Below, one piece after another: positions 1 to 64,000 of a stretch of DNA of 64,000 nt. Each line of letters begins with the position of its first letter. The first letter of the stretch is position 1. Both the position numbers and the translations under genes were made by a program. The notes below the pieces were generated by a model, which worked only from the letters and a program-made list of their open reading frames with translations, was not told the DNA's origin and did no database searches. Origin of the DNA: Steroidobacter denitrificans (lineage in GTDB: Bacteria > Pseudomonadota > Gammaproteobacteria > Steroidobacterales > Steroidobacteraceae); contig NZ_CP011971.1 of NCBI RefSeq assembly GCF_001579945.1, positions 3,346,030 to 3,410,029 on the forward strand, in the 5' to 3' direction.

Positions 1-2
1 GC

Positions 3-269
3 GCCCGCGGCTCGATCATCGTGTTCTTGCCGAATCGAACCATGCTGATGGCATCGTGTTTCGAACCCTTCCGGCTATCCGAATGGGGAAGCATGGGCGA
101 GAGCATCCGCTGGATCGAGGACTCGATCCCGATTCAGGCCGAGGTCACGATGCAAGGCCGGGATGCATTGCGCTTGCAGATCGTCGGAATGGATCGGGCA
201 CGATCCTATGTCGCAGCGGACGTTCCCTACGTTTGTCCCGACAGGCCCAGTCAGGACGGTAACGGTTAG
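3..269 (+). CDS. C-terminal end of an unidentified protein (partial)
   Basis: An open frame runs in from the left edge of the window and ends at TGA 267-269, giving about 88 residues of a protein whose start lies outside. The frame stays open upstream of the first internal ATG (position 42 or earlier candidates), so a true start cannot be chosen. The sequence contains mixed hydrophobic and charged residues, no membrane segment, and ends with a short polar tail. I do not recognise the family. The next gene is convergent and ends 32 bases downstream. It could be the end of an enzyme domain, but nothing visible supports a function. Confidence 0.5.
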   Translation, partial: ARGSIIVFLPNRTMLMASCFEPFRLSEWGSMGESIRWIEDSIPIQAEVTMQGRDALRLQIVGMDRARSYVAADVPYVCPDRPSQDGNG

Positions 270-300
270 GACAGTTCCGATTAGGAACGAGCCAAGAAAT

Positions 301-1629
301 CTATCCGCGGCTGCGGCTCAAGCCCCGGGATCGACCTCGAGCCAGCCGGTGATTCGCGCCGCTCCGCGCGTGCCCCTGCTGACCACCTCGTGATGGGCTG
401 TTCACGACCCTGTCACCGACAGGCCGACCGGCGGTGTTCTCCTGCCTCGATCCGTTCATCGTGCGCATGCCGCCGCGCGGCTCCTCATGATCTCGAGGGG
501 GCGGTGCGGGCGGAAACTCGGGTAGCCTGACTTGCGGAATCTGCTTGCGCAACAGCTTCTCGATATCCTTGAGCAGCCCCGATTCATCGCCGGATACCAG
601 CGACACGGCGATGCCGCTGGCGCCGGCACGACCCGTACGGCCGATACGATGCACATAGTCTTCCGGCACATTGGGCAGTTCGTAATTCACCACATAGGGT
701 AGTTCCTTGATGTCCAGACCCCGCGATGCCACTTCGGTCGCCACCAGCGCCCGTATGCTGTAATTCTTGAATCCTGCCAGCGCCTGCGTGCGCGCGGACT
801 GGCTCTTGTTTCCGTGGATCGCTGCAGCTGCTATGCCGTCCTGCTGCAACTGCTTCGTCAGGCGATTCGCGCCATGCTTGGTGCGCGTGAACACCAGAAC
901 CTGCGACCAGTCTTCATCACGTATGAGGTGCGACAGCAAAGCCCGCTTGCTGTCCTTCTCCACCCTGTAGACCCGCTGTTCAACGCTGTCCACAGCCGCA
1001 TTCCGGCGCGCCACCTCGACCTCGGCCAGATGGTGCAGCAAGGATTGGGCAAGTCGGCGAATGTCATCGGAATACGTTGCCGAAAACATGAGATTCTGGC
1101 GTTGTGGCGGCAACAGCTTGATCACGCGGCGAATGTCGGCAATGAATCCCATGTCCAGCATCCGATCGGCCTCATCGAGCACCAGGATCTCGACGTGGGA
1201 TAGATCCACGGTACGCTGCTGCGCATGATCGAGCAGGCGTCCCGGCGTAGCAACTAGGATGTCCGTTCCGCGGCGCAATCCTTCGATCTGGGGATGAATG
1301 CCCACGCCGCCGAATACGACCAGGGAACGCAGGCGCAGATATTTTCCGTATGCCAGGACGCTTTCGTGGACCTGGGTTGCCAGTTCACGAGTCGGCACCA
1401 GGATCAGCGCCCGAGGCGCTCGCTGAGGCGCGCCGGCCTGCAGACGCTGCAGCATCGGCAGGGTGAATCCGGCAGTCTTGCCGGTGCCCGTCTGAGCGCC
1501 TGCCAGAATGTCACGGCCCGCCAGGATCGCAGGGACGACGCCGGCCTGTACCGGCGTCGGCTCGACATAACCACGTTCGGTGAGCGCACGAGCAAGTTCG
1601 GGCATCAACCCGAGAGCAATGAAGGGCAT
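301..1629 (-). CDS. rhlE: DEAD-box ATP-dependent RNA helicase, RhlE type
   Basis: ATP-dependent RNA unwinding enzyme, probably acting in ribosome assembly and RNA turnover. All superfamily 2 motifs are visible in order: Q motif (PTPVQ), Walker A (AQTGTGKT), PTRELA, TPGRL, DEAD, SAT, then in the second RecA domain ARGLDI-type (SRGLDI) and HRIGRTGR. The last ~70 residues form a proline, arginine, glycine and serine rich tail, typical of RhlE and thought to bind RNA. The ATG at 1629 (442 aa) is chosen over the longer upstream frame because GAGGAA sits just upstream and the helicase core starts within 20 residues of it. The gene is monocistronic, convergent with the partial gene on its right-hand strand end. 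RhlE is preferred over SrmB or DeaD because no C-terminal DbpA-type domain is present. Confidence 0.9.
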
Positions 1630-1989
1630 AAATTCCTCAGTCAGTTCACAGGAACAGCAGGTTTCCCGGAGGGATCCTTGAATACTTTCCTGGTCCAGTG
1701 AGGTGCAAGATGGGTTCGAGGCAGAAGGCGAGATGCCCTTGAAGACCGCACAGTGAACGAACCGACCGGACAGCGGTTTGTATGGGGTTACTTTACAGGG
1801 ATTGCCCGTCTTTTGCACCTGAAGTTTGTCCCCGGGGACAGCGTAGCCGACTGCAGGAACCAAGTCCCGCCCGGAGTTGCTTCAGCGCCTTCCTCGCCGA
1901 CGCCGTGGACCGTGCCCGCGCCGCCTCTGCAGTCCACAAGGATGCGGCAAGAATGGCAAGCGGCAGCGGAATGACGAACGCCTGCACGA
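1630..1989. other. intergenic region without a recognisable gene
   Basis: About 360 bases between the helicase and the MobA-like gene. A 66-codon minus-strand frame (1793-1993) starts at a GTG overlapping the MobA-like stop codon and has a hydrophobic N-terminus. It has no ribosome binding site and no family resemblance, so I do not call it. The candidate helicase promoter lies at the left end. Confidence 0.5.
1679..1708 (-). promoter_or_regulatory. possible promoter of the RhlE helicase gene
   Basis: On the minus strand TTGCAC (1708-1703) and TATTCA (1684-1679) are separated by 18 bases and would start a transcript about 45 bases before the helicase ATG. Each hexamer matches four of six sigma-70 consensus bases, so this is only a candidate. 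Confidence 0.25.
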
Positions 1990-2589
1990 TCACTCGTCGG
2001 TCGAGGAATGCTGAAATCGCTCCTCCGGCACCGCCAGATCCTTCGTCACATTCATCGCGGCGTTGGGCATCGGCACACGCGCCAGCCGATAGCTGTTGCG
2101 CCGGATGATCGCGCGAGCGTCCTGATCGCCGCGCAGTCGCGCCAGTTCACCGAAAAACAATCGTGGAAAGATCACGGGAATATCTGCCTGCCGGTCATGG
2201 AAGGCAGCCGCAATCGTGGCATCATCATGCTTCCACGCATCCAGCAACTGACGCAGATCATCGACCGTCACTCGCGGCTGATCGCTCGACAGAATCAATA
2301 CGGCATCGCAGGCTGCCGGCAGCGCTGCGACGCCGATCCGCAGCGATGAACCCGGGCCTTCGTCCCATTGCCGGTTCAGCACCATGGATACGGACAGACC
2401 GGCCAGGGCGGGCGCAGCCTGCCGGGCGTTCGCGCCCAGAACGACGGTGACGGCGTTTCCCGCCAGTGCGACGGCAGTCGACACGACACGGTGCAAAGCG
2501 GACCGCCCTGCCGGCACATACGGCTCGGCACGCGGCGAAGAAGCGGCTGCAGGTGCAGCCAGTACCAGGACATGCAAGGATGCCGTCAT
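1990..2589 (-). CDS. MobA/MocA-like nucleotidyltransferase with degenerate NTP-binding motif
   Basis: Related to the molybdenum-cofactor nucleotidyltransferases (MobA, MocA, CoxC-like), which transfer a nucleotide to a small cofactor. What supports this is the central SSDQPRVT segment (the DQP metal-binding signature), the GPGSSLRIG segment, and the later DIPVIFPRLFFGELARLRGD block, which matches the family pattern of a small loop followed by LxGDxGAR. The usual glycine-rich N-terminal LAAGxSxRMGxPK is replaced by an alanine/serine/proline-rich stretch, so the family's activity cannot be assumed. Length (199 aa) is normal. No molybdoenzyme gene is in the window, so its partner is unknown. Confidence 0.6.
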   Translation of the reverse strand: MTASLHVLVLAAPAAASSPRAEPYVPAGRSALHRVVSTAVALAGNAVTVVLGANARQAAPALAGLSVSMVLNRQWDEGPGSSLRIGVAALPAACDAVLILSSDQPRVTVDDLRQLLDAWKHDDATIAAAFHDRQADIPVIFPRLFFGELARLRGDQDARAIIRRNSYRLARVPMPNAAMNVTKDLAVPEERFQHSSTDE

Positions 2590-2840
2590 CTTGCGTACCT
2601 GCGTGGAATCGTGTGAGATTCTCTGCTAGCGCCGATCATAGCGGCGAATTGTCGTCTTCCACTGGAGAGATTGCCAGGTGCGACCGGCGATGGCCTTGCG
2701 AAAGATCAGGGGTAGATCATTGCTGATCGGCGCGCCATGATGATCATCCAAGGTGTTCCTGCCGATAAAGCCACGGCTTTTCGAGGAACCTTCGGCCACC
2801 AAGGTATTTGTTTTCGATCCCTTGCGATGACGATTTTCCG

Positions 2841-3374
2841 ATGACTGTTCGTACGGTACTCAAGATGGGAGATCCCCTGCTGCTGCAGGTGGCTCGTCCC
2901 GTGGAGCGGTTCGATACCGATGAACTGCATTGCCTGCTTGCCGACATGCGGGACACCATGCATGCATTGAGCGGCGCCGGTCTGGCCGCACCGCAGATCG
3001 GCGTATCGCTACGGGTCGTCATCTTCGGCGTCGGCGCGAATCCACGCTATCCGCAAGCCGAAGAGATCCCCTATACCGTCCTGATCAACCCGCACCTGGA
3101 GCCTATCGGAGCCGACATGGAGGACGGCTGGGAGGGCTGCCTATCCGTGCCGGGCATGCGCGGCCTGGTACCGCGGTTTGCACATATCCACTACCGCGGC
3201 TTCGATCCCCTGGGCGTACCGATCGAGCGCACCGTATCCGGCTTTCATGCACGCGTCGTTCAGCACGAGACCGATCATCTCAACGGCATCCTGTATCCCA
3301 CACGGATTCGCGATTTACGCAATTTCGGTTTCAACGAAGCCTTGTTTCCCGGACAAGTGCTGCTGGATGAATAA
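2841..3374 (+). CDS. def: peptide deformylase
   Basis: Removes the formyl group from the initiator methionine of new proteins. The three metal-site motifs are all present: [10 protein letters not shown] near residue 45, WEGCLSVPG (metal-binding Cys) near residue 98, and QHETDHLNG (two His ligands and catalytic Glu) near residue 140. The ATG at 2841 (177 aa) starts at the family-typical distance before motif 1; an in-frame ATG at 2808 would add 11 residues unlike the family. It stands alone, not paired with fmt, and flanking genes are on the opposite strand, so it is likely a second deformylase copy in this genome. That last point is inference. Confidence 0.9.
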
Positions 3375-3415
3375 GGCGTTCAGGCGTCTGACATGAGCGC
3401 CGGTACCGACCGCCT

Positions 3416-4630
3416 TCATCCCGCTGATCGACCTCGATGCCGGATCCAGACATAACTAAGCACACTGCATACTGCAGCGGCGGCCATGATCACTGCCAGG
3501 GTCAATACAGTACCGTCATTCACCGCCGCGACCACCATGCTCACGATCATGGCGACCAGGGAGTGCAGCGCCCCCATCAGGCCCGACGCCGCACCCGCAT
3601 CCTGCCCATGCGGCGCCATGGCCAGTGCGGCGGCATGCGGAGTCACGCGACCCACGCCGACGAAATAAGACAACTGCAGAGCCAGCAGCAAGACCAAAGG
3701 CGGCTCCATCAGGGTGGCAGACAGCAACAGAGCCAGACTCAGCCCCAGCGGCAGCCACACATGGCGTGCCACCGCCTCTGCCGGACCATACTTGCGCAAT
3801 GCGCGGATGTTCAGACGGCTGGCCAGCATGAACGTCAGACCGTTCAGACCGATCAACCAGCCGAACTGCTGCGCAGACAGGCCATAGTGCTGTGGCAGGA
3901 CGGTGGGTGCGCCGGCAATGTAGGCGAACAAGCCGCTCATCGCAAAGCCGCCGAGGAGGGAGTAACCAAGGAACGTGCCGTCACGCAGCAGATACAAGTA
4001 GCGGCGCAGACTGTACGCGATACTCAGCTTCCTGGGCCGGACTGCATCCGCGGATGCCGGTCTCGCATCCGTCAGTACACGATGCATCGCGAACATCAGC
4101 GCCATGCCGAACACCGCCTGGAACACGAAGGTCGAGCGCCAACCCAGCGTAGTGACAAAAATACCGCCCAGAGCGGGCGCAATCACCGGACCGAGGGCCA
4201 CGATCATCATCAAGGTGGAAAACGCCCGTGCCGCCTCGTGAGGCTCGCAGCGGTCGCGTACGATCGCGCGCCCGATCACCATGCCTGCGCAGCCGCCGAG
4301 TGCCTGGAGAACCCGGGTTCCCGTCAGGATCGTCAGGCTGGTGGCGAACACGCATCCCAGCGAACCGATGGTATATAGCGCAAAGCCTACATACAGCGGT
4401 GATTTACGCCCGAAGCGGTCACTGAGTGGGCCATAGAACAGTTGCCCGATGGCGATACCGATCATGTAGGCAGCCATCGTGACTTCGACCCCGCGCTGAG
4501 CGAAGTCCCGTTCGATCTGAGGGAATCCAGGCAAATACATGTCGATCGACACGGGGCCGACCACGCTCATCGCGCCCACCAGCAGCAGCCACGACGGCAG
4601 ACGCGAAAATGACTGGAATATGGCGGACAC
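3416..4630 (-). CDS. Bcr/CflA-family multidrug efflux transporter (MFS)
   Basis: Inner-membrane drug:proton antiporter of the major facilitator superfamily, DHA1 Bcr/CflA subfamily. The 404-residue protein is made of about twelve hydrophobic segments. Diagnostic pieces are the N-terminal SIDMYLPGFPQIERDF, the loop 2-3 motif GPLSDRFGRK, and LQALGGCAGMVIGRAIVRD in helices 4-5. The start is GTG at 4630, sharing one base with the TAG stop of the formylglutathione hydrolase gene (TAGTG), so translation is probably coupled. Its position as third gene after frmA and fghA suggests co-expression with formaldehyde detoxification, but substrate cannot be read from sequence. Confidence 0.85.
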   Translation of the reverse strand: MSAIFQSFSRLPSWLLLVGAMSVVGPVSIDMYLPGFPQIERDFAQRGVEVTMAAYMIGIAIGQLFYGPLSDRFGRKSPLYVGFALYTIGSLGCVFATSLTILTGTRVLQALGGCAGMVIGRAIVRDRCEPHEAARAFSTLMMIVALGPVIAPALGGIFVTTLGWRSTFVFQAVFGMALMFAMHRVLTDARPASADAVRPRKLSIAYSLRRYLYLLRDGTFLGYSLLGGFAMSGLFAYIAGAPTVLPQHYGLSAQQFGWLIGLNGLTFMLASRLNIRALRKYGPAEAVARHVWLPLGLSLALLLSATLMEPPLVLLLALQLSYFVGVGRVTPHAAALAMAPHGQDAGAASGLMGALHSLVAMIVSMVVAAVNDGTVLTLAVIMAAAAVCSVLSYVWIRHRGRSAG

Positions 4631-5472
4631 TAAGCGCCGAGATACCTGGCATGGTGGCGCAGATGATCCGCCATGAATGTCGAGATGAAGTAATAGCCGT
4701 GGTCGTAGCCTTTCTGGAAACGCAACTCAAGCGGCGTGCCGGACCGGCGACAGGCTGTCTCGAATTCCTGTGGCTTGAGTTGTTCCGCCAGGAAACCGTC
4801 CTCGGTGCCCTGGTCGATCAGGATCGGATTTTCGTAGCGCCGAGCCGCCGCGAGCGCGCTTGCGTCATGCGCCATCCAATGCGTCCGGTCCGGGCCGAGG
4901 TAGCCGGTGAACGCCTTTTCACCCCAAGGACAGCGGCTCGGCGCGGCGATCGGCGCAAAGGCCGACACCGAGCGATATTGCGCGGGATTGCGCAAGGCGC
5001 ACACCAGCGCCCCATGTCCGCCCATGGAATGTCCGAAGATGCCTTGACGGTCCGCCAGGCCACCCAGAGATTTTGCGATCTCGGGCAATTCGCGCGTCAC
5101 ATAACTATACATCCGATAGTGGCGCGACCAGGGATCCTGGGTGGCATCGACATAAAAGCCGGCACCCAAGCCGAAATCCCAAGCAGCATCGTCGCCCGGG
5201 ATCCGGTTCTTGCGGGGACTGGTATCCGGGGCCACCAGCATCAACCCCAACTCGGCAGCGAGTCGCTGCGCACCCGCCTTGGTCATGAACGTCTCTTCCG
5301 TGCAGGTCAGACCGGCCAGGTAGTACAGCACCGGCACCGGGCGCATGCGTGCCTGCGGCGGCAGATACACCGAGAAGCGCATCTCTGTGGCACATTCGCG
5401 TGACTCATGCGCGTAGAAGCGTTGCTCGCCCTCGAAGCAGCGATGCTCGGAAATCAAGGAAAGAGCGGCCAT
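4630..5472 (-). CDS. fghA: S-formylglutathione hydrolase
   Basis: Serine esterase that splits S-formylglutathione into formate and glutathione, the second step of glutathione-dependent formaldehyde oxidation. The alpha/beta-hydrolase nucleophile elbow GHSMGG has its serine at residue 149; Asp225 (in QGTEDGF) and His258 (in GYDHGYYF) fit the remaining triad. The segment YYLAGLTCTEETF is characteristic of the esterase D/FghA family, and 280 residues is the usual length. It follows the frmA-type dehydrogenase on the same strand with a 112-base gap, and its stop overlaps the next transporter gene by one base. Confidence 0.93.
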   Translation of the reverse strand: MAALSLISEHRCFEGEQRFYAHESRECATEMRFSVYLPPQARMRPVPVLYYLAGLTCTEETFMTKAGAQRLAAELGLMLVAPDTSPRKNRIPGDDAAWDFGLGAGFYVDATQDPWSRHYRMYSYVTRELPEIAKSLGGLADRQGIFGHSMGGHGALVCALRNPAQYRSVSAFAPIAAPSRCPWGEKAFTGYLGPDRTHWMAHDASALAAARRYENPILIDQGTEDGFLAEQLKPQEFETACRRSGTPLELRFQKGYDHGYYFISTFMADHLRHHARYLGA

Positions 5473-5584
5473 GGCTCCTCGTCCTTAGAACTTTTAATGC
5501 AATGAATCTTCACGGCGTTCCTGGAAATGCCTCCCAACCGGGACCGCGCAGCCATCTATGTCAAATGCTCATCAATCATCCCGG

Positions 5585-6694
5585 CTAGTACACCACTACA
5601 CTGCGTATCGATTCACCCGCATGCATCAGGTCGAAAGCCTCGTTGATGTCGTCCAACGGCATCGTATGGGTGATCAGGTCGTCGATATTGATCCTGCCGT
5701 CCATATACCAGTCCACGATCTTGGGCACATCGGTGCGGCCGCGTGCGCCACCGAACGCCGTACCCATCCATACACGGCCCGTGACCAGTTGGAACGGACG
5801 CGTACGGATCTCCTGTCCCGCAGCGGCAACACCGATGATCACCGAGACGCCCCAGCCGCGATGACAGCATTCCAGCGCCTGACGCATCAAGTCCACATTG
5901 CCCACGCATTCGAAGCTGTAATCGGCGCCGCCGTCGGTCAGCGCGACCAGATACGGTACCAGTTCACCTTCTACTTCGGCAGGATTGACGAAATCAGTCA
6001 TGCCGAATTTTTCCGCGAGCGCCCTGCGCCGCGGATTGAGATCAACGCCGATGATACGATTCGCGCCTGCCAGGCGGGCGCCCTGGATCACGTTCAGGCC
6101 GATGCCGCCTAGACCGAACACGACGACATTCGCGCCCGGCTCCACCTTCGCGGTATTGATGACCGCACCGATGCCCGTCGTCACGCCGCAACCGATGTAG
6201 CAGACCTTGTCGAAGGGCGCATCCTCACGAATCTTCGCCAGCGCGATCTCGGGTACGACCGTGAAGTTCGAGAAGGTGGAGCAGCCCATGTAATGATGAA
6301 TCTTTTCCTTTCCGATCGAAAACCGGCTGGTACCGTCGGGCATCACTCCCTGCCCCTGCGTGTTGCGAATGGCCGTGCATAAATTAGTCTTTCGGGACAG
6401 GCAGGACTTGCACTGGCGACATTCAGGCGTGTACAGCGGGATCACGTGATCGCCCTTTTTCAGCGATGTCACGCCTGCTCCGGCCTCCACCACGATACCC
6501 GCCCCCTCGTGGCCGAAAATCACGGGAAACAAGCCTTCCGGATCGGCGCCCGAGCGCGTGAATTCATCCGTATGACAGATGCCGGTCGCCTTGATCTCGA
6601 CCAATACCTCTCCCGCCTTCGGCCCCTGCAGGTCGACAGTCATCACTTCCAGAGGCTTGCCGGCGGCAGTAGCAACGGCGGCGCGGGTCTTCAT
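5585..6694 (-). CDS. frmA: S-(hydroxymethyl)glutathione dehydrogenase / class III alcohol dehydrogenase
   Basis: Zinc-dependent NAD(H) enzyme that oxidises the formaldehyde-glutathione adduct to S-formylglutathione; it also acts as S-nitrosoglutathione reductase in this family. Visible features are catalytic zinc ligands in [10 protein letters not shown] and GHEGAGIV, the structural zinc cysteines [15 protein letters not shown] near residue 90-105, and the Rossmann glycines [11 protein letters not shown]. Length of 369 aa is typical. GGAGATC stands before the ATG at 6694. It is the first gene of the frmA-fghA-exporter operon. No FrmR repressor gene is adjacent. Confidence 0.95.
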
Positions 6695-6743
6695 GAGCGA
6701 TCTCCAGCTAATGGAAGGAACAGGGAAATTCTAACCTGCTCAG

Positions 6744-7952
6744 TTACTCGTGGCGCAGAGCCTCGATCGGATCCATCTGCGCGGCGCGCCGCGCCGGGAA
6801 ATAGCCGAACACGATGCCAACCACGGCGGCGAATGCAAACGACAGCATGACGATGCCGGGATTGAATACAAAGGGTACACCGAACATCGAGGTGGCCAGC
6901 GCACCGGCGCTCAGGCCGAGAACAATACCGATGACGCCGCCCATGGCTGCCAGGGTCACCGCTTCGACCAGGAACTGCAGCAACACATCCTTCGCCATCG
7001 CTCCGACTGCCAGTCGCGTGCCGATCTCGCGCGTGCGCTCGGTGACGGACACCAGCATGATGTTCATGATGCCGACTCCGCCGACGACCAGACTGACCGC
7101 GGCTACCGCACCCAGCAGCGCGGTCATGACCCGCGTCGAACTGGTGAAGGCACTGGCGATTTCCTTCAGGTCGCGAACATTGAAATCATTCTCTGCGCCC
7201 TGACGGATCTTGCGCCGCTCGCGCAGCAGACGTTCGATATCGGACTGCACCTTCTCGGTAGAGACACCGTCGCGTGCCGAGACCATGATACCGGTGACGT
7301 CGGCATTGCCGGCCAGGCGACGCTGCAGCATGCGCAGCGGCACGATCACGCTGTCGTCCTGGTCCTGGCCGAACCCTGACTGCCCTTTCGCACTCAATAC
7401 GCCGATGACTTCGCAGGACACCTTCTGCAAGCGAATATTCGCTCCTACGGGATCCTGTTCACCAAACAGTTCCTTGCGCACCGTCTGCCCCAGCAGGCAC
7501 ACGGCGGCGCCTACACGCAAGTCATGGTCCGAAAAATTACGTCCCAGCGCCAAAGCCCAGTCACGCACGACCAGGAACTGATCCGTCGAGCCCGTGATCT
7601 GGGTCGACCAGTTGGCGTTGCCATAGATGGCCTGGCTCATGGTGCTGGCCGTCGGCGCCACGGCACGCACCCCCGATACCTCATCACGGATCGCCCATGC
7701 ATCCTCCAAAGTAAAGGGCGCGGCGGTCGAGCGCGCGCCGCCACCGCCAAACCCCTGCCCCCGAAATACCTGCAATAGATTGGTACCCAGCTTCTGGATG
7801 TCCGAGCGCACCTGAGCGGTCGCCCCTTCACCGATGGTCACCATGGTAATGACCGCCGCCACACCGATGACGATGCCCAGGATGGTGAGCGAGGAACGCA
7901 AGACATTGCGGCGGATCTCGCGTAGCGCCAGACTCACGGCATTCCAGAACAT
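6744..7952 (-). CDS. MacB-type ABC transporter permease
   Basis: Inner-membrane permease of a MacAB-like tripartite exporter, lacking a fused ATPase. One N-terminal membrane helix (TSLTILGIVIGVAA-like region around residues 20-45), a ~230-residue periplasmic domain of the MacB_PCD type, and three C-terminal helices including the FtsX block GGVGIMNIMLVSVTERTREI are visible. It ends with PARRAAQMDPIEALRHE, the standard end of this family. Its ATG shares one base with the stop of the ATPase gene (TGATG). The substrate may be a macrolide, peptide or lipid-like molecule; sequence alone does not tell. Confidence 0.92.
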   Translation of the reverse strand: MFWNAVSLALREIRRNVLRSSLTILGIVIGVAAVITMVTIGEGATAQVRSDIQKLGTNLLQVFRGQGFGGGGARSTAAPFTLEDAWAIRDEVSGVRAVAPTASTMSQAIYGNANWSTQITGSTDQFLVVRDWALALGRNFSDHDLRVGAAVCLLGQTVRKELFGEQDPVGANIRLQKVSCEVIGVLSAKGQSGFGQDQDDSVIVPLRMLQRRLAGNADVTGIMVSARDGVSTEKVQSDIERLLRERRKIRQGAENDFNVRDLKEIASAFTSSTRVMTALLGAVAAVSLVVGGVGIMNIMLVSVTERTREIGTRLAVGAMAKDVLLQFLVEAVTLAAMGGVIGIVLGLSAGALATSMFGVPFVFNPGIVMLSFAFAAVVGIVFGYFPARRAAQMDPIEALRHE

Positions 7953-8677
7953 CAGCCGGCTCTCCGCACCGGCACGTGGGCTTGATCGCTTTCGATCCGC
8001 CCATCGCGAAACCGGACGATACGGCGCGTCCAGGCGGCGATGTCCGATTCATGCGTCACCATCACGATCGTGATGCCGCGTTCCTCGTTGAGCATGGTGA
8101 GCAGCTTCATGATGTCGTTACTGGTCCCCGTATCGAGATTGCCGGTGGGTTCATCCGCAAACAATACCTGTGGGTCGGAAACGATCGCTCGCGCGATCGC
8201 CACACGCTGCTGCTGGCCGCCCGATAGCTGACTGGGAGCATGCGATTCCCGACCCGACAGACCGACATCCTGTAATGCCTGTCGTGCGCGCGCATGACGC
8301 TCCTGAGTGCCGAGACCGCGATAAATCAGCGGCAGCTCTACATTTTCCAACGCGGTGGTACGATTCAGCAGATTGAATCCCTGGAACACGAAGCCAAGAT
8401 AGTTGCGTCTCAGCAAGGCTCGTTCATCGGCGTTCAACCTGCCGACGGTCACTCCCATGAAGCGATATGTGCCGATCGTCGGTGAATCCAGACACCCCAG
8501 GATATTCATGCAGGTGGATTTTCCCGAGCCGCTGGGTCCCATCACCGCCACGAACTCGCCGGTATCGATACGCAGGTCGACACCGCGCAAGGCATGCACC
8601 ATGCCTTCCCCCTCACCGTAGGTCTTGGTGACCTGGGACAACTCGATCAATGGCGCCGCCGCGGGCACGTGGGTCAT
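7952..8677 (-). CDS. ABC transporter ATP-binding protein of the MacB/LolD group
   Basis: Cytoplasmic ATPase energising the adjacent permease. Walker A (GPSGSGKST), Q-loop region, signature LSGGQQQRVAIARA, Walker B with ADEPTGNLD, and the switch histidine in MVTHE are all intact. Length of 241 aa fits the stand-alone ATPases of this group. The start overlaps the membrane-fusion gene by four bases (ATGA), and the stop overlaps the permease start by one base, so the three genes form a tightly coupled unit. Confidence 0.93.
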   Translation of the reverse strand: MTHVPAAAPLIELSQVTKTYGEGEGMVHALRGVDLRIDTGEFVAVMGPSGSGKSTCMNILGCLDSPTIGTYRFMGVTVGRLNADERALLRRNYLGFVFQGFNLLNRTTALENVELPLIYRGLGTQERHARARQALQDVGLSGRESHAPSQLSGGQQQRVAIARAIVSDPQVLFADEPTGNLDTGTSNDIMKLLTMLNEERGITIVMVTHESDIAAWTRRIVRFRDGRIESDQAHVPVRRAG

Positions 8678-10080
8678 GACGCCGCCGTATCGATATCGAC
8701 GATGACCTGCATGCCAGGTTCCAGACGGCGTTGTGGAGTCATCGCGGTCGCCTCGGTGTCCGGTGCGGCGGCAGCTTCCGGATCGCGCACCGCCGTGGGT
8801 AGGATCTGGGTCATGCGGCCGTCGCTTGCGCCGGAGCGGACTGCCACCCGCACCGGCGCACCCTTCTCGAGGATCCAGACCACACCGCTGCCGCGTTGCA
8901 CGCCGCGCTGACCGCCCGATCCGGGGCGCCGCGGCATCCGCGGCATCAGGGCAGACAGCGCGCCGCCACGCTGACTCGCCGCCGGGGCGGCCGGGGCCTG
9001 GCTGGGCGGCGTGAAGCGCAGGGCGGCATTCGGCACCAGCAGCGCATCCTGCACTTGAGTCGTGACGATCTCCGCGGTCGCGGTCATGCCCGGCCGCAGC
9101 AGCTGTTCCGGGTTGTCGACTTCCAGCACGGTTTCGTAGGTCACCACACCCGTCGACGTGGCGCTGGCACCCCCCGTGCTACCGGAGGAGCTGCTCTTGG
9201 TATTGCTCGAGGCATAGTGCACCTGGGTGATGCCGGCGGCGAATGTCCGATTCGGAAATGCATCGACGGTGAAGCTGGCCTTCTGCCCCTTCTCCACCGC
9301 GCCTACGTCGGCCTCATCGACCGCCACATGCAGCTCCATCTTTTTCAAGTCTTCGGCCAACGTGAATAAGACCGGTGCCTGCAGCGACGCCGCCACCGTC
9401 TGCCCCGGCTCGATCGAGCGTACCAGCACCACGCCGTCGATCGGTGAGCGGATCTCACTCTTGCCAAGGTCGGTGCGTACCACGTCCAGATTCGCGCGCG
9501 CCTGCTCCACGGTCGCCTGCGCTGCCGCCAGTTCACCCTCAGCCTGACTCACGGCTGCTTCTGCGACGTCCATGTCCTGTTGTGAAGGCAGCTTGCCGCC
9601 GGATAGTTCGCGCACGTGCTGCATTCGCGCCAGATCGGCGCGAGCCTTCTTGAGTGCCGCCTGACTCTGCAGCACGCGTGCCTGTGCTGATTTAAGCGTG
9701 CTTTCCGCCTGCAGCGCCTGCGCTTCGAGCCGGCTGGTATCCAGCACGGCCAGCAGTTGACCTGCGCTGACCTGATCGTTCACATCTACGTTCACCACTC
9801 GCACCATGCCCGACAGTTCGCTGCCGATATCGACTTGGTTACGAGGTTCCAGATTACCTGTGGCCGTTACCGTCACCGTCAGATCGCCCCGCGTGACCTC
9901 CTGGGTCACGTACCGAGGTGCATCCGCGCCACCACGTCCCAGGATGAGATACGCCACCAGGATCAGCACCAGTGCCGCCGCCGCCCACCAGACCCAGCGT
10001 CGCCAGCCCGCCGCACGCCATGGACGCGTCCCGCTCAAGGTACGCACCACATCGGCGCTGGTGGTTGATTGGGTATCCAT
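8674..10080 (-). CDS. periplasmic adaptor (membrane fusion) protein, MacA/HlyD family
   Basis: Links the inner-membrane ABC pump to an outer-membrane channel. One N-terminal transmembrane anchor (around residues 25-45) follows a short cytoplasmic arm. A biotinyl-lipoyl half motif (VTATGNLEPRNQVDIGSELSG), a long coiled-coil hairpin rich in Ala, Gln and Glu (about residues 95-200), the second lipoyl half and a beta-barrel domain follow. A low-complexity Ser/Gly stretch lies near residue 300 and a Pro/Ala/Gly-rich insertion near 370-410. I place the start at ATG 10080 (468 aa) because AAAGGTG precedes it; an upstream TTG at 10101 lacks a binding site. It is followed by the ATPase with an ATGA overlap. 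Confidence 0.9.
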   Translation of the reverse strand: MDTQSTTSADVVRTLSGTRPWRAAGWRRWVWWAAAALVLILVAYLILGRGGADAPRYVTQEVTRGDLTVTVTATGNLEPRNQVDIGSELSGMVRVVNVDVNDQVSAGQLLAVLDTSRLEAQALQAESTLKSAQARVLQSQAALKKARADLARMQHVRELSGGKLPSQQDMDVAEAAVSQAEGELAAAQATVEQARANLDVVRTDLGKSEIRSPIDGVVLVRSIEPGQTVAASLQAPVLFTLAEDLKKMELHVAVDEADVGAVEKGQKASFTVDAFPNRTFAAGITQVHYASSNTKSSSSGSTGGASATSTGVVTYETVLEVDNPEQLLRPGMTATAEIVTTQVQDALLVPNAALRFTPPSQAPAAPAASQRGGALSALMPRMPRRPGSGGQRGVQRGSGVVWILEKGAPVRVAVRSGASDGRMTQILPTAVRDPEAAAAPDTEATAMTPQRRLEPGMQVIVDIDTAAS

Positions 10081-10199
10081 CGATTTACACCTTTGATTCA
10101 AAATCAGCTCGTCCGGCCTGCATCGCCGGATCCACGTATCGGCCTGTCGCGATCCGCTACGGGCTTGTCCGCCTCGGCCTTACAGGCTAGGCGCCTCAT

Positions 10200-11759
10200 T
10201 CAGTGCAGGCTGGCCGCCTGTGGAAACACCGACCAACCACCGCCCAACGCCTTGTAGAGGCGAATCAGGTTCGAGGTGACCTCGCCGTCGCTGACGGCGA
10301 GCGAGTCCTCCAATGAAATCCGCTGGCGCTCCAAGGTGATCACGGTCTGGAAATCCACCAGGCCTGCCTGGTACTCCAGCCTCGCCAGTTCGGAGGCACT
10401 ACGTGCGCCGGCCACGGCATCCAGCAGGAATCCGCGGCGGTGCTGCTCATTCGTCCACGCATCCAGCGCATTCTCGACTTCTTCGTAGGCCGCCAGCACC
10501 GTTGCCTCGTAATTGGCCAGCGCCGCATCCACCAATGCGCCCTGCGCCTTGACGGCCTGGCGCAACGCACCGCCGCGAAACAAGGGCATGCTCAGAGACA
10601 GCGCCGCGCGCTCGGTGCGCCATCCATCCAGTACATCGCTCGCCGTCGTCGACTGCAGCATGATCGAGCCGCTCAGCGACAAGCTCGGGTACAACGCCGC
10701 AGTCGCCACCCCGACCTGTGCCGTCTGCGCCGCCAGTTGCCGCTCGGCACGGCGAATATCGGGACGACGGCGCAGGATGTCGGCAGGCACGCCCGCGGCG
10801 ATCTCCAAGGGCGCGACCGGAATGGCGCGGCGCGGCACCAGCCGATCGGATACGGCGCCCGGCGCCTCGCCCGTCAGTACGGCCAACCGGTTCATGCCCT
10901 GCGTCAGATTGGATTCCAGCGAGGGAATTTGTGCACGCTGCTGTTCATAGCTGGAGACGGCCTGCTGCAAATCCAGGGCCGAGGCCAGCCCCGCCTGAGC
11001 ACGCCAGCGGGTCATCTCCAATAGTTCGTGCTGTGACTCCAGATTGCGCTGGGCGTATTCCAGCCGGGATTGTGCGGTGCGCACTGCCGTATAGTTCAAT
11101 GCCACATCGCCCAATAGGGTCACCAAGGCATCGCGCAGCCCCGCCTCACTGGCGCCCAATTGCGCCGTCGATGCTTCCAGAGCGCGGCGCTTCGCGCCGA
11201 ACAGATCCAATTCCCAGCTGGCATCCACTCCCAGGTTGTAGACTTCGCTGTCGCTCGAGGCAACGATGTCCTGGGCTGGATCGCTGCCGGAACCGCCGCT
11301 GGTGCGTGCTTCGGATTTACTACGGCTCGCCCCCGCCGAAGCGCCCAGGGACGGCCAAAAGCCGCCGACCGTCACCGCTCGGCGGGCGCGCGCCTCCGCC
11401 ACGCTGGCCAGCGCCTGCCGTATCGTCCGGTTCTGAGCCAGTGCCTGGTCGATGAGTTCATTCAACAGCGGATCGCCGAGCCCGGTCCACCATTGCGCCA
11501 GGCCAGTTGAATCCGCGCTACTCTGCTCCGGTGCGTGCGGTTCCGCGTCTTCCGGATGGATGATTGCAGAATCGGCGGCGGCAGGCGGATTTTGGGAATC
11601 GGTCGCCGGCCGCGCGTGCCAATGCTCTGGGGCGGCTGTCTGCGGCGTGCGGTAATCCGGCCCAACCGCGCAGGCAGTCAATCCAAAGGCTGACAGGCCC
11701 AAGAGGAGTCGGCGCAGGCGCCGCCGCCGGTTGACGCCGAGGGTGAGTCGGCGATTCAT
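10200..11759 (-). CDS. NodT-family outer-membrane efflux lipoprotein (TolC-like)
   Basis: Outer-membrane channel protein for the adjacent ABC exporter. A signal peptide with lipobox LTAC at residues 28-31 predicts lipid anchoring, and VGPDY just after is the hallmark of the NodT/OprM subfamily. Two repeated OEP domains follow, with coiled-coil helices (QLGASEAGLRDALVTLLGDV; RRRPDIRRAERQLAAQTAQV regions). Length of 519 aa is slightly long, partly from a Pro/Ala-rich linker after the signal peptide. It is the first gene of the exporter operon, followed after 119 bases by the adaptor gene. Confidence 0.92.
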   Translation of the reverse strand: MNRRLTLGVNRRRRLRRLLLGLSAFGLTACAVGPDYRTPQTAAPEHWHARPATDSQNPPAAADSAIIHPEDAEPHAPEQSSADSTGLAQWWTGLGDPLLNELIDQALAQNRTIRQALASVAEARARRAVTVGGFWPSLGASAGASRSKSEARTSGGSGSDPAQDIVASSDSEVYNLGVDASWELDLFGAKRRALEASTAQLGASEAGLRDALVTLLGDVALNYTAVRTAQSRLEYAQRNLESQHELLEMTRWRAQAGLASALDLQQAVSSYEQQRAQIPSLESNLTQGMNRLAVLTGEAPGAVSDRLVPRRAIPVAPLEIAAGVPADILRRRPDIRRAERQLAAQTAQVGVATAALYPSLSLSGSIMLQSTTASDVLDGWRTERAALSLSMPLFRGGALRQAVKAQGALVDAALANYEATVLAAYEEVENALDAWTNEQHRRGFLLDAVAGARSASELARLEYQAGLVDFQTVITLERQRISLEDSLAVSDGEVTSNLIRLYKALGGGWSVFPQAASLH

Positions 11760-11870
11760 TGCTGGTGATCCATAGGCGAGGGGTGCGTACCCGCGGCGTC
11801 ATGCGCGTTGTAGACATTCGTGTTGCGGACATTAACGCACAATGGCGCTGCAGGTTGACACGATGCGCTA

Positions 11871-13844
<1,974 letters not shown>

Positions 13845-13855
13845 GGCAGCGGAGC

Positions 13856-13889
13856 GTGGGCTCGGATCCCGCTAAGGATCCGAGCCCAC
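13856..13889. repeat. perfect 14-bp inverted repeat between convergent genes
   Basis: GTGGGCTCGGATCC and its exact complement flank the six-base loop CGCTAA, twelve bases after the leuA stop. No T-run follows on either strand. Its place between convergent leuA and the CBS gene suggests a bidirectional transcript-end structure. Confidence 0.6.
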
Positions 13890-13947
13890 GGAATCCTGAT
13901 CTGGTACAGCCGGGACCACTGCGGGACCGCAGCCAGGATCGCGAGAT

Positions 13948-14376
13948 TTAGCCGACGATATACCGTTCCAACTGGTCGATGGTTTGTTGCTGTTCTTCTA
14001 TCACGGCCTTCACCAGATCACCGATCGAGACGATACCAATCACCCTGTCCCGTTCCACGACCGGCAAGTGCCGAATACGCCGCTCGGTGACCAGCTCCAT
14101 GCAGTGATGCACCGTTTCGTTCTCGGTAACGGTGATGACCGGCGAATACATGATCTCACGTACCTGCGTGTCCGAGCTGGAATGGCCTTGCAGGATGACT
14201 TTGCGTGCATAGTCACGCTCGGACACGATACCTACCAATTCCAGCCCCTTTAGAACCGGCAAGGCACCGACTCCCTTCGCTGCCATCAGCTGGATGGCCC
14301 TGAGCACCGGCTCCTCCGGCGCGATGGACCATACGGAGCGGCCCTTCAGATCAAGTAAATGTTTTACTCGTAGCAT
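13948..14376 (-). CDS. two-CBS-domain protein
   Basis: Small cytoplasmic protein (142 aa) made of a Bateman pair: CBS 1 at about residues 8-60 and CBS 2 at about 72-128, with the repeated pattern GxLPVL...VGIVSERDY and HLPVVE...IGIVSIGDL. Such proteins bind adenine nucleotides or SAM and often act as energy sensors. A short acidic/glutamine-rich helix forms the C-terminus. ATG 14376 is preferred because GGGGGAGG precedes it with five-base spacing; a GTG two codons upstream would fall within that site. The target is unknown and no partner gene is adjacent. Confidence 0.85.
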   Translation of the reverse strand: MLRVKHLLDLKGRSVWSIAPEEPVLRAIQLMAAKGVGALPVLKGLELVGIVSERDYARKVILQGHSSSDTQVREIMYSPVITVTENETVHHCMELVTERRIRHLPVVERDRVIGIVSIGDLVKAVIEEQQQTIDQLERYIVG

Positions 14377-14509
14377 CGCCACCTCCCCCTGAGCCCGGAT
14401 TCAGGTCGGGCTGGATTGCATTGAAACTGCAATACCCGCAATTGTCCAGACCTGCTCTAGCCAAGGGTTGCCGCAGCGGCTTCCCGGCCGCAATGAGGAT
14501 AAACCACGA

Positions 14510-14992
14510 TCAGTGATGATGCCCGCCCGGGCCGTGCACGTGACCATGCGCCAATTCCTCTTCGGTAGCGGCACGCACTCCGGCCACTTCGATCTCGAAA
14601 TTCAGGTTCTGGCCCGCCAGCGGGTGATTTCCATCGATCGTGATCATATCGCCGACGATTTGTGTGACAACCACCACACGGAAACCCTGCTCCGACCGAG
14701 CCTGCAGTTGCTGACCCACGAACAGCTTGCCGACTCCTTTCAATGCGCGTCGCGGAATGCGCTGTACGAGATTCTTGTCGTATTGACCATAGCCATCGCC
14801 GGGCGCGATTTTCACGCTGAACTTGTCGCCCGCGGACTTACCGTCGAGCTCACGCTCCAGGCCCGGCACCAGACTGCCGGCGCCGTGCAAATAGGCCAAC
14901 GGTTCGCCGCCGGCCGAACTGTCGAGCGTCTTGCCATCGTCATCGGTGAGCGTGTAGTGAATCGAGGCGACGGCGTCCCGGGAAATCTGCAT
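14510..14992 (-). CDS. slyD: FKBP-type peptidyl-prolyl isomerase, SlyD-like
   Basis: Prolyl isomerase and chaperone with metal-binding tail. The FKBP half-domains flank an insert-in-flap (IF) chaperone domain at about residues 70-125, giving the SlyD/FkpB-like architecture. DDDGKTLDSS, GSLVPGLERELDGKSAGD and GNHPLAGQNLNFEIEV are family motifs. The last 14 residues hold six histidines and could bind nickel, as in SlyD. The ATG at 14992 (160 aa) has an AGG upstream; the frame is open much further but only as an antisense shadow of xthA. No hydrogenase or urease maturation genes are nearby. Confidence 0.9.
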   Translation of the reverse strand: MQISRDAVASIHYTLTDDDGKTLDSSAGGEPLAYLHGAGSLVPGLERELDGKSAGDKFSVKIAPGDGYGQYDKNLVQRIPRRALKGVGKLFVGQQLQARSEQGFRVVVVTQIVGDMITIDGNHPLAGQNLNFEIEVAGVRAATEEELAHGHVHGPGGHHH

Positions 14993-15121
14993 GGTCTTGC
15001 CTAAGTGATCAATACCGATCCTGGCGTGATTGTGCCATAGGCAACCATGGTCTCGCACTTGCCATGAAACGTGTGGATCGACGCGGCTCACCAAGTCACG
15101 GCGATGGGCTAATATGCCGGG

Positions 15122-15922
15122 ATGAAGATTTACTCCTGGAACGTCAACGGCATCCGTGCCGTCCTCAAGAAAGGACTGTTTCAACCTTTTCTTGAAGCTC
15201 ATCAGCCGGACATTCTTTGCCTGCAGGAAACCAAGGCGGAACGTGGTCAGGTCGAGATCGATCTGCCTGATTATCATGAATACTGGAACTCCGCCGTCAA
15301 GAAAGGTTATTCGGGGACAGCCATTTTCTCCAGGTGCAAGCCGCTTGCGGTGATCAACGGCTTTCCCGAAGAGTTCGCGAATCGGTTCAAATTCGCCGAC
15401 GAACTGCAACGCGACAGCGCCGACGAAGGCCGGGTCATCACCGCCGAATTCGAACGATTCTTTGTGGTCACCGTGTATACGCCCAATGCAAAAGACGATC
15501 TCAGCCGGGTGAAGCTGCGCTTCGAACACTGGGATCCGGCATTTCTTGCCTACTGCAAGCAGCTCGAAACCAGAAAACCCGTCATTTTCTGCGGCGACCT
15601 CAATGTTGCTCATACTGAACTCGATCTTGCCAATCCCAAGGCGAATCGCGGCAAGAAAGGCTTCACCGATGAGGAGCGTGCCGGCTTTCAGAATCTCCTC
15701 GACGCGGGCTTCATCGACACCTTTCGGCTATTCACGCAAGGCAAGGGGCATTACAGCTGGTGGAGTCACTTCGCCAATGCACGCGCCCGGAATGTCGGCT
15801 GGAGGATCGATTACGTACTGGTTTCTCCATCATTGCGCGACGCCGTCAGCGCAGCCGAGATCCACCCCGGCGTCATGGGCAGCGATCATTGCCCGGTCAG
15901 CATCACCCTGGCGGCGGAGTGA
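15122..15922 (+). CDS. xthA: exodeoxyribonuclease III
   Basis: AP endonuclease and 3'-5' exonuclease of base excision repair. The endonuclease/exonuclease/phosphatase fold shows SWNVNGIRA at the start, LQETK (metal-binding Glu near residue 36), YTPNA, GDLNVAH (Asp/Asn pair) and the catalytic SDHCPV near the end. Length of 266 aa is typical. It is divergent from slyD with 129 bases between starts, and followed by the nucleotide-carrier-like gene on the same strand after 72 bases. Confidence 0.95.
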   Translation: MKIYSWNVNGIRAVLKKGLFQPFLEAHQPDILCLQETKAERGQVEIDLPDYHEYWNSAVKKGYSGTAIFSRCKPLAVINGFPEEFANRFKFADELQRDSADEGRVITAEFERFFVVTVYTPNAKDDLSRVKLRFEHWDPAFLAYCKQLETRKPVIFCGDLNVAHTELDLANPKANRGKKGFTDEERAGFQNLLDAGFIDTFRLFTQGKGHYSWWSHFANARARNVGWRIDYVLVSPSLRDAVSAAEIHPGVMGSDHCPVSITLAAE

Positions 15923-15994
15923 CGGGCGGCCCGGTAGCGAAGCAAGTCAAGCGCGGTTGCATCCGCACGGGTTCCTCGTGCGTGTGAGGTGACC

Positions 15995-17383
15995 ATGAGG
16001 AATGCCCCGCTGCGACATCGCCTGGCCGCCCTGTTCAATATTCGTCGTGAGGAAGCCGTACCGGTACTGCTGGCCGTTTTTTTCTTTTTTTGCATTCTCA
16101 CGGCATTGATGGTTCTGCGCCCGGCCCGCGATGCCCTCGGCATGCAGCGAGGTATCGAGACCGTGCGCTGGCTGTTCATAGGCACCGCACTGGTCACATT
16201 GCTGGCCAACCCGCTATTCGGCTGGCTGGTGAGCCGCTTCCGGCGGCTGCGGTTCATTGCGGTGACATATCTGTTTTTCGCCGCCACCCTGGTCGGTTTT
16301 CATCTGCTGCTGGTGTTCGCGCCGGATGCAATCGGGACAACCAGCGGACAGGTGTTCTATGTCTGGTTCAGCGTCTTCAATCTGTTCGCCACGATGCTGT
16401 TCTGGGCGCTGATGGCGGATCGTTTTTCGCTGGAGCAGAGCAAGCGCTTCTTTGCGCTGATCGCGGTAGGCGGAACCTTGGGTGCAATCTTCGGCCCATG
16501 GCTGGCAGCGGTACTGGCACAGTCGCTGGGCACCTCCGCATTGCTGCTGGTTTCGGCCGGATTCCTGATGCTGGCGCTGTGCGCGGCATGGGCCGTAGCT
16601 CGCAGCCAGGCCGGCAAGGATGCACCCGATGCCCGATCCTGCGTGTCTCATGACGCTCCTCATGATCGAGCATCGGCGGCATACGTCGTCATCGGCGGCA
16701 GTGCCTGGCAGGGCCTCCGAGCGGTGTTTCGTTCGCCTTATCTGCTGGGCATTGCCGGCTACGTGATCATCATGGCGATCATGGCCACACTGCTGTACTT
16801 TACCCGGCTGCAGATGGTAGCTGCGCTCGGCGAGGATATGGATCAGCGCACTGCCATCTTTGCGCGAATCGATCTGATCACGCAGGTCGCCACGCTATTG
16901 CTGCAGGCCGTCATCGCCGGACGTCTGATGAAGCGGCTCGGGGTACACGTCACCTTGATACTGCTGCCGCTGACAGTGGCGCTGGGCTTCATCGGTCTGG
17001 CCATCGCCGGCACGCTGGCGGCATTGATCGTGTTCGAGGCTGCATTCCGCGCGATCCAACGGGCTCTCACCCGGCCGGCACGCGAGACCCTGTACACGGT
17101 GGTCAGCCGCGAGGACAAGTACAAGTCCAAGGCCTTCATCGATACCTTCGGTTACCGTGGCGGCGACGTTGCCGGCGCACAGCTCGAAGGTGCGCTCGGG
17201 CGACTGGGCATGGGCCTGGCCGGGCTGGCAAGTCTCGCGATTCCGCTGGCCCTGGCCTGGGCGGCGCTGGGATTATGGCTGGGCCGGACACAGCAGCGCA
17301 TCGATGCAGGCCGTGAATCCTCGTTTTCACCAGCGCCGCAGGCCGTTCCGGACCTGCTTTCCACGACCATGAGACAACGATGA
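15995..17383 (+). CDS. NTP/NDP-translocase-like MFS membrane transporter
   Basis: Inner-membrane carrier with about twelve hydrophobic segments in 462 residues. It resembles the free-living branch of the ATP:ADP antiporter (Tlc/NTT) group within the major facilitator superfamily: LRPARDALG in the first loop, FALIAVGGTLGAIFGP after helix 5, and RPARETLYTVVSREDKYKSKAFIDT in the late loop are features of that branch. A roughly 40-residue hydrophilic loop separates the two halves. The ATG at 15995 follows GAGGTGA with five-base spacing. Its stop overlaps the aldo/keto reductase start (ATGA). In free-living bacteria the substrate of such proteins is not established. Confidence 0.7.
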   Translation: MRNAPLRHRLAALFNIRREEAVPVLLAVFFFFCILTALMVLRPARDALGMQRGIETVRWLFIGTALVTLLANPLFGWLVSRFRRLRFIAVTYLFFAATLVGFHLLLVFAPDAIGTTSGQVFYVWFSVFNLFATMLFWALMADRFSLEQSKRFFALIAVGGTLGAIFGPWLAAVLAQSLGTSALLLVSAGFLMLALCAAWAVARSQAGKDAPDARSCVSHDAPHDRASAAYVVIGGSAWQGLRAVFRSPYLLGIAGYVIIMAIMATLLYFTRLQMVAALGEDMDQRTAIFARIDLITQVATLLLQAVIAGRLMKRLGVHVTLILLPLTVALGFIGLAIAGTLAALIVFEAAFRAIQRALTRPARETLYTVVSREDKYKSKAFIDTFGYRGGDVAGAQLEGALGRLGMGLAGLASLAIPLALAWAALGLWLGRTQQRIDAGRESSFSPAPQAVPDLLSTTMRQR

Positions 17384-18318
17384 TCACTCGTCGGGATTAC
17401 CTCAGGCTCTCCTCGGCAGCCGGTGTGGCATTGGCCATCGATCCGGCCTTGCTCATGGCCGATGACAGCCGGCACGCCTTGATCACACGAGCGATACCCG
17501 GCACCAGCGAGCAGCTACCGGTGGTCGGATTGGGTAGTTCGGCATCGTTTTCACGGATGGCCGGCGAAGGCGATGCCGCCGCTGTAGGCAAGATACTGAA
17601 AACATTCGTGCAACAGGGAGGGACCGTGTTCGACACGGCGCCCAGCTATGGCGAGGCCGAACGGCTTGCCGGAAAGGTAGCTCAGAAAGCCGGCATCGAC
17701 AACCAGCTGTTCTGGGCCACCAAGTTGAACGTGGCCAGCGGCGGATCGGCGGATCCGATCGCCGCCCGCGCGCAGCTCGAACAATCCTTCGATCGACTGG
17801 GCAGATCGCCGCTCGATCTGATCCAGGTACACAATCTAAGCGATGTACCCATCCAGCTCGGCCTGCTCAAGGAATACCGCGATGACCGCCGCGTACGTTA
17901 CATCGGCGTGACCACGACCTTTGCGGGGCAATACGGAGACCTCGAGCGGATCATGCGCGCCGAACCGCTGGATTTCATCGGCATCGATTACGCCATCGAC
18001 AACCGCACCATGGAGAAGCGCATTTTTCCCCTGGCGCAGGAACGCGGTATCGCAGTACTGGTATATCAGCCCTTCGGGCGCACGCGCCTATGGCAGCGAG
18101 TGGAGGGGCATGCACTGCCGGACTGGGCGGCCGAATACGATATTGCCTCGTGGGCCCAATTCTTCCTGAAGTTCGCGATCTCGCACCCGGCGGTCACCGT
18201 AGTCACGCCAGCCAGCCGCCGGGTGCGCCATGTCGTCGACAACATGGGGGCCGCGCGCGGCCGGCTGCCGGACGAAGCGGTACGCGACCGCATGATCCGG
18301 CATATCGAGTCGCTGTGA
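17380..18318 (+). CDS. Tat-exported aldo/keto reductase
   Basis: NAD(P)H-dependent oxidoreductase with the aldo/keto reductase barrel. The N-terminus ITRRDYLRLSSAAGVALA carries a twin-arginine export signal, so the enzyme is probably periplasmic. The catalytic region includes FDTAPSYGEAE (Asp and Tyr), AKL-type lysine in FWATKLNV, and QVHNL in place of the usual histidine motif; IGVTTTFAGQY follows. Length is 312 aa. The start overlaps the transporter stop by four bases, implying joint translation, but the biochemical link between the two is unknown. Confidence 0.85.
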   Translation: MITRRDYLRLSSAAGVALAIDPALLMADDSRHALITRAIPGTSEQLPVVGLGSSASFSRMAGEGDAAAVGKILKTFVQQGGTVFDTAPSYGEAERLAGKVAQKAGIDNQLFWATKLNVASGGSADPIAARAQLEQSFDRLGRSPLDLIQVHNLSDVPIQLGLLKEYRDDRRVRYIGVTTTFAGQYGDLERIMRAEPLDFIGIDYAIDNRTMEKRIFPLAQERGIAVLVYQPFGRTRLWQRVEGHALPDWAAEYDIASWAQFFLKFAISHPAVTVVTPASRRVRHVVDNMGAARGRLPDEAVRDRMIRHIESL

Positions 18319-18552
18319 ATTCCGGCGGTTCAACCGCCCAACCCTGCAGCGGCGCGGCCTGCCCGCCGCCGGTCCGCTGCCAACGGCAGACGAGCCTGCA
18401 ACTCGGAACCCGGAGCCAGCAGCTCCAGATGCATCTATAGCGGCCCTGCGATTCTGCGGCCCGAGGGCTCCGAATCCGCTCCCAACGCGACTCGAGGCCT
18501 CCGGCCGGGCCGAGTGCCAGGAACAAACCATACCTGCGGCTTGGATCGGCTC

Positions 18553-18581
18553 TTGAACAAGTTTACGAATGATTTTATTTG
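18553..18581 (+). promoter_or_regulatory. possible promoter of the siderophore receptor operon
   Basis: TTGAAC (18553-18558) and TATTTG (18576-18581) with 17-base spacing. The predicted start point falls within the first Fur-like box, the usual arrangement for repression by Fur with ferrous iron. Confidence 0.35.
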
Positions 18582-18589
18582 TAAACGCG

Positions 18590-18608
18590 ATTGAGAATCG
18601 ATCTCAAT
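18590..18608 (+). promoter_or_regulatory. Fur box
   Basis: ATTGAGAATCGATCTCAAT has perfect seven-base arms around a five-base centre. Read as the 7-1-7 Fur model (TGATAAT-N-ATTATCA) it matches eleven of fourteen arm positions. A second, imperfect Fur-like element with one missing base lies at 18605-18624 (AATAATGAAATAATTATC). Confidence 0.65.
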
Positions 18609-18680
18609 AATGAAATAATTATCGTTTCTGTTACCTGACGATTATCAGAACACGTCCCCCTTCAATAACAAGGCACCTTC

Positions 18681-20915
18681 ATGTCCAACCTCTTCCCGAT
18701 CCAGTATGGCCGGCTGGCCGCGCTCACCACCACACTGCTGTACTCCACCCTCTCGCTGGCGCAGACGACCACCTCCACCCGGGATCCCGCCATACTCGAC
18801 ACCGTGATCGTCAACGCCTACCGAGTCATCAACGAAACCTCCGGCGCCACCAAGACCGACACGCCGATCGCCGAAACCGCCAAATCGGTGTCGGTGATCG
18901 CCCGCGAAGAACTCGACGCGCGCGGTGTGACGAATCTCAACGAGGCCATGCGCTACGTCGCCGGCGTAGTATTGGAAAGCACCGGCAATGATAACCGCTA
19001 CGATGATTTTCGCATCCGCGGCTTCGCCGCCGGCAGCGAAAGCGGCACCACCACCATCGACGGCATGCGCGCGCCGCCGATCGGTACGGCGTGGAACCGG
19101 GGCAAAATCGATAGTTGGAATCTGGAACGGATCGAAGTGCTGAAAGGTCCTTCCGCAGTGATGTACGGCCAGATGGCTCCCGGCGGCATCGTCAACCAGG
19201 CCAGCAAGCTGCCCAGCGCCGCCCAGCAGCAAATATTGCAACTGGACATAGACGGTTACGGTATGTACAGCGCCGCCTTTGATGCGGGCGCTGGCACCGG
19301 TGACAACCGCCACCTCTTTCGCCTGGTCGGCCGTTACAGTGACGGCGACACTCAGATCGACACCGTAGAACAGCAACACTGGTTCCTGGCGCCCAGCTAC
19401 ACCTTGCAGATCGCTGAAAAAACCCGCCTGACGCTGCTGGGTCTGTACCAGGAGGACGATGGCGGCTCGACCTATCAATTCCTGCCAATGGACGGCACGT
19501 TGGTCGCGGCGGCCAACGGCTATATGAAGAACGATACATTCATCGGCGAGCCGAGCTGGGATACCTGGGACCGCACCGTCTGGAGCGCCGGCTGGCTGCT
19601 CGAGCACTCATTCAACGACCAGTGGACGCTGAGCCAGAGCGCGCGGCGCATGCATGTGGATTCGCTGTACCGTGGCATTGTCACCAACGGCGCGCTCGGC
19701 CCCGATGGCCGCACCCAGGCGCGCCGGCAGGTCGCCGGTACGGGCGATGCCGACGGCGATAGCGTCGACACCCGCCTGGTCGGCAAATTCGCCATCGGAA
19801 CGCTCGAACACACCCTGCTGCTGGGCGTGGACTGGCGGCAAGGAGACTATGACAACGCCCGCCTGACCTATGCCAATCCAGCCAGCATCGATATCTTCGC
19901 TCCGGTACATACCGGTCACTCCACCACCCTCAATTCCATTGGCTACAGCGGCGGTAAAAACACTCAGACCGGTGCCTACCTGCAGGATCAGATCGCATTG
20001 AACCATTGGCGCTTCACCGCCGGCGGCCGCTATGACTGGACCAAGGACGACATCTGGAGCCAGAACTACAATGCCCTCACCAGCCTCTTCGCTCCGCGAA
20101 CGACATCGAAGGTCAAGAACGAAGCCTTCAGCGCCAATGCGGGTGTGCTGTACGTATTCGACAACGGCTTTTCACCCTACCTGAGCTATTCGGAATCGTT
20201 TCAACCGTCCAGTTACGACAGTAGCTACAGCTACGACGCCAGCACATTCGATCCGGTCAGGGGCAAGCAGTGGGAAATCGGCGTGAAGTATCAACCGGCC
20301 AGCTTCGATGGCCTGTTAACGCTGGCCGCCTACGATCTGCGCCAGAAGGATGTGGCCGTTCCCAATACGGATGTCGGCTCGGTCTGCGGCCCCACCGGTA
20401 CCAGTGCGTGCTATATCGGCGGCGGCGAATCCCGCGTGCGCGGCATCGAACTGGAAGCGCGCGTCACTCCCATCGAAGGCTTCAGCGTGATCGGCGCAGT
20501 ATCGCGGATGGAATCTGAATATATACGCAGCAACAACGTCTATGAAGGCAAGGATCTGGCCATGGTGCCGGATTGGCTGGCCTCGCTGTGGGGCGACTAC
20601 ACCTTCCACTCAGGCGCATTGAACGGCTTCAGCATCGCCACCGGTCTGCGCTACAACGGCGAGAGCTACATTGTCGGCAATAGCCGCAGCATTGCCGGCG
20701 GCAGCGGCTATCCGGACACCATCCCGTCATATACGCTGTGGGACGCAGCGATTCGTCTGGATCTGTCGCAGATTACCCAAACCAGCCTGCTCCTGTCACT
20801 GAACGCCAGCAACCTGACCGACAAGCGCTACGTCACCACCTGTACCGGCACATCATCGTGCTGGTACGGCAGCGGCCGTACGATCACCGCCAACGCCCGA
20901 TGGAACTGGCGGTGA
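18681..20915 (+). CDS. TonB-dependent ferric siderophore receptor
   Basis: Outer-membrane 22-strand barrel that imports a ferric chelate with TonB energy. A signal peptide ends around residue 28 (LSLAQT). The Ton box lies near ILDTVIVNA, followed by the plug domain (TDTPIAETAKSVSVI; NLNEAMRYVAGV; RIRGF; IEVLKGPSAVMYGQMAPGG), which is the FhuE/FpvA/FoxA-type siderophore receptor pattern. The barrel ends with aromatic WNWR, close to the standard terminal aromatic. Length 744 aa; no N-terminal signalling (STN) domain, so it is not a transducer. Downstream genes are small membrane proteins and a PepSY protein. The siderophore cannot be named. Confidence 0.92.
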   Translation: MSNLFPIQYGRLAALTTTLLYSTLSLAQTTTSTRDPAILDTVIVNAYRVINETSGATKTDTPIAETAKSVSVIAREELDARGVTNLNEAMRYVAGVVLESTGNDNRYDDFRIRGFAAGSESGTTTIDGMRAPPIGTAWNRGKIDSWNLERIEVLKGPSAVMYGQMAPGGIVNQASKLPSAAQQQILQLDIDGYGMYSAAFDAGAGTGDNRHLFRLVGRYSDGDTQIDTVEQQHWFLAPSYTLQIAEKTRLTLLGLYQEDDGGSTYQFLPMDGTLVAAANGYMKNDTFIGEPSWDTWDRTVWSAGWLLEHSFNDQWTLSQSARRMHVDSLYRGIVTNGALGPDGRTQARRQVAGTGDADGDSVDTRLVGKFAIGTLEHTLLLGVDWRQGDYDNARLTYANPASIDIFAPVHTGHSTTLNSIGYSGGKNTQTGAYLQDQIALNHWRFTAGGRYDWTKDDIWSQNYNALTSLFAPRTTSKVKNEAFSANAGVLYVFDNGFSPYLSYSESFQPSSYDSSYSYDASTFDPVRGKQWEIGVKYQPASFDGLLTLAAYDLRQKDVAVPNTDVGSVCGPTGTSACYIGGGESRVRGIELEARVTPIEGFSVIGAVSRMESEYIRSNNVYEGKDLAMVPDWLASLWGDYTFHSGALNGFSIATGLRYNGESYIVGNSRSIAGGSGYPDTIPSYTLWDAAIRLDLSQITQTSLLLSLNASNLTDKRYVTTCTGTSSCWYGSGRTITANARWNWR

Positions 20916-21021
20916 TCGCGTTCTTGCCCTTTGCCACCGCTGCTTGCTCGCAGGAGCAGCAGTGGCTGGGCGAATCATTACGTCGTCTGTTGATCGAGCG
21001 ATGGCGGAAGGACGGTTCTCG

Positions 21022-21303
21022 ATGACCGCATGGCTGTCCTTGCTGGCAATGCTGTCCGGTACTGGTGCCGCGGCGCTGTTCTATCTGGCCTCCCCGCAAC
21101 AACAATGGCGCGCGGCCGGGCCATGGCCGGCTCGCCAACGCTGGTGGCCGGGCTGCCTCTGCGCGCTGCTGTCACTGATCGTGATGACTCGACTGCTGGC
21201 ACCAAAGGAAGCGGCATTCGCATGGTGCGTGTTGCTAATGTTCGGTGGATCGGTCGCGCCGTTTCTGGGCGCATGGCGTGCGCGCGCAGGAAAAAGCGGA
21301 TGA
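21022..21303 (+). CDS. small iron-uptake-associated membrane protein (DUF3325-like)
   Basis: A 93-residue protein with three hydrophobic segments (about residues 3-23, 44-60 and 66-85) separated by short basic loops. Small proteins of this kind (annotated DUF3325 or DUF3649) commonly sit between a siderophore receptor and a PepSY-helix protein, as here. The start at ATG 21022 is supported by GGAAGGACGG upstream; the frame is open 26 codons earlier without a binding site. The stop overlaps the next ATG by four bases. Function is not known; family assignment is from context and hydropathy. Confidence 0.6.
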   Translation: MTAWLSLLAMLSGTGAAALFYLASPQQQWRAAGPWPARQRWWPGCLCALLSLIVMTRLLAPKEAAFAWCVLLMFGGSVAPFLGAWRARAGKSG

Positions 21304-21605
21304 ACGGAACGACTCGACGGAAGCTGGACAGCCGCCATTGGTTCGGCAAGACCAGCGCCGGCGTGGTGCTCGGCTACACCTTGTCGGTGGCGCTGAGCGG
21401 CGTGATCGCCGGGCTGACGCCCGCAGGATTCGGCGGCGGCAGCGGCAAGATCCAGTTCAACATGTGGATGATCGCGCCGCTGTGGGCCTGCGTGCTGGGC
21501 TTCGTCTACCTGTTCCGCGACAGCCTGCGCGCCTGGCTGTGGCTGGGACTGGCGAACGTAGCAGCGTTCAGCCTGCTGTGGACGGTAAAATCATGGCTGG
21601 GATGA
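21300..21605 (+). CDS. small iron-uptake-associated membrane protein (DUF3649-like)
   Basis: A 101-residue protein with three predicted membrane helices (about 18-40, 52-70 and 77-97). The pattern KTSAGVVLGYTLSVALSG near the N-terminus, KIQFNMWMIAPLW in the middle and LRAWLWLGLAN near the end matches my memory of DUF3649-type proteins found in iron-uptake operons. ATG 21300 overlaps the preceding stop (ATGA). The next gene starts eight bases after its stop, so the three form one unit. Exact role unknown; an accessory to siderophore-iron reduction is possible. Confidence 0.6.
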   Translation: MNGTTRRKLDSRHWFGKTSAGVVLGYTLSVALSGVIAGLTPAGFGGGSGKIQFNMWMIAPLWACVLGFVYLFRDSLRAWLWLGLANVAAFSLLWTVKSWLG

Positions 21606-21612
21606 AGCTGAC

Positions 21613-23202
21613 ATGAAGATCGGCAGCGATGTCATCAAAGTCTACAAGGACGTGCACATCTGGATCGGCATCATCTGCGGACTGCTGCTCTTCATCGCGT
21701 TCTATGCCGGCGCGATCACCCTGTTCGAAAAGCCGCTGGAGCGCTGGGCAACGCCGCCCTCGGCACTCGCAAAGGCACCGCCGCTGAAAGATGCCGAAAG
21801 GCTGCTGGCGGCCGTGCTCGCAGCATATCCGGAAGCGGCCAATCGTTATTCCATCGTCGTCGCGCCCACGCCGGACCAGCCGGCACGGGTGACCTGGGCC
21901 AAGCGCGGCGAGCGCCCGCGTCAGCTGATCGAGTATGGCGCCAGCTTCTCGTCCGACGGCAGCCTGCAGGTCGAAAAGCTGCGCAAAGCCGAGGTCGCAC
22001 AACGGGTCGATCGTATGCACCAGTTCGTCGGTCTGCCGCTGCCCGACGACATCGCCCGCATCATCATGGGCGCGGTAGCGCTGGCCTATGCCGTAGCGTT
22101 GTTGTCGGGATTGATCGTGCTGCTGCCGACGCTGGCTGAGGATGTGTTCGCGCTGCGCATCGGCAAGAATCTCAAGCGCACGTGGCTGGATACGCATAAT
22201 GCATTGGGCATCTTCAGCCTGCCGTTCCATTTGATGATCGCTCTGACCAGCGTGGTATTTGCCTTCCATACACCGTTTTATGCGACTCAGGCGAAAGCGC
22301 TGTACGGCGGGCAGATCGATTGGGGCGAGCATGAACCGCCCCCGACCGGTATCACACCGCTATCAGCCAGCGAATTGCTGGCCCGCGCCAACACGCAATT
22401 ATCTGGATTCGAGGTATACAGATTCGACTTCCAGAAGAACCGCGATGGCCTGCTCGAAACAGGCATCATTGGATTGGATATACGCCGTGGCGCACGCGGA
22501 CGCACCTACATGCGAACCCACGTCGACCCGTACACCGGCAGGATCGATACCCACGATCTGCCCGGTCATATGGACGGCTGGAACGAGGCGGTCAACGCCT
22601 TTTTTGCGCTGCATTTCGGCAGCTACGGCGGCAACGCAGTGCGCTGGTTGTATCTGTTGATGGGACTGGCCGGCGCAGCACTGTTCTATACCGGCAATCT
22701 GCTGTGGATGGAATCGCGACGCAAAAAACAGCGCGGCTCGGTACCAGTAGTGCAGGAGCGCTCAGCGCGAGTTCTGGCCGAGCTGACCGTCGGTATCGCA
22801 TTCGGCAGCATCGCCGGAATCTCAACCACGATTGCCGCGGCAAAGTGGTTACCGGCGCAGGTAGAGGACCTGGCGTTCTGGCACGACACAATCTACTACG
22901 CTGTATTCTTCGCCTCGGTCGGCTGGGCATTGCGACGCGGTGCAGCACGCAGTGCCCGCGAACTACTGTGGCTGTGTGCGCTGGCAACCCTGCTCATTCC
23001 GCTGAGCAGTCTGGCAGGCGTCTGGGGCATCGGCGGCGCCTGGAACCATCCCGGCACCACGGCAATCGACCTGACCGCATTGATAGCGGCGCCGGTATTC
23101 CTGCTGATCGCGCAACATGCTCGCCGACGCGCATGCATGGGCCATACTGACAGCGTATGGTCGGTGGCGCTGGCTGCGGATGCCGGCGCTCAATCCCCTT
23201 GA
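21613..23202 (+). CDS. PepSY-associated transmembrane protein, putative siderophore-iron reductase
   Basis: Large inner-membrane protein (529 aa) of the PepSY_TM family, related to PiuB/FoxB-type proteins thought to reduce or release iron from imported siderophores. The opening YKDVHIWIGIICGLLLFIAFYAG is the typical first helix with a conserved His; another helix pair surrounds residue 155-180 with WLDTHNALGIFSLPFHLMIA (His residues suited to heme or iron contact). A long periplasmic PepSY segment and four to five C-terminal helices follow. It closes the Fur-boxed receptor operon. Reductase activity is an inference from homologues and context. Confidence 0.8.
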   Translation: MKIGSDVIKVYKDVHIWIGIICGLLLFIAFYAGAITLFEKPLERWATPPSALAKAPPLKDAERLLAAVLAAYPEAANRYSIVVAPTPDQPARVTWAKRGERPRQLIEYGASFSSDGSLQVEKLRKAEVAQRVDRMHQFVGLPLPDDIARIIMGAVALAYAVALLSGLIVLLPTLAEDVFALRIGKNLKRTWLDTHNALGIFSLPFHLMIALTSVVFAFHTPFYATQAKALYGGQIDWGEHEPPPTGITPLSASELLARANTQLSGFEVYRFDFQKNRDGLLETGIIGLDIRRGARGRTYMRTHVDPYTGRIDTHDLPGHMDGWNEAVNAFFALHFGSYGGNAVRWLYLLMGLAGAALFYTGNLLWMESRRKKQRGSVPVVQERSARVLAELTVGIAFGSIAGISTTIAAAKWLPAQVEDLAFWHDTIYYAVFFASVGWALRRGAARSARELLWLCALATLLIPLSSLAGVWGIGGAWNHPGTTAIDLTALIAAPVFLLIAQHARRRACMGHTDSVWSVALAADAGAQSP

Positions 23203-23516
23203 TAGCAGGAATCACCACCTCATCGTCGGCATGACGCTGCACTACATCGCGGTTCGACACGCGAGCTTCGAGCACAAAGCCAGCATATCCACGCTACGCG
23301 CTACCGGGGTATACCGCTATTGATTTGCGAACAGGCGCCGGCCTGGGCAACATACGGCTACCGCCCAGGACATTCGGACTGAGTCTCTACCGGGGAACGA
23401 ATCCGAACGCTGGGGTATTATAGTCTTTCGTCCCCAACTCGGCTGGAACGCGCAAGTCGCGTTTCGCCATGCCGACCGATTCCACCGAGTAACAACTCAT
23501 CAGAGGTGCTGCCGTC
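23203..23516. other. intergenic region, possible promoter with flanking inverted repeat
   Basis: 314 bases without a gene. TATTAT (23416-23421) could be a -10 box for the following gene. It lies between the arms of an imperfect inverted repeat, GGGGAACGAA (23392-23401) and TTCGTCCCC (23427-23435), which would pair with one bulged base. No clear -35 element is seen. AGAGGTG before 23517 is the ribosome binding site of the next gene. Confidence 0.4.
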
Positions 23517-24524
23517 ATGCGCTTACAGGAAATCATGAATACCGAGGTCGTGACCATCGGTCCGGAAGCAACAGCAAATCAGGCCTGGACCTTGATGGAG
23601 CGCAAGCGCATACGCCATCTGCTTGTCATGGAAGAGGGGCATCTCGTGGGCGTAATCTCCGAGCGGGACCTTGGAGGCCGTAAGGGTAGCGCGGTACGCA
23701 GAGGTCGCAAGGTGGAAGAGCTGATGGTAGAGGAAACAGCCAGCGCATCCCCGAGGACCACGCTGCGCCAGGCGGCGAACCTCATGCGCAGCCGGCTCAT
23801 CGGCTCGCTGCCGGTGCTGGAGGATGGACGTATCGTCGGCATCGTGACCGCGACGGATGTACTGGAGGAACTCGGACGTGGATCCACCCGTCCTGCCGTC
23901 CAGGCGAAACGGCGATCCATGCGGCTGGCGCCTGTAGCGACGCGGCGAAAGTCCCCAGCCAAGCAGGTTGGTACCGCCAAGCGCGGACGGAGCATCGCCA
24001 AACAGATAAAGCGCTCCGCAAAATCCAAACGCGGCTCCGCCCGGGACAGCGGCGGCGGCGATCCTCCCGCGCGACGCTCCAAGACCGATGCTCCGACGCG
24101 TGCTCCCATGGCTGCACGCGTGCCACGACGGGCCAAGCAGCTCGCAGGGCGTACGGCATCAGCGGAAGTTCCAGTCCACATCCGTGCCGCAGGGACGCAG
24201 CTCGAGCCCAGCGACAGGGACTACATCCGGCGCAAACTCGGACGCAAGCTCGGCAAGTTCGCCACGTCGATCGAGCGCGTCAGCGTGCGCGTCGAGGACA
24301 TCAATGGGCCTCGCGGGGGCATCGACAAGCGCTGCCGCATCAAGGTGGTGCTGAGCGGCCTGCCGAGCGTCATGGCGGAGGAGCGTCACGATACCGTGCA
24401 GGCGGCGGTCGATGCCGCCCTGACGACAGCGGAACGCGCGGTCCGCCAGCCCGTGCGGCGGCGACGTATGCAGCCGATGAGGCGTCGCAATACATCGAAA
24501 TTGCATACCCTCGACCTGGTATGA
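23517..24524 (+). CDS. CBS-pair protein fused to an HPF/RaiA-like ribosome-binding domain
   Basis: A 335-residue fusion. Residues 1-120 are a pair of CBS domains (MNTEVVTIGPEA; HLLVMEEGHLVGVISERDL; GSLPVLEDGRIVGIVTATDV), a module that senses adenine nucleotides. Residues 121-217 are a low-complexity linker very rich in Lys, Arg, Ser and Ala. Residues 218-312 resemble the hibernation-promoting-factor/RaiA fold (PVHIRAAGTQLEP start, a KLGRKLGKFATSIERVSVRV helix-strand pair, CRIKVVLSG, and a DTVQAAVDAALTTAERAVR helix). A basic tail ends the protein. ATG 23517 follows AGAGGTG. I infer a stress-responsive ribosome-associated protein switched by nucleotide binding. The next genes make NAD and PRPP. 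The HPF assignment rests on motif pattern, not alignment. Confidence 0.75.
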   Translation: MRLQEIMNTEVVTIGPEATANQAWTLMERKRIRHLLVMEEGHLVGVISERDLGGRKGSAVRRGRKVEELMVEETASASPRTTLRQAANLMRSRLIGSLPVLEDGRIVGIVTATDVLEELGRGSTRPAVQAKRRSMRLAPVATRRKSPAKQVGTAKRGRSIAKQIKRSAKSKRGSARDSGGGDPPARRSKTDAPTRAPMAARVPRRAKQLAGRTASAEVPVHIRAAGTQLEPSDRDYIRRKLGRKLGKFATSIERVSVRVEDINGPRGGIDKRCRIKVVLSGLPSVMAEERHDTVQAAVDAALTTAERAVRQPVRRRRMQPMRRRNTSKLHTLDLV

Positions 24525-24640
24525 ATCCCGCAGCTTTCGAACTAGAGGCGCTCCGCCGGATCATTCTTCGCGTGACGCCACGCACGACAGGTTCAACACC
24601 GAGCTCTTGTATCCGTTTCATGTGCGCCGCTACTAGAGCA

Positions 24641-24654
24641 AGCGCCATGGCGCT
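24641..24654. repeat. 14-bp perfect palindrome at the nicotinamidase stop
   Basis: AGCGCCATGGCGCT reads identically on both strands and overlaps the first two bases of the minus-strand stop codon of the nicotinamidase gene (24653-24655). It lies in the 128-base gap between convergent genes and might end transcripts, though no T-run follows. Confidence 0.3.
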
Positions 24655-25318
24655 AAAGAACCATTCCCTGGCGTGTGCTCGCCAAATGCTTGGAGTCGAT
24701 GACCTGCACATTTTTGTCATCGAGTGCGGCGCGTAAAACGTCATCGCCGGCCGGGTTCACCGAGCGCGTGAGATCCCAGATCACGGCCACCTCGAAACCC
24801 AGATCGGCAGCATCCTCGGCACTCCAGCGCACGCAGAAGTCGCGCGCGAGCCCGCAGACGTACGCCCGCTTGATGCCACGCTCACGAAGATAGCCCGCGA
24901 GCCCCGTCGCGGGCCGCTCGCCGTTCTCGTCCCAGTTGTTGCGGAAACCGCTGTAGGAGTCGACCTTGGGATCTGTGCCCTTGCGGATGATCGCATCGAC
25001 ATGCTCGAGCGGCAGCGAGTCATGTAGCGCGGCGCCGCGCGTGCCGGCTATGCAGTGGTCCGGCCAGAGCACCTGCTCGCGGCCATGAAGCAGCATCACC
25101 TCGAAGGGCGTGCGGCCGGCGTGGCTGCTCGCGAACGATACATGCCCGGCGGGATGCCAGTCCTGCGTCGCCACGACACAGTCGAACAAACACGATTCAA
25201 GCAACTCGCGGATCGGCGCCAGGATCGCTTCGCCGCCGGTCACGGCGAGCGCGCCCCCAGGCAGGAAATCATACTGAATATCGATCAGCAGCAACGCTGT
25301 TCGCGCTCTATCGTTCAC
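24653..25318 (-). CDS. pncA: nicotinamidase
   Basis: Hydrolyses nicotinamide to nicotinate, the entry step of NAD salvage. The cysteine hydrolase triad is visible: Asp in LLLIDIQYDF, Lys in IRKGTDPKVDSYSGF, and Cys in GLARDFCVRW. The metal site is DWHPAGH. The block VLWPDHCIAGT matches the PncA signature WPDHCV, separating it from isochorismatases. I use GTG at 25318 (221 aa), because ACGAGGAG stands seven bases before it; the TTG start 11 codons upstream would include that site. It lies downstream of pncB on the same strand with 176 bases between. Confidence 0.9.
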   Translation of the reverse strand: MNDRARTALLLIDIQYDFLPGGALAVTGGEAILAPIRELLESCLFDCVVATQDWHPAGHVSFASSHAGRTPFEVMLLHGREQVLWPDHCIAGTRGAALHDSLPLEHVDAIIRKGTDPKVDSYSGFRNNWDENGERPATGLAGYLRERGIKRAYVCGLARDFCVRWSAEDAADLGFEVAVIWDLTRSVNPAGDDVLRAALDDKNVQVIDSKHLASTRQGMVL

Positions 25319-25494
25319 GATGCGTCTCCTCGTATCGTCTTTCCGCGACAAGTATGCCCGAGGCTCACCGGTAGAAGTACGGACAGCGCGATTGGCCCGC
25401 GGGCGTTAACGTCATCCGAGAGCGGCTCGGACGGCCCGTCCGACGATCCGCCGGTGTTAAGAATGGTTGCTGGAGCCTGCGATTGGATACGCTG

Positions 25495-26856
25495 CTATGC
25501 CTGCAGGTCGATGCGACGATCGACCTCGCGCGCGAGAGTCTCGAGCGCCGGCGCAATTTCGACGGGATAGGCAGCGTGCCGCGTCAGCGAGCGCAGATCC
25601 TCCGGCAGGCGACGCAGTTCGTGCTCCACGCGCATGCGTATCGCATGGAGCGTGGGCGACGGCGCGACGCGCCGGCCGGCGCGCATGACGGGCTCGAGCA
25701 GCGCCTCTCCCGGCTGAGGGTCGTCCACGAGCGTAAGCACATCGCGCGTGAGTTTCCCGCGGCGGTCGTAGTGGCGAAAGACCTGCTTGGCGCCGGGCCA
25801 GGTCAACTTGCCACTGGACCGCTTGCGCCGCGCAATGCCGGCGTATTCCTGAAGCTTGTACGCGCAATCGAGCGCGGGTGCATCGCTCGAGACGTCGAGG
25901 CTCGTGCCGATACCGAAACCGTCGATCGGAGCGCCTTCTCCAAGCAGTCTTTGCACTTCGAGTTCATCGATACCGCCACTTGCAAAAATTCCGATCCGTG
26001 TCTGTCCCCCCTCGTCGAGAATTCGCCGCACGCGGTGCGCAAGCTGGCCCAGATCGCCGCTATCCAGGCGCACCGAATGGATATCTATGCCGGCAGCGGC
26101 AAGGCCACGGGTGAGACTCACCACGCGTTCGGCCCCGGTTTCAGTATCGTAGGTATCGATGAGCAGCACGATCGCCCCGCGATGGCAGCGCGCGAAGTTT
26201 TCGAATGCCGCAAGCTCGGAATCATGGGCTTCGATGAACGAATGCGCCATCGTACCGAAGACCGGTATGCCGAAGAGCCGTTTTGCGAGTACGGTCGCCG
26301 TGCCGGTGAATCCGGCAAGGTAGCTGGCGCGCGCGGCCAAGATGGCTGCTTCGGCGCCGTGCGAGCGGCGCATGCCGAAATCCACGAGCTGTTTGCCCGG
26401 TGCCGCGAGCACACAGCGAGCAGCCTTGGAAGCGATCAGCGTTTGATAATGCAGGATGTTGATCAAACGGCTCTCGACGAACTGCGCCTCCGCAAGAGGC
26501 GCAGTGACGCGCAGCAGCGGCTCGTTGCCGAAAATCGCCGTGCCTTCGGGCACGGCGTCGACGTCGCCGGTGAAATGCATCCCCTGGAGCGAATCGAGGA
26601 ACGCTTCCCCGAACAGTTCCGTGGATCGCAAGGTGTCGAGATCCGCCGTCGAGAATCGCAGGCCCGTGAGATAGTCGATGGCCTGATCGAGACCCGCGGC
26701 GATCAGGAAGTTACGCTGCGGAGGCAATCTGCGCACAAAGAATTCGAATATGGCCGTGTCGTTCATGCCGCGGTCGAAATACGCCTGCAGCATCGTGAAC
26801 TGGTACAAGTCGCACATGAGAGCGCTGTTGTGCCAGTCCGGCGAACGTTGTGTCAT
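25495..26856 (-). CDS. pncB: nicotinate phosphoribosyltransferase
   Basis: Joins nicotinate to PRPP, with ATP hydrolysis, to make nicotinate mononucleotide. Family marks are ALMCDLYQFTMLQAYF near the N-terminus, FFVRRLPPQRNFLIAAGL, the GTMAHSFIEAHDSE segment holding the phosphorylatable active-site histidine region, IHSVRLDSGDL and FASGGIDE. Length of 453 aa matches the bacterial PncB2-like class (440-460 aa), not the 400-aa E. coli class. GGAGAG precedes ATG 26856. It is divergent from the PRPP synthase gene with only 23 bases between start codons, and precedes pncA on its own strand. Confidence 0.93.
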   Translation of the reverse strand: MTQRSPDWHNSALMCDLYQFTMLQAYFDRGMNDTAIFEFFVRRLPPQRNFLIAAGLDQAIDYLTGLRFSTADLDTLRSTELFGEAFLDSLQGMHFTGDVDAVPEGTAIFGNEPLLRVTAPLAEAQFVESRLINILHYQTLIASKAARCVLAAPGKQLVDFGMRRSHGAEAAILAARASYLAGFTGTATVLAKRLFGIPVFGTMAHSFIEAHDSELAAFENFARCHRGAIVLLIDTYDTETGAERVVSLTRGLAAAGIDIHSVRLDSGDLGQLAHRVRRILDEGGQTRIGIFASGGIDELEVQRLLGEGAPIDGFGIGTSLDVSSDAPALDCAYKLQEYAGIARRKRSSGKLTWPGAKQVFRHYDRRGKLTRDVLTLVDDPQPGEALLEPVMRAGRRVAPSPTLHAIRMRVEHELRRLPEDLRSLTRHAAYPVEIAPALETLAREVDRRIDLQA

Positions 26857-26879
26857 TGGCGCTCTCCAGTGATTCGGAC

Positions 26880-27875
26880 ATGAAAATCTTCGCTTTGAAT
26901 ACGAGCCGCGAGTTTGGCGCAGCCATCGCCGCGACCGTCGGTATCGAACTCACAGCGCACGAAGAGCGCGAATTCGAGGACGGCGAGTTCAAGGTGCGAA
27001 CGCTCGAAAGCGTCCGCAACGAGCGGGTATTCGTTTGCCAGACGCTCCACGGCGATGCCACGCAGAGCACGAACGACAAGTTGTGTCGGTTGCTGTTCTT
27101 CATCGGTGCGCTCAAGGATGCGGCCGCGGCCGACGTAACAGTGGTCGTTCCGTATCTCGCATATGCGCGCAAAGACCGGCGTACAAAGCCGCGCGATCCG
27201 GTGACCACACGTTACCTGGCGGCGCTGTTCGAAGCCGTCGGACTGGATGCGATCGTTACGATGGATGTTCACAACATCGCGGCATTCGAGAACGCGTTCC
27301 GCTGCCGCAAGGAGCATCTCGAGGCCGCGCCGCTCATAGTCCGGCACTTTCATCACCGTATCGAGATAGGCCGACGTATCGTCGTGCTCGCACCCGACGC
27401 GGGCGGTGTCAAACGCGCCAAAGCTTTCGCGGAGCTTTTCGCGGACTCGGCAGGGCGTGCAGTGGAGCTTGCATTCATGGAGAAACAGCGCAGCGAAGGC
27501 CACGTAACCGGTTCCGCATTCGCCGGGGATGTATGCGCCGCCGCGGTGATCATCGTCGACGATCTTGCGAGCACCGGCACGACACTTGCGCGGGCCGCGC
27601 GGATGTGCCGGGAACGCGGCGCAGCCGAGGTGTACGCCGCCGTTACGCACGGGATATTCGGCTTCGGCGCAGCCGAAGCCCTGGGCAGCACCGACATCGA
27701 CGGTATTGTGACCACGGATACGATCGGCGATGTTTGCCGGCGCTGTCCCGCACTCGCCCCGAAGCTTGCGGTACTCGAAACGGCACCCTTGTTTGCCGAA
27801 GCCGTACGCCGTATGGCGCATCTGTCGTGTTCCCACGACAACCTCGTTCCTACGAAACTGCCAACGCATGGGTGA
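26880..27875 (+). CDS. ribose-phosphate pyrophosphokinase (PRPP synthase), divergent paralogue
   Basis: Makes PRPP from ribose 5-phosphate and ATP. Recognisable blocks are EFEDGEFKVRTLESVRNERVFV-type start region, VVVPYLAYARKDRRTKPRDP (ATP and flexible loop), TMDVHNIAAFENAF, APDAGGVKRAKAFAE, and the PRPP loop VIIVDDLASTGTTL. Length 331 aa is slightly longer than housekeeping Prs (about 315), and several positions differ from the usual consensus (for example VDDLASTGTT for VDDMIDTAGT), so I read it as a second, specialised copy; no ipk or rplY neighbour is present. ATG 26880 is preferred; an in-frame GTG at 26850 would overlap the divergent pncB start. Its natural customer is the adjacent nicotinate phosphoribosyltransferase. 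Confidence 0.85.
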   Translation: MKIFALNTSREFGAAIAATVGIELTAHEEREFEDGEFKVRTLESVRNERVFVCQTLHGDATQSTNDKLCRLLFFIGALKDAAAADVTVVVPYLAYARKDRRTKPRDPVTTRYLAALFEAVGLDAIVTMDVHNIAAFENAFRCRKEHLEAAPLIVRHFHHRIEIGRRIVVLAPDAGGVKRAKAFAELFADSAGRAVELAFMEKQRSEGHVTGSAFAGDVCAAAVIIVDDLASTGTTLARAARMCRERGAAEVYAAVTHGIFGFGAAEALGSTDIDGIVTTDTIGDVCRRCPALAPKLAVLETAPLFAEAVRRMAHLSCSHDNLVPTKLPTHG

Positions 27876-28896
27876 TCGCATCGAGCGCCTTGGCGAGATA
27901 CCCGTGCCCCCGCTCGATCCACCGGCGACGTAGATCCTCATCCATAGGTTCGTCCAGGTGCCGGACGCAGATCAGCGCCCGTACCATGGCACGACGGCTC
28001 GAATAGAAATCGAGCAGATTTTGTGATACGAAGTCGCCGGAGAGTTCGCGGTAGAGCGCAGTGATCTCGTGTGCCAGATCGGCTCTGTCGAGTTGTTCGC
28101 ACTCGAGCGCCAGGAACATGATCTCCTCTGCCGTATCGAGCAGGCGCAACGCAGCTGAAAACTCCAGACAGTCGATGATCTGAGGATTCTCACCGAGCAG
28201 TATGTGTTCGGGCCGCAGGTCGCCATGTGCGTCGACGATCCGCCCCGCCGCGCAACGAGCCTCCAGCGTTTTCGCGAAGACTTGCAGGAACTCAACCTGC
28301 CCGGCCACGATACGTTCGATCGGGCATTCACCGAGCGACGACTCATAGGCGAGCAACTCGGTACGGCGCTGCCGGGTCTCCAACTCCAGGCGCCGAAGAT
28401 ATTCGGGGCCGTCCCAGGCGGCGCGGTGAGCACGCGCATAGTATGCAACGAGCTTTGCGACGAGCTCGCGCAGCTCTTCCTGGCCGATCGGTCCTGCCGC
28501 GGCGCGGGCATCGAGCATGCGCTCGCGCGGCAGTCGATGCATCTTGACGAGCCAGTCGACGATCGTGCCGCCGGCAGCGGAATCGATGGTCAGCGTCTTT
28601 CCGGTGCTCAACAACGGCACCACCGCGATGTAGACCGCTTCAGCGAGTCTCATGTTCAGCGTGAACTCGAGTTCGCAATAGGTACGCCGCAGTTCGACCG
28701 TCGTGAAGTCGATCTCATAAAACCGGATGGGCTTCTTGAGCTTGTACGCATATCTTCCCGCCAGAAAGACGCAGGCGAAATGCGTTTCTATGAATTCGAC
28801 GTCAGCAGGAGCGTGTGGATATGAACCGGGATGCCGCAGGAACCGGGTTTTCATCGCGAATGGAACTGCGCAATGCGGCGGCACGATATTCATCAT
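27850..28896 (-). CDS. aminoglycoside-phosphotransferase-fold kinase, COG2187 type
   Basis: A 348-residue protein with an APH/protein-kinase-like fold. An N-terminal segment with YAYKLKKPIRF (phosphate-binding lysine) leads to the catalytic loop HGDLRPEH at residues 224-231 and the metal-binding IDCLEF at 241-246, where Asp242 stands for the DFG aspartate. Family members are often fused to a P-loop kinase domain; here that second domain is absent. The substrate is unknown. The 3' end overlaps the convergent PRPP synthase gene by 26 bases. ATG 28896 is the first start; ATG 28854 (MKTRFLRHPG) is an alternative, and neither has a clear binding site. Confidence 0.75.
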   Translation of the reverse strand: MMNIVPPHCAVPFAMKTRFLRHPGSYPHAPADVEFIETHFACVFLAGRYAYKLKKPIRFYEIDFTTVELRRTYCELEFTLNMRLAEAVYIAVVPLLSTGKTLTIDSAAGGTIVDWLVKMHRLPRERMLDARAAAGPIGQEELRELVAKLVAYYARAHRAAWDGPEYLRRLELETRQRRTELLAYESSLGECPIERIVAGQVEFLQVFAKTLEARCAAGRIVDAHGDLRPEHILLGENPQIIDCLEFSAALRLLDTAEEIMFLALECEQLDRADLAHEITALYRELSGDFVSQNLLDFYSSRRAMVRALICVRHLDEPMDEDLRRRWIERGHGYLAKALDAITHALAVS

Positions 28897-28970
28897 AGGT
28901 ATCGGAATGCGAAGATCATATACGTACGCCCCACATTTGCGGCACGAAGCTGGAGCCGCATACTGAAAAA

Positions 28971-29669
28971 ATGAATATATCCTTCGACGATTCGGCTCAT
29001 GTATTTGTCGATCGTAGCGAAGCAGGCCGCGAGCTCGGTGCGTGGTTTCGCCAACGGCCGCCGATGGGTGAGCTGATCATACTAGGCTTGCCCCGTGGTG
29101 GCGTGCCCGTCGCCCGGGAGCTTGCCGACACCCTGGATGCGCCGCTCGACGTACTTCTGGTGCGCAAGCTAGGCGCACCGTTCAATCCCGAGTTCGCGGC
29201 AGGTGCGGTCGCAGCGGGTGGCATTATCGTCTATAACGCGGACGCGTTCACCGCGCGCACGCTCGAGAAACGTGATCTTGAACCCATCATCGAGCGCGAA
29301 AAAGCGGAGCTTGCGCGTCGGGAGCAGGTCTATCGAGCTGGAAGGCCGCCGCTCGCCATTGAAGGCAAGACCGTGATTCTTGTCGATGACGGCATTGCCA
29401 CCGGATCGACGATGCAAGCGGCAGTGGATGCGGCGCGGAAGATGCAAGCGGGACAAGTCATCGTCGCGGTCCCGACCGCGTCGCGTCAGGCACTCGATGA
29501 ATTGGAGCGCAGCGCCGACCTGGTCGTCGCCTTGTGCGCCCCGGAGCCCTACATCGCCGTCGGCAGATGGTACAAATATTTTCCCCAGATCCAGGATCGC
29601 GAGGTCGTGGAGTTGCTCTCGGCCTACGAGCCTCGACACGCCGGATACGAGGTCTCGGGAAAGTCGTAA
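28971..29669 (+). CDS. predicted phosphoribosyltransferase, COG1926 type
   Basis: A 232-residue type I phosphoribosyltransferase-fold protein. The PRPP-binding loop VILVDDGIATGSTM lies at residues 135-148, and GLPRGGVPVARELAD at 39-53 forms the opposite phosphate-binding edge. LLVRKLGAPFNPEFAAGAV and CAPEPYIAVGRWYKYFPQ are characteristic of the COG1926 group, whose base or acceptor is not known. It is divergent from the kinase gene with 74 bases between starts and lies at the end of the NAD/PRPP cluster. The flanking PRPP synthase suggests it too uses PRPP. Confidence 0.8.
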   Translation: MNISFDDSAHVFVDRSEAGRELGAWFRQRPPMGELIILGLPRGGVPVARELADTLDAPLDVLLVRKLGAPFNPEFAAGAVAAGGIIVYNADAFTARTLEKRDLEPIIEREKAELARREQVYRAGRPPLAIEGKTVILVDDGIATGSTMQAAVDAARKMQAGQVIVAVPTASRQALDELERSADLVVALCAPEPYIAVGRWYKYFPQIQDREVVELLSAYEPRHAGYEVSGKS

Positions 29670-29941
29670 GCGCGATCGGATGCTCAGACACGTGGCGGTT
29701 TCGGCCGCGTATCGAGCACAATATCCGTTTGATCACGAAGTCGATACTTGCCGGCGGCGAGCACAGGATTGAAGGGCAGATTCCAACTCAACGGCAACAT
29801 CGCTTTGGAAATCCGACACGTATCGGTCGAAATCATCGTTGTATCGCCTGCTGAGCGCCCGGCTGAAACATGAGACGATCGCGATCGATGGGGTGGATTT
29901 CATCGGACGACTCAGGAACCCCCGATTCGATATGCCCACGC

Positions 29942-30520
29942 CTACTGCTGCAGAGGCCGTGGATGCGGCAACTCGACCGTGGACCCTTCCGTTACCATGA
30001 ACTTACCAAGTTGTGACAACTCAGCGTTAGCAAGATGACCACGTACACACGCAATTGGTCCTCCATGCGTGACGACAATGACGAAGCCGTCTTTCGGCAG
30101 CGCGTGCCACGCTCGAATGCTGCGTGCAAACAGTTGCGCCGTCGTTTCTCCCCCGCCCGGCCGAAATTTATCCGGCTCGGTGAGCATACGGTCCATGGCG
30201 CTTCCGCTCGCGCGCCAGATCGAATCCCATGAACGTGTTTCCCAGCACCCGAAGTTTCGCTCGCGCCAGCGAGGATCGGTACGAGATACGACGCCCGCCG
30301 CTCCGGCAATAAGATCGGCCAGATACGATGTGCGCAATAGTCCCGAGTGAAATACGGCGGCTATCCTGCCTGCGCCGTATTGCCGTAGAACGGCGCCGAC
30401 AATCGATTTCGATCGTCTGACGCCATCCCGGCTGAGGCCGACATCGGTCTGTCCATAACAGCGTCCGCGCCATCGCAGGGCCACTTCGGCATGGCGAACC
30501 AACAGTATCCGCCCATTCAC
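29942..30520 (-). CDS. cobC: histidine phosphatase, probable alpha-ribazole-5'-phosphate phosphatase
   Basis: Phosphohistidine phosphatase-superfamily enzyme (192 aa); in B12 synthesis it dephosphorylates alpha-ribazole phosphate or adenosylcobalamin phosphate. The catalytic LLVRHAEVA is at the N-terminus, GLSRDGVRRSK and WRERNFGCWE follow, and the second histidine is in VVTHGGPI. GTG 30520 is chosen because it overlaps the cobS stop by four bases (GTGA). It is the last gene of the riboswitch-led cobalamin operon. Substrate assignment rests on context, since this family is broad. Confidence 0.8.
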   Translation of the reverse strand: MNGRILLVRHAEVALRWRGRCYGQTDVGLSRDGVRRSKSIVGAVLRQYGAGRIAAVFHSGLLRTSYLADLIAGAAGVVSRTDPRWRERNFGCWETRSWDSIWRASGSAMDRMLTEPDKFRPGGGETTAQLFARSIRAWHALPKDGFVIVVTHGGPIACVRGHLANAELSQLGKFMVTEGSTVELPHPRPLQQ

Positions 30521-31293
30521 GCAGCCACCAGGACAAAGAGAACCACGAGCTGACCTGCATAGGTCGCAAATCCAAGGCAATCGCCGGTGCTGCCGCCGAT
30601 ATGCATCATAAGCAATCGTCTGAACCACGTGATAAACACCATGCTGGCTGCGGCGATGGTCAGCACGGCGAATGGCGCGGCCCAGACAAGCGGCAGCAAG
30701 CCTGGCGATGCGAGTGCGAACGCCCAGGCTGCGTACCGTACGGACACTCGGCCGCCAACGTCCTTCGCCAACGTGTTGGAAGAGGCGACCGGTGAAACCG
30801 ATGCCATCACCATGACGGCCAGCAGCCTGCCGACGGTGGCTGCTCCAACCACGCCGACAAGTAATGTTGCCGCCGGCAGCAGACAGGTGAGCGCGACACG
30901 CAGTCCAACGCCGAGCAGGAGCGCCAGCGAACCATACGTGCCGATCCGGCTGTCTTTCATGATCTCGCGTGCATGCTCCGGATCATTTCCGCCGCCCACG
31001 GCGTCGCAGAAATCCGCAACGGCATCTTCATGAAACGCACCGGTCAAGCGCGCCTCCACGACGAGCGCAATCAGCACTGCGACGAGACGCGGCCACCACT
31101 GCTCGACAAGGATGATGGTGAGCGCCGTGATGGCCCCGATGAGCGATCCTACGAACGGAAACCAGATCACTGCGCGTTTGAGCCCATCGAGAACCGCCTC
31201 GCGCGACAAGGAACTCACGGCAGGTATGGGTATGCGCGTAAGAAACTGAACAGCCAGCAGCGGCAACGCCCAATGCGGACACTCAGTCTTCAC
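30517..31293 (-). CDS. cobS: adenosylcobinamide-GDP ribazoletransferase (cobalamin synthase)
   Basis: Membrane enzyme joining adenosylcobinamide-GDP with alpha-ribazole or its phosphate. The family marks are FLTRIPIP at the start, GAFHEDAVADFCDAVGGG (Asp/Glu-rich metal site), MKDSRIGTYG, and five to six hydrophobic segments after it. I use GTG 31293 (258 aa), which overlaps the cobT end by 11 bases; ATG 31311 or a start at 31347 would lengthen it without family support. A four-base overlap joins it to the phosphatase gene. Confidence 0.9.
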   Translation of the reverse strand: MKTECPHWALPLLAVQFLTRIPIPAVSSLSREAVLDGLKRAVIWFPFVGSLIGAITALTIILVEQWWPRLVAVLIALVVEARLTGAFHEDAVADFCDAVGGGNDPEHAREIMKDSRIGTYGSLALLLGVGLRVALTCLLPAATLLVGVVGAATVGRLLAVMVMASVSPVASSNTLAKDVGGRVSVRYAAWAFALASPGLLPLVWAAPFAVLTIAAASMVFITWFRRLLMMHIGGSTGDCLGFATYAGQLVVLFVLVAA

Positions 31294-32302
31294 GCGGCAC
31301 GCCCAGTCCATCGAGCGAGGCGACATCGCGAAGCAACGAAACCGCACTGTCGAGCAGCGGCAGTGCGATCAAAGCCCCGGTTCCTTCGCCGAGCCGCATG
31401 TTCCAATCGAGCAACGGTCTCAGGCCCAAGGCTGCAAGTGCACTACCGTGACCGGGTTCGGAAGACAGATGCGAGGCGACCATGCATGCAGCCGTGTCGG
31501 ATTGCAGGGTGGCGGCGATCAATGCCGCCGCGGTGGCCACATAGCCGTCGATCAGCACCACCACGTCGTGCCGGGCGCTTTCGGCAAAGAATCCTGCCAT
31601 CGCCGCCATCTCAAAGCCAGCGACCGAAGCAATCGCCTTCCGCGTGTCTTGTCTCAGTATTTTCCGCGCCTTTGCGGAAGCTTCGGCCACGATCTCCTTC
31701 TTGATGCGGAGAATGACATCATCGGCGCCGGCACCGCGACCGGTCGCCTGCTCCGCCGACACTTCGGCCAGCAAGCTGGTGAGACAGGCCGCAGCCGTCG
31801 TATTACCGATACCCATCTCTCCAGCGATGAGAACCTTGTAGCCATTCTCGATGGCTGCCTGGGCTTCACGCACACCCACATTCCACGCCGCGTCGAATTC
31901 ATCGGCCGTCATCGCGGGTTCTTTGGACAAATCACGAGTACCGTGGGCAACGCGAGCTTGGGTAAAATTCGAGGCACATAGGTCGTCGAGCGATGTGGAA
32001 ACACCCACATCCACGATCCGCAAGTCGCACCGATGCGTTCCGGCAAGCGCAGCACTGGCCGATCGACCCGCAACAATCGTACGCACCATGAGCGCCGTCA
32101 CTTCCGGGCTCCACGCCGACACCCCGCTCGCAACCACGCCATGATCCGCCGCGAACAGTACCAGGCGGCGCGGCCGTACCACGGGCTCCAGTGTCTTCTG
32201 AATACGCGCTATTCGTGCCGCAAGCTCCTCGAGCTTTCCGAGGCTGCGTTTGGGTTTGGCCAGAGCGTCCAGGTGCGCCCAGATGTCGGTTTCGGTCGTC
32301 AT
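31283..32302 (-). CDS. cobT: nicotinate-nucleotide-dimethylbenzimidazole phosphoribosyltransferase
   Basis: Activates the lower ligand of B12 by making alpha-ribazole phosphate from nicotinate mononucleotide and dimethylbenzimidazole. RSLGKLEELAARIARIQ, FAADHGVVASGVSAW, GEMGIGNTTAAACL and, near the end, the catalytic glutamate region RLGEGTGALIALPLLD are all present; length 339 aa is usual. ATG 32302 overlaps the cobQ stop by four bases. It uses the same nicotinate mononucleotide that pncB, 5 kb away, would produce. Confidence 0.95.
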   Translation of the reverse strand: MTTETDIWAHLDALAKPKRSLGKLEELAARIARIQKTLEPVVRPRRLVLFAADHGVVASGVSAWSPEVTALMVRTIVAGRSASAALAGTHRCDLRIVDVGVSTSLDDLCASNFTQARVAHGTRDLSKEPAMTADEFDAAWNVGVREAQAAIENGYKVLIAGEMGIGNTTAAACLTSLLAEVSAEQATGRGAGADDVILRIKKEIVAEASAKARKILRQDTRKAIASVAGFEMAAMAGFFAESARHDVVVLIDGYVATAAALIAATLQSDTAACMVASHLSSEPGHGSALAALGLRPLLDWNMRLGEGTGALIALPLLDSAVSLLRDVASLDGLGVPRED

Positions 32303-33759
32303 GCGGAACACCGTGCGATATCCAACAACCTGTCCAGATCGACTGAGCGCTCCAACACTGCCGCAAGCTCATCCAAAGCAGCGTCTATCCGCTGGTGTTG
32401 CTGGACTCTGTCGGACGAAACTCCAAGTGACTCCAGCCAGGCGCCGCGAAACTCCGCCCGATTGTAGAGTCCGTGAACATAGCAACCGGCAACGAGTCCG
32501 TCGGCGCGTATGGCACCGGCGGCGCTGCCGTCATCGAAGCGCAGCCACGGAGTGAGACCAGGCTCCAAACGCGTTTGACCTGCATGAATCTCGTATCCGT
32601 CGAACACCGCGCCGCTATCGATGTGAATTCCGCGTACCTCGCCTACCTGCTTGGTCTTCATAAGGTACGTATCCATCGGCAACAGATCCAATCCATCGAC
32701 GGATTCCACGGGGCCTTCCATACCTTCCGGGTCGGTGATGCTGCTTCCCAACATCTGGAATCCGCCACAGATGCCGACGACGTGGCCGCCGCGCCTTACA
32801 TGCGCCGCGATATCGATATCCCAGCCCTGGCGTCGCAAGAACTTGAGATCCGCAATGGTGGCTTTCGTACCGGGAATAATGACCACTTTCGCGTCGCCGG
32901 GAAGTGCGGTGCCTGGAGGAATCAGCTGCAACGAGGCGCCGGAATCCTGCATCAAGGCATCAAAGTCATCGAAATTTGCAATATGCGGTAGCAAGGGTAC
33001 GACGATTCGTAAAGCCCCTGGCGTTGCAGCAGGAGCGTTCAATGTGACGGCATCTTCCGCCGGAAGCGTACGCGCAGCTGCGAGCCATGGAACCACACCG
33101 AGTGAGGGCCACGAAGTGCGCCGGGTGATCTCGGCGACACCTGATTCAAACAGACTGATATCACCACGGAACTTATTGATAATAAATGCCTTGATCATTG
33201 CCCGATCTTGTCTGCTGAGCAGCGTGCTCGTACCTACGAGCGCGGCGATGACACCACCGCGATCGATATCGCCGATGAGGACGACCGGAACACGCGCGGC
33301 GCGCGCAAAGCCCATATTGGCGATATCGTGAGCGCGTAAGTTGCTTTCAGCTGGGCTACCGGCGCCTTCTACTACTACGATATCAGCCTCGCGCGAGAGT
33401 CTGCCAAAGGATTCCAGTACGATCTCCAGGAGTTCGGCCTTGTGCTGGCGGAAGTAGCCCGCGTCGACGGTTCCGCGAACGACACCGCGAATGACGAGTT
33501 GTGCGCCGATATCCGATTGCGGTTTGATGAGAACGGGGTTCATGTGAACACTCGCAGGCACGCGGCACGCGATGGCTTGTAATGCCTGGGCACGGCCGAT
33601 TTCACCGCCATCGGCTGCCACCGCGGCATTGTTGGACATGTTCTGTGGTTTGAAAGGCCGTACCGTCAAGCCGCGGTTCACGAGTGCGCGGCAAACACCG
33701 GCGACAATCACGGACTTGCCCACATCAGAACCGGTACCCTGGAACATCACTGCAGCCAT
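32299..33759 (-). CDS. cobQ: adenosylcobyric acid synthase (glutamine-hydrolysing)
   Basis: Amidates four side chains of the corrin ring, turning adenosylcobyrinic acid a,c-diamide into cobyric acid. The N-terminal dethiobiotin-synthase-like domain carries VMFQGTGSDVGKS as P-loop; the C-terminal class I glutaminase domain carries the nucleophile in VVGICGGFQMLG and the late histidine in CYVHGLYNR. ATG 33759 (486 aa) has GGGAG before it and overlaps the cbiB end by 13 bases; ATG 33747 is a shorter option. Its presence shows that the organism amidates corrin precursors, not only salvages cobinamide. Confidence 0.94.
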   Translation of the reverse strand: MAAVMFQGTGSDVGKSVIVAGVCRALVNRGLTVRPFKPQNMSNNAAVAADGGEIGRAQALQAIACRVPASVHMNPVLIKPQSDIGAQLVIRGVVRGTVDAGYFRQHKAELLEIVLESFGRLSREADIVVVEGAGSPAESNLRAHDIANMGFARAARVPVVLIGDIDRGGVIAALVGTSTLLSRQDRAMIKAFIINKFRGDISLFESGVAEITRRTSWPSLGVVPWLAAARTLPAEDAVTLNAPAATPGALRIVVPLLPHIANFDDFDALMQDSGASLQLIPPGTALPGDAKVVIIPGTKATIADLKFLRRQGWDIDIAAHVRRGGHVVGICGGFQMLGSSITDPEGMEGPVESVDGLDLLPMDTYLMKTKQVGEVRGIHIDSGAVFDGYEIHAGQTRLEPGLTPWLRFDDGSAAGAIRADGLVAGCYVHGLYNRAEFRGAWLESLGVSSDRVQQHQRIDAALDELAAVLERSVDLDRLLDIARCSA

Positions 33760-34673
33760 GCGATCACTCCCACCAGCAACCAGAGCAGCAGACACGCCGT
33801 GACATACACTCGCAGCGCATCGCGAAGATCATTTACACGGGGCTTCGGCCCAGTGCCAAAAGTGGCACGCCAGGCCAGCTCTCCATCGTAGGAAACGGGA
33901 CCACCGAGCTGTATGCCCAAGACGCCCGCCATCGCCGCTTCGGTCCAGCCCGCATTCGGCGAGGCGTGCTTGCCCGCATCGCGCCACATGATGCCAAGGC
34001 CTCGAAATCGAGCCAGACACAGAAACAGGCCGGCGATTCTTGCTGGAACGAAATTCATGACGTCATCGGTGCGTGCAGCAGCCCATCCGAAAGCACGATA
34101 GCGCTGGTCGCAATGGCCGATGAGGCTATCGGCGGTGTTGACGGCCTTGTATATGAATAACCCGGGAAGCCCACCTACCAGAAACCAGAACGCGGGCGCA
34201 ATGACGCCATCGCAGAGACTCTCCGCCAGGCTCTCGGTCGCTGCCGTCGCAATGCCGGTCTCATCCAGTATTGCCGTGTCACGCCCAACGATGCAGGCAA
34301 CTTCGGAGCGAGCTCGTTCCAGGTCATTGGCAAGAAGCGGATTGAGTACTGCCACGACATGAATATAGAGACTACGTTGGGCCAGACCGGTCGTCGCCGC
34401 CAATAGCCCGACAATGATGAATGTCCGATCGGCGAGCTGTTCGAGCAGCCATGCCGCGCCGAATGCAATCAACATGACGAGTCCGAGCAGCAACATGCCT
34501 TTTGTATAGTTGCCCTTTCCATTGCGGGTGTTCCACGTCTGCTCCAATGCAGTGATGACGTGACCGATCCACACCACCGGATGTCGGATGCGGCGATACA
34601 AGGCGTCGGGATATCCAAAGCACGCCTCGAGAGCGAGTGCGATAGACAACTGTTGTGCGTGGTCGAGACTCAT
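33747..34673 (-). CDS. cbiB: adenosylcobinamide-phosphate synthase
   Basis: Membrane enzyme (CbiB/CobD) attaching aminopropanol phosphate to cobyric acid. FGYPDALYRRIRHPVVWIGHVI at the N-terminus, VGRDTAILDETGIATAATESLAES in the middle and FVPARIAGLFLC near residue 205 are family-specific. Four to five hydrophobic segments; length 308 aa. The ATG overlaps the preceding ATPase gene stop by four bases. The aminopropanol phosphate comes from the threonine-phosphate decarboxylase encoded upstream in the operon. Confidence 0.93.
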   Translation of the reverse strand: MSLDHAQQLSIALALEACFGYPDALYRRIRHPVVWIGHVITALEQTWNTRNGKGNYTKGMLLLGLVMLIAFGAAWLLEQLADRTFIIVGLLAATTGLAQRSLYIHVVAVLNPLLANDLERARSEVACIVGRDTAILDETGIATAATESLAESLCDGVIAPAFWFLVGGLPGLFIYKAVNTADSLIGHCDQRYRAFGWAAARTDDVMNFVPARIAGLFLCLARFRGLGIMWRDAGKHASPNAGWTEAAMAGVLGIQLGGPVSYDGELAWRATFGTGPKPRVNDLRDALRVYVTACLLLWLLVGVIAWLQ

Positions 34674-35464
34674 TTTCGATAGCGGCGCAGCGGAACCACG
34701 TAGGGATTGGCATCTCCCACCATCCCGAAGTGCGCGTCGATCCCAAAGGCCTCGCGGATGGGTTCTGGATGCAGCACCTGGTGACGCGATCCTGAGGAAA
34801 GCACCTGGCCTTCATGCAGAAGTACGACAAAGTCGGCAATGCGTGCGGCGAAGCTCAAGTCGTGAAGTACCAGCACGACGCCTACGCCCTGACGTGCAAT
34901 GCGGCATAGCTGCTCGAGCACATCGAGCTGGTGAGCAGGATCCAGATTCGCAAGGGGTTCATCCGCCAGCAACCATTGTGGCTTCCCAGCAAGCACGCGA
35001 GCGAGCAGCACGCGCGCGCGTTCTCCACCTGAGAGCTGCCGGGCGGTACGCGTCGAGAGCTTTGCGACATCGGTCGCAAGCATGGCCTGCGCGATCGCCT
35101 CGCGATCCTCGTTCGTCTCGCCCCCTCGTCCGCGATGTGGCAATCGCCCGAGTGACACGAGCGTCATGACATCGATGTCCCAATGAATCTCCGGTGCTTG
35201 CGGCAACAGCCCAATGCGACGTGCCCGATCGCGACGAGCCAAAGTCAGGACATTCTCCCCGTTCAGCGTCACGAACCCGGATTCCGGACAGCGCAATCCT
35301 GAGAGGCAGGCAAGCAGCGAGCTCTTTCCCGCACCGTTAGGCCCCAGTAACACCGATACCTTGCCGGTCTCGAAGCGCGTTGACACACCGCGCAGCGCGG
35401 CATTGCCACCAAGCGCGAGGCTGACATTCGAAGCTGCTAGGATTTCCCGAGTCGAGGCGGTCAT
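34670..35464 (-). CDS. btuD: ABC transporter ATP-binding protein for cobalamin
   Basis: ATPase of a FecCD-type importer. Walker A is LLGPNGAGKSSLL, the signature LSGGERARVLLARV, and Walker B LLADEPLANLDP; the switch His is in VLHDLSF. Length 264 aa. It overlaps by four bases both the permease upstream and cbiB downstream. Cobalamin specificity is inferred from the riboswitch, the binding protein and the B12 receptor in the same operon; the same family also serves heme and siderophores. Confidence 0.88.
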   Translation of the reverse strand: MTASTREILAASNVSLALGGNAALRGVSTRFETGKVSVLLGPNGAGKSSLLACLSGLRCPESGFVTLNGENVLTLARRDRARRIGLLPQAPEIHWDIDVMTLVSLGRLPHRGRGGETNEDREAIAQAMLATDVAKLSTRTARQLSGGERARVLLARVLAGKPQWLLADEPLANLDPAHQLDVLEQLCRIARQGVGVVLVLHDLSFAARIADFVVLLHEGQVLSSGSRHQVLHPEPIREAFGIDAHFGMVGDANPYVVPLRRYRK

Positions 35465-36435
35465 GTCTGCGTCTTCCTGAGTCTCAGCAGCATCGCCAGG
35501 AAGAAAGGTGCACCGAGCATGGACATGACAATGCCGAGGCGAAGCTCAGTCACCGTAGGGGAGATCCTCACCAGGCTGTCGGCAATCAGTAGCAGCAGCG
35601 CGCCGCCTAACGCCGACGGTAGAATCACGGCGGAAGGCCGTGCACCCACGATAGGGCGTACGATATGCGGCACCATCAGTCCGACGAATCCCACGATGCC
35701 GGCTGCCGCGACAGAGCCGCCGACGCACAATCCCACGCCGATCACGACCTTCCACTGGAGCATATACTCGTTGATGCCCATGGAGCGTGCAGCTGCTTCA
35801 CCAAGTGTCAATGCATCGAGCGAACGACCCGTGGTCAGCAGCACGGCGATTCCCAAGCCCATCACCGGCACAGTGATACGTACGTCGTCCCAACTGCGAT
35901 CGGTGAGCGTACCCATCAGCCAGTTCACGATCTCGGATGCTACATAGGGAGTCGGAGCGAGACTGATCACGAGCGTCGTGGCCGAGCCGGCGATACTGGC
36001 GAGGATCATGCCGGCGAGCGCGAACATGATGAGGCTGCCCGAACGGCCCGCGAGCAATGCCAGCAACATCATGGCGATTCCCGCACCGGCAAGCGCGAAT
36101 ACCGGAAGAAGAAACGTGGCCGACGCATAACCGAAGTAAAGCGAGCTGACTGCGCCGAGTGCAGCGCCGGAAGAAATGCCGAACAATCCCGGATCCGCCA
36201 GTGGATTGCGCAGATAGCCCTGCATCACGGCACCTGCGGCACCCAGTGACGCACCAAGCACCATCGCCAGCAGGGTTCGCGGAAAGCGAAGCTCCGCAAT
36301 GATGAGCCAGCGTGGATCGCCGGAACTCCAGGCATCCCACGGTATCCATACCTTGCCCGATGCCACCGAGAACGCCGCGGCAGCGCCAATCAACACCAGA
36401 AACAGGATGTTGACCTTGAGCGATGATGCTCTCAT
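35461..36435 (-). CDS. btuC: FecCD-family ABC permease for cobalamin
   Basis: Inner-membrane permease (324 aa, about ten helices). LRFPRTLLAMVLGASLGAAGAVMQGYLRNPLADPGLFGISSGAALGAV region is the FecCD hallmark, here represented by RFPRTL and NPLADPGLFGISSG; GFVGLMVPHIVR near residue 245 is the ATPase coupling loop. Overlaps btuF and btuD genes by four bases each. It would pass vitamin B12 from the periplasmic binding protein to the cytoplasm. Confidence 0.9.
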   Translation of the reverse strand: MRASSLKVNILFLVLIGAAAAFSVASGKVWIPWDAWSSGDPRWLIIAELRFPRTLLAMVLGASLGAAGAVMQGYLRNPLADPGLFGISSGAALGAVSSLYFGYASATFLLPVFALAGAGIAMMLLALLAGRSGSLIMFALAGMILASIAGSATTLVISLAPTPYVASEIVNWLMGTLTDRSWDDVRITVPVMGLGIAVLLTTGRSLDALTLGEAAARSMGINEYMLQWKVVIGVGLCVGGSVAAAGIVGFVGLMVPHIVRPIVGARPSAVILPSALGGALLLLIADSLVRISPTVTELRLGIVMSMLGAPFFLAMLLRLRKTQT

Positions 36436-37274
36436 CGCAGCACCAGTTCGCGGCGGATTTCGGCGAGACGCGTGATGGCATCGATGATCGTCGGGCCTGC
36501 ACAGCTCAGCAGCCGAAAGGGATAGCTGCGAAAGGTGACGGCGTCCCTCGGCAATTTATCGATCGCCGGATGGCCAAGCATGCGATCTCCAGCAGCATCG
36601 CTCCGGCTGATGGAAAGTACCAGCCGCGGCGGCTTGCTGAGCAGATACTCGATCGGCAGTACATCCCACTGCTTGAGGCCGTAGTCCGTACTCATGTTCT
36701 TGAAACCCGCAAGTTGAAGCAGCTGGTCGGACAACGTACCCGTACCCGGCACCATGCCGCCGCTCTGCCAAATGAGCGCGGTGATTGGAGCGCCCTCATC
36801 GAAGCGCGCACGCTCCACTGCGCTGGCGATCTCCTCTACGAGCTGCTTGCCACGCTCTGGGTGTCCTGCCGCCGCGGCAATGGATTGCACCTGCTCGATA
36901 CTTCTTTTCACGCTATCCGGCACCGGATATGTCATGACGCGGATGTTCATGCGTTCGAGCGCCAGCAGGGTCGCAGGAGATGCGTGTGGACCGGACATCA
37001 GGATATCCGGCTGAAGAACGACGATTTCTTCCGCGGTCCCGGATGTCGCATGGAAGCGCATTGCGACATCCATGGATATGGAAGTCGATCGCGGATCTTG
37101 CGAGTAGTGGCTGATACCGACGATCTGATCGGCATCGGCCACACGAACCAGGATCGCATCCACGCAGGGATTGATCGAAGCAATACGTGGACCGGCCGCT
37201 ACTACGGGCGTGACAGTTATCAGTACTAACACGACGACAAGCATCTGCAAGATTCGATGCCCTTCTGCGTTCAT
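36432..37274 (-). CDS. btuF: periplasmic cobalamin-binding protein, BtuF-like
   Basis: Cluster A-II solute-binding protein (280 aa). A signal peptide (LQMLVVVLVLITVTPVVAAG) is followed by RIASINPCVDAILVRVAD and IVGISHYSQDP, the BtuF/FhuD-type first lobe, and the long linking helix typical of this class around residues 125-155. No lipobox is present, so the mature protein is probably free in the periplasm. ATG 37274 overlaps the preceding stop (ATGA), which rules out the start nine codons upstream. Confidence 0.85.
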   Translation of the reverse strand: MNAEGHRILQMLVVVLVLITVTPVVAAGPRIASINPCVDAILVRVADADQIVGISHYSQDPRSTSISMDVAMRFHATSGTAEEIVVLQPDILMSGPHASPATLLALERMNIRVMTYPVPDSVKRSIEQVQSIAAAAGHPERGKQLVEEIASAVERARFDEGAPITALIWQSGGMVPGTGTLSDQLLQLAGFKNMSTDYGLKQWDVLPIEYLLSKPPRLVLSISRSDAAGDRMLGHPAIDKLPRDAVTFRSYPFRLLSCAGPTIIDAITRLAEIRRELVLR

Positions 37275-38272
37275 TGGAGGGCGACGTACAGGCGTGTCCA
37301 TTGATCGTCGTCCGCAGGCAAGCCAATGCGTACCAGTCGCGAGTCCTCGTTGAGAGGCCTGATCAGAATTCCACGCATGGCCAGGCGGCGGAACAATGCA
37401 TCGGCATCCGCGCAGCGCACCAGACGATAAAGAGGGGTTCCACCCTTGAGCTCGAAACCTGTTGCGAGCAGCAGCGCATCGAGATCGGCACCTGCATGGA
37501 GGAGGCGTTGTCGCTGGGCCGACTGCCAGTGACTATCGCGGTACGCGGCGATGCCTATGTCGACGGCGGGGCCGCAGACCGGCCAGTCTCCGATCAATTG
37601 ACGGAACGACATCGCATGGCGCGACGTGACGACAAAGCCAAGTCTTAAGCCCGCCAGACCGAAGAATTTACCGAAGGATCGGAAGACGAGGATACCGTCG
37701 CTCGCAGCCGTACAAAGACTGTTCTCCGGAACGATATCCGCGTACGCCTCGTCGATCACGAGCATACCGCCACGCGCTGCGAGGCGTTTGGCAACGGCGC
37801 GCAACCGATCCGGGCAGATCGTCCGCCCGTCCGGATTGTTGGGATTGGCGAGTATGATGACGTCGTTCGATCCAGCGGCCTGTTCGAGCGACTCCGAGGT
37901 TGCTTCGGTAACGGACGAATGTTTCCAAGCCAGCAGATGCCCGGAATACCCTGGCCTCACGACCGCAACTTTCCGCTCATGGAAAATGGGCTCCAACAGA
38001 CGCAGCGCCAGGTCGGTTCCCGGAACCGCCACGACCTGGCTGGGGTCCTCGACGCCGAAAGCTGTGGCGGCGGCATGTTCAAGTTCCGCGATGTGGTCCG
38101 CCTCGGGCAACCGCGCAAATACCGAATGCGCAAGATCGGCATGCGGATACGCCCACGGGCTGATGCCTGTGGACAGATCGATCCATGGCCGCGGGGCGAG
38201 CGGAAATAGTGCGCTTGCCGCGTCGATCCTGCCGCCGTGCTCGCGAAACACATCTAGGGATGTGGCGACCAC
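37271..38272 (-). CDS. threonine-phosphate decarboxylase (pyridoxal-phosphate enzyme)
   Basis: Fold-type I aminotransferase-like enzyme (CobD of Salmonella, CobC of Pseudomonas) that makes aminopropanol phosphate for B12. EHGGRIDAAS near the N-terminus and IDLSTGISPWAYP are signatures of this subgroup; ILANPNNPDG, VIDEAYADI and the PLP lysine in SFGKFFGLAGLRLGF follow. Start is uncertain: GTG 38272 lies 11 bases after the btuB stop; GTG 38251 would start directly before the conserved EHGG block. Neither has a clear binding site, so reinitiation after btuB is likely. Confidence 0.88.
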   Translation of the reverse strand: MVATSLDVFREHGGRIDAASALFPLAPRPWIDLSTGISPWAYPHADLAHSVFARLPEADHIAELEHAAATAFGVEDPSQVVAVPGTDLALRLLEPIFHERKVAVVRPGYSGHLLAWKHSSVTEATSESLEQAAGSNDVIILANPNNPDGRTICPDRLRAVAKRLAARGGMLVIDEAYADIVPENSLCTAASDGILVFRSFGKFFGLAGLRLGFVVTSRHAMSFRQLIGDWPVCGPAVDIGIAAYRDSHWQSAQRQRLLHAGADLDALLLATGFELKGGTPLYRLVRCADADALFRRLAMRGILIRPLNEDSRLVRIGLPADDDQWTRLYVALQ

Positions 38273-38282
38273 GTTACAGGCA

Positions 38283-40184
38283 TCAGAAATCGAAGCGTAC
38301 GCCCGCGTAATACGAGCGACCATAGGTACCGTAGAGATAAACGGTCTCGTACTCCTCATCGAGCAAATTCTCGATGCGAGCTTGCAACAGCATCTTCTCA
38401 CCGACGCGATATGCGAGGCGCAGATCTACGAGCTTGTAACCGTCGACGATTCGCGTATTCGTCGCATTGTCGTAGCTGCGGCCATTCTTGGTATATGTCA
38501 CTCCGGTCTCGAGATCGAATGGCCAGCGATAGTCGATCAGCAGGTTTGCCGTTTCGCCGGGGCGGCGGGCCAACCTGTTGCCGTAATTCGCTCCGGGTGA
38601 ACGATTCTCGGTATCGATCCGGCTGTAATTGGTCTGGATCATCAAACCATTCACCGGTTCTAGAGCCAGCGTCAATTCGAAACCATCGGCGCGCGCCTGG
38701 GCGACGTTGTCATAAGTACCGAAAGGACGATTTGTACAAATACCGGCAAGAGGCGCGGCGCAGGAAACGAAGTTGATGAGATCTTTGGTATCGCGGATGA
38801 AGTAGGTGACGCCGATTTCACCCTTGTCCCGCCAGAAGCGCTGTGCGAGGCCGACATCCCAGCTTTCGGCCGTCTCCGGCGTCAGCAGCCCGTTGCCGTA
38901 CTCACTCTGCAACTGGTAGAGCGAGGGCGCTTTGAAGGCTTCGTTGTAGCTCGCTCGCAGCGTGGTCGAGCCCTGGTTGGGAGACCAGGCAAGACTTCCG
39001 CCTACATTGGTGCGGCCGCCAAACTCATCATGATCATCACGGCGCACGCCGGCAATGATGGTGAAATGATCGATGGGCTTGCCGATAAGCTGCAGGTACG
39101 CACCATCGATTCTCGCTTTCCCGCGCGTGACCGGGCCGCCGTAGCTCGAACTATTGAACTTGGATGTCTCGCTCTCCAGGCCAAAGCCGGACGCCAGTTT
39201 TGGGGTAAATTCGAAAGTGCCCTGGTATTCGAAACGTGCGTTCTCGCCATCGGCATCGAAAGTCTGGATCGGAATGCTGTCCGGATCCTCATTGGTTCGA
39301 GACGTCTCGGTATAGGCGTACGCCACACGATTATGAAAGCGGCCGGCAAGCAGATCGAAATTGACACCGGCATAGCCCACAGCCTCGCGCGTGCGCGCCT
39401 CTTCGCGTGTGTCCCCGAAAGCGTAGGTAGGAGGCGGGAAGCCGTCGATACCGGTCTTGGCCTTCGAGTACCATCCACGCAGATCGAGCCACGCATCATC
39501 GGTCAGGTCGATAGTGAACTTCGCGTTGGCACTGATGTTGCGATAGTCGTCTTTTTCCCGGCCACCACGCGCTTTATTGAAAGCGGAAATACCATCGGTG
39601 TCGTAACCGTTGACTCCCATACTGGCTGCAACGCGACCGAACCTCTGAGAAAGATTCACGCCGGCTTGACTCGTACCGTGCGATCCATATTCAAGCTTGG
39701 CCACGCCCTTGAATACTTCGGTAGGTTCGGCAGTGGTCAGGTTCACCACGCCGCCAATGGCCTGGCTTCCCCACACGATGGACTGTGATCCGCGCAGCGC
39801 TTCGACGCGGGTGACATTGCCGAGTAGCATATTGCCGAAGTTGAAGCCGCCGCCCGGCGCCGACGGGTCGTTGAGCTTCACGCCATCGATCAGTACGACG
39901 GTGTGATCGCTCTCCGCGCCACGAATGAACAGCGACGTGCTCGTTCCAACGCCGCCATTTCGCACGAACGAAACGCCGGGGACCGTGCGCAACACGTCTA
40001 CGATGGCATCGTTCTGGCGCGCTATCAGCGATTGCTCATCGATGACCGAAATCGACTGACCGACGTCGGATGCCGATTGCGCGAAGCGCGTCGCAGTGAC
40101 GACGATGACTTCTTCCGCCCATGCGGGCACAGAGATGGAAGTGATGGAAAGAGACAGCAGGCAGATGCGCTGAAGCGTACGCAT
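38283..40184 (-). CDS. btuB: TonB-dependent vitamin B12 receptor
   Basis: Outer-membrane receptor importing cobalamin. Signal peptide cleaved after VPAWA; Ton box EEVIVVTAT directly at the mature start; plug motifs LRTVPGVSFVRNGG, SLFIRGAESDHTVVLIDGVKLNDPS and VEALRGSQSIVWGSQAIGGVVNL match BtuB. The 633-aa barrel ends with YAGVRFDF, terminal Phe as usual. SD GAGG lies six bases before ATG 40184 and is the element targeted by the leader RNA described separately. A cobalamin riboswitch upstream confirms the substrate. Confidence 0.95.
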   Translation of the reverse strand: MRTLQRICLLSLSITSISVPAWAEEVIVVTATRFAQSASDVGQSISVIDEQSLIARQNDAIVDVLRTVPGVSFVRNGGVGTSTSLFIRGAESDHTVVLIDGVKLNDPSAPGGGFNFGNMLLGNVTRVEALRGSQSIVWGSQAIGGVVNLTTAEPTEVFKGVAKLEYGSHGTSQAGVNLSQRFGRVAASMGVNGYDTDGISAFNKARGGREKDDYRNISANAKFTIDLTDDAWLDLRGWYSKAKTGIDGFPPPTYAFGDTREEARTREAVGYAGVNFDLLAGRFHNRVAYAYTETSRTNEDPDSIPIQTFDADGENARFEYQGTFEFTPKLASGFGLESETSKFNSSSYGGPVTRGKARIDGAYLQLIGKPIDHFTIIAGVRRDDHDEFGGRTNVGGSLAWSPNQGSTTLRASYNEAFKAPSLYQLQSEYGNGLLTPETAESWDVGLAQRFWRDKGEIGVTYFIRDTKDLINFVSCAAPLAGICTNRPFGTYDNVAQARADGFELTLALEPVNGLMIQTNYSRIDTENRSPGANYGNRLARRPGETANLLIDYRWPFDLETGVTYTKNGRSYDNATNTRIVDGYKLVDLRLAYRVGEKMLLQARIENLLDEEYETVYLYGTYGRSYYAGVRFDF

Positions 40185-40260
40185 GGAAAACCTCGGACCG
40201 TTGACGAATCCAAGAGCCGCTTACACGGCTCCACCTTGTCGTCACGCGAGGTTTTCCTCG
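40185..40260 (-). promoter_or_regulatory. expression platform that can mask the btuB Shine-Dalgarno
   Basis: On the minus-strand RNA, GGAAAACCTCG (40257-40247) is an exact 11-base complement of CGAGGTTTTCC (40195-40185), which contains the btuB Shine-Dalgarno GAGG and reaches the ATG. The same upstream element can instead fold locally as CGAGG-AAAA-CCTCG (40260-40247). A GAGCCG/CGGCTC hairpin (about 40212-40230) lies between. These two exclusive pairings fit a translational on/off switch. Confidence 0.6.
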
Positions 40261-40289
40261 ATCGCTCGGCACACCCCGACCAGCGAAGG

Positions 40290-40472
40290 ACAGACTGCGA
40301 TAGGCAGGTTTCCTGGCTTCCGAGTCGTTATGCCTGGCCGCCTTCCCGGTATTACCCAGTGGCATTCTTGGCCAGCACTCGTCGGTTACAGTTGCGGGGG
40401 CAGCCCCGGTTCGTGAATTTCAATTCACTTCCGGGTTCCCTTTTGATCCCAGTTTCTGGGAACCTAACGCGG
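40290..40472 (-). ncRNA. cobalamin (adenosylcobalamin) riboswitch
   Basis: Conserved aptamer elements occur in the right order on the minus strand: AAAAGGGAA and CCGG region near 40443-40430, the core GGGGCTGCCCCCGCAACTGT at about 40414-40395, a GCCACTGGGTAATACCGGGAAGGC-type arm near 40366-40342, and the B12 box GAAGCCAGGAAACCTGCCT at 40320-40302. Spacing fits the class I RF00174 aptamer. It lies about 105 bases before btuB and would control the whole btuB-to-cobC operon. Ends are approximate. Confidence 0.95.
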
Positions 40473-40477
40473 TATAA

Positions 40478-40507
40478 AGTGTAGTGCAGCGGCTAATGGG
40501 GATGCAA
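40478..40507 (-). promoter_or_regulatory. possible promoter of the riboswitch-btuB operon
   Basis: TTGCAT (40507-40502) and TACACT (40483-40478) on the minus strand, 18-base spacing, would start RNA near 40471, right at the beginning of the aptamer. The -35 hexamer ends one base from the divergent cobU start codon. Confidence 0.45.
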
Positions 40508-40508
40508 G

Positions 40509-41051
40509 ATGCAACGGTCGGGGCGAGTGATTCTGTATTTGGGAGGGGCGCGTTCAGGAAAAAGTCGATTGGCGCAAATTCGCGCTGAATCAACGGCTAA
40601 CGAGCTTATTTACGTCGCTACGGGGCAGGCTGGCGACGCAGAAATGGCGAGGCGCATCCGCCAGCACCGGGCTGAGCGCGGCGAGCGCTGGCGCACCATC
40701 GAAGCACCGCTCGATTTGCCGCAGACCCTGATTCAGAACGACGCCGTCCGGCGAACCTTGCTCGTCGACTGTCTCACGCTTTGGCTGAGCAATTTGATGC
40801 TCGCGGAATACGATATTCGCAAGGCGCGACGATCTTTGGTCGATGCACTTGCTGCCAGCAACTCGACGGTGCTGCTGGTATCCAACGAGGTCGGCATGGG
40901 CATCGTGCCTGACAATACTCTGGCAAGACGTTTTCGCGACGAGGCCGGTTGGTTGCATCAGAAGATCGCCGCAGTGGCCGACGAGGTATGGCTGGTGATG
41001 GCGGGGTTGCTCTTGCCGCTCAAGAACGAACGATCCATGATCGAGAGTTGA
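40509..41051 (+). CDS. cobU: adenosylcobinamide kinase / adenosylcobinamide-phosphate guanylyltransferase
   Basis: Bifunctional enzyme phosphorylating adenosylcobinamide and then adding GMP. P-loop YLGGARSGKS at the N-terminus, the guanylated histidine region RRIRQHRAERGERW, LLVDCLTLWLSNL and VSNEVGMGIVP are all present. Length 180 aa is usual. It is the only cobalamin gene on the plus strand here: divergent from btuB and outside the riboswitch's reach, with its start overlapping the presumed promoter of the opposite operon. No strong ribosome binding site is seen. Confidence 0.94.
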   Translation: MQRSGRVILYLGGARSGKSRLAQIRAESTANELIYVATGQAGDAEMARRIRQHRAERGERWRTIEAPLDLPQTLIQNDAVRRTLLVDCLTLWLSNLMLAEYDIRKARRSLVDALAASNSTVLLVSNEVGMGIVPDNTLARRFRDEAGWLHQKIAAVADEVWLVMAGLLLPLKNERSMIES

Positions 41052-41073
41052 ATTCAACCGAGTCGCAACCGGC

Positions 41074-42462
41074 TCAACTCAGGCGATTCAACCCGTTATA
41101 GGCCGCTACCCGGTACGCCTCCGCCATGGTCGGGTAGTTGAATGTCGTGCGAGTAAAATAGCGTACGTCATTGAGCTCGGACGAGGCCATCACGGTCTGT
41201 CCGATATGCACGATCTCCGAGGCGTTATCGCCGAAGCAGTGCACACCCAGCACCTGCAGGTTCTCGGCGTGAAAAATGATCTTGAGCATGCCGACGCGCT
41301 CATCGGTCATCTGAGCACGCGCGAGATTCTTGAACGCACAATGACCCACCTCATAGGGGGCTTTCAGCTCCTGCAACTCGCGCTCGCTCTTGCCCACCGA
41401 GGAAATTTCGGGAATCGTATAGATGCCGCTCGGAATCATCTCCAGACAGTGCGGCTCTATCGCAGGGTCCAGGATGTGCTGGACCGCATGCGAGCCCTGT
41501 ACATACGCTGCGCTCGCAAGCGCCGGTGGACCGGCGATGTCGCCCACCGCGTAGATATTCGGCACGGCGGTTTGATAGTGACCGTTGACCGGAATCTGCC
41601 CCCGCAAGTTGCTCTCCAGACCAACGGCCGAAAGTTGCAGCGTCTGTGAGGCGCCGGTGCGGCCGTTCGCCCAAAGCAGCACATCCGATTTGATCCTGCG
41701 GCCGGAGGTGAGGTGCAGCAAGACATCATGCTCACGTGCCTCTACCGCCTCGAACTCCTCGTTGTGCCGGATGACACAGCCCTGTTCACGTAAATGATAC
41801 GACAGCGCCTCGGCGATTTCGTCATCCAGGAACGACAGCAGGCGGTCATGCGTATTGACCAGCGTCACTTTGGCGCCGAGGTTGATGAAGATGGACGCAT
41901 ACTCGCAACCGATTACGCCCGCGCCATAGATCGTCACGGAAAACGGATGCTCGGCGTAGCGCAGGATGCTGTCGCTGTCGCGTACACGTGGATGTGTGAA
42001 GTCCACGTCGGGTGGATGATAGGGCCGCGAGCCGGCGGCGATCACGATGTGCTTGGCGCTCAACCGGTAGGGCTTGCCTGCCCCGGGCTGCACTTGGAGC
42101 GTATGTGCATCGAGCAAACGCGCCTCGCCGCCGAATATCGGCACGCGGTTGCGGTCATAGGACCGGCGGCGGCTAGCCACCTGCAAGTCAATGACATTGG
42201 CTGCGGAAGCCAGCAGTTGCGGATATGTCAAACGGGAGGAGAGATGCTGCTCGCGCAGCAACGGGTTACGCTTGAGGTCGTGCAGGACCTTCACGGCATG
42301 CCGCAGCGCCTTGCTCGGAATCGTACCCCAGTGAGTACAGCCGCCGCCTACTTCGAAATGGCGCTCGATCAGCGCCACCTTCAGACGGTTCTTGGCAGCC
42401 ATCATGGCCGCACCTTCTCCCGCCGGGCCGCTGCCGATCACCAGGACGTCGAATTTTTGCAT
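41074..42462 (-). CDS. sthA: soluble pyridine nucleotide transhydrogenase
   Basis: FAD-dependent enzyme balancing NADPH and NADH in the cytoplasm. [21 protein letters not shown] is the FAD-binding start; [17 protein letters not shown] replaces the dithiol CxxxxC of dihydrolipoamide dehydrogenases, as is typical for SthA. The second dinucleotide site ([16 protein letters not shown]) and [13 protein letters not shown] are intact. ATG 42462 (462 aa) has GGAAG six bases upstream; two other in-frame ATG or near starts lie up to five codons earlier. It converges on cobU with 22 bases between stops. Confidence 0.93.
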
Positions 42463-42608
42463 CTTCATCTTCCGCAAAGGACGTAATGATCGACGAGAGG
42501 CCTACTATAAAACAACAATCCCGGTGTACTCGCTCTTGCGAACGACTTTGTTTTTCAGGTAAGGACTTTGTTTTCGACGCGCAACAGCCTAAAGATGACA
42601 CGCAACCG

Positions 42609-44444
42609 CTATTCCACCGTCACCGACTTGGCGAGGTTGCGCGGCTGATCGACATCCGTTCCTTTCAGGATGGCGCAATGATAGGCCAGCAACTGCAAAG
42701 GGATGGTGTAGACGGCCGGCGCCTGGAAATGACTGACATGCTTCGGCATGGTGATCACCGTGACGCCTTCGGATGAACTGATGCCGGCATCGGGATCGGC
42801 GAACACATAAAGTTCGCCGCCTCGGGCCCGCACTTCCTGCAGGTTGGATTTGAGCTTTTCGAGCAGGTCGTTGTTGGGTGCGACCACGATGACGGGCATC
42901 TCGGCATCCACCAGCGCCAGCGGGCCATGCTTGAGTTCGCCGGCAGGATAGGCCTCGGCGTGGATGTAGGATATTTCCTTGAGCTTCAGCGCGCCCTCCA
43001 TCGCGATGGGATGCATCTGGCCGCGGCCCAGAAACAGGGCATGGCGCTTGTCCGCAAAGCGCGTCGCCAGTTCCCTGATCTGTCCATCGAGATGCAGCGT
43101 CTTCTCGATCAAGGCCGGAATTTCGATCAGGCGCTGTACCAGGCCGCGCTCGCGCTCCGCATCGGTGCCATGAAATTTCGCCAGTGCGACCACCAGCATC
43201 CCCAGGGCCGTCAGCTGGGTCGTAAAGGCCTTCGTGGAGGCAACGCCGATCTCCGGACCCGCACGCGTCAACAGCACCAGATCGGATTCGCGCACCAACG
43301 AACTTTCGGGCACATTGCAGATCGACAGGCTGGATAAATATCCCGCCTGCTTGGCCATGCGCAATGCCGCCAGCGTATCGGCGGTTTCGCCTGATTGAGA
43401 AATCGTGACGAACAAGGTATTGCGCGGCACGACCGGATTGCGATAGCGATATTCACTGGCGATCTCGACCCAGCAAGGCAGCCGCGCGATCTGTTCGACG
43501 AAATATTTCGCGACGACGCCGGCATGGAAACTGGTGCCACAGGCGATGATCTGCACCGCTTCGGTACGCCGGAACACCTCGGTAGCCAGCGGTCCGAATG
43601 CCGCCTCCAGCAACTTTCCGCCCACTGCTCGCTCATCCAGCGTCTGCGCCACGGCACGCGGCTGTTCATGGATCTCCTTGAGCATATAGTGCGAATACTC
43701 GCCTTTCTCCGCGGCGTCGGCCGACAATGCACTCTCGGACACCGGCCGCCGCGCCGTGTTGCCCTCGTGGTCCAGAATACGGATGCTCTGGCGGCGAACC
43801 TCGGCGACGTCCCCCTCCTCCAGAAAAATGAACCGGCGCGTCACCGGCAACAGCGCCGCGACGTCGGACGCCACGAAGTTGCCATCTGTGCCGACTCCGA
43901 TCACCACGGGGCAGCCGGCGCGGGCAAGGATGATGCTGTCCGGCTCGTCCTCGCTGATGACGGCGAGCGCATAGGCACCTTCCAGCTCCGCGACCGTGGC
44001 GCGCACGGCCCGAAACAGGTCTCCCAACTTCTGCTTGTGATGGTGGATACGGTGAGCGATGACCTCGGTGTCGGTCTCCGAAGTGAATTCATAGCCCAGC
44101 CCCGCCAGTTCCTCGCGCAGTTCCTCGTGATTCTCGATGATGCCGTTATGGACGATGGCGATGCCGTCTCGAGAAATATGCGGGTGTGCGTTGCGCTCTG
44201 ATGGAGCGCCGTGAGTCGCCCAGCGCGTGTGGGCGATACCCAGGTGTCCGGCGACCGGTGTCTCCTCGATGGCTTCCTGCAGCACCCTGACTTTGCCCAC
44301 GGTACGCTGACGGCTCAGCTGACCGCTGCCGTTCAGGATGGCGACGCCGGCCGAATCATAGCCGCGGTATTCCAACCGCCGCAGGCCTTCGATCAAGATG
44401 GGGATGACGTTCCGATCAGCGACTGCGCCGACGATGCCGCACAT
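42609..44444 (-). CDS. glmS: glutamine-fructose-6-phosphate aminotransferase (isomerising)
   Basis: Makes glucosamine 6-phosphate, the first step to UDP-GlcNAc for peptidoglycan and lipopolysaccharide. N-terminal glutaminase with the nucleophile Cys right after Met (MCGIVGAV) and [14 protein letters not shown]; two SIS isomerase domains follow ([22 protein letters not shown]). The C-terminus [15 protein letters not shown] is invariant. 611 aa. It lies downstream of glmU (143-base gap), the common gammaproteobacterial order. No glmS ribozyme-like structure is evident. Confidence 0.97.
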
Positions 44445-44587
44445 GTGGGACCCTCGAAGTCAGATAACTCATTGTATCGAAGGGTATGGAGATAAACCTG
44501 TACCCCATCACACGACCTCCCTGCACGTTGCGCCGGACCGCGGGCTCCGATCGCTCATCGGAACCTGCCTGGAGCCTATTTCGCAGC

Positions 44588-45979
44588 CTATTTCTCCGAG
44601 CCCGGCTTCCCCGTATCCGCCTTCCTAACCGGTCGCCTCCAGGCGTCGATGGTGACCTGGCGCGCCCGCGCGAGGGTCAGCTTGCCCGCCGGCGCATCCC
44701 TGGTGATCGTCGAACCCGCACCGGTGTTGGCGCCCGCCCCCACCTTCACCGGAGCAACCAGCATGGCCCCCGAGCCGATGAACGCTTCGTCACCGATTTC
44801 GGTTCGCCATTTGTTGGCGCCATCATAATTGACGGTCACCGTACCGGCGCCTACGTTGACTTTTCGCCCCAGGGTCGCGTCGCCTAAATAGGTCAGATGA
44901 TTGGCCTTGCTGCCGGCGCCGATATCGCTGTTCTTGACCTCCACGAAGTTGCCGATATGGACTTCCTCGTGCAGCACGCTGTGGGGACGCAGGCGTGCAA
45001 ACGGCCCGATCGAGCCGCGCGGGCCAATGGTCGCGCTATCGATGACGCAGTTCGGATGAAGACGGGTATCAGCCTCGATCCGGCAGTCCTTCAGGTAACA
45101 GTTCGGGCCGATATGCACCCGATCGCCGAGTTCGACAGTGCCGATCAGGACACAGTTCACATCGATGAAAACATCGCGCCCAACCCCCACCTTGCCGCGG
45201 ATGTCGGTACGAGCAGGATCCACCAAAGTGGCGCCCTCGATCATCAGGGCACGGGCCCGCTGAACTCGCAGCTCCGCTTCGAGGCTTGCCAGTTGAATCT
45301 TGTCGTTCACGCCCATCACCTCCGCCTCGGTGGGAGCGATGACGGCATTGATACGCAATCCTTCACGGGCCGCCATGACGATGATGTCGGTCAGATAATA
45401 CTCACCCTGGGCATTGTCGTTCTTCAGCGCGGCCAGCCAGCGGCGCAACGCCGCCGCGGGGGCGGCGATCAGGCCGGTATTGATCTCCTTGATGGCCTGC
45501 TCCTTGGTGTTTGCATCCTTCTGCTCCACGATACGCACCACGTTTCGGGCGGCATCGCGCACCACCCGGCCGTAACCGGTCGGGTCAGCCAGCTCCACGG
45601 TCAATACCGCGATGGAGCGCTCGTCACACCGCGACAGCAGCTGCACCAAGGTTTCCCGGCGCACCAGCGGCACATCGCCATACAGGATCAGTACCTGGTG
45701 ATCGTCGGGAATGGCGGGCATCGCCTGTGCAACCGCGTGCCCCGTGCCGAGCTGCTCGGCCTGCAGGACCCATTGAACGGGTGCATCGGCCAGCGCTTCA
45801 CGAACCTGCTCGCCGCCATGGCCATGGACCACGTGGATCGTCTCCGCCTGCAGGGTGCGAGCACTGTCGAGCACATGCTCCAGAAGCGGGCGGCCGGCCA
45901 AAGGCTGCAGCACCTTCGGCAAATCGGACTTCATGCGTTTTCCCTGCCCGGCGGCAAGAACGACGATTGACAGCGGCAT
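44588..45979 (-). CDS. glmU: bifunctional UDP-N-acetylglucosamine pyrophosphorylase / GlcN-1-P acetyltransferase
   Basis: Catalyses the last two steps to UDP-GlcNAc. The N-terminal uridylyltransferase has LAAGQGKRMKSDLPKVL; the C-terminal left-handed beta-helix shows hexapeptide repeats (for example IGPNCYLKDCRIEADT; VNVGAGTVTVNYDG) with the acetyl-CoA site near KNSDIGAGSKANHLTYLG. 463 aa. It follows the ATP synthase operon with a terminator hairpin between. Confidence 0.96.
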   Translation of the reverse strand: MPLSIVVLAAGQGKRMKSDLPKVLQPLAGRPLLEHVLDSARTLQAETIHVVHGHGGEQVREALADAPVQWVLQAEQLGTGHAVAQAMPAIPDDHQVLILYGDVPLVRRETLVQLLSRCDERSIAVLTVELADPTGYGRVVRDAARNVVRIVEQKDANTKEQAIKEINTGLIAAPAAALRRWLAALKNDNAQGEYYLTDIIVMAAREGLRINAVIAPTEAEVMGVNDKIQLASLEAELRVQRARALMIEGATLVDPARTDIRGKVGVGRDVFIDVNCVLIGTVELGDRVHIGPNCYLKDCRIEADTRLHPNCVIDSATIGPRGSIGPFARLRPHSVLHEEVHIGNFVEVKNSDIGAGSKANHLTYLGDATLGRKVNVGAGTVTVNYDGANKWRTEIGDEAFIGSGAMLVAPVKVGAGANTGAGSTITRDAPAGKLTLARARQVTIDAWRRPVRKADTGKPGSEK

Positions 45980-46057
45980 ACGAGTCGGCCCTCGCCATTT
46001 CGTACAGACTTTGGACAGGGTAACCTGGAATCAGGCGTCGAACTGCGACACAGAGCA

Positions 46058-46081
46058 GAATGCGCCCCGAAGGGCGCATTC
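46058..46081 (-). terminator. ATP synthase operon terminator with UUCG tetraloop
   Basis: On the minus strand GAATGCGCCC-TTCG-GGGCGCATTC forms a perfect ten-base stem closed by the very stable UUCG loop, 28 bases after the atpC stop. The following bases (TGCTCTGT) are only moderately U-rich. Confidence 0.7.
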
Positions 46082-46109
46082 TTTCCTTGAGCCGGTCGTC
46101 AGCAAGGCA

Positions 46110-46529
46110 TCATTGCTTCAGCTTGCGCAGTTTCTCGATCGCCTTGATCTGGGCGATGGCCCGCGCCAGTTCGGCCTGCGCCTCGGCCAGCTCCATCTTG
46201 TTGCCGCGATCGCGCAGGGCTTCCTCGGCGCGCTGCTTCGCCTGCAGCGCGGCAGCCTCGTCCAGATCCCGGGCACGCAAAGCCGTATCGGCCAGCACCG
46301 TCACCAGGTGCGGCTGGATTTCCAGCGCGCCGCCCGAGACATAAAAGAACTGCTCTTCACCCGCCGGCGTCTGGACCCGGACTTCGCCCGGCTTGAGCGT
46401 AGTCAGCAGCGGTGCGTGGCGCGGCGCAATGCCGATCTCACCCATGATCGCCGGTGCGAAGACCATCGCGGCCTCCCCGGAGAAGATTTCGCCTTCGGCG
46501 CTGACGATATCGACGTGTAAAGTTGCCAT
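46110..46529 (-). CDS. atpC: F1Fo ATP synthase epsilon subunit
   Basis: Central-stalk subunit that inhibits ATP hydrolysis. The N-terminal beta-sandwich ([35 protein letters not shown]) is followed by the two-helix C-terminal arm rich in Ala, Glu, Lys. 139 aa. It lies six bases after atpD, as last gene of the operon. Confidence 0.96.
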
Positions 46530-46535
46530 GGCGTC

Positions 46536-47966
<1,431 letters not shown>

Positions 47967-48062
47967 CTAACCGTTTCGCGTAAGTGACCTGCGGTCTGCC
48001 GCCCTGTCCGGCGTCATCGACTTCAGGTCACCCTTTGGATTTCAGTAAGCCCCGATCCGTTG

Positions 48063-48926
48063 CTAGACCGCGGCCGCACCGCCGACGATCTCGCTGATTT
48101 CCTTGGTGATCGCTGCCTGGCGCGCCTTGTTGTAGATCAACTGCAGTTCCTCGATCAGCTTGCCGGCATTGTCGGTGGCGCTCTTCATCGCCACCATGCG
48201 GGCGGCCATTTCGCAGGCGACGTTTTCCACGGCGCCCTGATAAACCTGCGATTCCACATAGCGCATCAGCACACCGTCCAGCATCTCCTCCGCGGACGGC
48301 TCGTAGATGTAGTCCCACATCTTCTGCAACTCGCCCTCGTCTTCGGTGAGCACCGGCAGAACCTGTTGGACGATGGGTTTCTGGCTCATCGTATTGAGGA
48401 ATTCATTGTTCACCAGAAACAAGCGATCCAGGCTGCCCTCACGATACTGATCCAGCATCACCTTTACGGTGCCGATGAGATCGGCAACGTGCGGACGATC
48501 ACCCAGGTGCGTCACGGTCGCTAGTGTCTGTGCACTCTCGATACGGCGAAAAAACTGTACGCCCTTGGAACCGATCAGGCACAGGTTGATGCTGGCGCCC
48601 TTTTGCTGCCATTCGCGCATTGCTGCCAGCGTGGCCTTGAACAGATTGACGTTCAGGCCGCCGCACAGACCGCGATCGGTCGTGATGATGATGAAGCCGA
48701 CCGATCGCGCCTCGCGTTCGACCAGAAACGGGTGCTTGAAATCCGGATTCGCGAGCCGCAGGTGTCCGATCACGCGCCGGATCTTCTGTGCATAGGGACG
48801 CGTCGCGCGCATGCGATCCTGCGCCTTGCGCATCTTGCTCGCGGCGACCATCTCCATGGCCTTGGTGATCTTCTGAGTACTCTTGAAGCTCGCGATCTTG
48901 ACGCGTATTTCTTTGACGCCAGCCAT
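48063..48926 (-). CDS. atpG: F1Fo ATP synthase gamma subunit
   Basis: Rotor shaft. The N-terminal coiled-coil helix ([29 protein letters not shown] region), [11 protein letters not shown] and the C-terminal helix with [19 protein letters not shown] are typical; 287 aa. Its ATG shares one base with the atpA stop (TGATG). Confidence 0.97.
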
Positions 48927-50467
48927 CAGTAGGTACCGGTGGTCGCGAACTCTTCCGAAATCTTCTTGAGCTGGGCCTCGTTCTCGGTCGAGAGCACCGG
49001 ATCGGCGTTGATGGCATCCATCGCCGCCTTGTAGTTCGTTTTCGCAAAAGCCTGCAGACCCGCTTCGAAGGCGTTGATTTTCTTGATCTCCACCTTGTCC
49101 ATGTAGCCGTTGTTCACCGCATAGATGGACAGCGCCATCTCGGCCACCGACATCGGCGCATACTGCTTCTGCTTCATCAGCTCGGTGACCCGTTGACCGC
49201 GTTCCAATTGACGGCGGGTCGATTCATCCAGATCCGATGCAAATTGCGAGAACGCCGCCAATTCCCGGTATTGCGCCAGGGCAAGGCGAATGCCGCCGCC
49301 GAGCTTGGAAATGATCTTGGTCTGCGCTGCACCGCCGACTCGGGACACGGAGACACCCGCGTTCATGGCCGGGCGGATGCCCGCGTTGAACAGGTCGCCC
49401 TCCAGAAAGATCTGTCCGTCGGTGATCGAAATCACGTTGGTCGGCACGAAGGCCGTCACGTCGCCTGCCTGGGTCTCGATGATCGGCAGGCCGGTGAGCG
49501 AGCCGGTTTTGCCCTTGACGCGTCCTTCGGTCTTCTTTTCCACGTATTCCTCGTTGACGCGTGCGGAACGTTCCAGCAAACGCGAGTGCAGATAGAACAC
49601 GTCGCCGGGATAGGCTTCGCGGCCCGGCGGCCGGCGCAGCAACAGCGAGATCTGGCGGTATGCCCAGGCCTGCTTGGTCAAGTCGTCGTAAATGATCAAG
49701 GCATCGCCGCCATTGTCCATGAAATACTCGCCCATCGCGCAACCGGCGTAGGGAGCGATGTATTGCATCGAGGCCGGCGTGGAGGCGGACGCAGCCACGA
49801 TGATCGTGTGCTTCATCGCGTCGTGTTCCTCGAGCTTGCGCACTACGTTCGCGATCGAGCTTTGTTTTTGGCCGATCGCGACATAGATACACTTGATGCC
49901 GCTGTCTTTCTGATTGATGATCGTATCGACCGCCAGCGCGGTCTTGCCGGTCTGGCGATCGCCGATGATCAACTCACGCTGGCCGCGGCCGACGGGCACC
50001 ATGGCATCGACGGCCTTGTAACCGGTCTGCACCGGCTGACTGACGGACTTACGGTACACGACGCCCGGCGCCACGCGCTCGACCGGAGAATGATAGGCCG
50101 CCTGGATCGGACCCTTGCCGTCGATGGGCCTGCCCAGCGCATCCACGACGCGGCCCAGCAGGCCCTCGCCCACCGGCACTTCCAGGATGCGTCCCGTCGT
50201 GCGCACCGTGTCGCCCTCGACGATATGCTTGTATTCGCCCAGCACGACCGCACCGACCGAGTCCTGCTCCAGGTTCAGTGCCAGACCGAAGCTATCGCCG
50301 GGAAACTCTAGCATTTCACCGTACTTGACGTCGGCCAGGCCGTGCACGCGCACAATACCGTCGGTGACGGTCACGACCGTACCGACATTGCGCTCCTCGG
50401 TGGCGCTCGAGAACTTTTCGATGCGCGCCTTGATCAAATCGCTGATTTCAGATGCCTTGATGGACAT
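48926..50467 (-). CDS. atpA: F1Fo ATP synthase alpha subunit
   Basis: Regulatory nucleotide-binding F1 subunit, 513 aa. P-loop GDRQTGKT, visible SRVGGAAQ motif and the N-terminal [13 protein letters not shown] helix that contacts delta. The GGGAAC just before ATG 50467 serves as binding site. It is separated from atpH by an unusually long 117-base spacer with two strong hairpins. Confidence 0.98.
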
Positions 50468-50485
50468 GTTCCCGGTACCTCGTTC

Positions 50486-50512
50486 GAGCCGCGGGCGACA
50501 CGCCCGCGGCTC
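50486..50512 (-). repeat. 12-bp hairpin in the atpH-atpA spacer
   Basis: GAGCCGCGGGCG (50486-50497) and its exact complement (50501-50512) around a three-base loop, 19 bases before the atpA start. No U-run follows on the atp strand, so it is more likely an RNA stability or processing element than a terminator. Confidence 0.65.
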
Positions 50513-50558
50513 CTTAAGACATTGTTCTTCGCCGGCGCCCTCGCCAGCCGTATCACGA

Positions 50559-50579
50559 CGCCGGTGCCGCGCACCGGCG
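50559..50579 (-). repeat. 9-bp hairpin just after the atpH stop
   Basis: CGCCGGTGC (50559-50567) and its exact complement (50571-50579) around a three-base loop, five bases after the atpH stop codon. Second of two strong stems in the same spacer. Confidence 0.6.
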
Positions 50580-50584
50580 CATCC

Positions 50585-51157
50585 TTAGTGCGTAAGCTCG
50601 GTGGCCAGGCGCTGCAGCCGCGCCTTTAGCGATCCATCGATGACGAAATCCCCGCAACGCACGATCGCACCGCCGATCAGCGATGGGTCGATATCGACAT
50701 GCAGGCGTACTTCGCGCTTCAGACGCTTGGCCAGCGCATCGCGCAGGCGGGTGCGCTGTACATCGTCCAGCACCATGGCGGAGGTAACCTGTACGTCGGC
50801 GATATTCTCGACATCCGCACGCAGCGTCTCGAAAATTGCCGCAACCTGCGGCAACAGGGCCAGCCGACGATTGTGCGCCAGCGTTTCGAGGAAGTTGCTC
50901 ATCGGCTCATCAAGGGTTTCGTTGGCGGATTTGTCGGGGGATTCGCCGGACGAATCGGCGCAGACTCCTGCAATCACCTCGACCAGATCGGCCGGCATGA
51001 CACGCGGACTCAGCAGCAGCTTCGCGACACGATCGTCCGTGACGATCGCCGATGCATTCGCCAGAAAATCCGACCAGCGCGCCAGTGCGCCGTGCTCGCG
51101 TGCAAACTCGAACGCCGCCTTGGCGTAGGGTCTGGCGATGGTTACTTTCTCTGCCAT
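50585..51157 (-). CDS. atpH: F1Fo ATP synthase delta subunit
   Basis: Peripheral-stalk subunit joining b to alpha. ARPYAKAAFEFAREHG at the N-terminus, NFLETLAHNRRL in the middle and GDFVIDGSLKARLQRLATEL at the C-terminus are standard. At 190 aa it is about 12 residues longer than the E. coli protein; the extra length falls in an acidic, serine-rich stretch (about residues 67-86) between the N-terminal domain and the NFLETL helix. It follows atpF after 34 bases. Confidence 0.95.
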   Translation of the reverse strand: MAEKVTIARPYAKAAFEFAREHGALARWSDFLANASAIVTDDRVAKLLLSPRVMPADLVEVIAGVCADSSGESPDKSANETLDEPMSNFLETLAHNRRLALLPQVAAIFETLRADVENIADVQVTSAMVLDDVQRTRLRDALAKRLKREVRLHVDIDPSLIGGAIVRCGDFVIDGSLKARLQRLATELTH

Positions 51158-51191
51158 GAGTTGCTCCCGGAGGCGGCCTCGCTAAAGGACC

Positions 51192-51671
51192 TCAGCCCTT
51201 CTCCACTTCGAGGGCCAGCTGCTCCAACAGGTCGCTATGCGCCTTCGCATCGATTTCACGACCCAACAGCTTGCCGGCCCCGGCCACCGCGATTCCCGCC
51301 ACCTGCTTGCGCAGCTGCTCGCGTGCACGGCCGGACTCGAGAGCCACTTCCTGGCGCGCCTCGGATACCAAGCGTTGCCCTTCGGCGATCGCCGTGCCGC
51401 GCGCTTCTTCGACCAACTCGTTCGAACGGCGATTCGCCTGATCGATGATCTTGCCTGCCTGGATGCGCGCTTCCTTCACCAGATCGGCCGCGACCGACTT
51501 CGCCTCGGCCAGGCTTTTTTCGCCCTTCTCCGCCGAGGCCAAACCCTCGGCGATCTTGCGCTGGCGCGCCTCGATAGCGGCAATCAGCGGCGGCCAGATG
51601 AAGCGCATCGTGACCCAGCCGAGGATCAGGAATACCACCGACTGAATGAACAGTGTTGCGTTTAGATTCAT
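51192..51671 (-). CDS. atpF: F1Fo ATP synthase b subunit
   Basis: Stator subunit with one N-terminal membrane helix (LFIQSVVFLILGWVTMRFIWPPL region) and a long charged coiled coil (AARQRKIAEGLASAEKGEK-type, EARIQAGKIIDQANRR). 159 aa, single-copy b form as in other proteobacteria with homodimeric stalk. Lies between atpE and atpH. Confidence 0.96.
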   Translation of the reverse strand: MNLNATLFIQSVVFLILGWVTMRFIWPPLIAAIEARQRKIAEGLASAEKGEKSLAEAKSVAADLVKEARIQAGKIIDQANRRSNELVEEARGTAIAEGQRLVSEARQEVALESGRAREQLRKQVAGIAVAGAGKLLGREIDAKAHSDLLEQLALEVEKG

Positions 51672-51794
51672 GAGACGTGTTGCCCTGCTCGAATCGGGGG
51701 AGCCTCCGGTCGGCGTGCTACGCGCGCCGCCGGCAGGCCGGTCCGCAACGGCCGGTCCAAGTCCGATCGGCCGCGTGCCATTCGACCAGACCGG

Positions 51795-52067
<273 letters not shown>

Positions 52068-52154
52068 TTATCCGCCGATAACCGATGATCCCCTGTGCTC
52101 AAGCCAGGGAATCGCTCCAGATCCATTCAATCTCAATCGTTCGATCAGACTCGT

Positions 52155-53024
52155 TCAATGATGGTCGTGCGCCTGGCCGATGTAGACCAGGGTAAGCATC
52201 ATGAAAATGAATGCCTGCAACAGCACGATCAGCACATGGAAGATCAGCCAGGCCGTGCCGGTGATCAAATGCAGCGCCACGCCGGCCACCGTGAGGCTGC
52301 CGCCCAGGCCCGCGATCAGGAAAAAGATCAGCTCGCCGGCATACATGTTGCCGTACAACCGCATGCCGTGTGACAAGGTCTTGGATACATATTCCACGAT
52401 ATTCATCGCCAGATTCGCGATGGCCAGCAGCGCGGCGCCGACCCAGGTCAGGGGATTGAACGACAGATTGACCATGCCGAACGGTGCACAAACCAGTTCA
52501 TGCGCCCAGCCGCCGAGCCCCTTGATCTTGATGCTGTAGTAGAAGACCAGGAGCAAGACGCCGATGGCCATGCCCAAGCTGGCGTTGAGATCCGCCGTCG
52601 GCAGCGGGCGCAGATAATGCACGCCCACGGCGCTGGCGGCCGTCGGAAACCAATCGACCGGCAGCAGGTCGATGGCATTCATCAACGTCACCCAACCGAA
52701 CACCGTGAGCGCCAGGGGTGCGACGTAGGTCAGATCTCCCTTGACCAGGGTGCGGGCCTGTTCATTCACCATTTCGACCAGCATTTCCACCGCCAGTTGA
52801 AACTTGCCGGGCACGCCGGCGGTGGCACGCTTGGCGGCGGCACGCATGACGAGCAGGAAAATCGCGGCGCACAACAGGGAGAAGGACAATGTATCCCAGT
52901 GCACGATGGAGGAATCGAACAGCGCGGTCTGTTTTGCACTCGCCAGATGCTGCAAGTGATGCGCAATGTAGGCGGACATCCCGCCGGCATCGCCGCCTTC
53001 ACCCGCTATCAACGGAATTCGCAT
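52155..53024 (-). CDS. atpB: F1Fo ATP synthase a subunit
   Basis: Stator channel subunit with the essential arginine in LSHGMRLYGNMYAGELIF and five to six helices. The HHLQHL block near the N-terminus fits the gammaproteobacterial type. I keep ATG 53024 (289 aa), where GGGTGA precedes and AGEGGDAGG resembles other AtpB N-termini; ATG 52979 is an alternative that would avoid the 26-base overlap with atpI. Confidence 0.95.
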   Translation of the reverse strand: MRIPLIAGEGGDAGGMSAYIAHHLQHLASAKQTALFDSSIVHWDTLSFSLLCAAIFLLVMRAAAKRATAGVPGKFQLAVEMLVEMVNEQARTLVKGDLTYVAPLALTVFGWVTLMNAIDLLPVDWFPTAASAVGVHYLRPLPTADLNASLGMAIGVLLLVFYYSIKIKGLGGWAHELVCAPFGMVNLSFNPLTWVGAALLAIANLAMNIVEYVSKTLSHGMRLYGNMYAGELIFFLIAGLGGSLTVAGVALHLITGTAWLIFHVLIVLLQAFIFMMLTLVYIGQAHDHH

Positions 53025-53445
53025 GCTTCACCCGACCCAAAACCATACACAGCCAGTAGGCGGCCAGCGCCACGCCCACCCCGCCCAACAGCGCCGGCGG
53101 TGCGAAGGCGCGGGATCGAAATGCAATGACCAGCAGAGCGATGGTCAGTACATTCTTGATCACCCAGCCCGCAAAAACGCGTAGCACGCTCACCGGAGCG
53201 GCTCCTGCGCTGAGGCTGCTTCGCAGCAGCGCCAGCGCGACATACACGGTCGGCATGGCGCCAATACCCCCTCCCGCCAGCACCGCTCTGCCGATCCCAG
53301 CGTCCCACAGGATTGCGGCTATAGCCGCAGAGAGACCGACGCCAAGCACTTGCCAGCGCAGGATTCGTATTGCCTGCCCGGTCGGCGTCGCCGCCAAACT
53401 CACACTCACCGCCGCACTCCCGGCAGATCCGCTCGACACGTCCAT
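52999..53445 (-). CDS. atpI: ATP synthase I-like subunit
   Basis: Small membrane protein (148 aa) with four hydrophobic segments, first gene of the ATP synthase operon. Position, size and the pattern RWQVLGVGLSAAIAAI, GGGIGAMPTVYVALALLR fit AtpI, an assembly or Mg2+-related factor for the c ring. ATG 53445 is chosen; a GTG four codons upstream is also possible. Sequence conservation in this family is low, so the call rests mainly on place. Confidence 0.8.
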   Translation of the reverse strand: MDVSSGSAGSAAVSVSLAATPTGQAIRILRWQVLGVGLSAAIAAILWDAGIGRAVLAGGGIGAMPTVYVALALLRSSLSAGAAPVSVLRVFAGWVIKNVLTIALLVIAFRSRAFAPPALLGGVGVALAAYWLCMVLGRVKHANSVDSG

Positions 53446-53703
53446 GACCAGGCCCACGGCTCAGGTCACGGCACCAAATGGAGCATCGGCCCCGGGGCAT
53501 CGATCGTCGCCTCACCCATTCGACGGGCAACAAAAATGCCACTGCGCTGGGCCGGATCGCCGGCAACGTGTGGCATCGCTCATCCCCGAATATCCAGCCG
53601 AAAATACCAGTCCGGCCGGAAAAGGCCGCGCATTATACTCAGCGCCCTGCGGTGCTTCAAGGAACTTGGCGCCAAGGAACCGGGCACCGGTCGATCCGCC
53701 GCG

Positions 53704-56034
53704 CTACAGGCGATAGCGCAGCTTGAGCATGATCTGGTCGGCATCGCGGACACTGCCCAGATCCCACAGCAACCGGGGTATGTCGCGTCGATCGTCCCTG
53801 AGCATGTCGTATCCACCGCGGCCGTACACCAGGAATATCTCCGATAACGGCCCCATCTCGTAACGATAGCGGATCTGCAGGCCGAGGCTGCCGACCGTGA
53901 ACCCGGGAGGGCTGTACTCGGCCGCATCCAGGATACGCAGGCGGCCGTCCGGGTCCGAACGATAAGTGCGCAAGATATCGGCATCGATGCCGATCCACTG
54001 CCATTTGACGCGCAGTTCGTGGCGCGGCGCAGGAATCCAGTCCAGCCGGAAATCCAGATCCAGACGCCGGGCACGGTAAGTGGCGAACTCGCGGCCATGC
54101 TCCCACAACAGCCAGTCACCGAAGTATTGCGGCAGCAGGTCCAGACGCAAGGTCAAGGTTTCGGTCGGATACCAGCTCGTGAGCATTTGCAGCCGCAGCG
54201 AATAGTCGCGCAGTCCCTGCTGGAAAACATAGCCGCCTAATGTGAATTGCCAGTCGCCGATTCGCGGCGAGGTCACATCGAAGTAGGCATCCAGCCGCGC
54301 ATCGATCCGGACCGGACCATTGCCCCGCGACAATAGATCATCCATGCCGCCGCTGAGGTAACGCAGCTCCTGGTAGGAACGCCAGATGCTCGCATACTGG
54401 ACGTCGCGCGACACCTGCAGGCGCGAGGGCAGGTGCTCTCCTCGGGTGTTCTCCCGGTACAGCGCGTACAGCCGTTGGGTCTCGCCGCTGATACGGCTGC
54501 CGCCGGTGCTGGCTACCCGTCGGCGGATATCCCATTCGACCTGCTTCAAGGCGTTGCGCTCCATGTAGCCTAAATCGTTCAAATCGAAGCGATCATCGAT
54601 ATGCAGCAGCTTCAGGCTATGACGCATCGAGGCCGATTGATTGAAATCGACCTGCAGCCAGCTTTCATATCCTGTGGCATTCGCCGGGTTCAGGCGCGGC
54701 GGCGGTGTCAGCGAATCCAGGCCCGGCAGGCTCAGGTCCAGACCGGCCGTGCCGATGTCCGTGCGAATGAACTGGCCGGCAACGCGCCAGTCGTTGTTCG
54801 GCGTCACCTCGAAATCCAACGCATTGATCAAGGCGTCGCGATCCAGCGCCGGCCTGTCGGTCCAGGTCGCCAGGTACCCCAAGCGGCCATGCTCCAACGG
54901 CGCCGCCAGGCGCAGCGCCGAGAACAAGCGGCCCTGATCCTGAGCATAGCCATCCTCCCAGGCGACGAAACCGCCGTAGATCAGCGGGCCGACGCTGCCC
55001 GTCAATCTGAAAGCACCATCGATGTCCGTGGAACCGCCCGGACCATGATCGGGCGAGCCGCCGATCCGCCGGGTATAGATGAGCTGCCCATTGGCCGGCG
55101 TACGCAGATCGAACAGACCGTGATTCTGGGTGAAGAAGGGCCGCTTATCGGTGAACACGGTTTCTATCGCCGAGAAGTCCACCACCAGTTCATCGCTCTC
55201 GATCTGGCCGAAATCCGGGTTCAGCGTGGCCGTCAACCACATGCGCGGAGAAATCTTCCAGGACAGGTCCGCGCCGGCTTTCATCCGCATATCGTCGCGA
55301 ATCAGATCGGTGATGACGCTGGCATACGGAACCAGGTCGAAGCGTCCTCCGGCCGTATGCCGCCTGACCTCCAGGCGCTTGAAATCACTCAAAAAGACGC
55401 CTGTTTCACTGGAAATACCGGGGCAGGCGTAACGTTCCGCGCGCTCGGACAGGTAGCGCGTCGCATAGATCGCAATGCTGCGAGTCTCGGCTTGCGAGTC
55501 CCGCAACCTGATATCCGACCAGGGAATGAACAACTCCACGAACCATTGGTCCTCGGTCTCACGCACCGCGTACTGCCAGGACCCGTCCCAGTCGCGATCG
55601 AAGTGGTTCTGGTTCGTGATCAAGCCATCGCGCACGCCGCCGCCCAGACCCACGCTGAATTCGTAACCCACCTGACCGGTGGCATCGAAATCGATCATTA
55701 GCGCAACCGTGTCACCGACCAGGTTTTCAGCGTCACGAGGCGTACGCGGCCGTATCCGCCGCTCACCGGGCGGCTGATCGATGACGAAGGCTGCTGCCAG
55801 GCCCCGTTCGGCCGACAGGATGCGCAGTTCGTTGCGGTAACGCGGCTCATCCAGCGCAAACGGCTCGATACGGTGCCAGTCGTCGCAGCGCACTGCCTCC
55901 TGCCATTGCGGTTCGTCGAAATACGCATCGACACGAATCTGCGCTTGCACCTGTGAGGCAAATATCAGTCCCGCACCGAACAGCGGCACGCCTTGCAGGA
56001 ATACGCGCTCCAGCCAAGCTGCTGCAGGCCGCAC
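53704..56034 (-). CDS. DUF5916-type outer-membrane protein with N-terminal CBM9-like domain
   Basis: Large secreted protein (776 aa from GTG 56034). A signal peptide ends at SQVQAQ (residue 32). Residues about 33-240 form a family-9 carbohydrate-binding-like sandwich (IRVDAYFDEPQWQEA; FVELFIPWSDIRL). The rest is a series of alternating beta-strand segments with LNPDFGQIESDELVVDF and TDKRPFFTQN, hallmarks of the DUF5916 barrel, ending in KLRYRL. Function unknown; such proteins are often near outer-membrane exporters or TonB receptors. The start is uncertain because the frame is open upstream into parB and no ribosome binding site is seen. It sits between parB and atpI on the same strand. Confidence 0.8.
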   Translation of the reverse strand: MRPAAAWLERVFLQGVPLFGAGLIFASQVQAQIRVDAYFDEPQWQEAVRCDDWHRIEPFALDEPRYRNELRILSAERGLAAAFVIDQPPGERRIRPRTPRDAENLVGDTVALMIDFDATGQVGYEFSVGLGGGVRDGLITNQNHFDRDWDGSWQYAVRETEDQWFVELFIPWSDIRLRDSQAETRSIAIYATRYLSERAERYACPGISSETGVFLSDFKRLEVRRHTAGGRFDLVPYASVITDLIRDDMRMKAGADLSWKISPRMWLTATLNPDFGQIESDELVVDFSAIETVFTDKRPFFTQNHGLFDLRTPANGQLIYTRRIGGSPDHGPGGSTDIDGAFRLTGSVGPLIYGGFVAWEDGYAQDQGRLFSALRLAAPLEHGRLGYLATWTDRPALDRDALINALDFEVTPNNDWRVAGQFIRTDIGTAGLDLSLPGLDSLTPPPRLNPANATGYESWLQVDFNQSASMRHSLKLLHIDDRFDLNDLGYMERNALKQVEWDIRRRVASTGGSRISGETQRLYALYRENTRGEHLPSRLQVSRDVQYASIWRSYQELRYLSGGMDDLLSRGNGPVRIDARLDAYFDVTSPRIGDWQFTLGGYVFQQGLRDYSLRLQMLTSWYPTETLTLRLDLLPQYFGDWLLWEHGREFATYRARRLDLDFRLDWIPAPRHELRVKWQWIGIDADILRTYRSDPDGRLRILDAAEYSPPGFTVGSLGLQIRYRYEMGPLSEIFLVYGRGGYDMLRDDRRDIPRLLWDLGSVRDADQIMLKLRYRL

Positions 56035-56185
56035 AAAAGAAGAGCATCTGCCCGGTCTCCCGTGTTTCCGGGCCGATGCACTATGAAAATCCGCTGCTGC
56101 CGCTGCGTATGCGGCCAACCGTGCCGCGGGTGGCCCGCCATGGCGGCGGATCGCTGATCCTGCTCGATGACGATGCAATGCCGAA

Positions 56186-57106
56186 TCAACGGATGTGTGC
56201 GAGTATTCCGTCAAGCTCATCGAGGGTGTGATAGCTGATGACGAGCCGCCCCTTGCCGGAGCCGGAATGCTGCACACTCACCTTGGCGCCGAGCTTCTCG
56301 CTCAAATCCCCCTCCAGCTTGCGAATGTTCGGATCGGCGCGCGCCGCCGACCGCGCCGCCTTGCCGGAAGGCTGGGCCCGCAGGCGCTTGACCAGCGCTT
56401 CAGTTTCGCGAACCGATAATTTTTGCTGTACGATCCGCGCACCGATTTGCGCCTGCTGGCGAGGATTCTCCAGTGCCAGCAGCGCGCGCGCGTGGCCCAT
56501 TTCCAGTTCACGAGTCTCGACCTGCCGTTTCACTTCGTCGCACAGCTCTAGCAGGCGCAGCAAGTTCGAGACTGCTGCCCGGGAGCGGCCGACCGCCTCG
56601 GCTGCGCTCGCATGGGTCATCTCGAACTCACCGATCAGACGATCCAGCGCGCGCGCTTCCTCGAGCGGATTGAGATTCTCGCGCTGGATGTTCTCGATCA
56701 GCGCCATGGCCACCGCAGCCTGATCAGGAACCCGGCGTATGACGGCAGGAATCTCGTGCAGCCCCGCCAATTGCGCCGCACGCCAGCGCCGCTCGCCGGC
56801 GATGATTTCATAGCGTCGCACCGATCCACCCTGACCTGGCGCCCGATCTTGCAAGCCAGGATCATCGAGCGGCCGCACCACGATCGGCTGTATGACCCCC
56901 TGCGCCCGAATTGAATCAGCCAGCTCCTGCAGACTTTCTGTGCGAATATCGATGCGAGGCTGATACTTGCCGCGCTGAAGCAGATCGACCGGCAGCTTCT
57001 GCAGTTCCTCATCGGATCGCTGCACGCCGGTCCCCGCAACCCCCACCGCAGGCTGTCCTAGCAATGCACCCAGCGGTCGTCCGAGACTTGGTCGTTTTGT
57101 CGCCAT
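56186..57106 (-). CDS. parB: chromosome-partitioning protein ParB
   Basis: CTPase and parS-binding segregation protein. The N-terminal ParA-activating arm (KRPSLGRPLGALLG), the ParB/Srx box with GERRWRAAQLAGL and ENIQRENLNPLEEA, then a helix-turn-helix (ASAAEAVGRSRAAVSNLLRLL) and a C-terminal dimer domain are visible. ATG 57106 (306 aa) matches family N-termini; ATG 57115 is the alternative. I could not find a parS-like 16-mer in the window. Confidence 0.95.
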   Translation of the reverse strand: MATKRPSLGRPLGALLGQPAVGVAGTGVQRSDEELQKLPVDLLQRGKYQPRIDIRTESLQELADSIRAQGVIQPIVVRPLDDPGLQDRAPGQGGSVRRYEIIAGERRWRAAQLAGLHEIPAVIRRVPDQAAVAMALIENIQRENLNPLEEARALDRLIGEFEMTHASAAEAVGRSRAAVSNLLRLLELCDEVKRQVETRELEMGHARALLALENPRQQAQIGARIVQQKLSVRETEALVKRLRAQPSGKAARSAARADPNIRKLEGDLSEKLGAKVSVQHSGSGKGRLVISYHTLDELDGILAHIR

Positions 57107-57225
57107 ACTTGCCATTCTTGACTAAGGTTCGCGCCCGACACGTCGAGCCTCATATATCGAGCTTGATGCTCCGGGTCCGGCCCGCGCCGCCCCCTTGCGG
57201 TACGTAGCCGGCGCGATGATGCCGT

Positions 57226-58032
<807 letters not shown>

Positions 58033-58196
58033 GAAAATCCAGGGAGTCTGCCAGCTTCCAAGGTCAGCAGCCCGGCCGGGGACCAGGCTGCGGCGTCTGT
58101 CGGCGCACGAAGAATCCTCGTCGAGCCTTCCAGGGCTCGCCAGCGTCTTCTCCCCCTAAAGATATCAAACCACAGCGATGCCCCAGGACAGGAATA

Positions 58197-58829
58197 TCAG
58201 ATTTTGTCGTGTGAACGGCAGATTTCCACAAGATGCCGCTCTTCGTCCAGGCCCGGCACCTCGAGCCGCTGCACGGCCGCCACTTTCCAGCCGCTGGGCA
58301 GCTTCTCGATCTCCTGCCCGGGATAACGGCCCTTCATAGCCAGCAGTCGCCCCCCGCCAGTACATAAATGGCCGCACCATTTCACGAAATTCCGCACCGG
58401 CCCCACGGCGCGCGACAGTACGCAATCGAAACGCTCCAGCGGCCGGTAAGCCTCTGCACGAGCATGCACGACCTCGACATTATCGAGACTCAGAAAGCGT
58501 GCCGCATGCTGGACGAATGTCAGCTTCTTGGCCGTGGCATCGATCAGGGTGAAATGCGAGCCGGGATTGACCAGCGCAAGCGGCAGCCCGGGAAACCCTG
58601 CACCGGTACCGACGTCGGCGATACGCCTGCCGCGCAAAAAAGCCTGTATCGACAGGCTATCCAGCAAATGCTTGGTAACCTGCTGCGAACGCTCGCGAAT
58701 AGCCGTGAGGTTCATGCGCCGGTTCCAATCATCCAATTCATCGAGCAGACCGATCAATTGCGCCGCCTGCCGCTCGCTCAAGGCCAAGCCGAGTTTCTCG
58801 GCGCCGTCGATCAAGAGGGTCCGGGGCAT
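58197..58829 (-). CDS. rsmG: 16S rRNA (guanine527-N7)-methyltransferase
   Basis: Methylates G527 of 16S rRNA (formerly GidB). The SAM site GRRIADVGTGAGFPGLPLAL is diagnostic, with DDWNRRMNLTAIRE before it and RAVGPVRNFVKWC after. 210 aa. Upstream mnmG, usual in this order, is replaced by an oxidoreductase gene; parA follows after 164 bases. Confidence 0.95.
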   Translation of the reverse strand: MPRTLLIDGAEKLGLALSERQAAQLIGLLDELDDWNRRMNLTAIRERSQQVTKHLLDSLSIQAFLRGRRIADVGTGAGFPGLPLALVNPGSHFTLIDATAKKLTFVQHAARFLSLDNVEVVHARAEAYRPLERFDCVLSRAVGPVRNFVKWCGHLCTGGGRLLAMKGRYPGQEIEKLPSGWKVAAVQRLEVPGLDEERHLVEICRSHDKI

Positions 58830-58885
58830 GCAGACTCCGCGCTATTCGGCAACATCCACGGGAATCCCCGTAGCCGGCGCCGGCC

Positions 58886-59887
58886 TCAGCCGGCGCCGAT
58901 GCGCACGACCGTCCGACCGGTCACGCTACCTTCGAGATACGCCCGGAACGCACCGGGAAGCTCCTCGAAGTCGATCGTCCGGGTCACGATCCGATCCAGA
59001 TGGCGCGGACGCAGATCACTTGCCAGCCGCTGCCAAACCGCCAGGCGCAACGCCCGCGGTGTAAAGACGGAATTGACGCCCAGCAAGCTCACGCCGCGCA
59101 GGATGAACGGCATGACGGTGGTATTCAGCTCCATGCCGGCCGCCATGCCGACGCTGGCGATATTGCCGAAAACCTGGGTGGTACGCGTCAGCCAGGCCAG
59201 CAGTTCGCCGCCGACATTGTCAATGGCCCCCGCCCAGCAGGCCTGCTCCAGCGGCCGCGACCCCAGGTCGATCTGTTCACGTCGCAAGACGCGCGCGGCG
59301 CCGATTTCCCGCAGGTAGGGCGCGCTGGAGTCCTTGCCGGTCACAGCGACCACGGTATAGCCACGCGCCGCGAGCATGTCGATCGCCAGGCTGCCGACTC
59401 CGCCGGTCGCGCCCGTGACGGCGATCTCCCCCGCTTGCGGACGCTGATCGTTCTGCTCCATTCGGTGGATCGCCAATGCCGCCGTGAATCCCGCCGTACC
59501 GATCGCCATGCATTGGAACGCGTCCAGACCGGCGGGAATCGGAATCACCCATTCCGCCTTGACGCGCGCGTACTGCGCGTACCCGCCGTCATGTGTCTCG
59601 GAGAGGCCGCAGCCCGTCACCAGCACCTGCTGGCCGGCGGTAAAGGCCGGATCAACCGATGCGACGACCTCGCCGGCCAGGTCGATGCCGCCCACCAGCG
59701 GATACCGACGCAGGATCTTGCCCGCCCCGGTAGCCGCCAAGGCATCCTTGTAGTTGATCGTCGAATGGCTGACCCTGATGACGACCTCGCCCTCGGCGAT
59801 ATCGTCCAGACCTATCGTCTCGAAACGCGCAGCGATCGTGCCGCCTTCATCGTGAATACGAAAGGCGAGGAAAGATTCTGGATACAT
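58886..59887 (-). CDS. YhdH/AcuI-type NADPH-dependent quinone or acrylyl-CoA reductase
   Basis: Medium-chain reductase without zinc (333 aa). STINYKDALAATGAGKI and YPLVGGIDLAGEV are the YhdH/AcuI hallmarks; VTGATGGVGSLAIDMLAARGY is the NADPH-binding loop, and FGNIASVGMAAGMELNTTVMPFILRGV the C-terminal signature. AcuI reduces acrylyl-CoA to propionyl-CoA in some proteobacteria, but YhdH-type homologues have broader or unknown substrates. Isolated between cytochrome and rsmG genes on the same strand. Confidence 0.85.
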   Translation of the reverse strand: MYPESFLAFRIHDEGGTIAARFETIGLDDIAEGEVVIRVSHSTINYKDALAATGAGKILRRYPLVGGIDLAGEVVASVDPAFTAGQQVLVTGCGLSETHDGGYAQYARVKAEWVIPIPAGLDAFQCMAIGTAGFTAALAIHRMEQNDQRPQAGEIAVTGATGGVGSLAIDMLAARGYTVVAVTGKDSSAPYLREIGAARVLRREQIDLGSRPLEQACWAGAIDNVGGELLAWLTRTTQVFGNIASVGMAAGMELNTTVMPFILRGVSLLGVNSVFTPRALRLAVWQRLASDLRPRHLDRIVTRTIDFEELPGAFRAYLEGSVTGRTVVRIGAG

Positions 59888-59920
59888 GGCGTACAGCGCG
59901 ACCCGGGGTGCGTCCTACCG

Positions 59921-60544
59921 CTACCGGCAGCGGCCCTGCCGGGCGATGACCTGAGTGTTGCACAGGCCGGGTTGCCGAGCAAAGAACCGTGCGATCGTCT
60001 CGAAGTCCTTTTCGTCCACGCCGGTCGCGATCCCCGCCATGATGGGATTCTTGCGTCGGCCGCTCTTGTAGTCATGCAGGGCCTGGATGAGATAATCCGG
60101 GTGCTGTCCGGCAAGAATGGGATAGTCGGGCATGACCGCTGTCGCACCATCCGCACCATGACAGGCGACACAGACCTGAGTGGCCGGCGGCGGCGTACCG
60201 ACCGGTTCCTTGACGGACTGCACTCCTTCCCCTTGCAGGAAGGCGGCAATGTCGGCGCGATCCTGGTCGTCCATCGAGACTGCATGCGAGTGCATGGTCT
60301 GGTGGGGGCGGTCGCCCGAGGCGTATGCCATCAGCGCATTCACCAGGTATGCGGCACTCTGACCACCGAGTTTGGGCACCGAATAATTCGGATAGGCGTT
60401 CTTGTAGGTTTCCACGCCGTGGCAACCCTGGCAGGTATAGGCCAGTATTTTACCGCGCGCAGCATCGCCCTCGGCGGCCGCCCCGTACGCGGCAGCCGCC
60501 AGCACTGTCAAGCCGAGTACCCCCAGGTTCGGTCTAAACTTCAT
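59921..60544 (-). CDS. diheme cytochrome c, c4-like
   Basis: Exported electron carrier of 207 aa with two heme-binding sites, CQGCH near residue 42 and CVACH near residue 133, each at the start of a class I cytochrome c fold. A signal peptide ends after LAAAAYGAAA. Duplicate-domain architecture and size match cytochrome c4, a donor to terminal oxidases. ATG 60544 is preceded by GGAGA; eight codons of further open frame upstream are not used. Gene is followed by the AcuI-type reductase after 33 bases. Confidence 0.88.
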   Translation of the reverse strand: MKFRPNLGVLGLTVLAAAAYGAAAEGDAARGKILAYTCQGCHGVETYKNAYPNYSVPKLGGQSAAYLVNALMAYASGDRPHQTMHSHAVSMDDQDRADIAAFLQGEGVQSVKEPVGTPPPATQVCVACHGADGATAVMPDYPILAGQHPDYLIQALHDYKSGRRKNPIMAGIATGVDEKDFETIARFFARQPGLCNTQVIARQGRCR

Positions 60545-60832
60545 GCCTGTCTCCGCTGTAGAATCCAATCTCCACTTCCAGCCCGTATCGATTCATACGG
60601 GACTCGCCGATGAGCAGCCATGCCGCGAGCATGTCATGGTAGCGGAATACCGACGTCGAGTCAGGAGCATGCCGCCCCCCTCGTTTCGGTGCCGACAGAG
60701 ATCCAGGCGCAAGATTCGAGACATTTCGCCATGCGATCCAGGGACCGAGTGAGATACACTGTACGGTCTGATCGACTTCGGTCGATCATCCGTTGCCGGC
60801 CGTTACGGCCGACCCTGCACCGAGGTTGCTGT
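60545..60832. other. intergenic region between cytochrome c and rpoZ
   Basis: About 290 bases between divergent genes. No ORF with coding character is visible. The place usually holding gmk in related genomes is empty. TACACT near 60756-60761 could be a -10 box for rpoZ, without a good -35. Confidence 0.35.
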
Positions 60833-61117
60833 ATGGCCCGTATTACCGTCGAAGATTCCCTGAACAATATTCCGAACCTGTTCCAACTGGTCCTGGTTGC
60901 GGCCAAACGTGCCCGACGCCTGGCCAACGGCGCCGAAGCGACGGTGGAATGGGAGAACGATAAGCCGACGGTGGTCGCCCTGCGTGAAATCGCCGCAGGC
61001 CACATCGGCCCGGAGATCCTGGAAGAAGTCGAGCGCCCAACGCCGGAGATCATGCCGGAACCCGAAATGATGGCGGGTGAACTGCGCGCGCCCCATCTCG
61101 GCATCATCGAGGACTGA
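60833..61117 (+). CDS. rpoZ: RNA polymerase omega subunit
   Basis: Small assembly subunit of RNA polymerase, 94 aa. [29 protein letters not shown] and [13 protein letters not shown] are family landmarks; the tail is acidic. CGAGG precedes ATG 60833. First gene of an rpoZ-spoT-ridA-recG series; gmk, usually just upstream, is absent. Confidence 0.96.
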
Positions 61118-61146
61118 TCGCGCAGCATGTAACCGATGCGCATCTT

Positions 61147-63309
61147 ATGGACTATGCGTCTTCCATCCTGAATCTGCTGCCCTCCGGAAGACGTTCGATC
61201 GGCGTCACCCAGCTGCTCAACAAGCTGGAAACCTATCTTCCGCCGACCCAGGTCGATCGCATCCGCGACGCCTACGAGTTCGGTGCCGAAGCGCATGAAG
61301 GCCAGAAACGGCGCAGCGGCGAGCCGTATATCGCTCATCCGGTCGCCGTAGCCCATATTCTCGCCGATCTGCGCCTGGACGCCCCGACGATCATTGCGGC
61401 GATCCTGCACGACGTCATCGAGGATACCCAAACAGCCAAGGACGAGATCGCCGAGCGCTTCGGAGCCGATGTGGCCGAACTCGTCGACGGCGTCTCCAAA
61501 CTCGATCACATCCAGTTTCGCAATCGTGCCGAGGCGCACGCCGAAAGCTTCCGCAAGATGCTGCTGGCGATGGTGCGTGACATCCGCGTCATCATGGTCA
61601 AGCTGGCCGATCGCACCCACAACATGCGTACCCTGGGCTCGATGCCGCCGGCCAAGCGGCGCACCATCGCGCGCGAGACGCTGGAGATCTACGCGCCGAT
61701 CGCCAATCGCCTGGGCATTCATTCGATCAAGTCCGAACTCGAGGATCTGGGTCTCAAGGCGTTATATCCGAGCCGCCATCGGGTCATCGAGAAGGCGCTC
61801 AAGCGCGCCCGTGGCAATCAGAAGCAGTTCGTCGGCAAGATCGAGCACAATCTGCGCGCCGCGCTGCAAAAAGCTGGAATCCATGGCCGCGTCGAGGGCC
61901 GTGAAAAACACCTGTACAGCGTCTACCAGAAGATGCGTCGCAAGCGCGTGCCACTGAGCGCGATCGTGGATGTGTTCGGCTTTCGCATCGTGGTGGACTC
62001 GATCGACACCTGTTATCGCGTGCTTGGCCTGGTGCACGGGCTGTATCGGCCGATGCCGGGACGCTTCAAGGATTACATCGCCATTCCGCGTATCAATGGC
62101 TACCAGTCGCTGCATACGACGTTATTCGGTCCGAACAGCATGCCGATCGAGGTGCAGATCCGCACCGAGGACATGCACCACATTGCCGAATCCGGTATCG
62201 CGGCACATTGGCAGTACAAGACAGGCGAGGAGACCGATCATGCATATCGCGATCGAGCCAGCGAATGGCTGCAACAACTGGTAGAAATGCCCGGCGGCAG
62301 TTCTGAAGAGTTCATGGAAAGCGTCAAGCTCGACCTGTTCCCTGACAAAGTCTATGTATTCACGCCGCGCGGCGAGATCCGGCGATTGCCGCGCAACGCC
62401 ACCGCCGTCGATTTCGCCTACTCGGTGCATACCGATATCGGCAATCATTGTGTGGCGGCCAAGGTCGACCGGCGACTGGTGCCGCTGCGCACGCCGCTGC
62501 GCAACGGCCAGACCGTCGAGATCATCACGGCCAAGGGGGCGACGCCGAATCCGGGGTGGGCGAACTACGTGGTCACCGCCAAGGCGCGGGCAGCCATCCG
62601 TCATTACCTGAAGAGCCTGAAGCATTCCGAAGCCGTTGAATTGGGCAAGCGGATGCTGACCCAGGCGCTGGCCGACCTGTCACTGACGTTGAAAAAGATA
62701 CCCGAGGAGCGTTTGCAGGCCGCTGCCGCCGAACTGAATCTCAAGTCACCGGTGGATCTGTACGAAAAAATCGGTCTGGGCGAGCGCCTGGCGGCACTGG
62801 TAGCTCGGCGGCTGCTGCCGCCCGGCACCGATACCGGCAAGCTACCGCAGTTGCCATCCAAGGCCGGCGCGCTGGCCATCGCCGGTACGGAAGGCATGGT
62901 GGTCAACTACGCGCGCTGCTGCTTCCCGATACCGAATGATCCGATCATGGCCTACTTGTCCAGCGGCCGCGGCATGGTCATCCATCGCGAGGCCTGCGGC
63001 AACCTGCATAGCTATCGCAAGCAGCCGGAAAAATGGCTATCGGTCACCTGGGCGCCCGACGTGGATCGGCTGTTCAACGTGGAATTGCGTATCGACGTCA
63101 ACAACCGTATGGGTGTGTTGGCGGCCATCGCCGCCAACATTGCGATGACGGAGACGAATATCGAACATGTCGGCGTGGATGAACGCGACGGCCAGGCGAC
63201 CACGCTGGTGTTCGATCTTCAGGTACGCGATCGCAAGCATCTGGCACGCACGATCAAGCACCTGCGCAAAATGCCCGAAGTGCTGCGCGTCACGCGTGTA
63301 CTGGCATAG
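61147..63309 (+). CDS. spoT: bifunctional (p)ppGpp synthetase/hydrolase
   Basis: Stringent-response enzyme of 720 aa. The hydrolase HD domain is intact (YIAHPVAVAHILADL; LHDVIEDT; KLADRTHNMRTL). The synthetase domain holds GRFKDYIAIPRINGYQSLHT, whose RFKD is the bifunctional SpoT/Rel type rather than the acidic RelA type. A TGS domain (VYVFTPRGEIRRLPRNATAVDFAYSVH region) and a C-terminal ACT domain follow. Both activities are therefore likely. It starts 29 bases after rpoZ. Confidence 0.97.
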   Translation: MDYASSILNLLPSGRRSIGVTQLLNKLETYLPPTQVDRIRDAYEFGAEAHEGQKRRSGEPYIAHPVAVAHILADLRLDAPTIIAAILHDVIEDTQTAKDEIAERFGADVAELVDGVSKLDHIQFRNRAEAHAESFRKMLLAMVRDIRVIMVKLADRTHNMRTLGSMPPAKRRTIARETLEIYAPIANRLGIHSIKSELEDLGLKALYPSRHRVIEKALKRARGNQKQFVGKIEHNLRAALQKAGIHGRVEGREKHLYSVYQKMRRKRVPLSAIVDVFGFRIVVDSIDTCYRVLGLVHGLYRPMPGRFKDYIAIPRINGYQSLHTTLFGPNSMPIEVQIRTEDMHHIAESGIAAHWQYKTGEETDHAYRDRASEWLQQLVEMPGGSSEEFMESVKLDLFPDKVYVFTPRGEIRRLPRNATAVDFAYSVHTDIGNHCVAAKVDRRLVPLRTPLRNGQTVEIITAKGATPNPGWANYVVTAKARAAIRHYLKSLKHSEAVELGKRMLTQALADLSLTLKKIPEERLQAAAAELNLKSPVDLYEKIGLGERLAALVARRLLPPGTDTGKLPQLPSKAGALAIAGTEGMVVNYARCCFPIPNDPIMAYLSSGRGMVIHREACGNLHSYRKQPEKWLSVTWAPDVDRLFNVELRIDVNNRMGVLAAIAANIAMTETNIEHVGVDERDGQATTLVFDLQVRDRKHLARTIKHLRKMPEVLRVTRVLA

Positions 63310-63401
63310 GGCTTAGAAGCGTATCGACTTTCGGCTCGATGATGACGGATCATTGACCTTCATTGCCGACAGCCATTCCAGGAACCTTTCAGAGCACACC
63401 C

Positions 63402-63785
63402 ATGGCGCGTACGATCATCCGCACCGCGGCCGCCCCCCAGGCGGTCGGTACCTATTCGCAAGCCGTGAAATGCGGCAATACCGTGTACGTCTCGGGACAG
63501 ATCCCGCTCGATCCGGTGACGGGCGAATTGGAAAGCGGCCCCATGGAGGCGCAGATTCGCCGTGTCTTCGCCAACCTGCAGGCCATCGTGCAGGCGGCCG
63601 GCGGCGATTTTTCGCAGGTGGCGAAACTGAACGTGTTTCTCATCGATTTGGGTAATTTCACCTTGCTGAACCAGATCATGGCCGAGTATTTCACCGAGCC
63701 TTATCCGGCCCGTGCAGCCGTCGGCGTAGCCTCGCTGCCCAAAGGAGCACAGGTCGAAATGGAATGCGTGGTGGAGCTGGAGTGA
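63402..63785 (+). CDS. ridA: RidA-family reactive intermediate deaminase
   Basis: Removes reactive enamine/imine intermediates from amino-acid metabolism. Trimeric YjgF/Rid fold, 127 aa; signature TAAAPQAVGTYSQAVKCGN, YVSGQIPLDP and PARAAVGVASLPKGAQVEMECV (Arg and Glu of the active site). ATG 63402 is chosen to match family N-termini; the upstream start at 63363 is unlikely. The stop overlaps the recG start. Confidence 0.94.
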   Translation: MARTIIRTAAAPQAVGTYSQAVKCGNTVYVSGQIPLDPVTGELESGPMEAQIRRVFANLQAIVQAAGGDFSQVAKLNVFLIDLGNFTLLNQIMAEYFTEPYPARAAVGVASLPKGAQVEMECVVELE

Positions 63786-64000
63786 ACACGGCCGCGGCCC
63801 GGCGCACCGGCGTCGAGTCGCCCGAATTTCGGCCGGTCACCGCCCTGCGCGGGGTCGGCGCGGCGCTCGCCGCCAGATTTGCACGCCTCGGCGTAAATAC
63901 TGTCCAGGATCTGCTGTTCCTGCTGCCGCTGCGCTACGAGGACCGCACACGCACCCTTCCTATCGGCTCGCTGCGCATCGGCGATCGTGCGGTCATCGAA
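63782..64000 (+). CDS. recG: ATP-dependent DNA helicase RecG, N-terminal part
   Basis: First 73 residues of a branch-migrating helicase; the rest lies beyond the window. ALRGVGAALAARFARLGVNTVQDLLFLLPLRYEDRT-type opening (recognisable as RGVG, LGVNTVQDLLFLLPLRYEDRT) is the RecG wedge-domain start. GTG 63782 overlaps the ridA stop by four bases (GTGA). Confidence 0.9.
   Translation, partial: MNTAAARRTGVESPEFRPVTALRGVGAALAARFARLGVNTVQDLLFLLPLRYEDRTRTLPIGSLRIGDRAVIE

Follow-up and report, generated by a model that had tools for sequence, protein, structure and literature searches.

Six adjoining genes at positions 23517-29669 of the window (the whole stretch of 64,000 nucleotides analysed here) raise the question of whether they serve a common task. 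The initial annotation had described them as a possible dormancy or stress module, and all six open reading frames (ORFs) that it called proved to be intact. Their strands run + - - + - +; because the strands are mixed, the genes do not form a single operon. The GC content of the cluster is within the range of the flanking DNA. The arrangement is more than chance, as judged by control windows, convergent gene pairs, FNR-box permutations and a placement simulation, the last with a 13-kb limit chosen once a second island had already been seen. We interpret the locus as a compact maintenance cluster of the stress or low-oxygen type, with a probability of about 0.6.

Five of the genes encode enzymes, all with catalytic-type motifs whose catalytic meaning we presume. 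The nicotinamidase (PncA type; 24653-25351, minus strand) begins at a TTG codon (25351) or at an in-frame GTG further on. It scored 188.5 bits with NCBIfam PRK11609 (cut-off 174), carries the D/K/C motifs DIQYDF, IIRKG and GLARDFC that place it within PncA, and matched 2wt9 best among solved structures. The nicotinate phosphoribosyltransferase (NAPRT; 25495-26856, minus strand) reached 641.6 with NCBIfam PRK09243.1-3 (cut-off 503). Two copies were detected in the genome, the other (G000:C1:2435298-2436611) being 53% identical to this one. The ribose-phosphate pyrophosphokinase (PRPP synthase; 26850-27875, plus strand) scored 251.6 with the ribose-phosphate diphosphokinase model TIGR01251 (cut-off 113) and is a second such enzyme, 35% identical to the next-best match in the genome at 597619. 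The starts of the NAPRT and PRPP synthase genes overlap divergently (26856/26850); an alternative ATG at 26880 is the likelier start of the latter. Tail-to-tail, the PRPP synthase gene overlaps by 26 bp (27850-27875), an arrangement common in relatives, with the gene for a short standalone kinase of the APH fold (348 aa; 27850-28896, minus strand), which we take to be of the COG2187 type. The last enzyme is a phosphoribosyltransferase (28971-29669, plus strand), presumably of the COG1926 type and the sole match in the genome, with a score of 59.6 for Pfam PF00156 (cut-off 26.3) and 1wd5 (TT1426) as top solved-structure match.

The initial annotation had suggested checking whether the six families co-occur elsewhere. 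We inspected the neighbourhoods of the best 80 of at least 396 confirmed kinase relatives, with 40 random windows as controls, which were drawn from five genomes belonging to the order of the window and not from the 80 genomes. PRPP synthase was found near the kinase in 66/80 loci, COG1926 in 35/80, NAPRT in 16/80 and nicotinamidase in 13/80, each versus 0/40 random windows; here and below, locus counts ignore kinship and p values are single-test values. All five families were together in 5/80 loci (L073, L089, L109, L111 and L131). The proposed co-occurrence thus held for five of the six families, with the kinase/PRPP synthase pair recurring across several phyla, and failed for the CBS-HPF fusion.

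The kinase and second PRPP synthase genes are arranged tail-to-tail in the window and in relatives from several phyla. A PRPP synthase ORF was present at 64 short-kinase loci; in 50 of these the two genes were convergent and at most 1.5 kb apart, and 44 of the 50 gaps measured -106 to +132 bases. Sequence distances of the two proteins were correlated (r=0.75, n=65). COG1926 matches (E<1e-15) occurred in 13/13 short-kinase genomes, six of them from one genus, versus 6/134 others, counts that again disregard kinship. The pair was also present on three plasmid relatives inspected. NAD synthase adjoins the PRPP synthase on one of these, but despite this case it was rejected as a recurrent neighbour (0/80 best loci, 0/40 controls). 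Within the same order, NAPRT was near the kinase in 0/12 and pncA in 1/12 other short-kinase loci; note that the order and 80-locus sets overlap, since at least five loci of the latter (L071, L077, L085, L094 and L124) lie on contigs equal in length to contigs of the former. Thus, the kinase, PRPP synthase and phosphoribosyltransferase form a recurrent core, and the NAD-salvage genes are optional.

Further neighbours of the kinase, chosen together with their queries from the 80 loci and hence biased in favour of these over the controls, included Usp (9/80), Hsp20 (14/80), PpsA (7/80) and the BCAM0308 family (9/80). Like Usp and Hsp20, CBS genes were found in many of the 80 loci, and class II RNR recurred. 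Compared with controls, standalone HPF (7/80, p 0.053) was not significant alone, and neither were LonB and PpsA (p 0.053 each), GroEL (0.19), ACS (0.29) or matches to the CBS half of the window protein (6/80 versus 1/40, p 0.26). Two further candidates were discarded. A fusion of PRPP synthase to an extra domain in long ORFs of relatives was rejected, as 5/5 of these had no other Pfam family. Thymidine phosphorylase adjoins PRPP synthase in a Bradyrhizobium list and, by eye, was not among the recurrent neighbours.

The kinase scored 25.2 with the APH family PF01636 (Pfam cut-off 23.2) and had no match in NCBIfam. Its motifs HGDLRPEH and IIDCLEF are mostly kept in relatives. The AlphaFold model (pLDDT 95.4) matched kinase folds in VIA-align, with similar Z for sugar, choline and antibiotic kinases. 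No P-loop family was detected in the window kinase by Pfam search. In contrast, all 20 long COG2187 proteins examined exceeded the cut-off for the AAA_33 P-loop domain (16 taken from the order's 17 and 4 from the 6 among the best 80 loci), as did the genome's own long copy. A PRPP synthase ORF accompanied 64/74 short forms versus 0/6 long forms among the best 80 loci, a contrast confounded with phylum because all six long forms are planctomycetes by title. The 17 long forms of the order, unlike the planctomycete six, are free of this confounding: PRPP synthase was within ~1.5 kb of 12/13 short forms (window included) versus 0/17 long forms, the flanks of the latter being ~1.5 kb on each side and shorter at some contig ends. 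It was also absent from three long-form loci of the order with ~10 kb of sequence. We propose to group the short kinase/PRPP synthase pairs, and the window pair shows all the defining features: absence of the P-loop, tail-to-tail genes and a second PRPP synthase.

The remaining gene (23517-24524, plus strand) encodes a protein of 335 aa with two CBS domains, a basic linker and a C-terminal HPF/RaiA domain. The CBS domains scored 100.2 bits together, and both repeats carry GxxS/TxxD (GVISERD and GIVTATD), which we take to be a CBS motif. This half matches the CBS pair of Rv2626c (1y5h). The HPF half resembles bacterial HPF/RaiA in exceeding the Pfam cut-off for Ribosomal_S30AE (41.9 versus 23.7) but is divergent, falling below the cut-off of the NCBIfam HPF model yfiA (22.7 versus 40.9). 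It shares the motif NGPRGG(I/V)D with its relatives, most of which have a basic N-terminal tail, and its identity to six standalone proteins from bacteria is 53-59%; against solved chains its best E was 0.0004. The linker (residues 124-213; 90 residues with 18 R, 10 K, 3 D and 0 E) is predicted to be disordered, with AlphaFold values mostly <50. Ten-residue blocks of the CBS part reached 83-97, and those of the HPF part 74-98. The relative placement of the domains is undefined, as pTM was 0.42.

At least one other intact copy of the fusion was found in a scan of 369 genomes; the fusion scans scored up to 14 and up to 5 candidates per genome among the matches listed. Membership of the fusion in the recurrent module was rejected, the HPF half matching in 0/80 best kinase loci. 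Around its relatives (eight loci, L207-L214, two of them short) none of the five other families was found. Four pattern matches in viral contigs yielded no confirmed fusion, and none of 148 plasmid records spanned 80% of its length; among the matches listed, 15 in number, the similarity was to the CBS part. These results suggest that the fusion is a rare, lineage-specific addition.

HibA is an archaeal CBS-HPF hibernation factor with four CBS domains that binds AMP and ATP, according to the available part of the report (PMC13324472); HVO_2384 is described in the accessible text of another as a haloarchaeal CBS protein with an HPF-type domain (PMC12607858). An N-terminal CBS module and a C-terminal HPF/RaiA-type domain are common to HibA, as far as described there, and the window protein. 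However, the latter has two CBS domains, which places it outside the four-CBS type, and differs in its long basic linker and in an HPF half close to standalone bacterial proteins. Judged from these features, with HibA compared by its published description, a bacterial fusion independent of HibA is the likelier interpretation. Neither AMP nor ATP clearly altered the binding of HibA to ribosomes (PMC13324472), which weakens the case for adenylate gating.

In the mechanism that we propose, the nicotinamidase would convert nicotinamide to nicotinate, NAPRT would combine nicotinate with PRPP to form NaMN, and the housekeeping enzymes NadD and NadE would complete NAD. Judged by family, the second PRPP synthase would supply PRPP apart from the housekeeping enzyme, and the COG1926 protein would be an additional PRPP user. 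With less certainty, the short kinase may phosphorylate a ribose-type compound, thereby feeding or complementing the PRPP synthase, and the latter may replace the role of the C-terminal P-loop kinase domain of the longer proteins. The HPF domain would bind the 30S subunit, and adenylates would be read by the CBS pair. Salvage as the sole route to NAD was excluded because NadA is present in the genome.

A more far-reaching version would combine a two-gene PRPP source with an independent bacterial, adenylate-gated hibernation factor. The short COG2187 kinase would provide a phosphorylated ribose-type substrate for its partner PRPP synthase to convert to PRPP. The two would then be a widespread, split equivalent of the protein that unites a COG2187 and a P-loop domain, sustaining NAD and nucleotides in oxygen-starved or dormant cells, and the CBS-HPF protein, evolved independently of HibA, would park ribosomes as AMP rises. 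We consider this combination rather doubtful, and slightly more so because HibA lacks a clear nucleotide effect and the long forms of the 80-locus set are all planctomycetes. If true, the fusion would be a bacterial link of energy state to ribosome parking, convergent with the recent archaeal finding. We know of no function for COG1926 proteins. Their linkage, and that of COG2187, to PRPP synthase and partly to NAD salvage in several phyla points to a concrete substrate class and brings an open dormancy question within reach of tests in harmless organisms.

Genes of the DosR (DevR) regulon of M. tuberculosis, of which we take PncB2 and Rv2626c to be members, are scattered and under a single regulator, in contrast to the clustered genes of the window. 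The counterparts are PncB2 (Rv0573c), a NAPRT (PMC7873932), the CBS pair of Rv2626c, and the COG2187-like Rv2004c, which appears in the devR section of a report whose accessible part calls COG2187, the family of this DosR-regulon gene, a domain of unknown function (PMC1950094). The low-oxygen locus lxa has already been compared with DosR (PMC6127331, in the part available). The accessible Table 2 for lxa contains PncB, PpsA, a heat shock protein, Usp genes, BCAM0308 and an RNR-like gene (PMC4981469), and our kinase loci likewise have NAPRT, Hsp20, Usp, class II RNR and the BCAM0308 family as recurrent members. The table names no PRPP synthase, nicotinamidase or phosphotransferase, some rows being hypothetical proteins; J2315, the strain that served to define lxa, lacks orthologs of PncB and PpsA, and in one isolate lxa was also expressed aerobically. 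The window differs from lxa in that it carries only six genes of this kind, lacks an FNR box at the cluster and includes a CBS-HPF fusion. Usp, Hsp20 and PpsA had no tblastn match in the 64-kb window (E 1e-3, one query each), and the cluster is therefore regarded as working like an lxa island without being filed as one.

FNR-type boxes were found upstream of 20/206 module genes in 14/80 best loci, compared to 0-5/206 for 19 permuted palindromes; in these counts gene starts are estimated and one box may serve two divergent genes. Near the window cluster, searches for FNR-type boxes with 0-1 mismatch and for sigma-70-like promoters gave no match. The Usp, Hsp20 and CBS genes at relatives' loci fit the dormancy or stress reading; at the window cluster itself, which lacks the box, control by oxygen or dormancy is a candidate only. 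As a separate observation, FNR-type matches at two mismatches were in excess in the whole window (33 versus 16.65).

The absence of the box would fit a trigger other than oxygen, namely a shortage of energy or nutrients (adenylate state, stationary phase), with the cluster as an offshoot of the islands that is independent of oxygen. The CBS half might act as an adenylate sensor, and the genome's best FNR-type regulator, together with an FNR-like box, resides in the second island. However, some of the related loci have FNR boxes and belong to islands of the low-oxygen type, and a missing consensus box is weak evidence. We regard this trigger as possible, though clearly less probable than the stress or low-oxygen-type reading. 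The kinase could instead modify antibiotics or be a sugar kinase of the maltokinase type with no relation to PRPP; against this stand the linkage of PRPP synthase to 64/74 short forms and the profile search, with an aminoglycoside kinase at E 0.0015 as sole solved-structure match, making it very unlikely.

The salvage genes might also provide NaMN for cobalamin synthesis. The adjoining genes (29942-34673, minus strand) read as what we take to be CobC, CobS, CobT, CobQ and CbiB, and CobT consumes NaMN, yielding alpha-ribazole phosphate. CobQ had no match in either of two same-genus genomes searched for an empty site. This explanation is improbable, as the five cobalamin proteins matched in 0/80 best kinase loci, with the window as positive control, and the core pair is not known to take part in making B12. 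Finally, the alternating strands, the position of the CBS-HPF fusion outside the recurrent set and the separation of NAPRT and pncA from the kinase in most loci of the order would suit chance neighbours without a common task. We give this little credence, since five families recur and NAPRT, HPF and COG2187 are repeated together in the second genomic island.

The six genes placed at 23517-29669 by the initial annotation are present and intact. In order, they encode a CBS-HPF fusion (+), a nicotinamidase (-), a nicotinate phosphoribosyltransferase (NAPRT; -), a PRPP synthase (+), an APH-fold kinase (-) and a COG1926-type phosphoribosyltransferase (+), with a 26 bp 3'-end overlap between the PRPP synthase and kinase genes. 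The S. denitrificans genome is a single 3.47 Mb contig (window at C1:3346030-3410029). Upstream, the cluster is flanked by what we take to be a TonB receptor and a PepSY-type protein; the adjoining downstream region (29942-34673) presumably carries the cobalamin genes CobC, CobS, CobT, CobQ and CbiB. CobT consumes NaMN, the product of NAPRT. A further CBS-like stretch at 14008-14373 (-) shares 29% identity with the fusion's CBS half.

An alignment of 13 short kinases (standalone COG2187-type proteins) was searched against species genomes, yielding at least 396 relatives. The neighbourhoods of the best 80 were compared by tblastn with 40 random 20-kb windows from five genomes of the order. PRPP synthase was detected at 66 of the 80 loci, COG1926 at 35, NAPRT at 16 and nicotinamidase (pncA) at 13, each compared to none of the 40 controls. 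Among these best 80, kinase, PRPP synthase and COG1926 occurred together at 32 loci, kinase, PRPP synthase, NAPRT and pncA at 10, and all five families at 5 (L073, L089, L109, L111 and L131). Judged by record title, the kinase/PRPP synthase pair is found in Proteobacteria, Bacteroidota, Terriglobia, Verrucomicrobia and Desulfobulbaceae, among others, and many of the records are metagenome-assembled genomes. The co-occurrence proposed for six families holds for five, whereas the CBS-HPF fusion is rare. The window cluster is a real, recurrent module, probably of low-oxygen or dormancy type, in which NAD salvage is optional, plus a rare bacterial CBS-HPF fusion.

Within the order, the kinase query had matches in 64 of 147 genomes (own genome included), which, fragments aside, were of two sorts. 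The short form occurs in 13 genomes, with open frames of about 350-480 residues; the 12 others are 35-48% identical to the window kinase. The long form (mostly about 510-750 residues, about 28-35% identity) carries an added C-terminal P-loop domain: Pfam AAA_33 scored above cut-off in 16/16 long proteins of the order examined (a 17th, truncated at its contig end, is outside this count), in the long COG2187 copy of S. denitrificans itself and in 4/4 planctomycete long proteins examined, of 6. At each of the other 12 short-form loci in the order, PRPP synthase lies no more than about 10 kb from the kinase; COG1926 is found near 7 of them, pncA near 1 and NAPRT near none. Within about 1.5 kb, PRPP synthase stands beside 12/13 short forms of the order (window counted) versus 0/17 long forms. 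At the best 80 loci, a PRPP synthase ORF accompanied 64/74 short forms versus 0/6 long forms, all six being planctomycetes by record title, so that the contrast there is confounded with phylum. Of the 64 short-form pairs, 50 are convergent and less than 1.5 kb apart; in 44 of those 50, the gap ranges from -106 to +132 bases. Distances between kinases track those between PRPP synthases (matrix correlation r=0.75, n=65), in part due to common descent. COG1926 (E<1e-15) was present in 13/13 short-kinase genomes, six of one genus, versus 6/134 others. At L143:9237-9905, a sequence resembling an alpha/beta-hydrolase by eye is grouped with COG1926 ORFs, suggesting phosphoribosyltransferase-hydrolase fusions in some relatives. 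No paper on the short-kinase/PRPP-synthase pair was found in the literature searched, including passages of PMC1950094, PMC9104464 and PMC6515984.

No other CBS-HPF fusion was among the matches listed for the 147 genomes of the order. Across 369 genomes of the class, searched at E 1e-14, a single further intact fusion turned up, in G485 (62% identity); in another genome, G454 (L152/L208), the CBS and HPF halves are out of frame with each other, reflecting either sequencing error or decay. The window HPF half shares 53-59% identity with six standalone HPF relatives, most of which have a basic tail. In the genome G160 (L153/L214), a standalone HPF gene of the same branch and a CBS-domain gene stand directly side by side in the same orientation, possibly an unfused form of the CBS-HPF protein. 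The predicted model of the fusion has good confidence for both domains, a disordered linker and an undefined relative placement. According to passages of PMC13324472, the archaeal factor HibA combines an HPF domain with four CBS domains; it protects ribosomes and binds both AMP and ATP, but the authors saw no clear effect of either nucleotide on ribosome binding. These passages do not mention bacterial CBS-HPF fusions. A haloarchaeal CBS protein with an HPF-type domain appears in excerpts of PMC12607858, and those of PMC13289028 deal with CBS proteins and with HPF as separate subjects. No report of a bacterial CBS-HPF fusion was found in the literature passages searched.

The S. denitrificans genome contains two NAPRT genes, two COG2187-type genes and three HPF domains. 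One of each lies in the window cluster and one of each in a second island, within about 13 kb inside C1:2430000-2449990 (L047). When the seven genes were placed at random, the same double grouping arose in 8 of 4,000,000 simulations under a distance limit that had been chosen post hoc. The COG2187 protein of the second island is the long form. Acetate kinase, Hsp20, HemN, NnrS, an FNR-type regulator and a cation ATPase are also encoded there; the regulator's score of 183.5 bits falls short of the FNR cut-off (228 bits), and cysteines are visible in its sequence. A single FNR-like box is located at L047:8374.

Further families recur at the 80 kinase loci, the queries having been chosen from these loci themselves, and each was absent from the 40 controls: standalone CBS (20/80), PolX (15), Hsp20 (14), PGA_cap (12), class II RNR (10), Usp (9), an NMD3-like zinc protein of the BCAM0308 family (9), RtcB (8) and HPF (7). 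At L073, L089, L109, L124, L126, L131 and L134, RtcB RNA ligase is accompanied near the kinase by a protein that resembles archease by eye, a hint that these islands may include an RNA-repair function. Kinase relatives were also present in 103 plasmid records, three of which were examined for gene content. An Azospirillum plasmid carries a Crp/Fnr regulator, two Usp, the kinase (annotated hypothetical), PRPP synthase, NAPRT, a BCAM0308 family protein, Hsp20, PpsA and a phosphoribosyltransferase sharing 45% identity with the COG1926 protein of the window. A Sinorhizobium plasmid (typed conjugative) encodes Usp, Hsp20, PpsA, GroEL, kinase, PRPP synthase and CBS, and a Methylocella plasmid kinase, PRPP synthase and NAD synthase. 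The published low-oxygen locus lxa comprises PncB, PpsA, Usp genes, a heat shock protein, BCAM0308 and an RNR-like gene (Table 2 of PMC4981469). Unlike the kinase loci, it has no PRPP synthase, nicotinamidase or phosphotransferase named in the passages available. According to the same passages, J2315, the strain in which lxa was defined, lacks orthologs of its PncB and PpsA, and the locus was also seen expressed under aerobic conditions, in one isolate. In a microoxia comparison (passage of PMC6515984), the PRPP synthase bll3116, a putative counterpart by family name, is listed next to a thymidine phosphorylase. Comparison of such islands with a dormancy regulon is already known (lxa with M. 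tuberculosis DosR, in part of PMC6127331).

The FNR-type pattern TTGAT-N4-ATCAA (up to 1 mismatch) occurred 98 times in the 1.29 Mb of the 80 loci, compared with 16 matches in 0.80 Mb of control sequence with the same GC content. It lay within 300 bp upstream of 20/206 module genes, at 14 of the 80 loci, compared to 0 to 5 of the 206 for 19 permuted palindromes. The window cluster contains no match at up to 1 mismatch and no sigma-70-like promoter match. Because boxes are enriched at the relatives and none is found at the window cluster, the sequences support putative FNR-type control for some relatives and not for the window copy. With up to 2 mismatches, the whole window holds 33 FNR-like matches versus 16.65 expected, an excess reached in 0/100 shuffles; four of the 33 lie inside the cluster, each with 2 mismatches.
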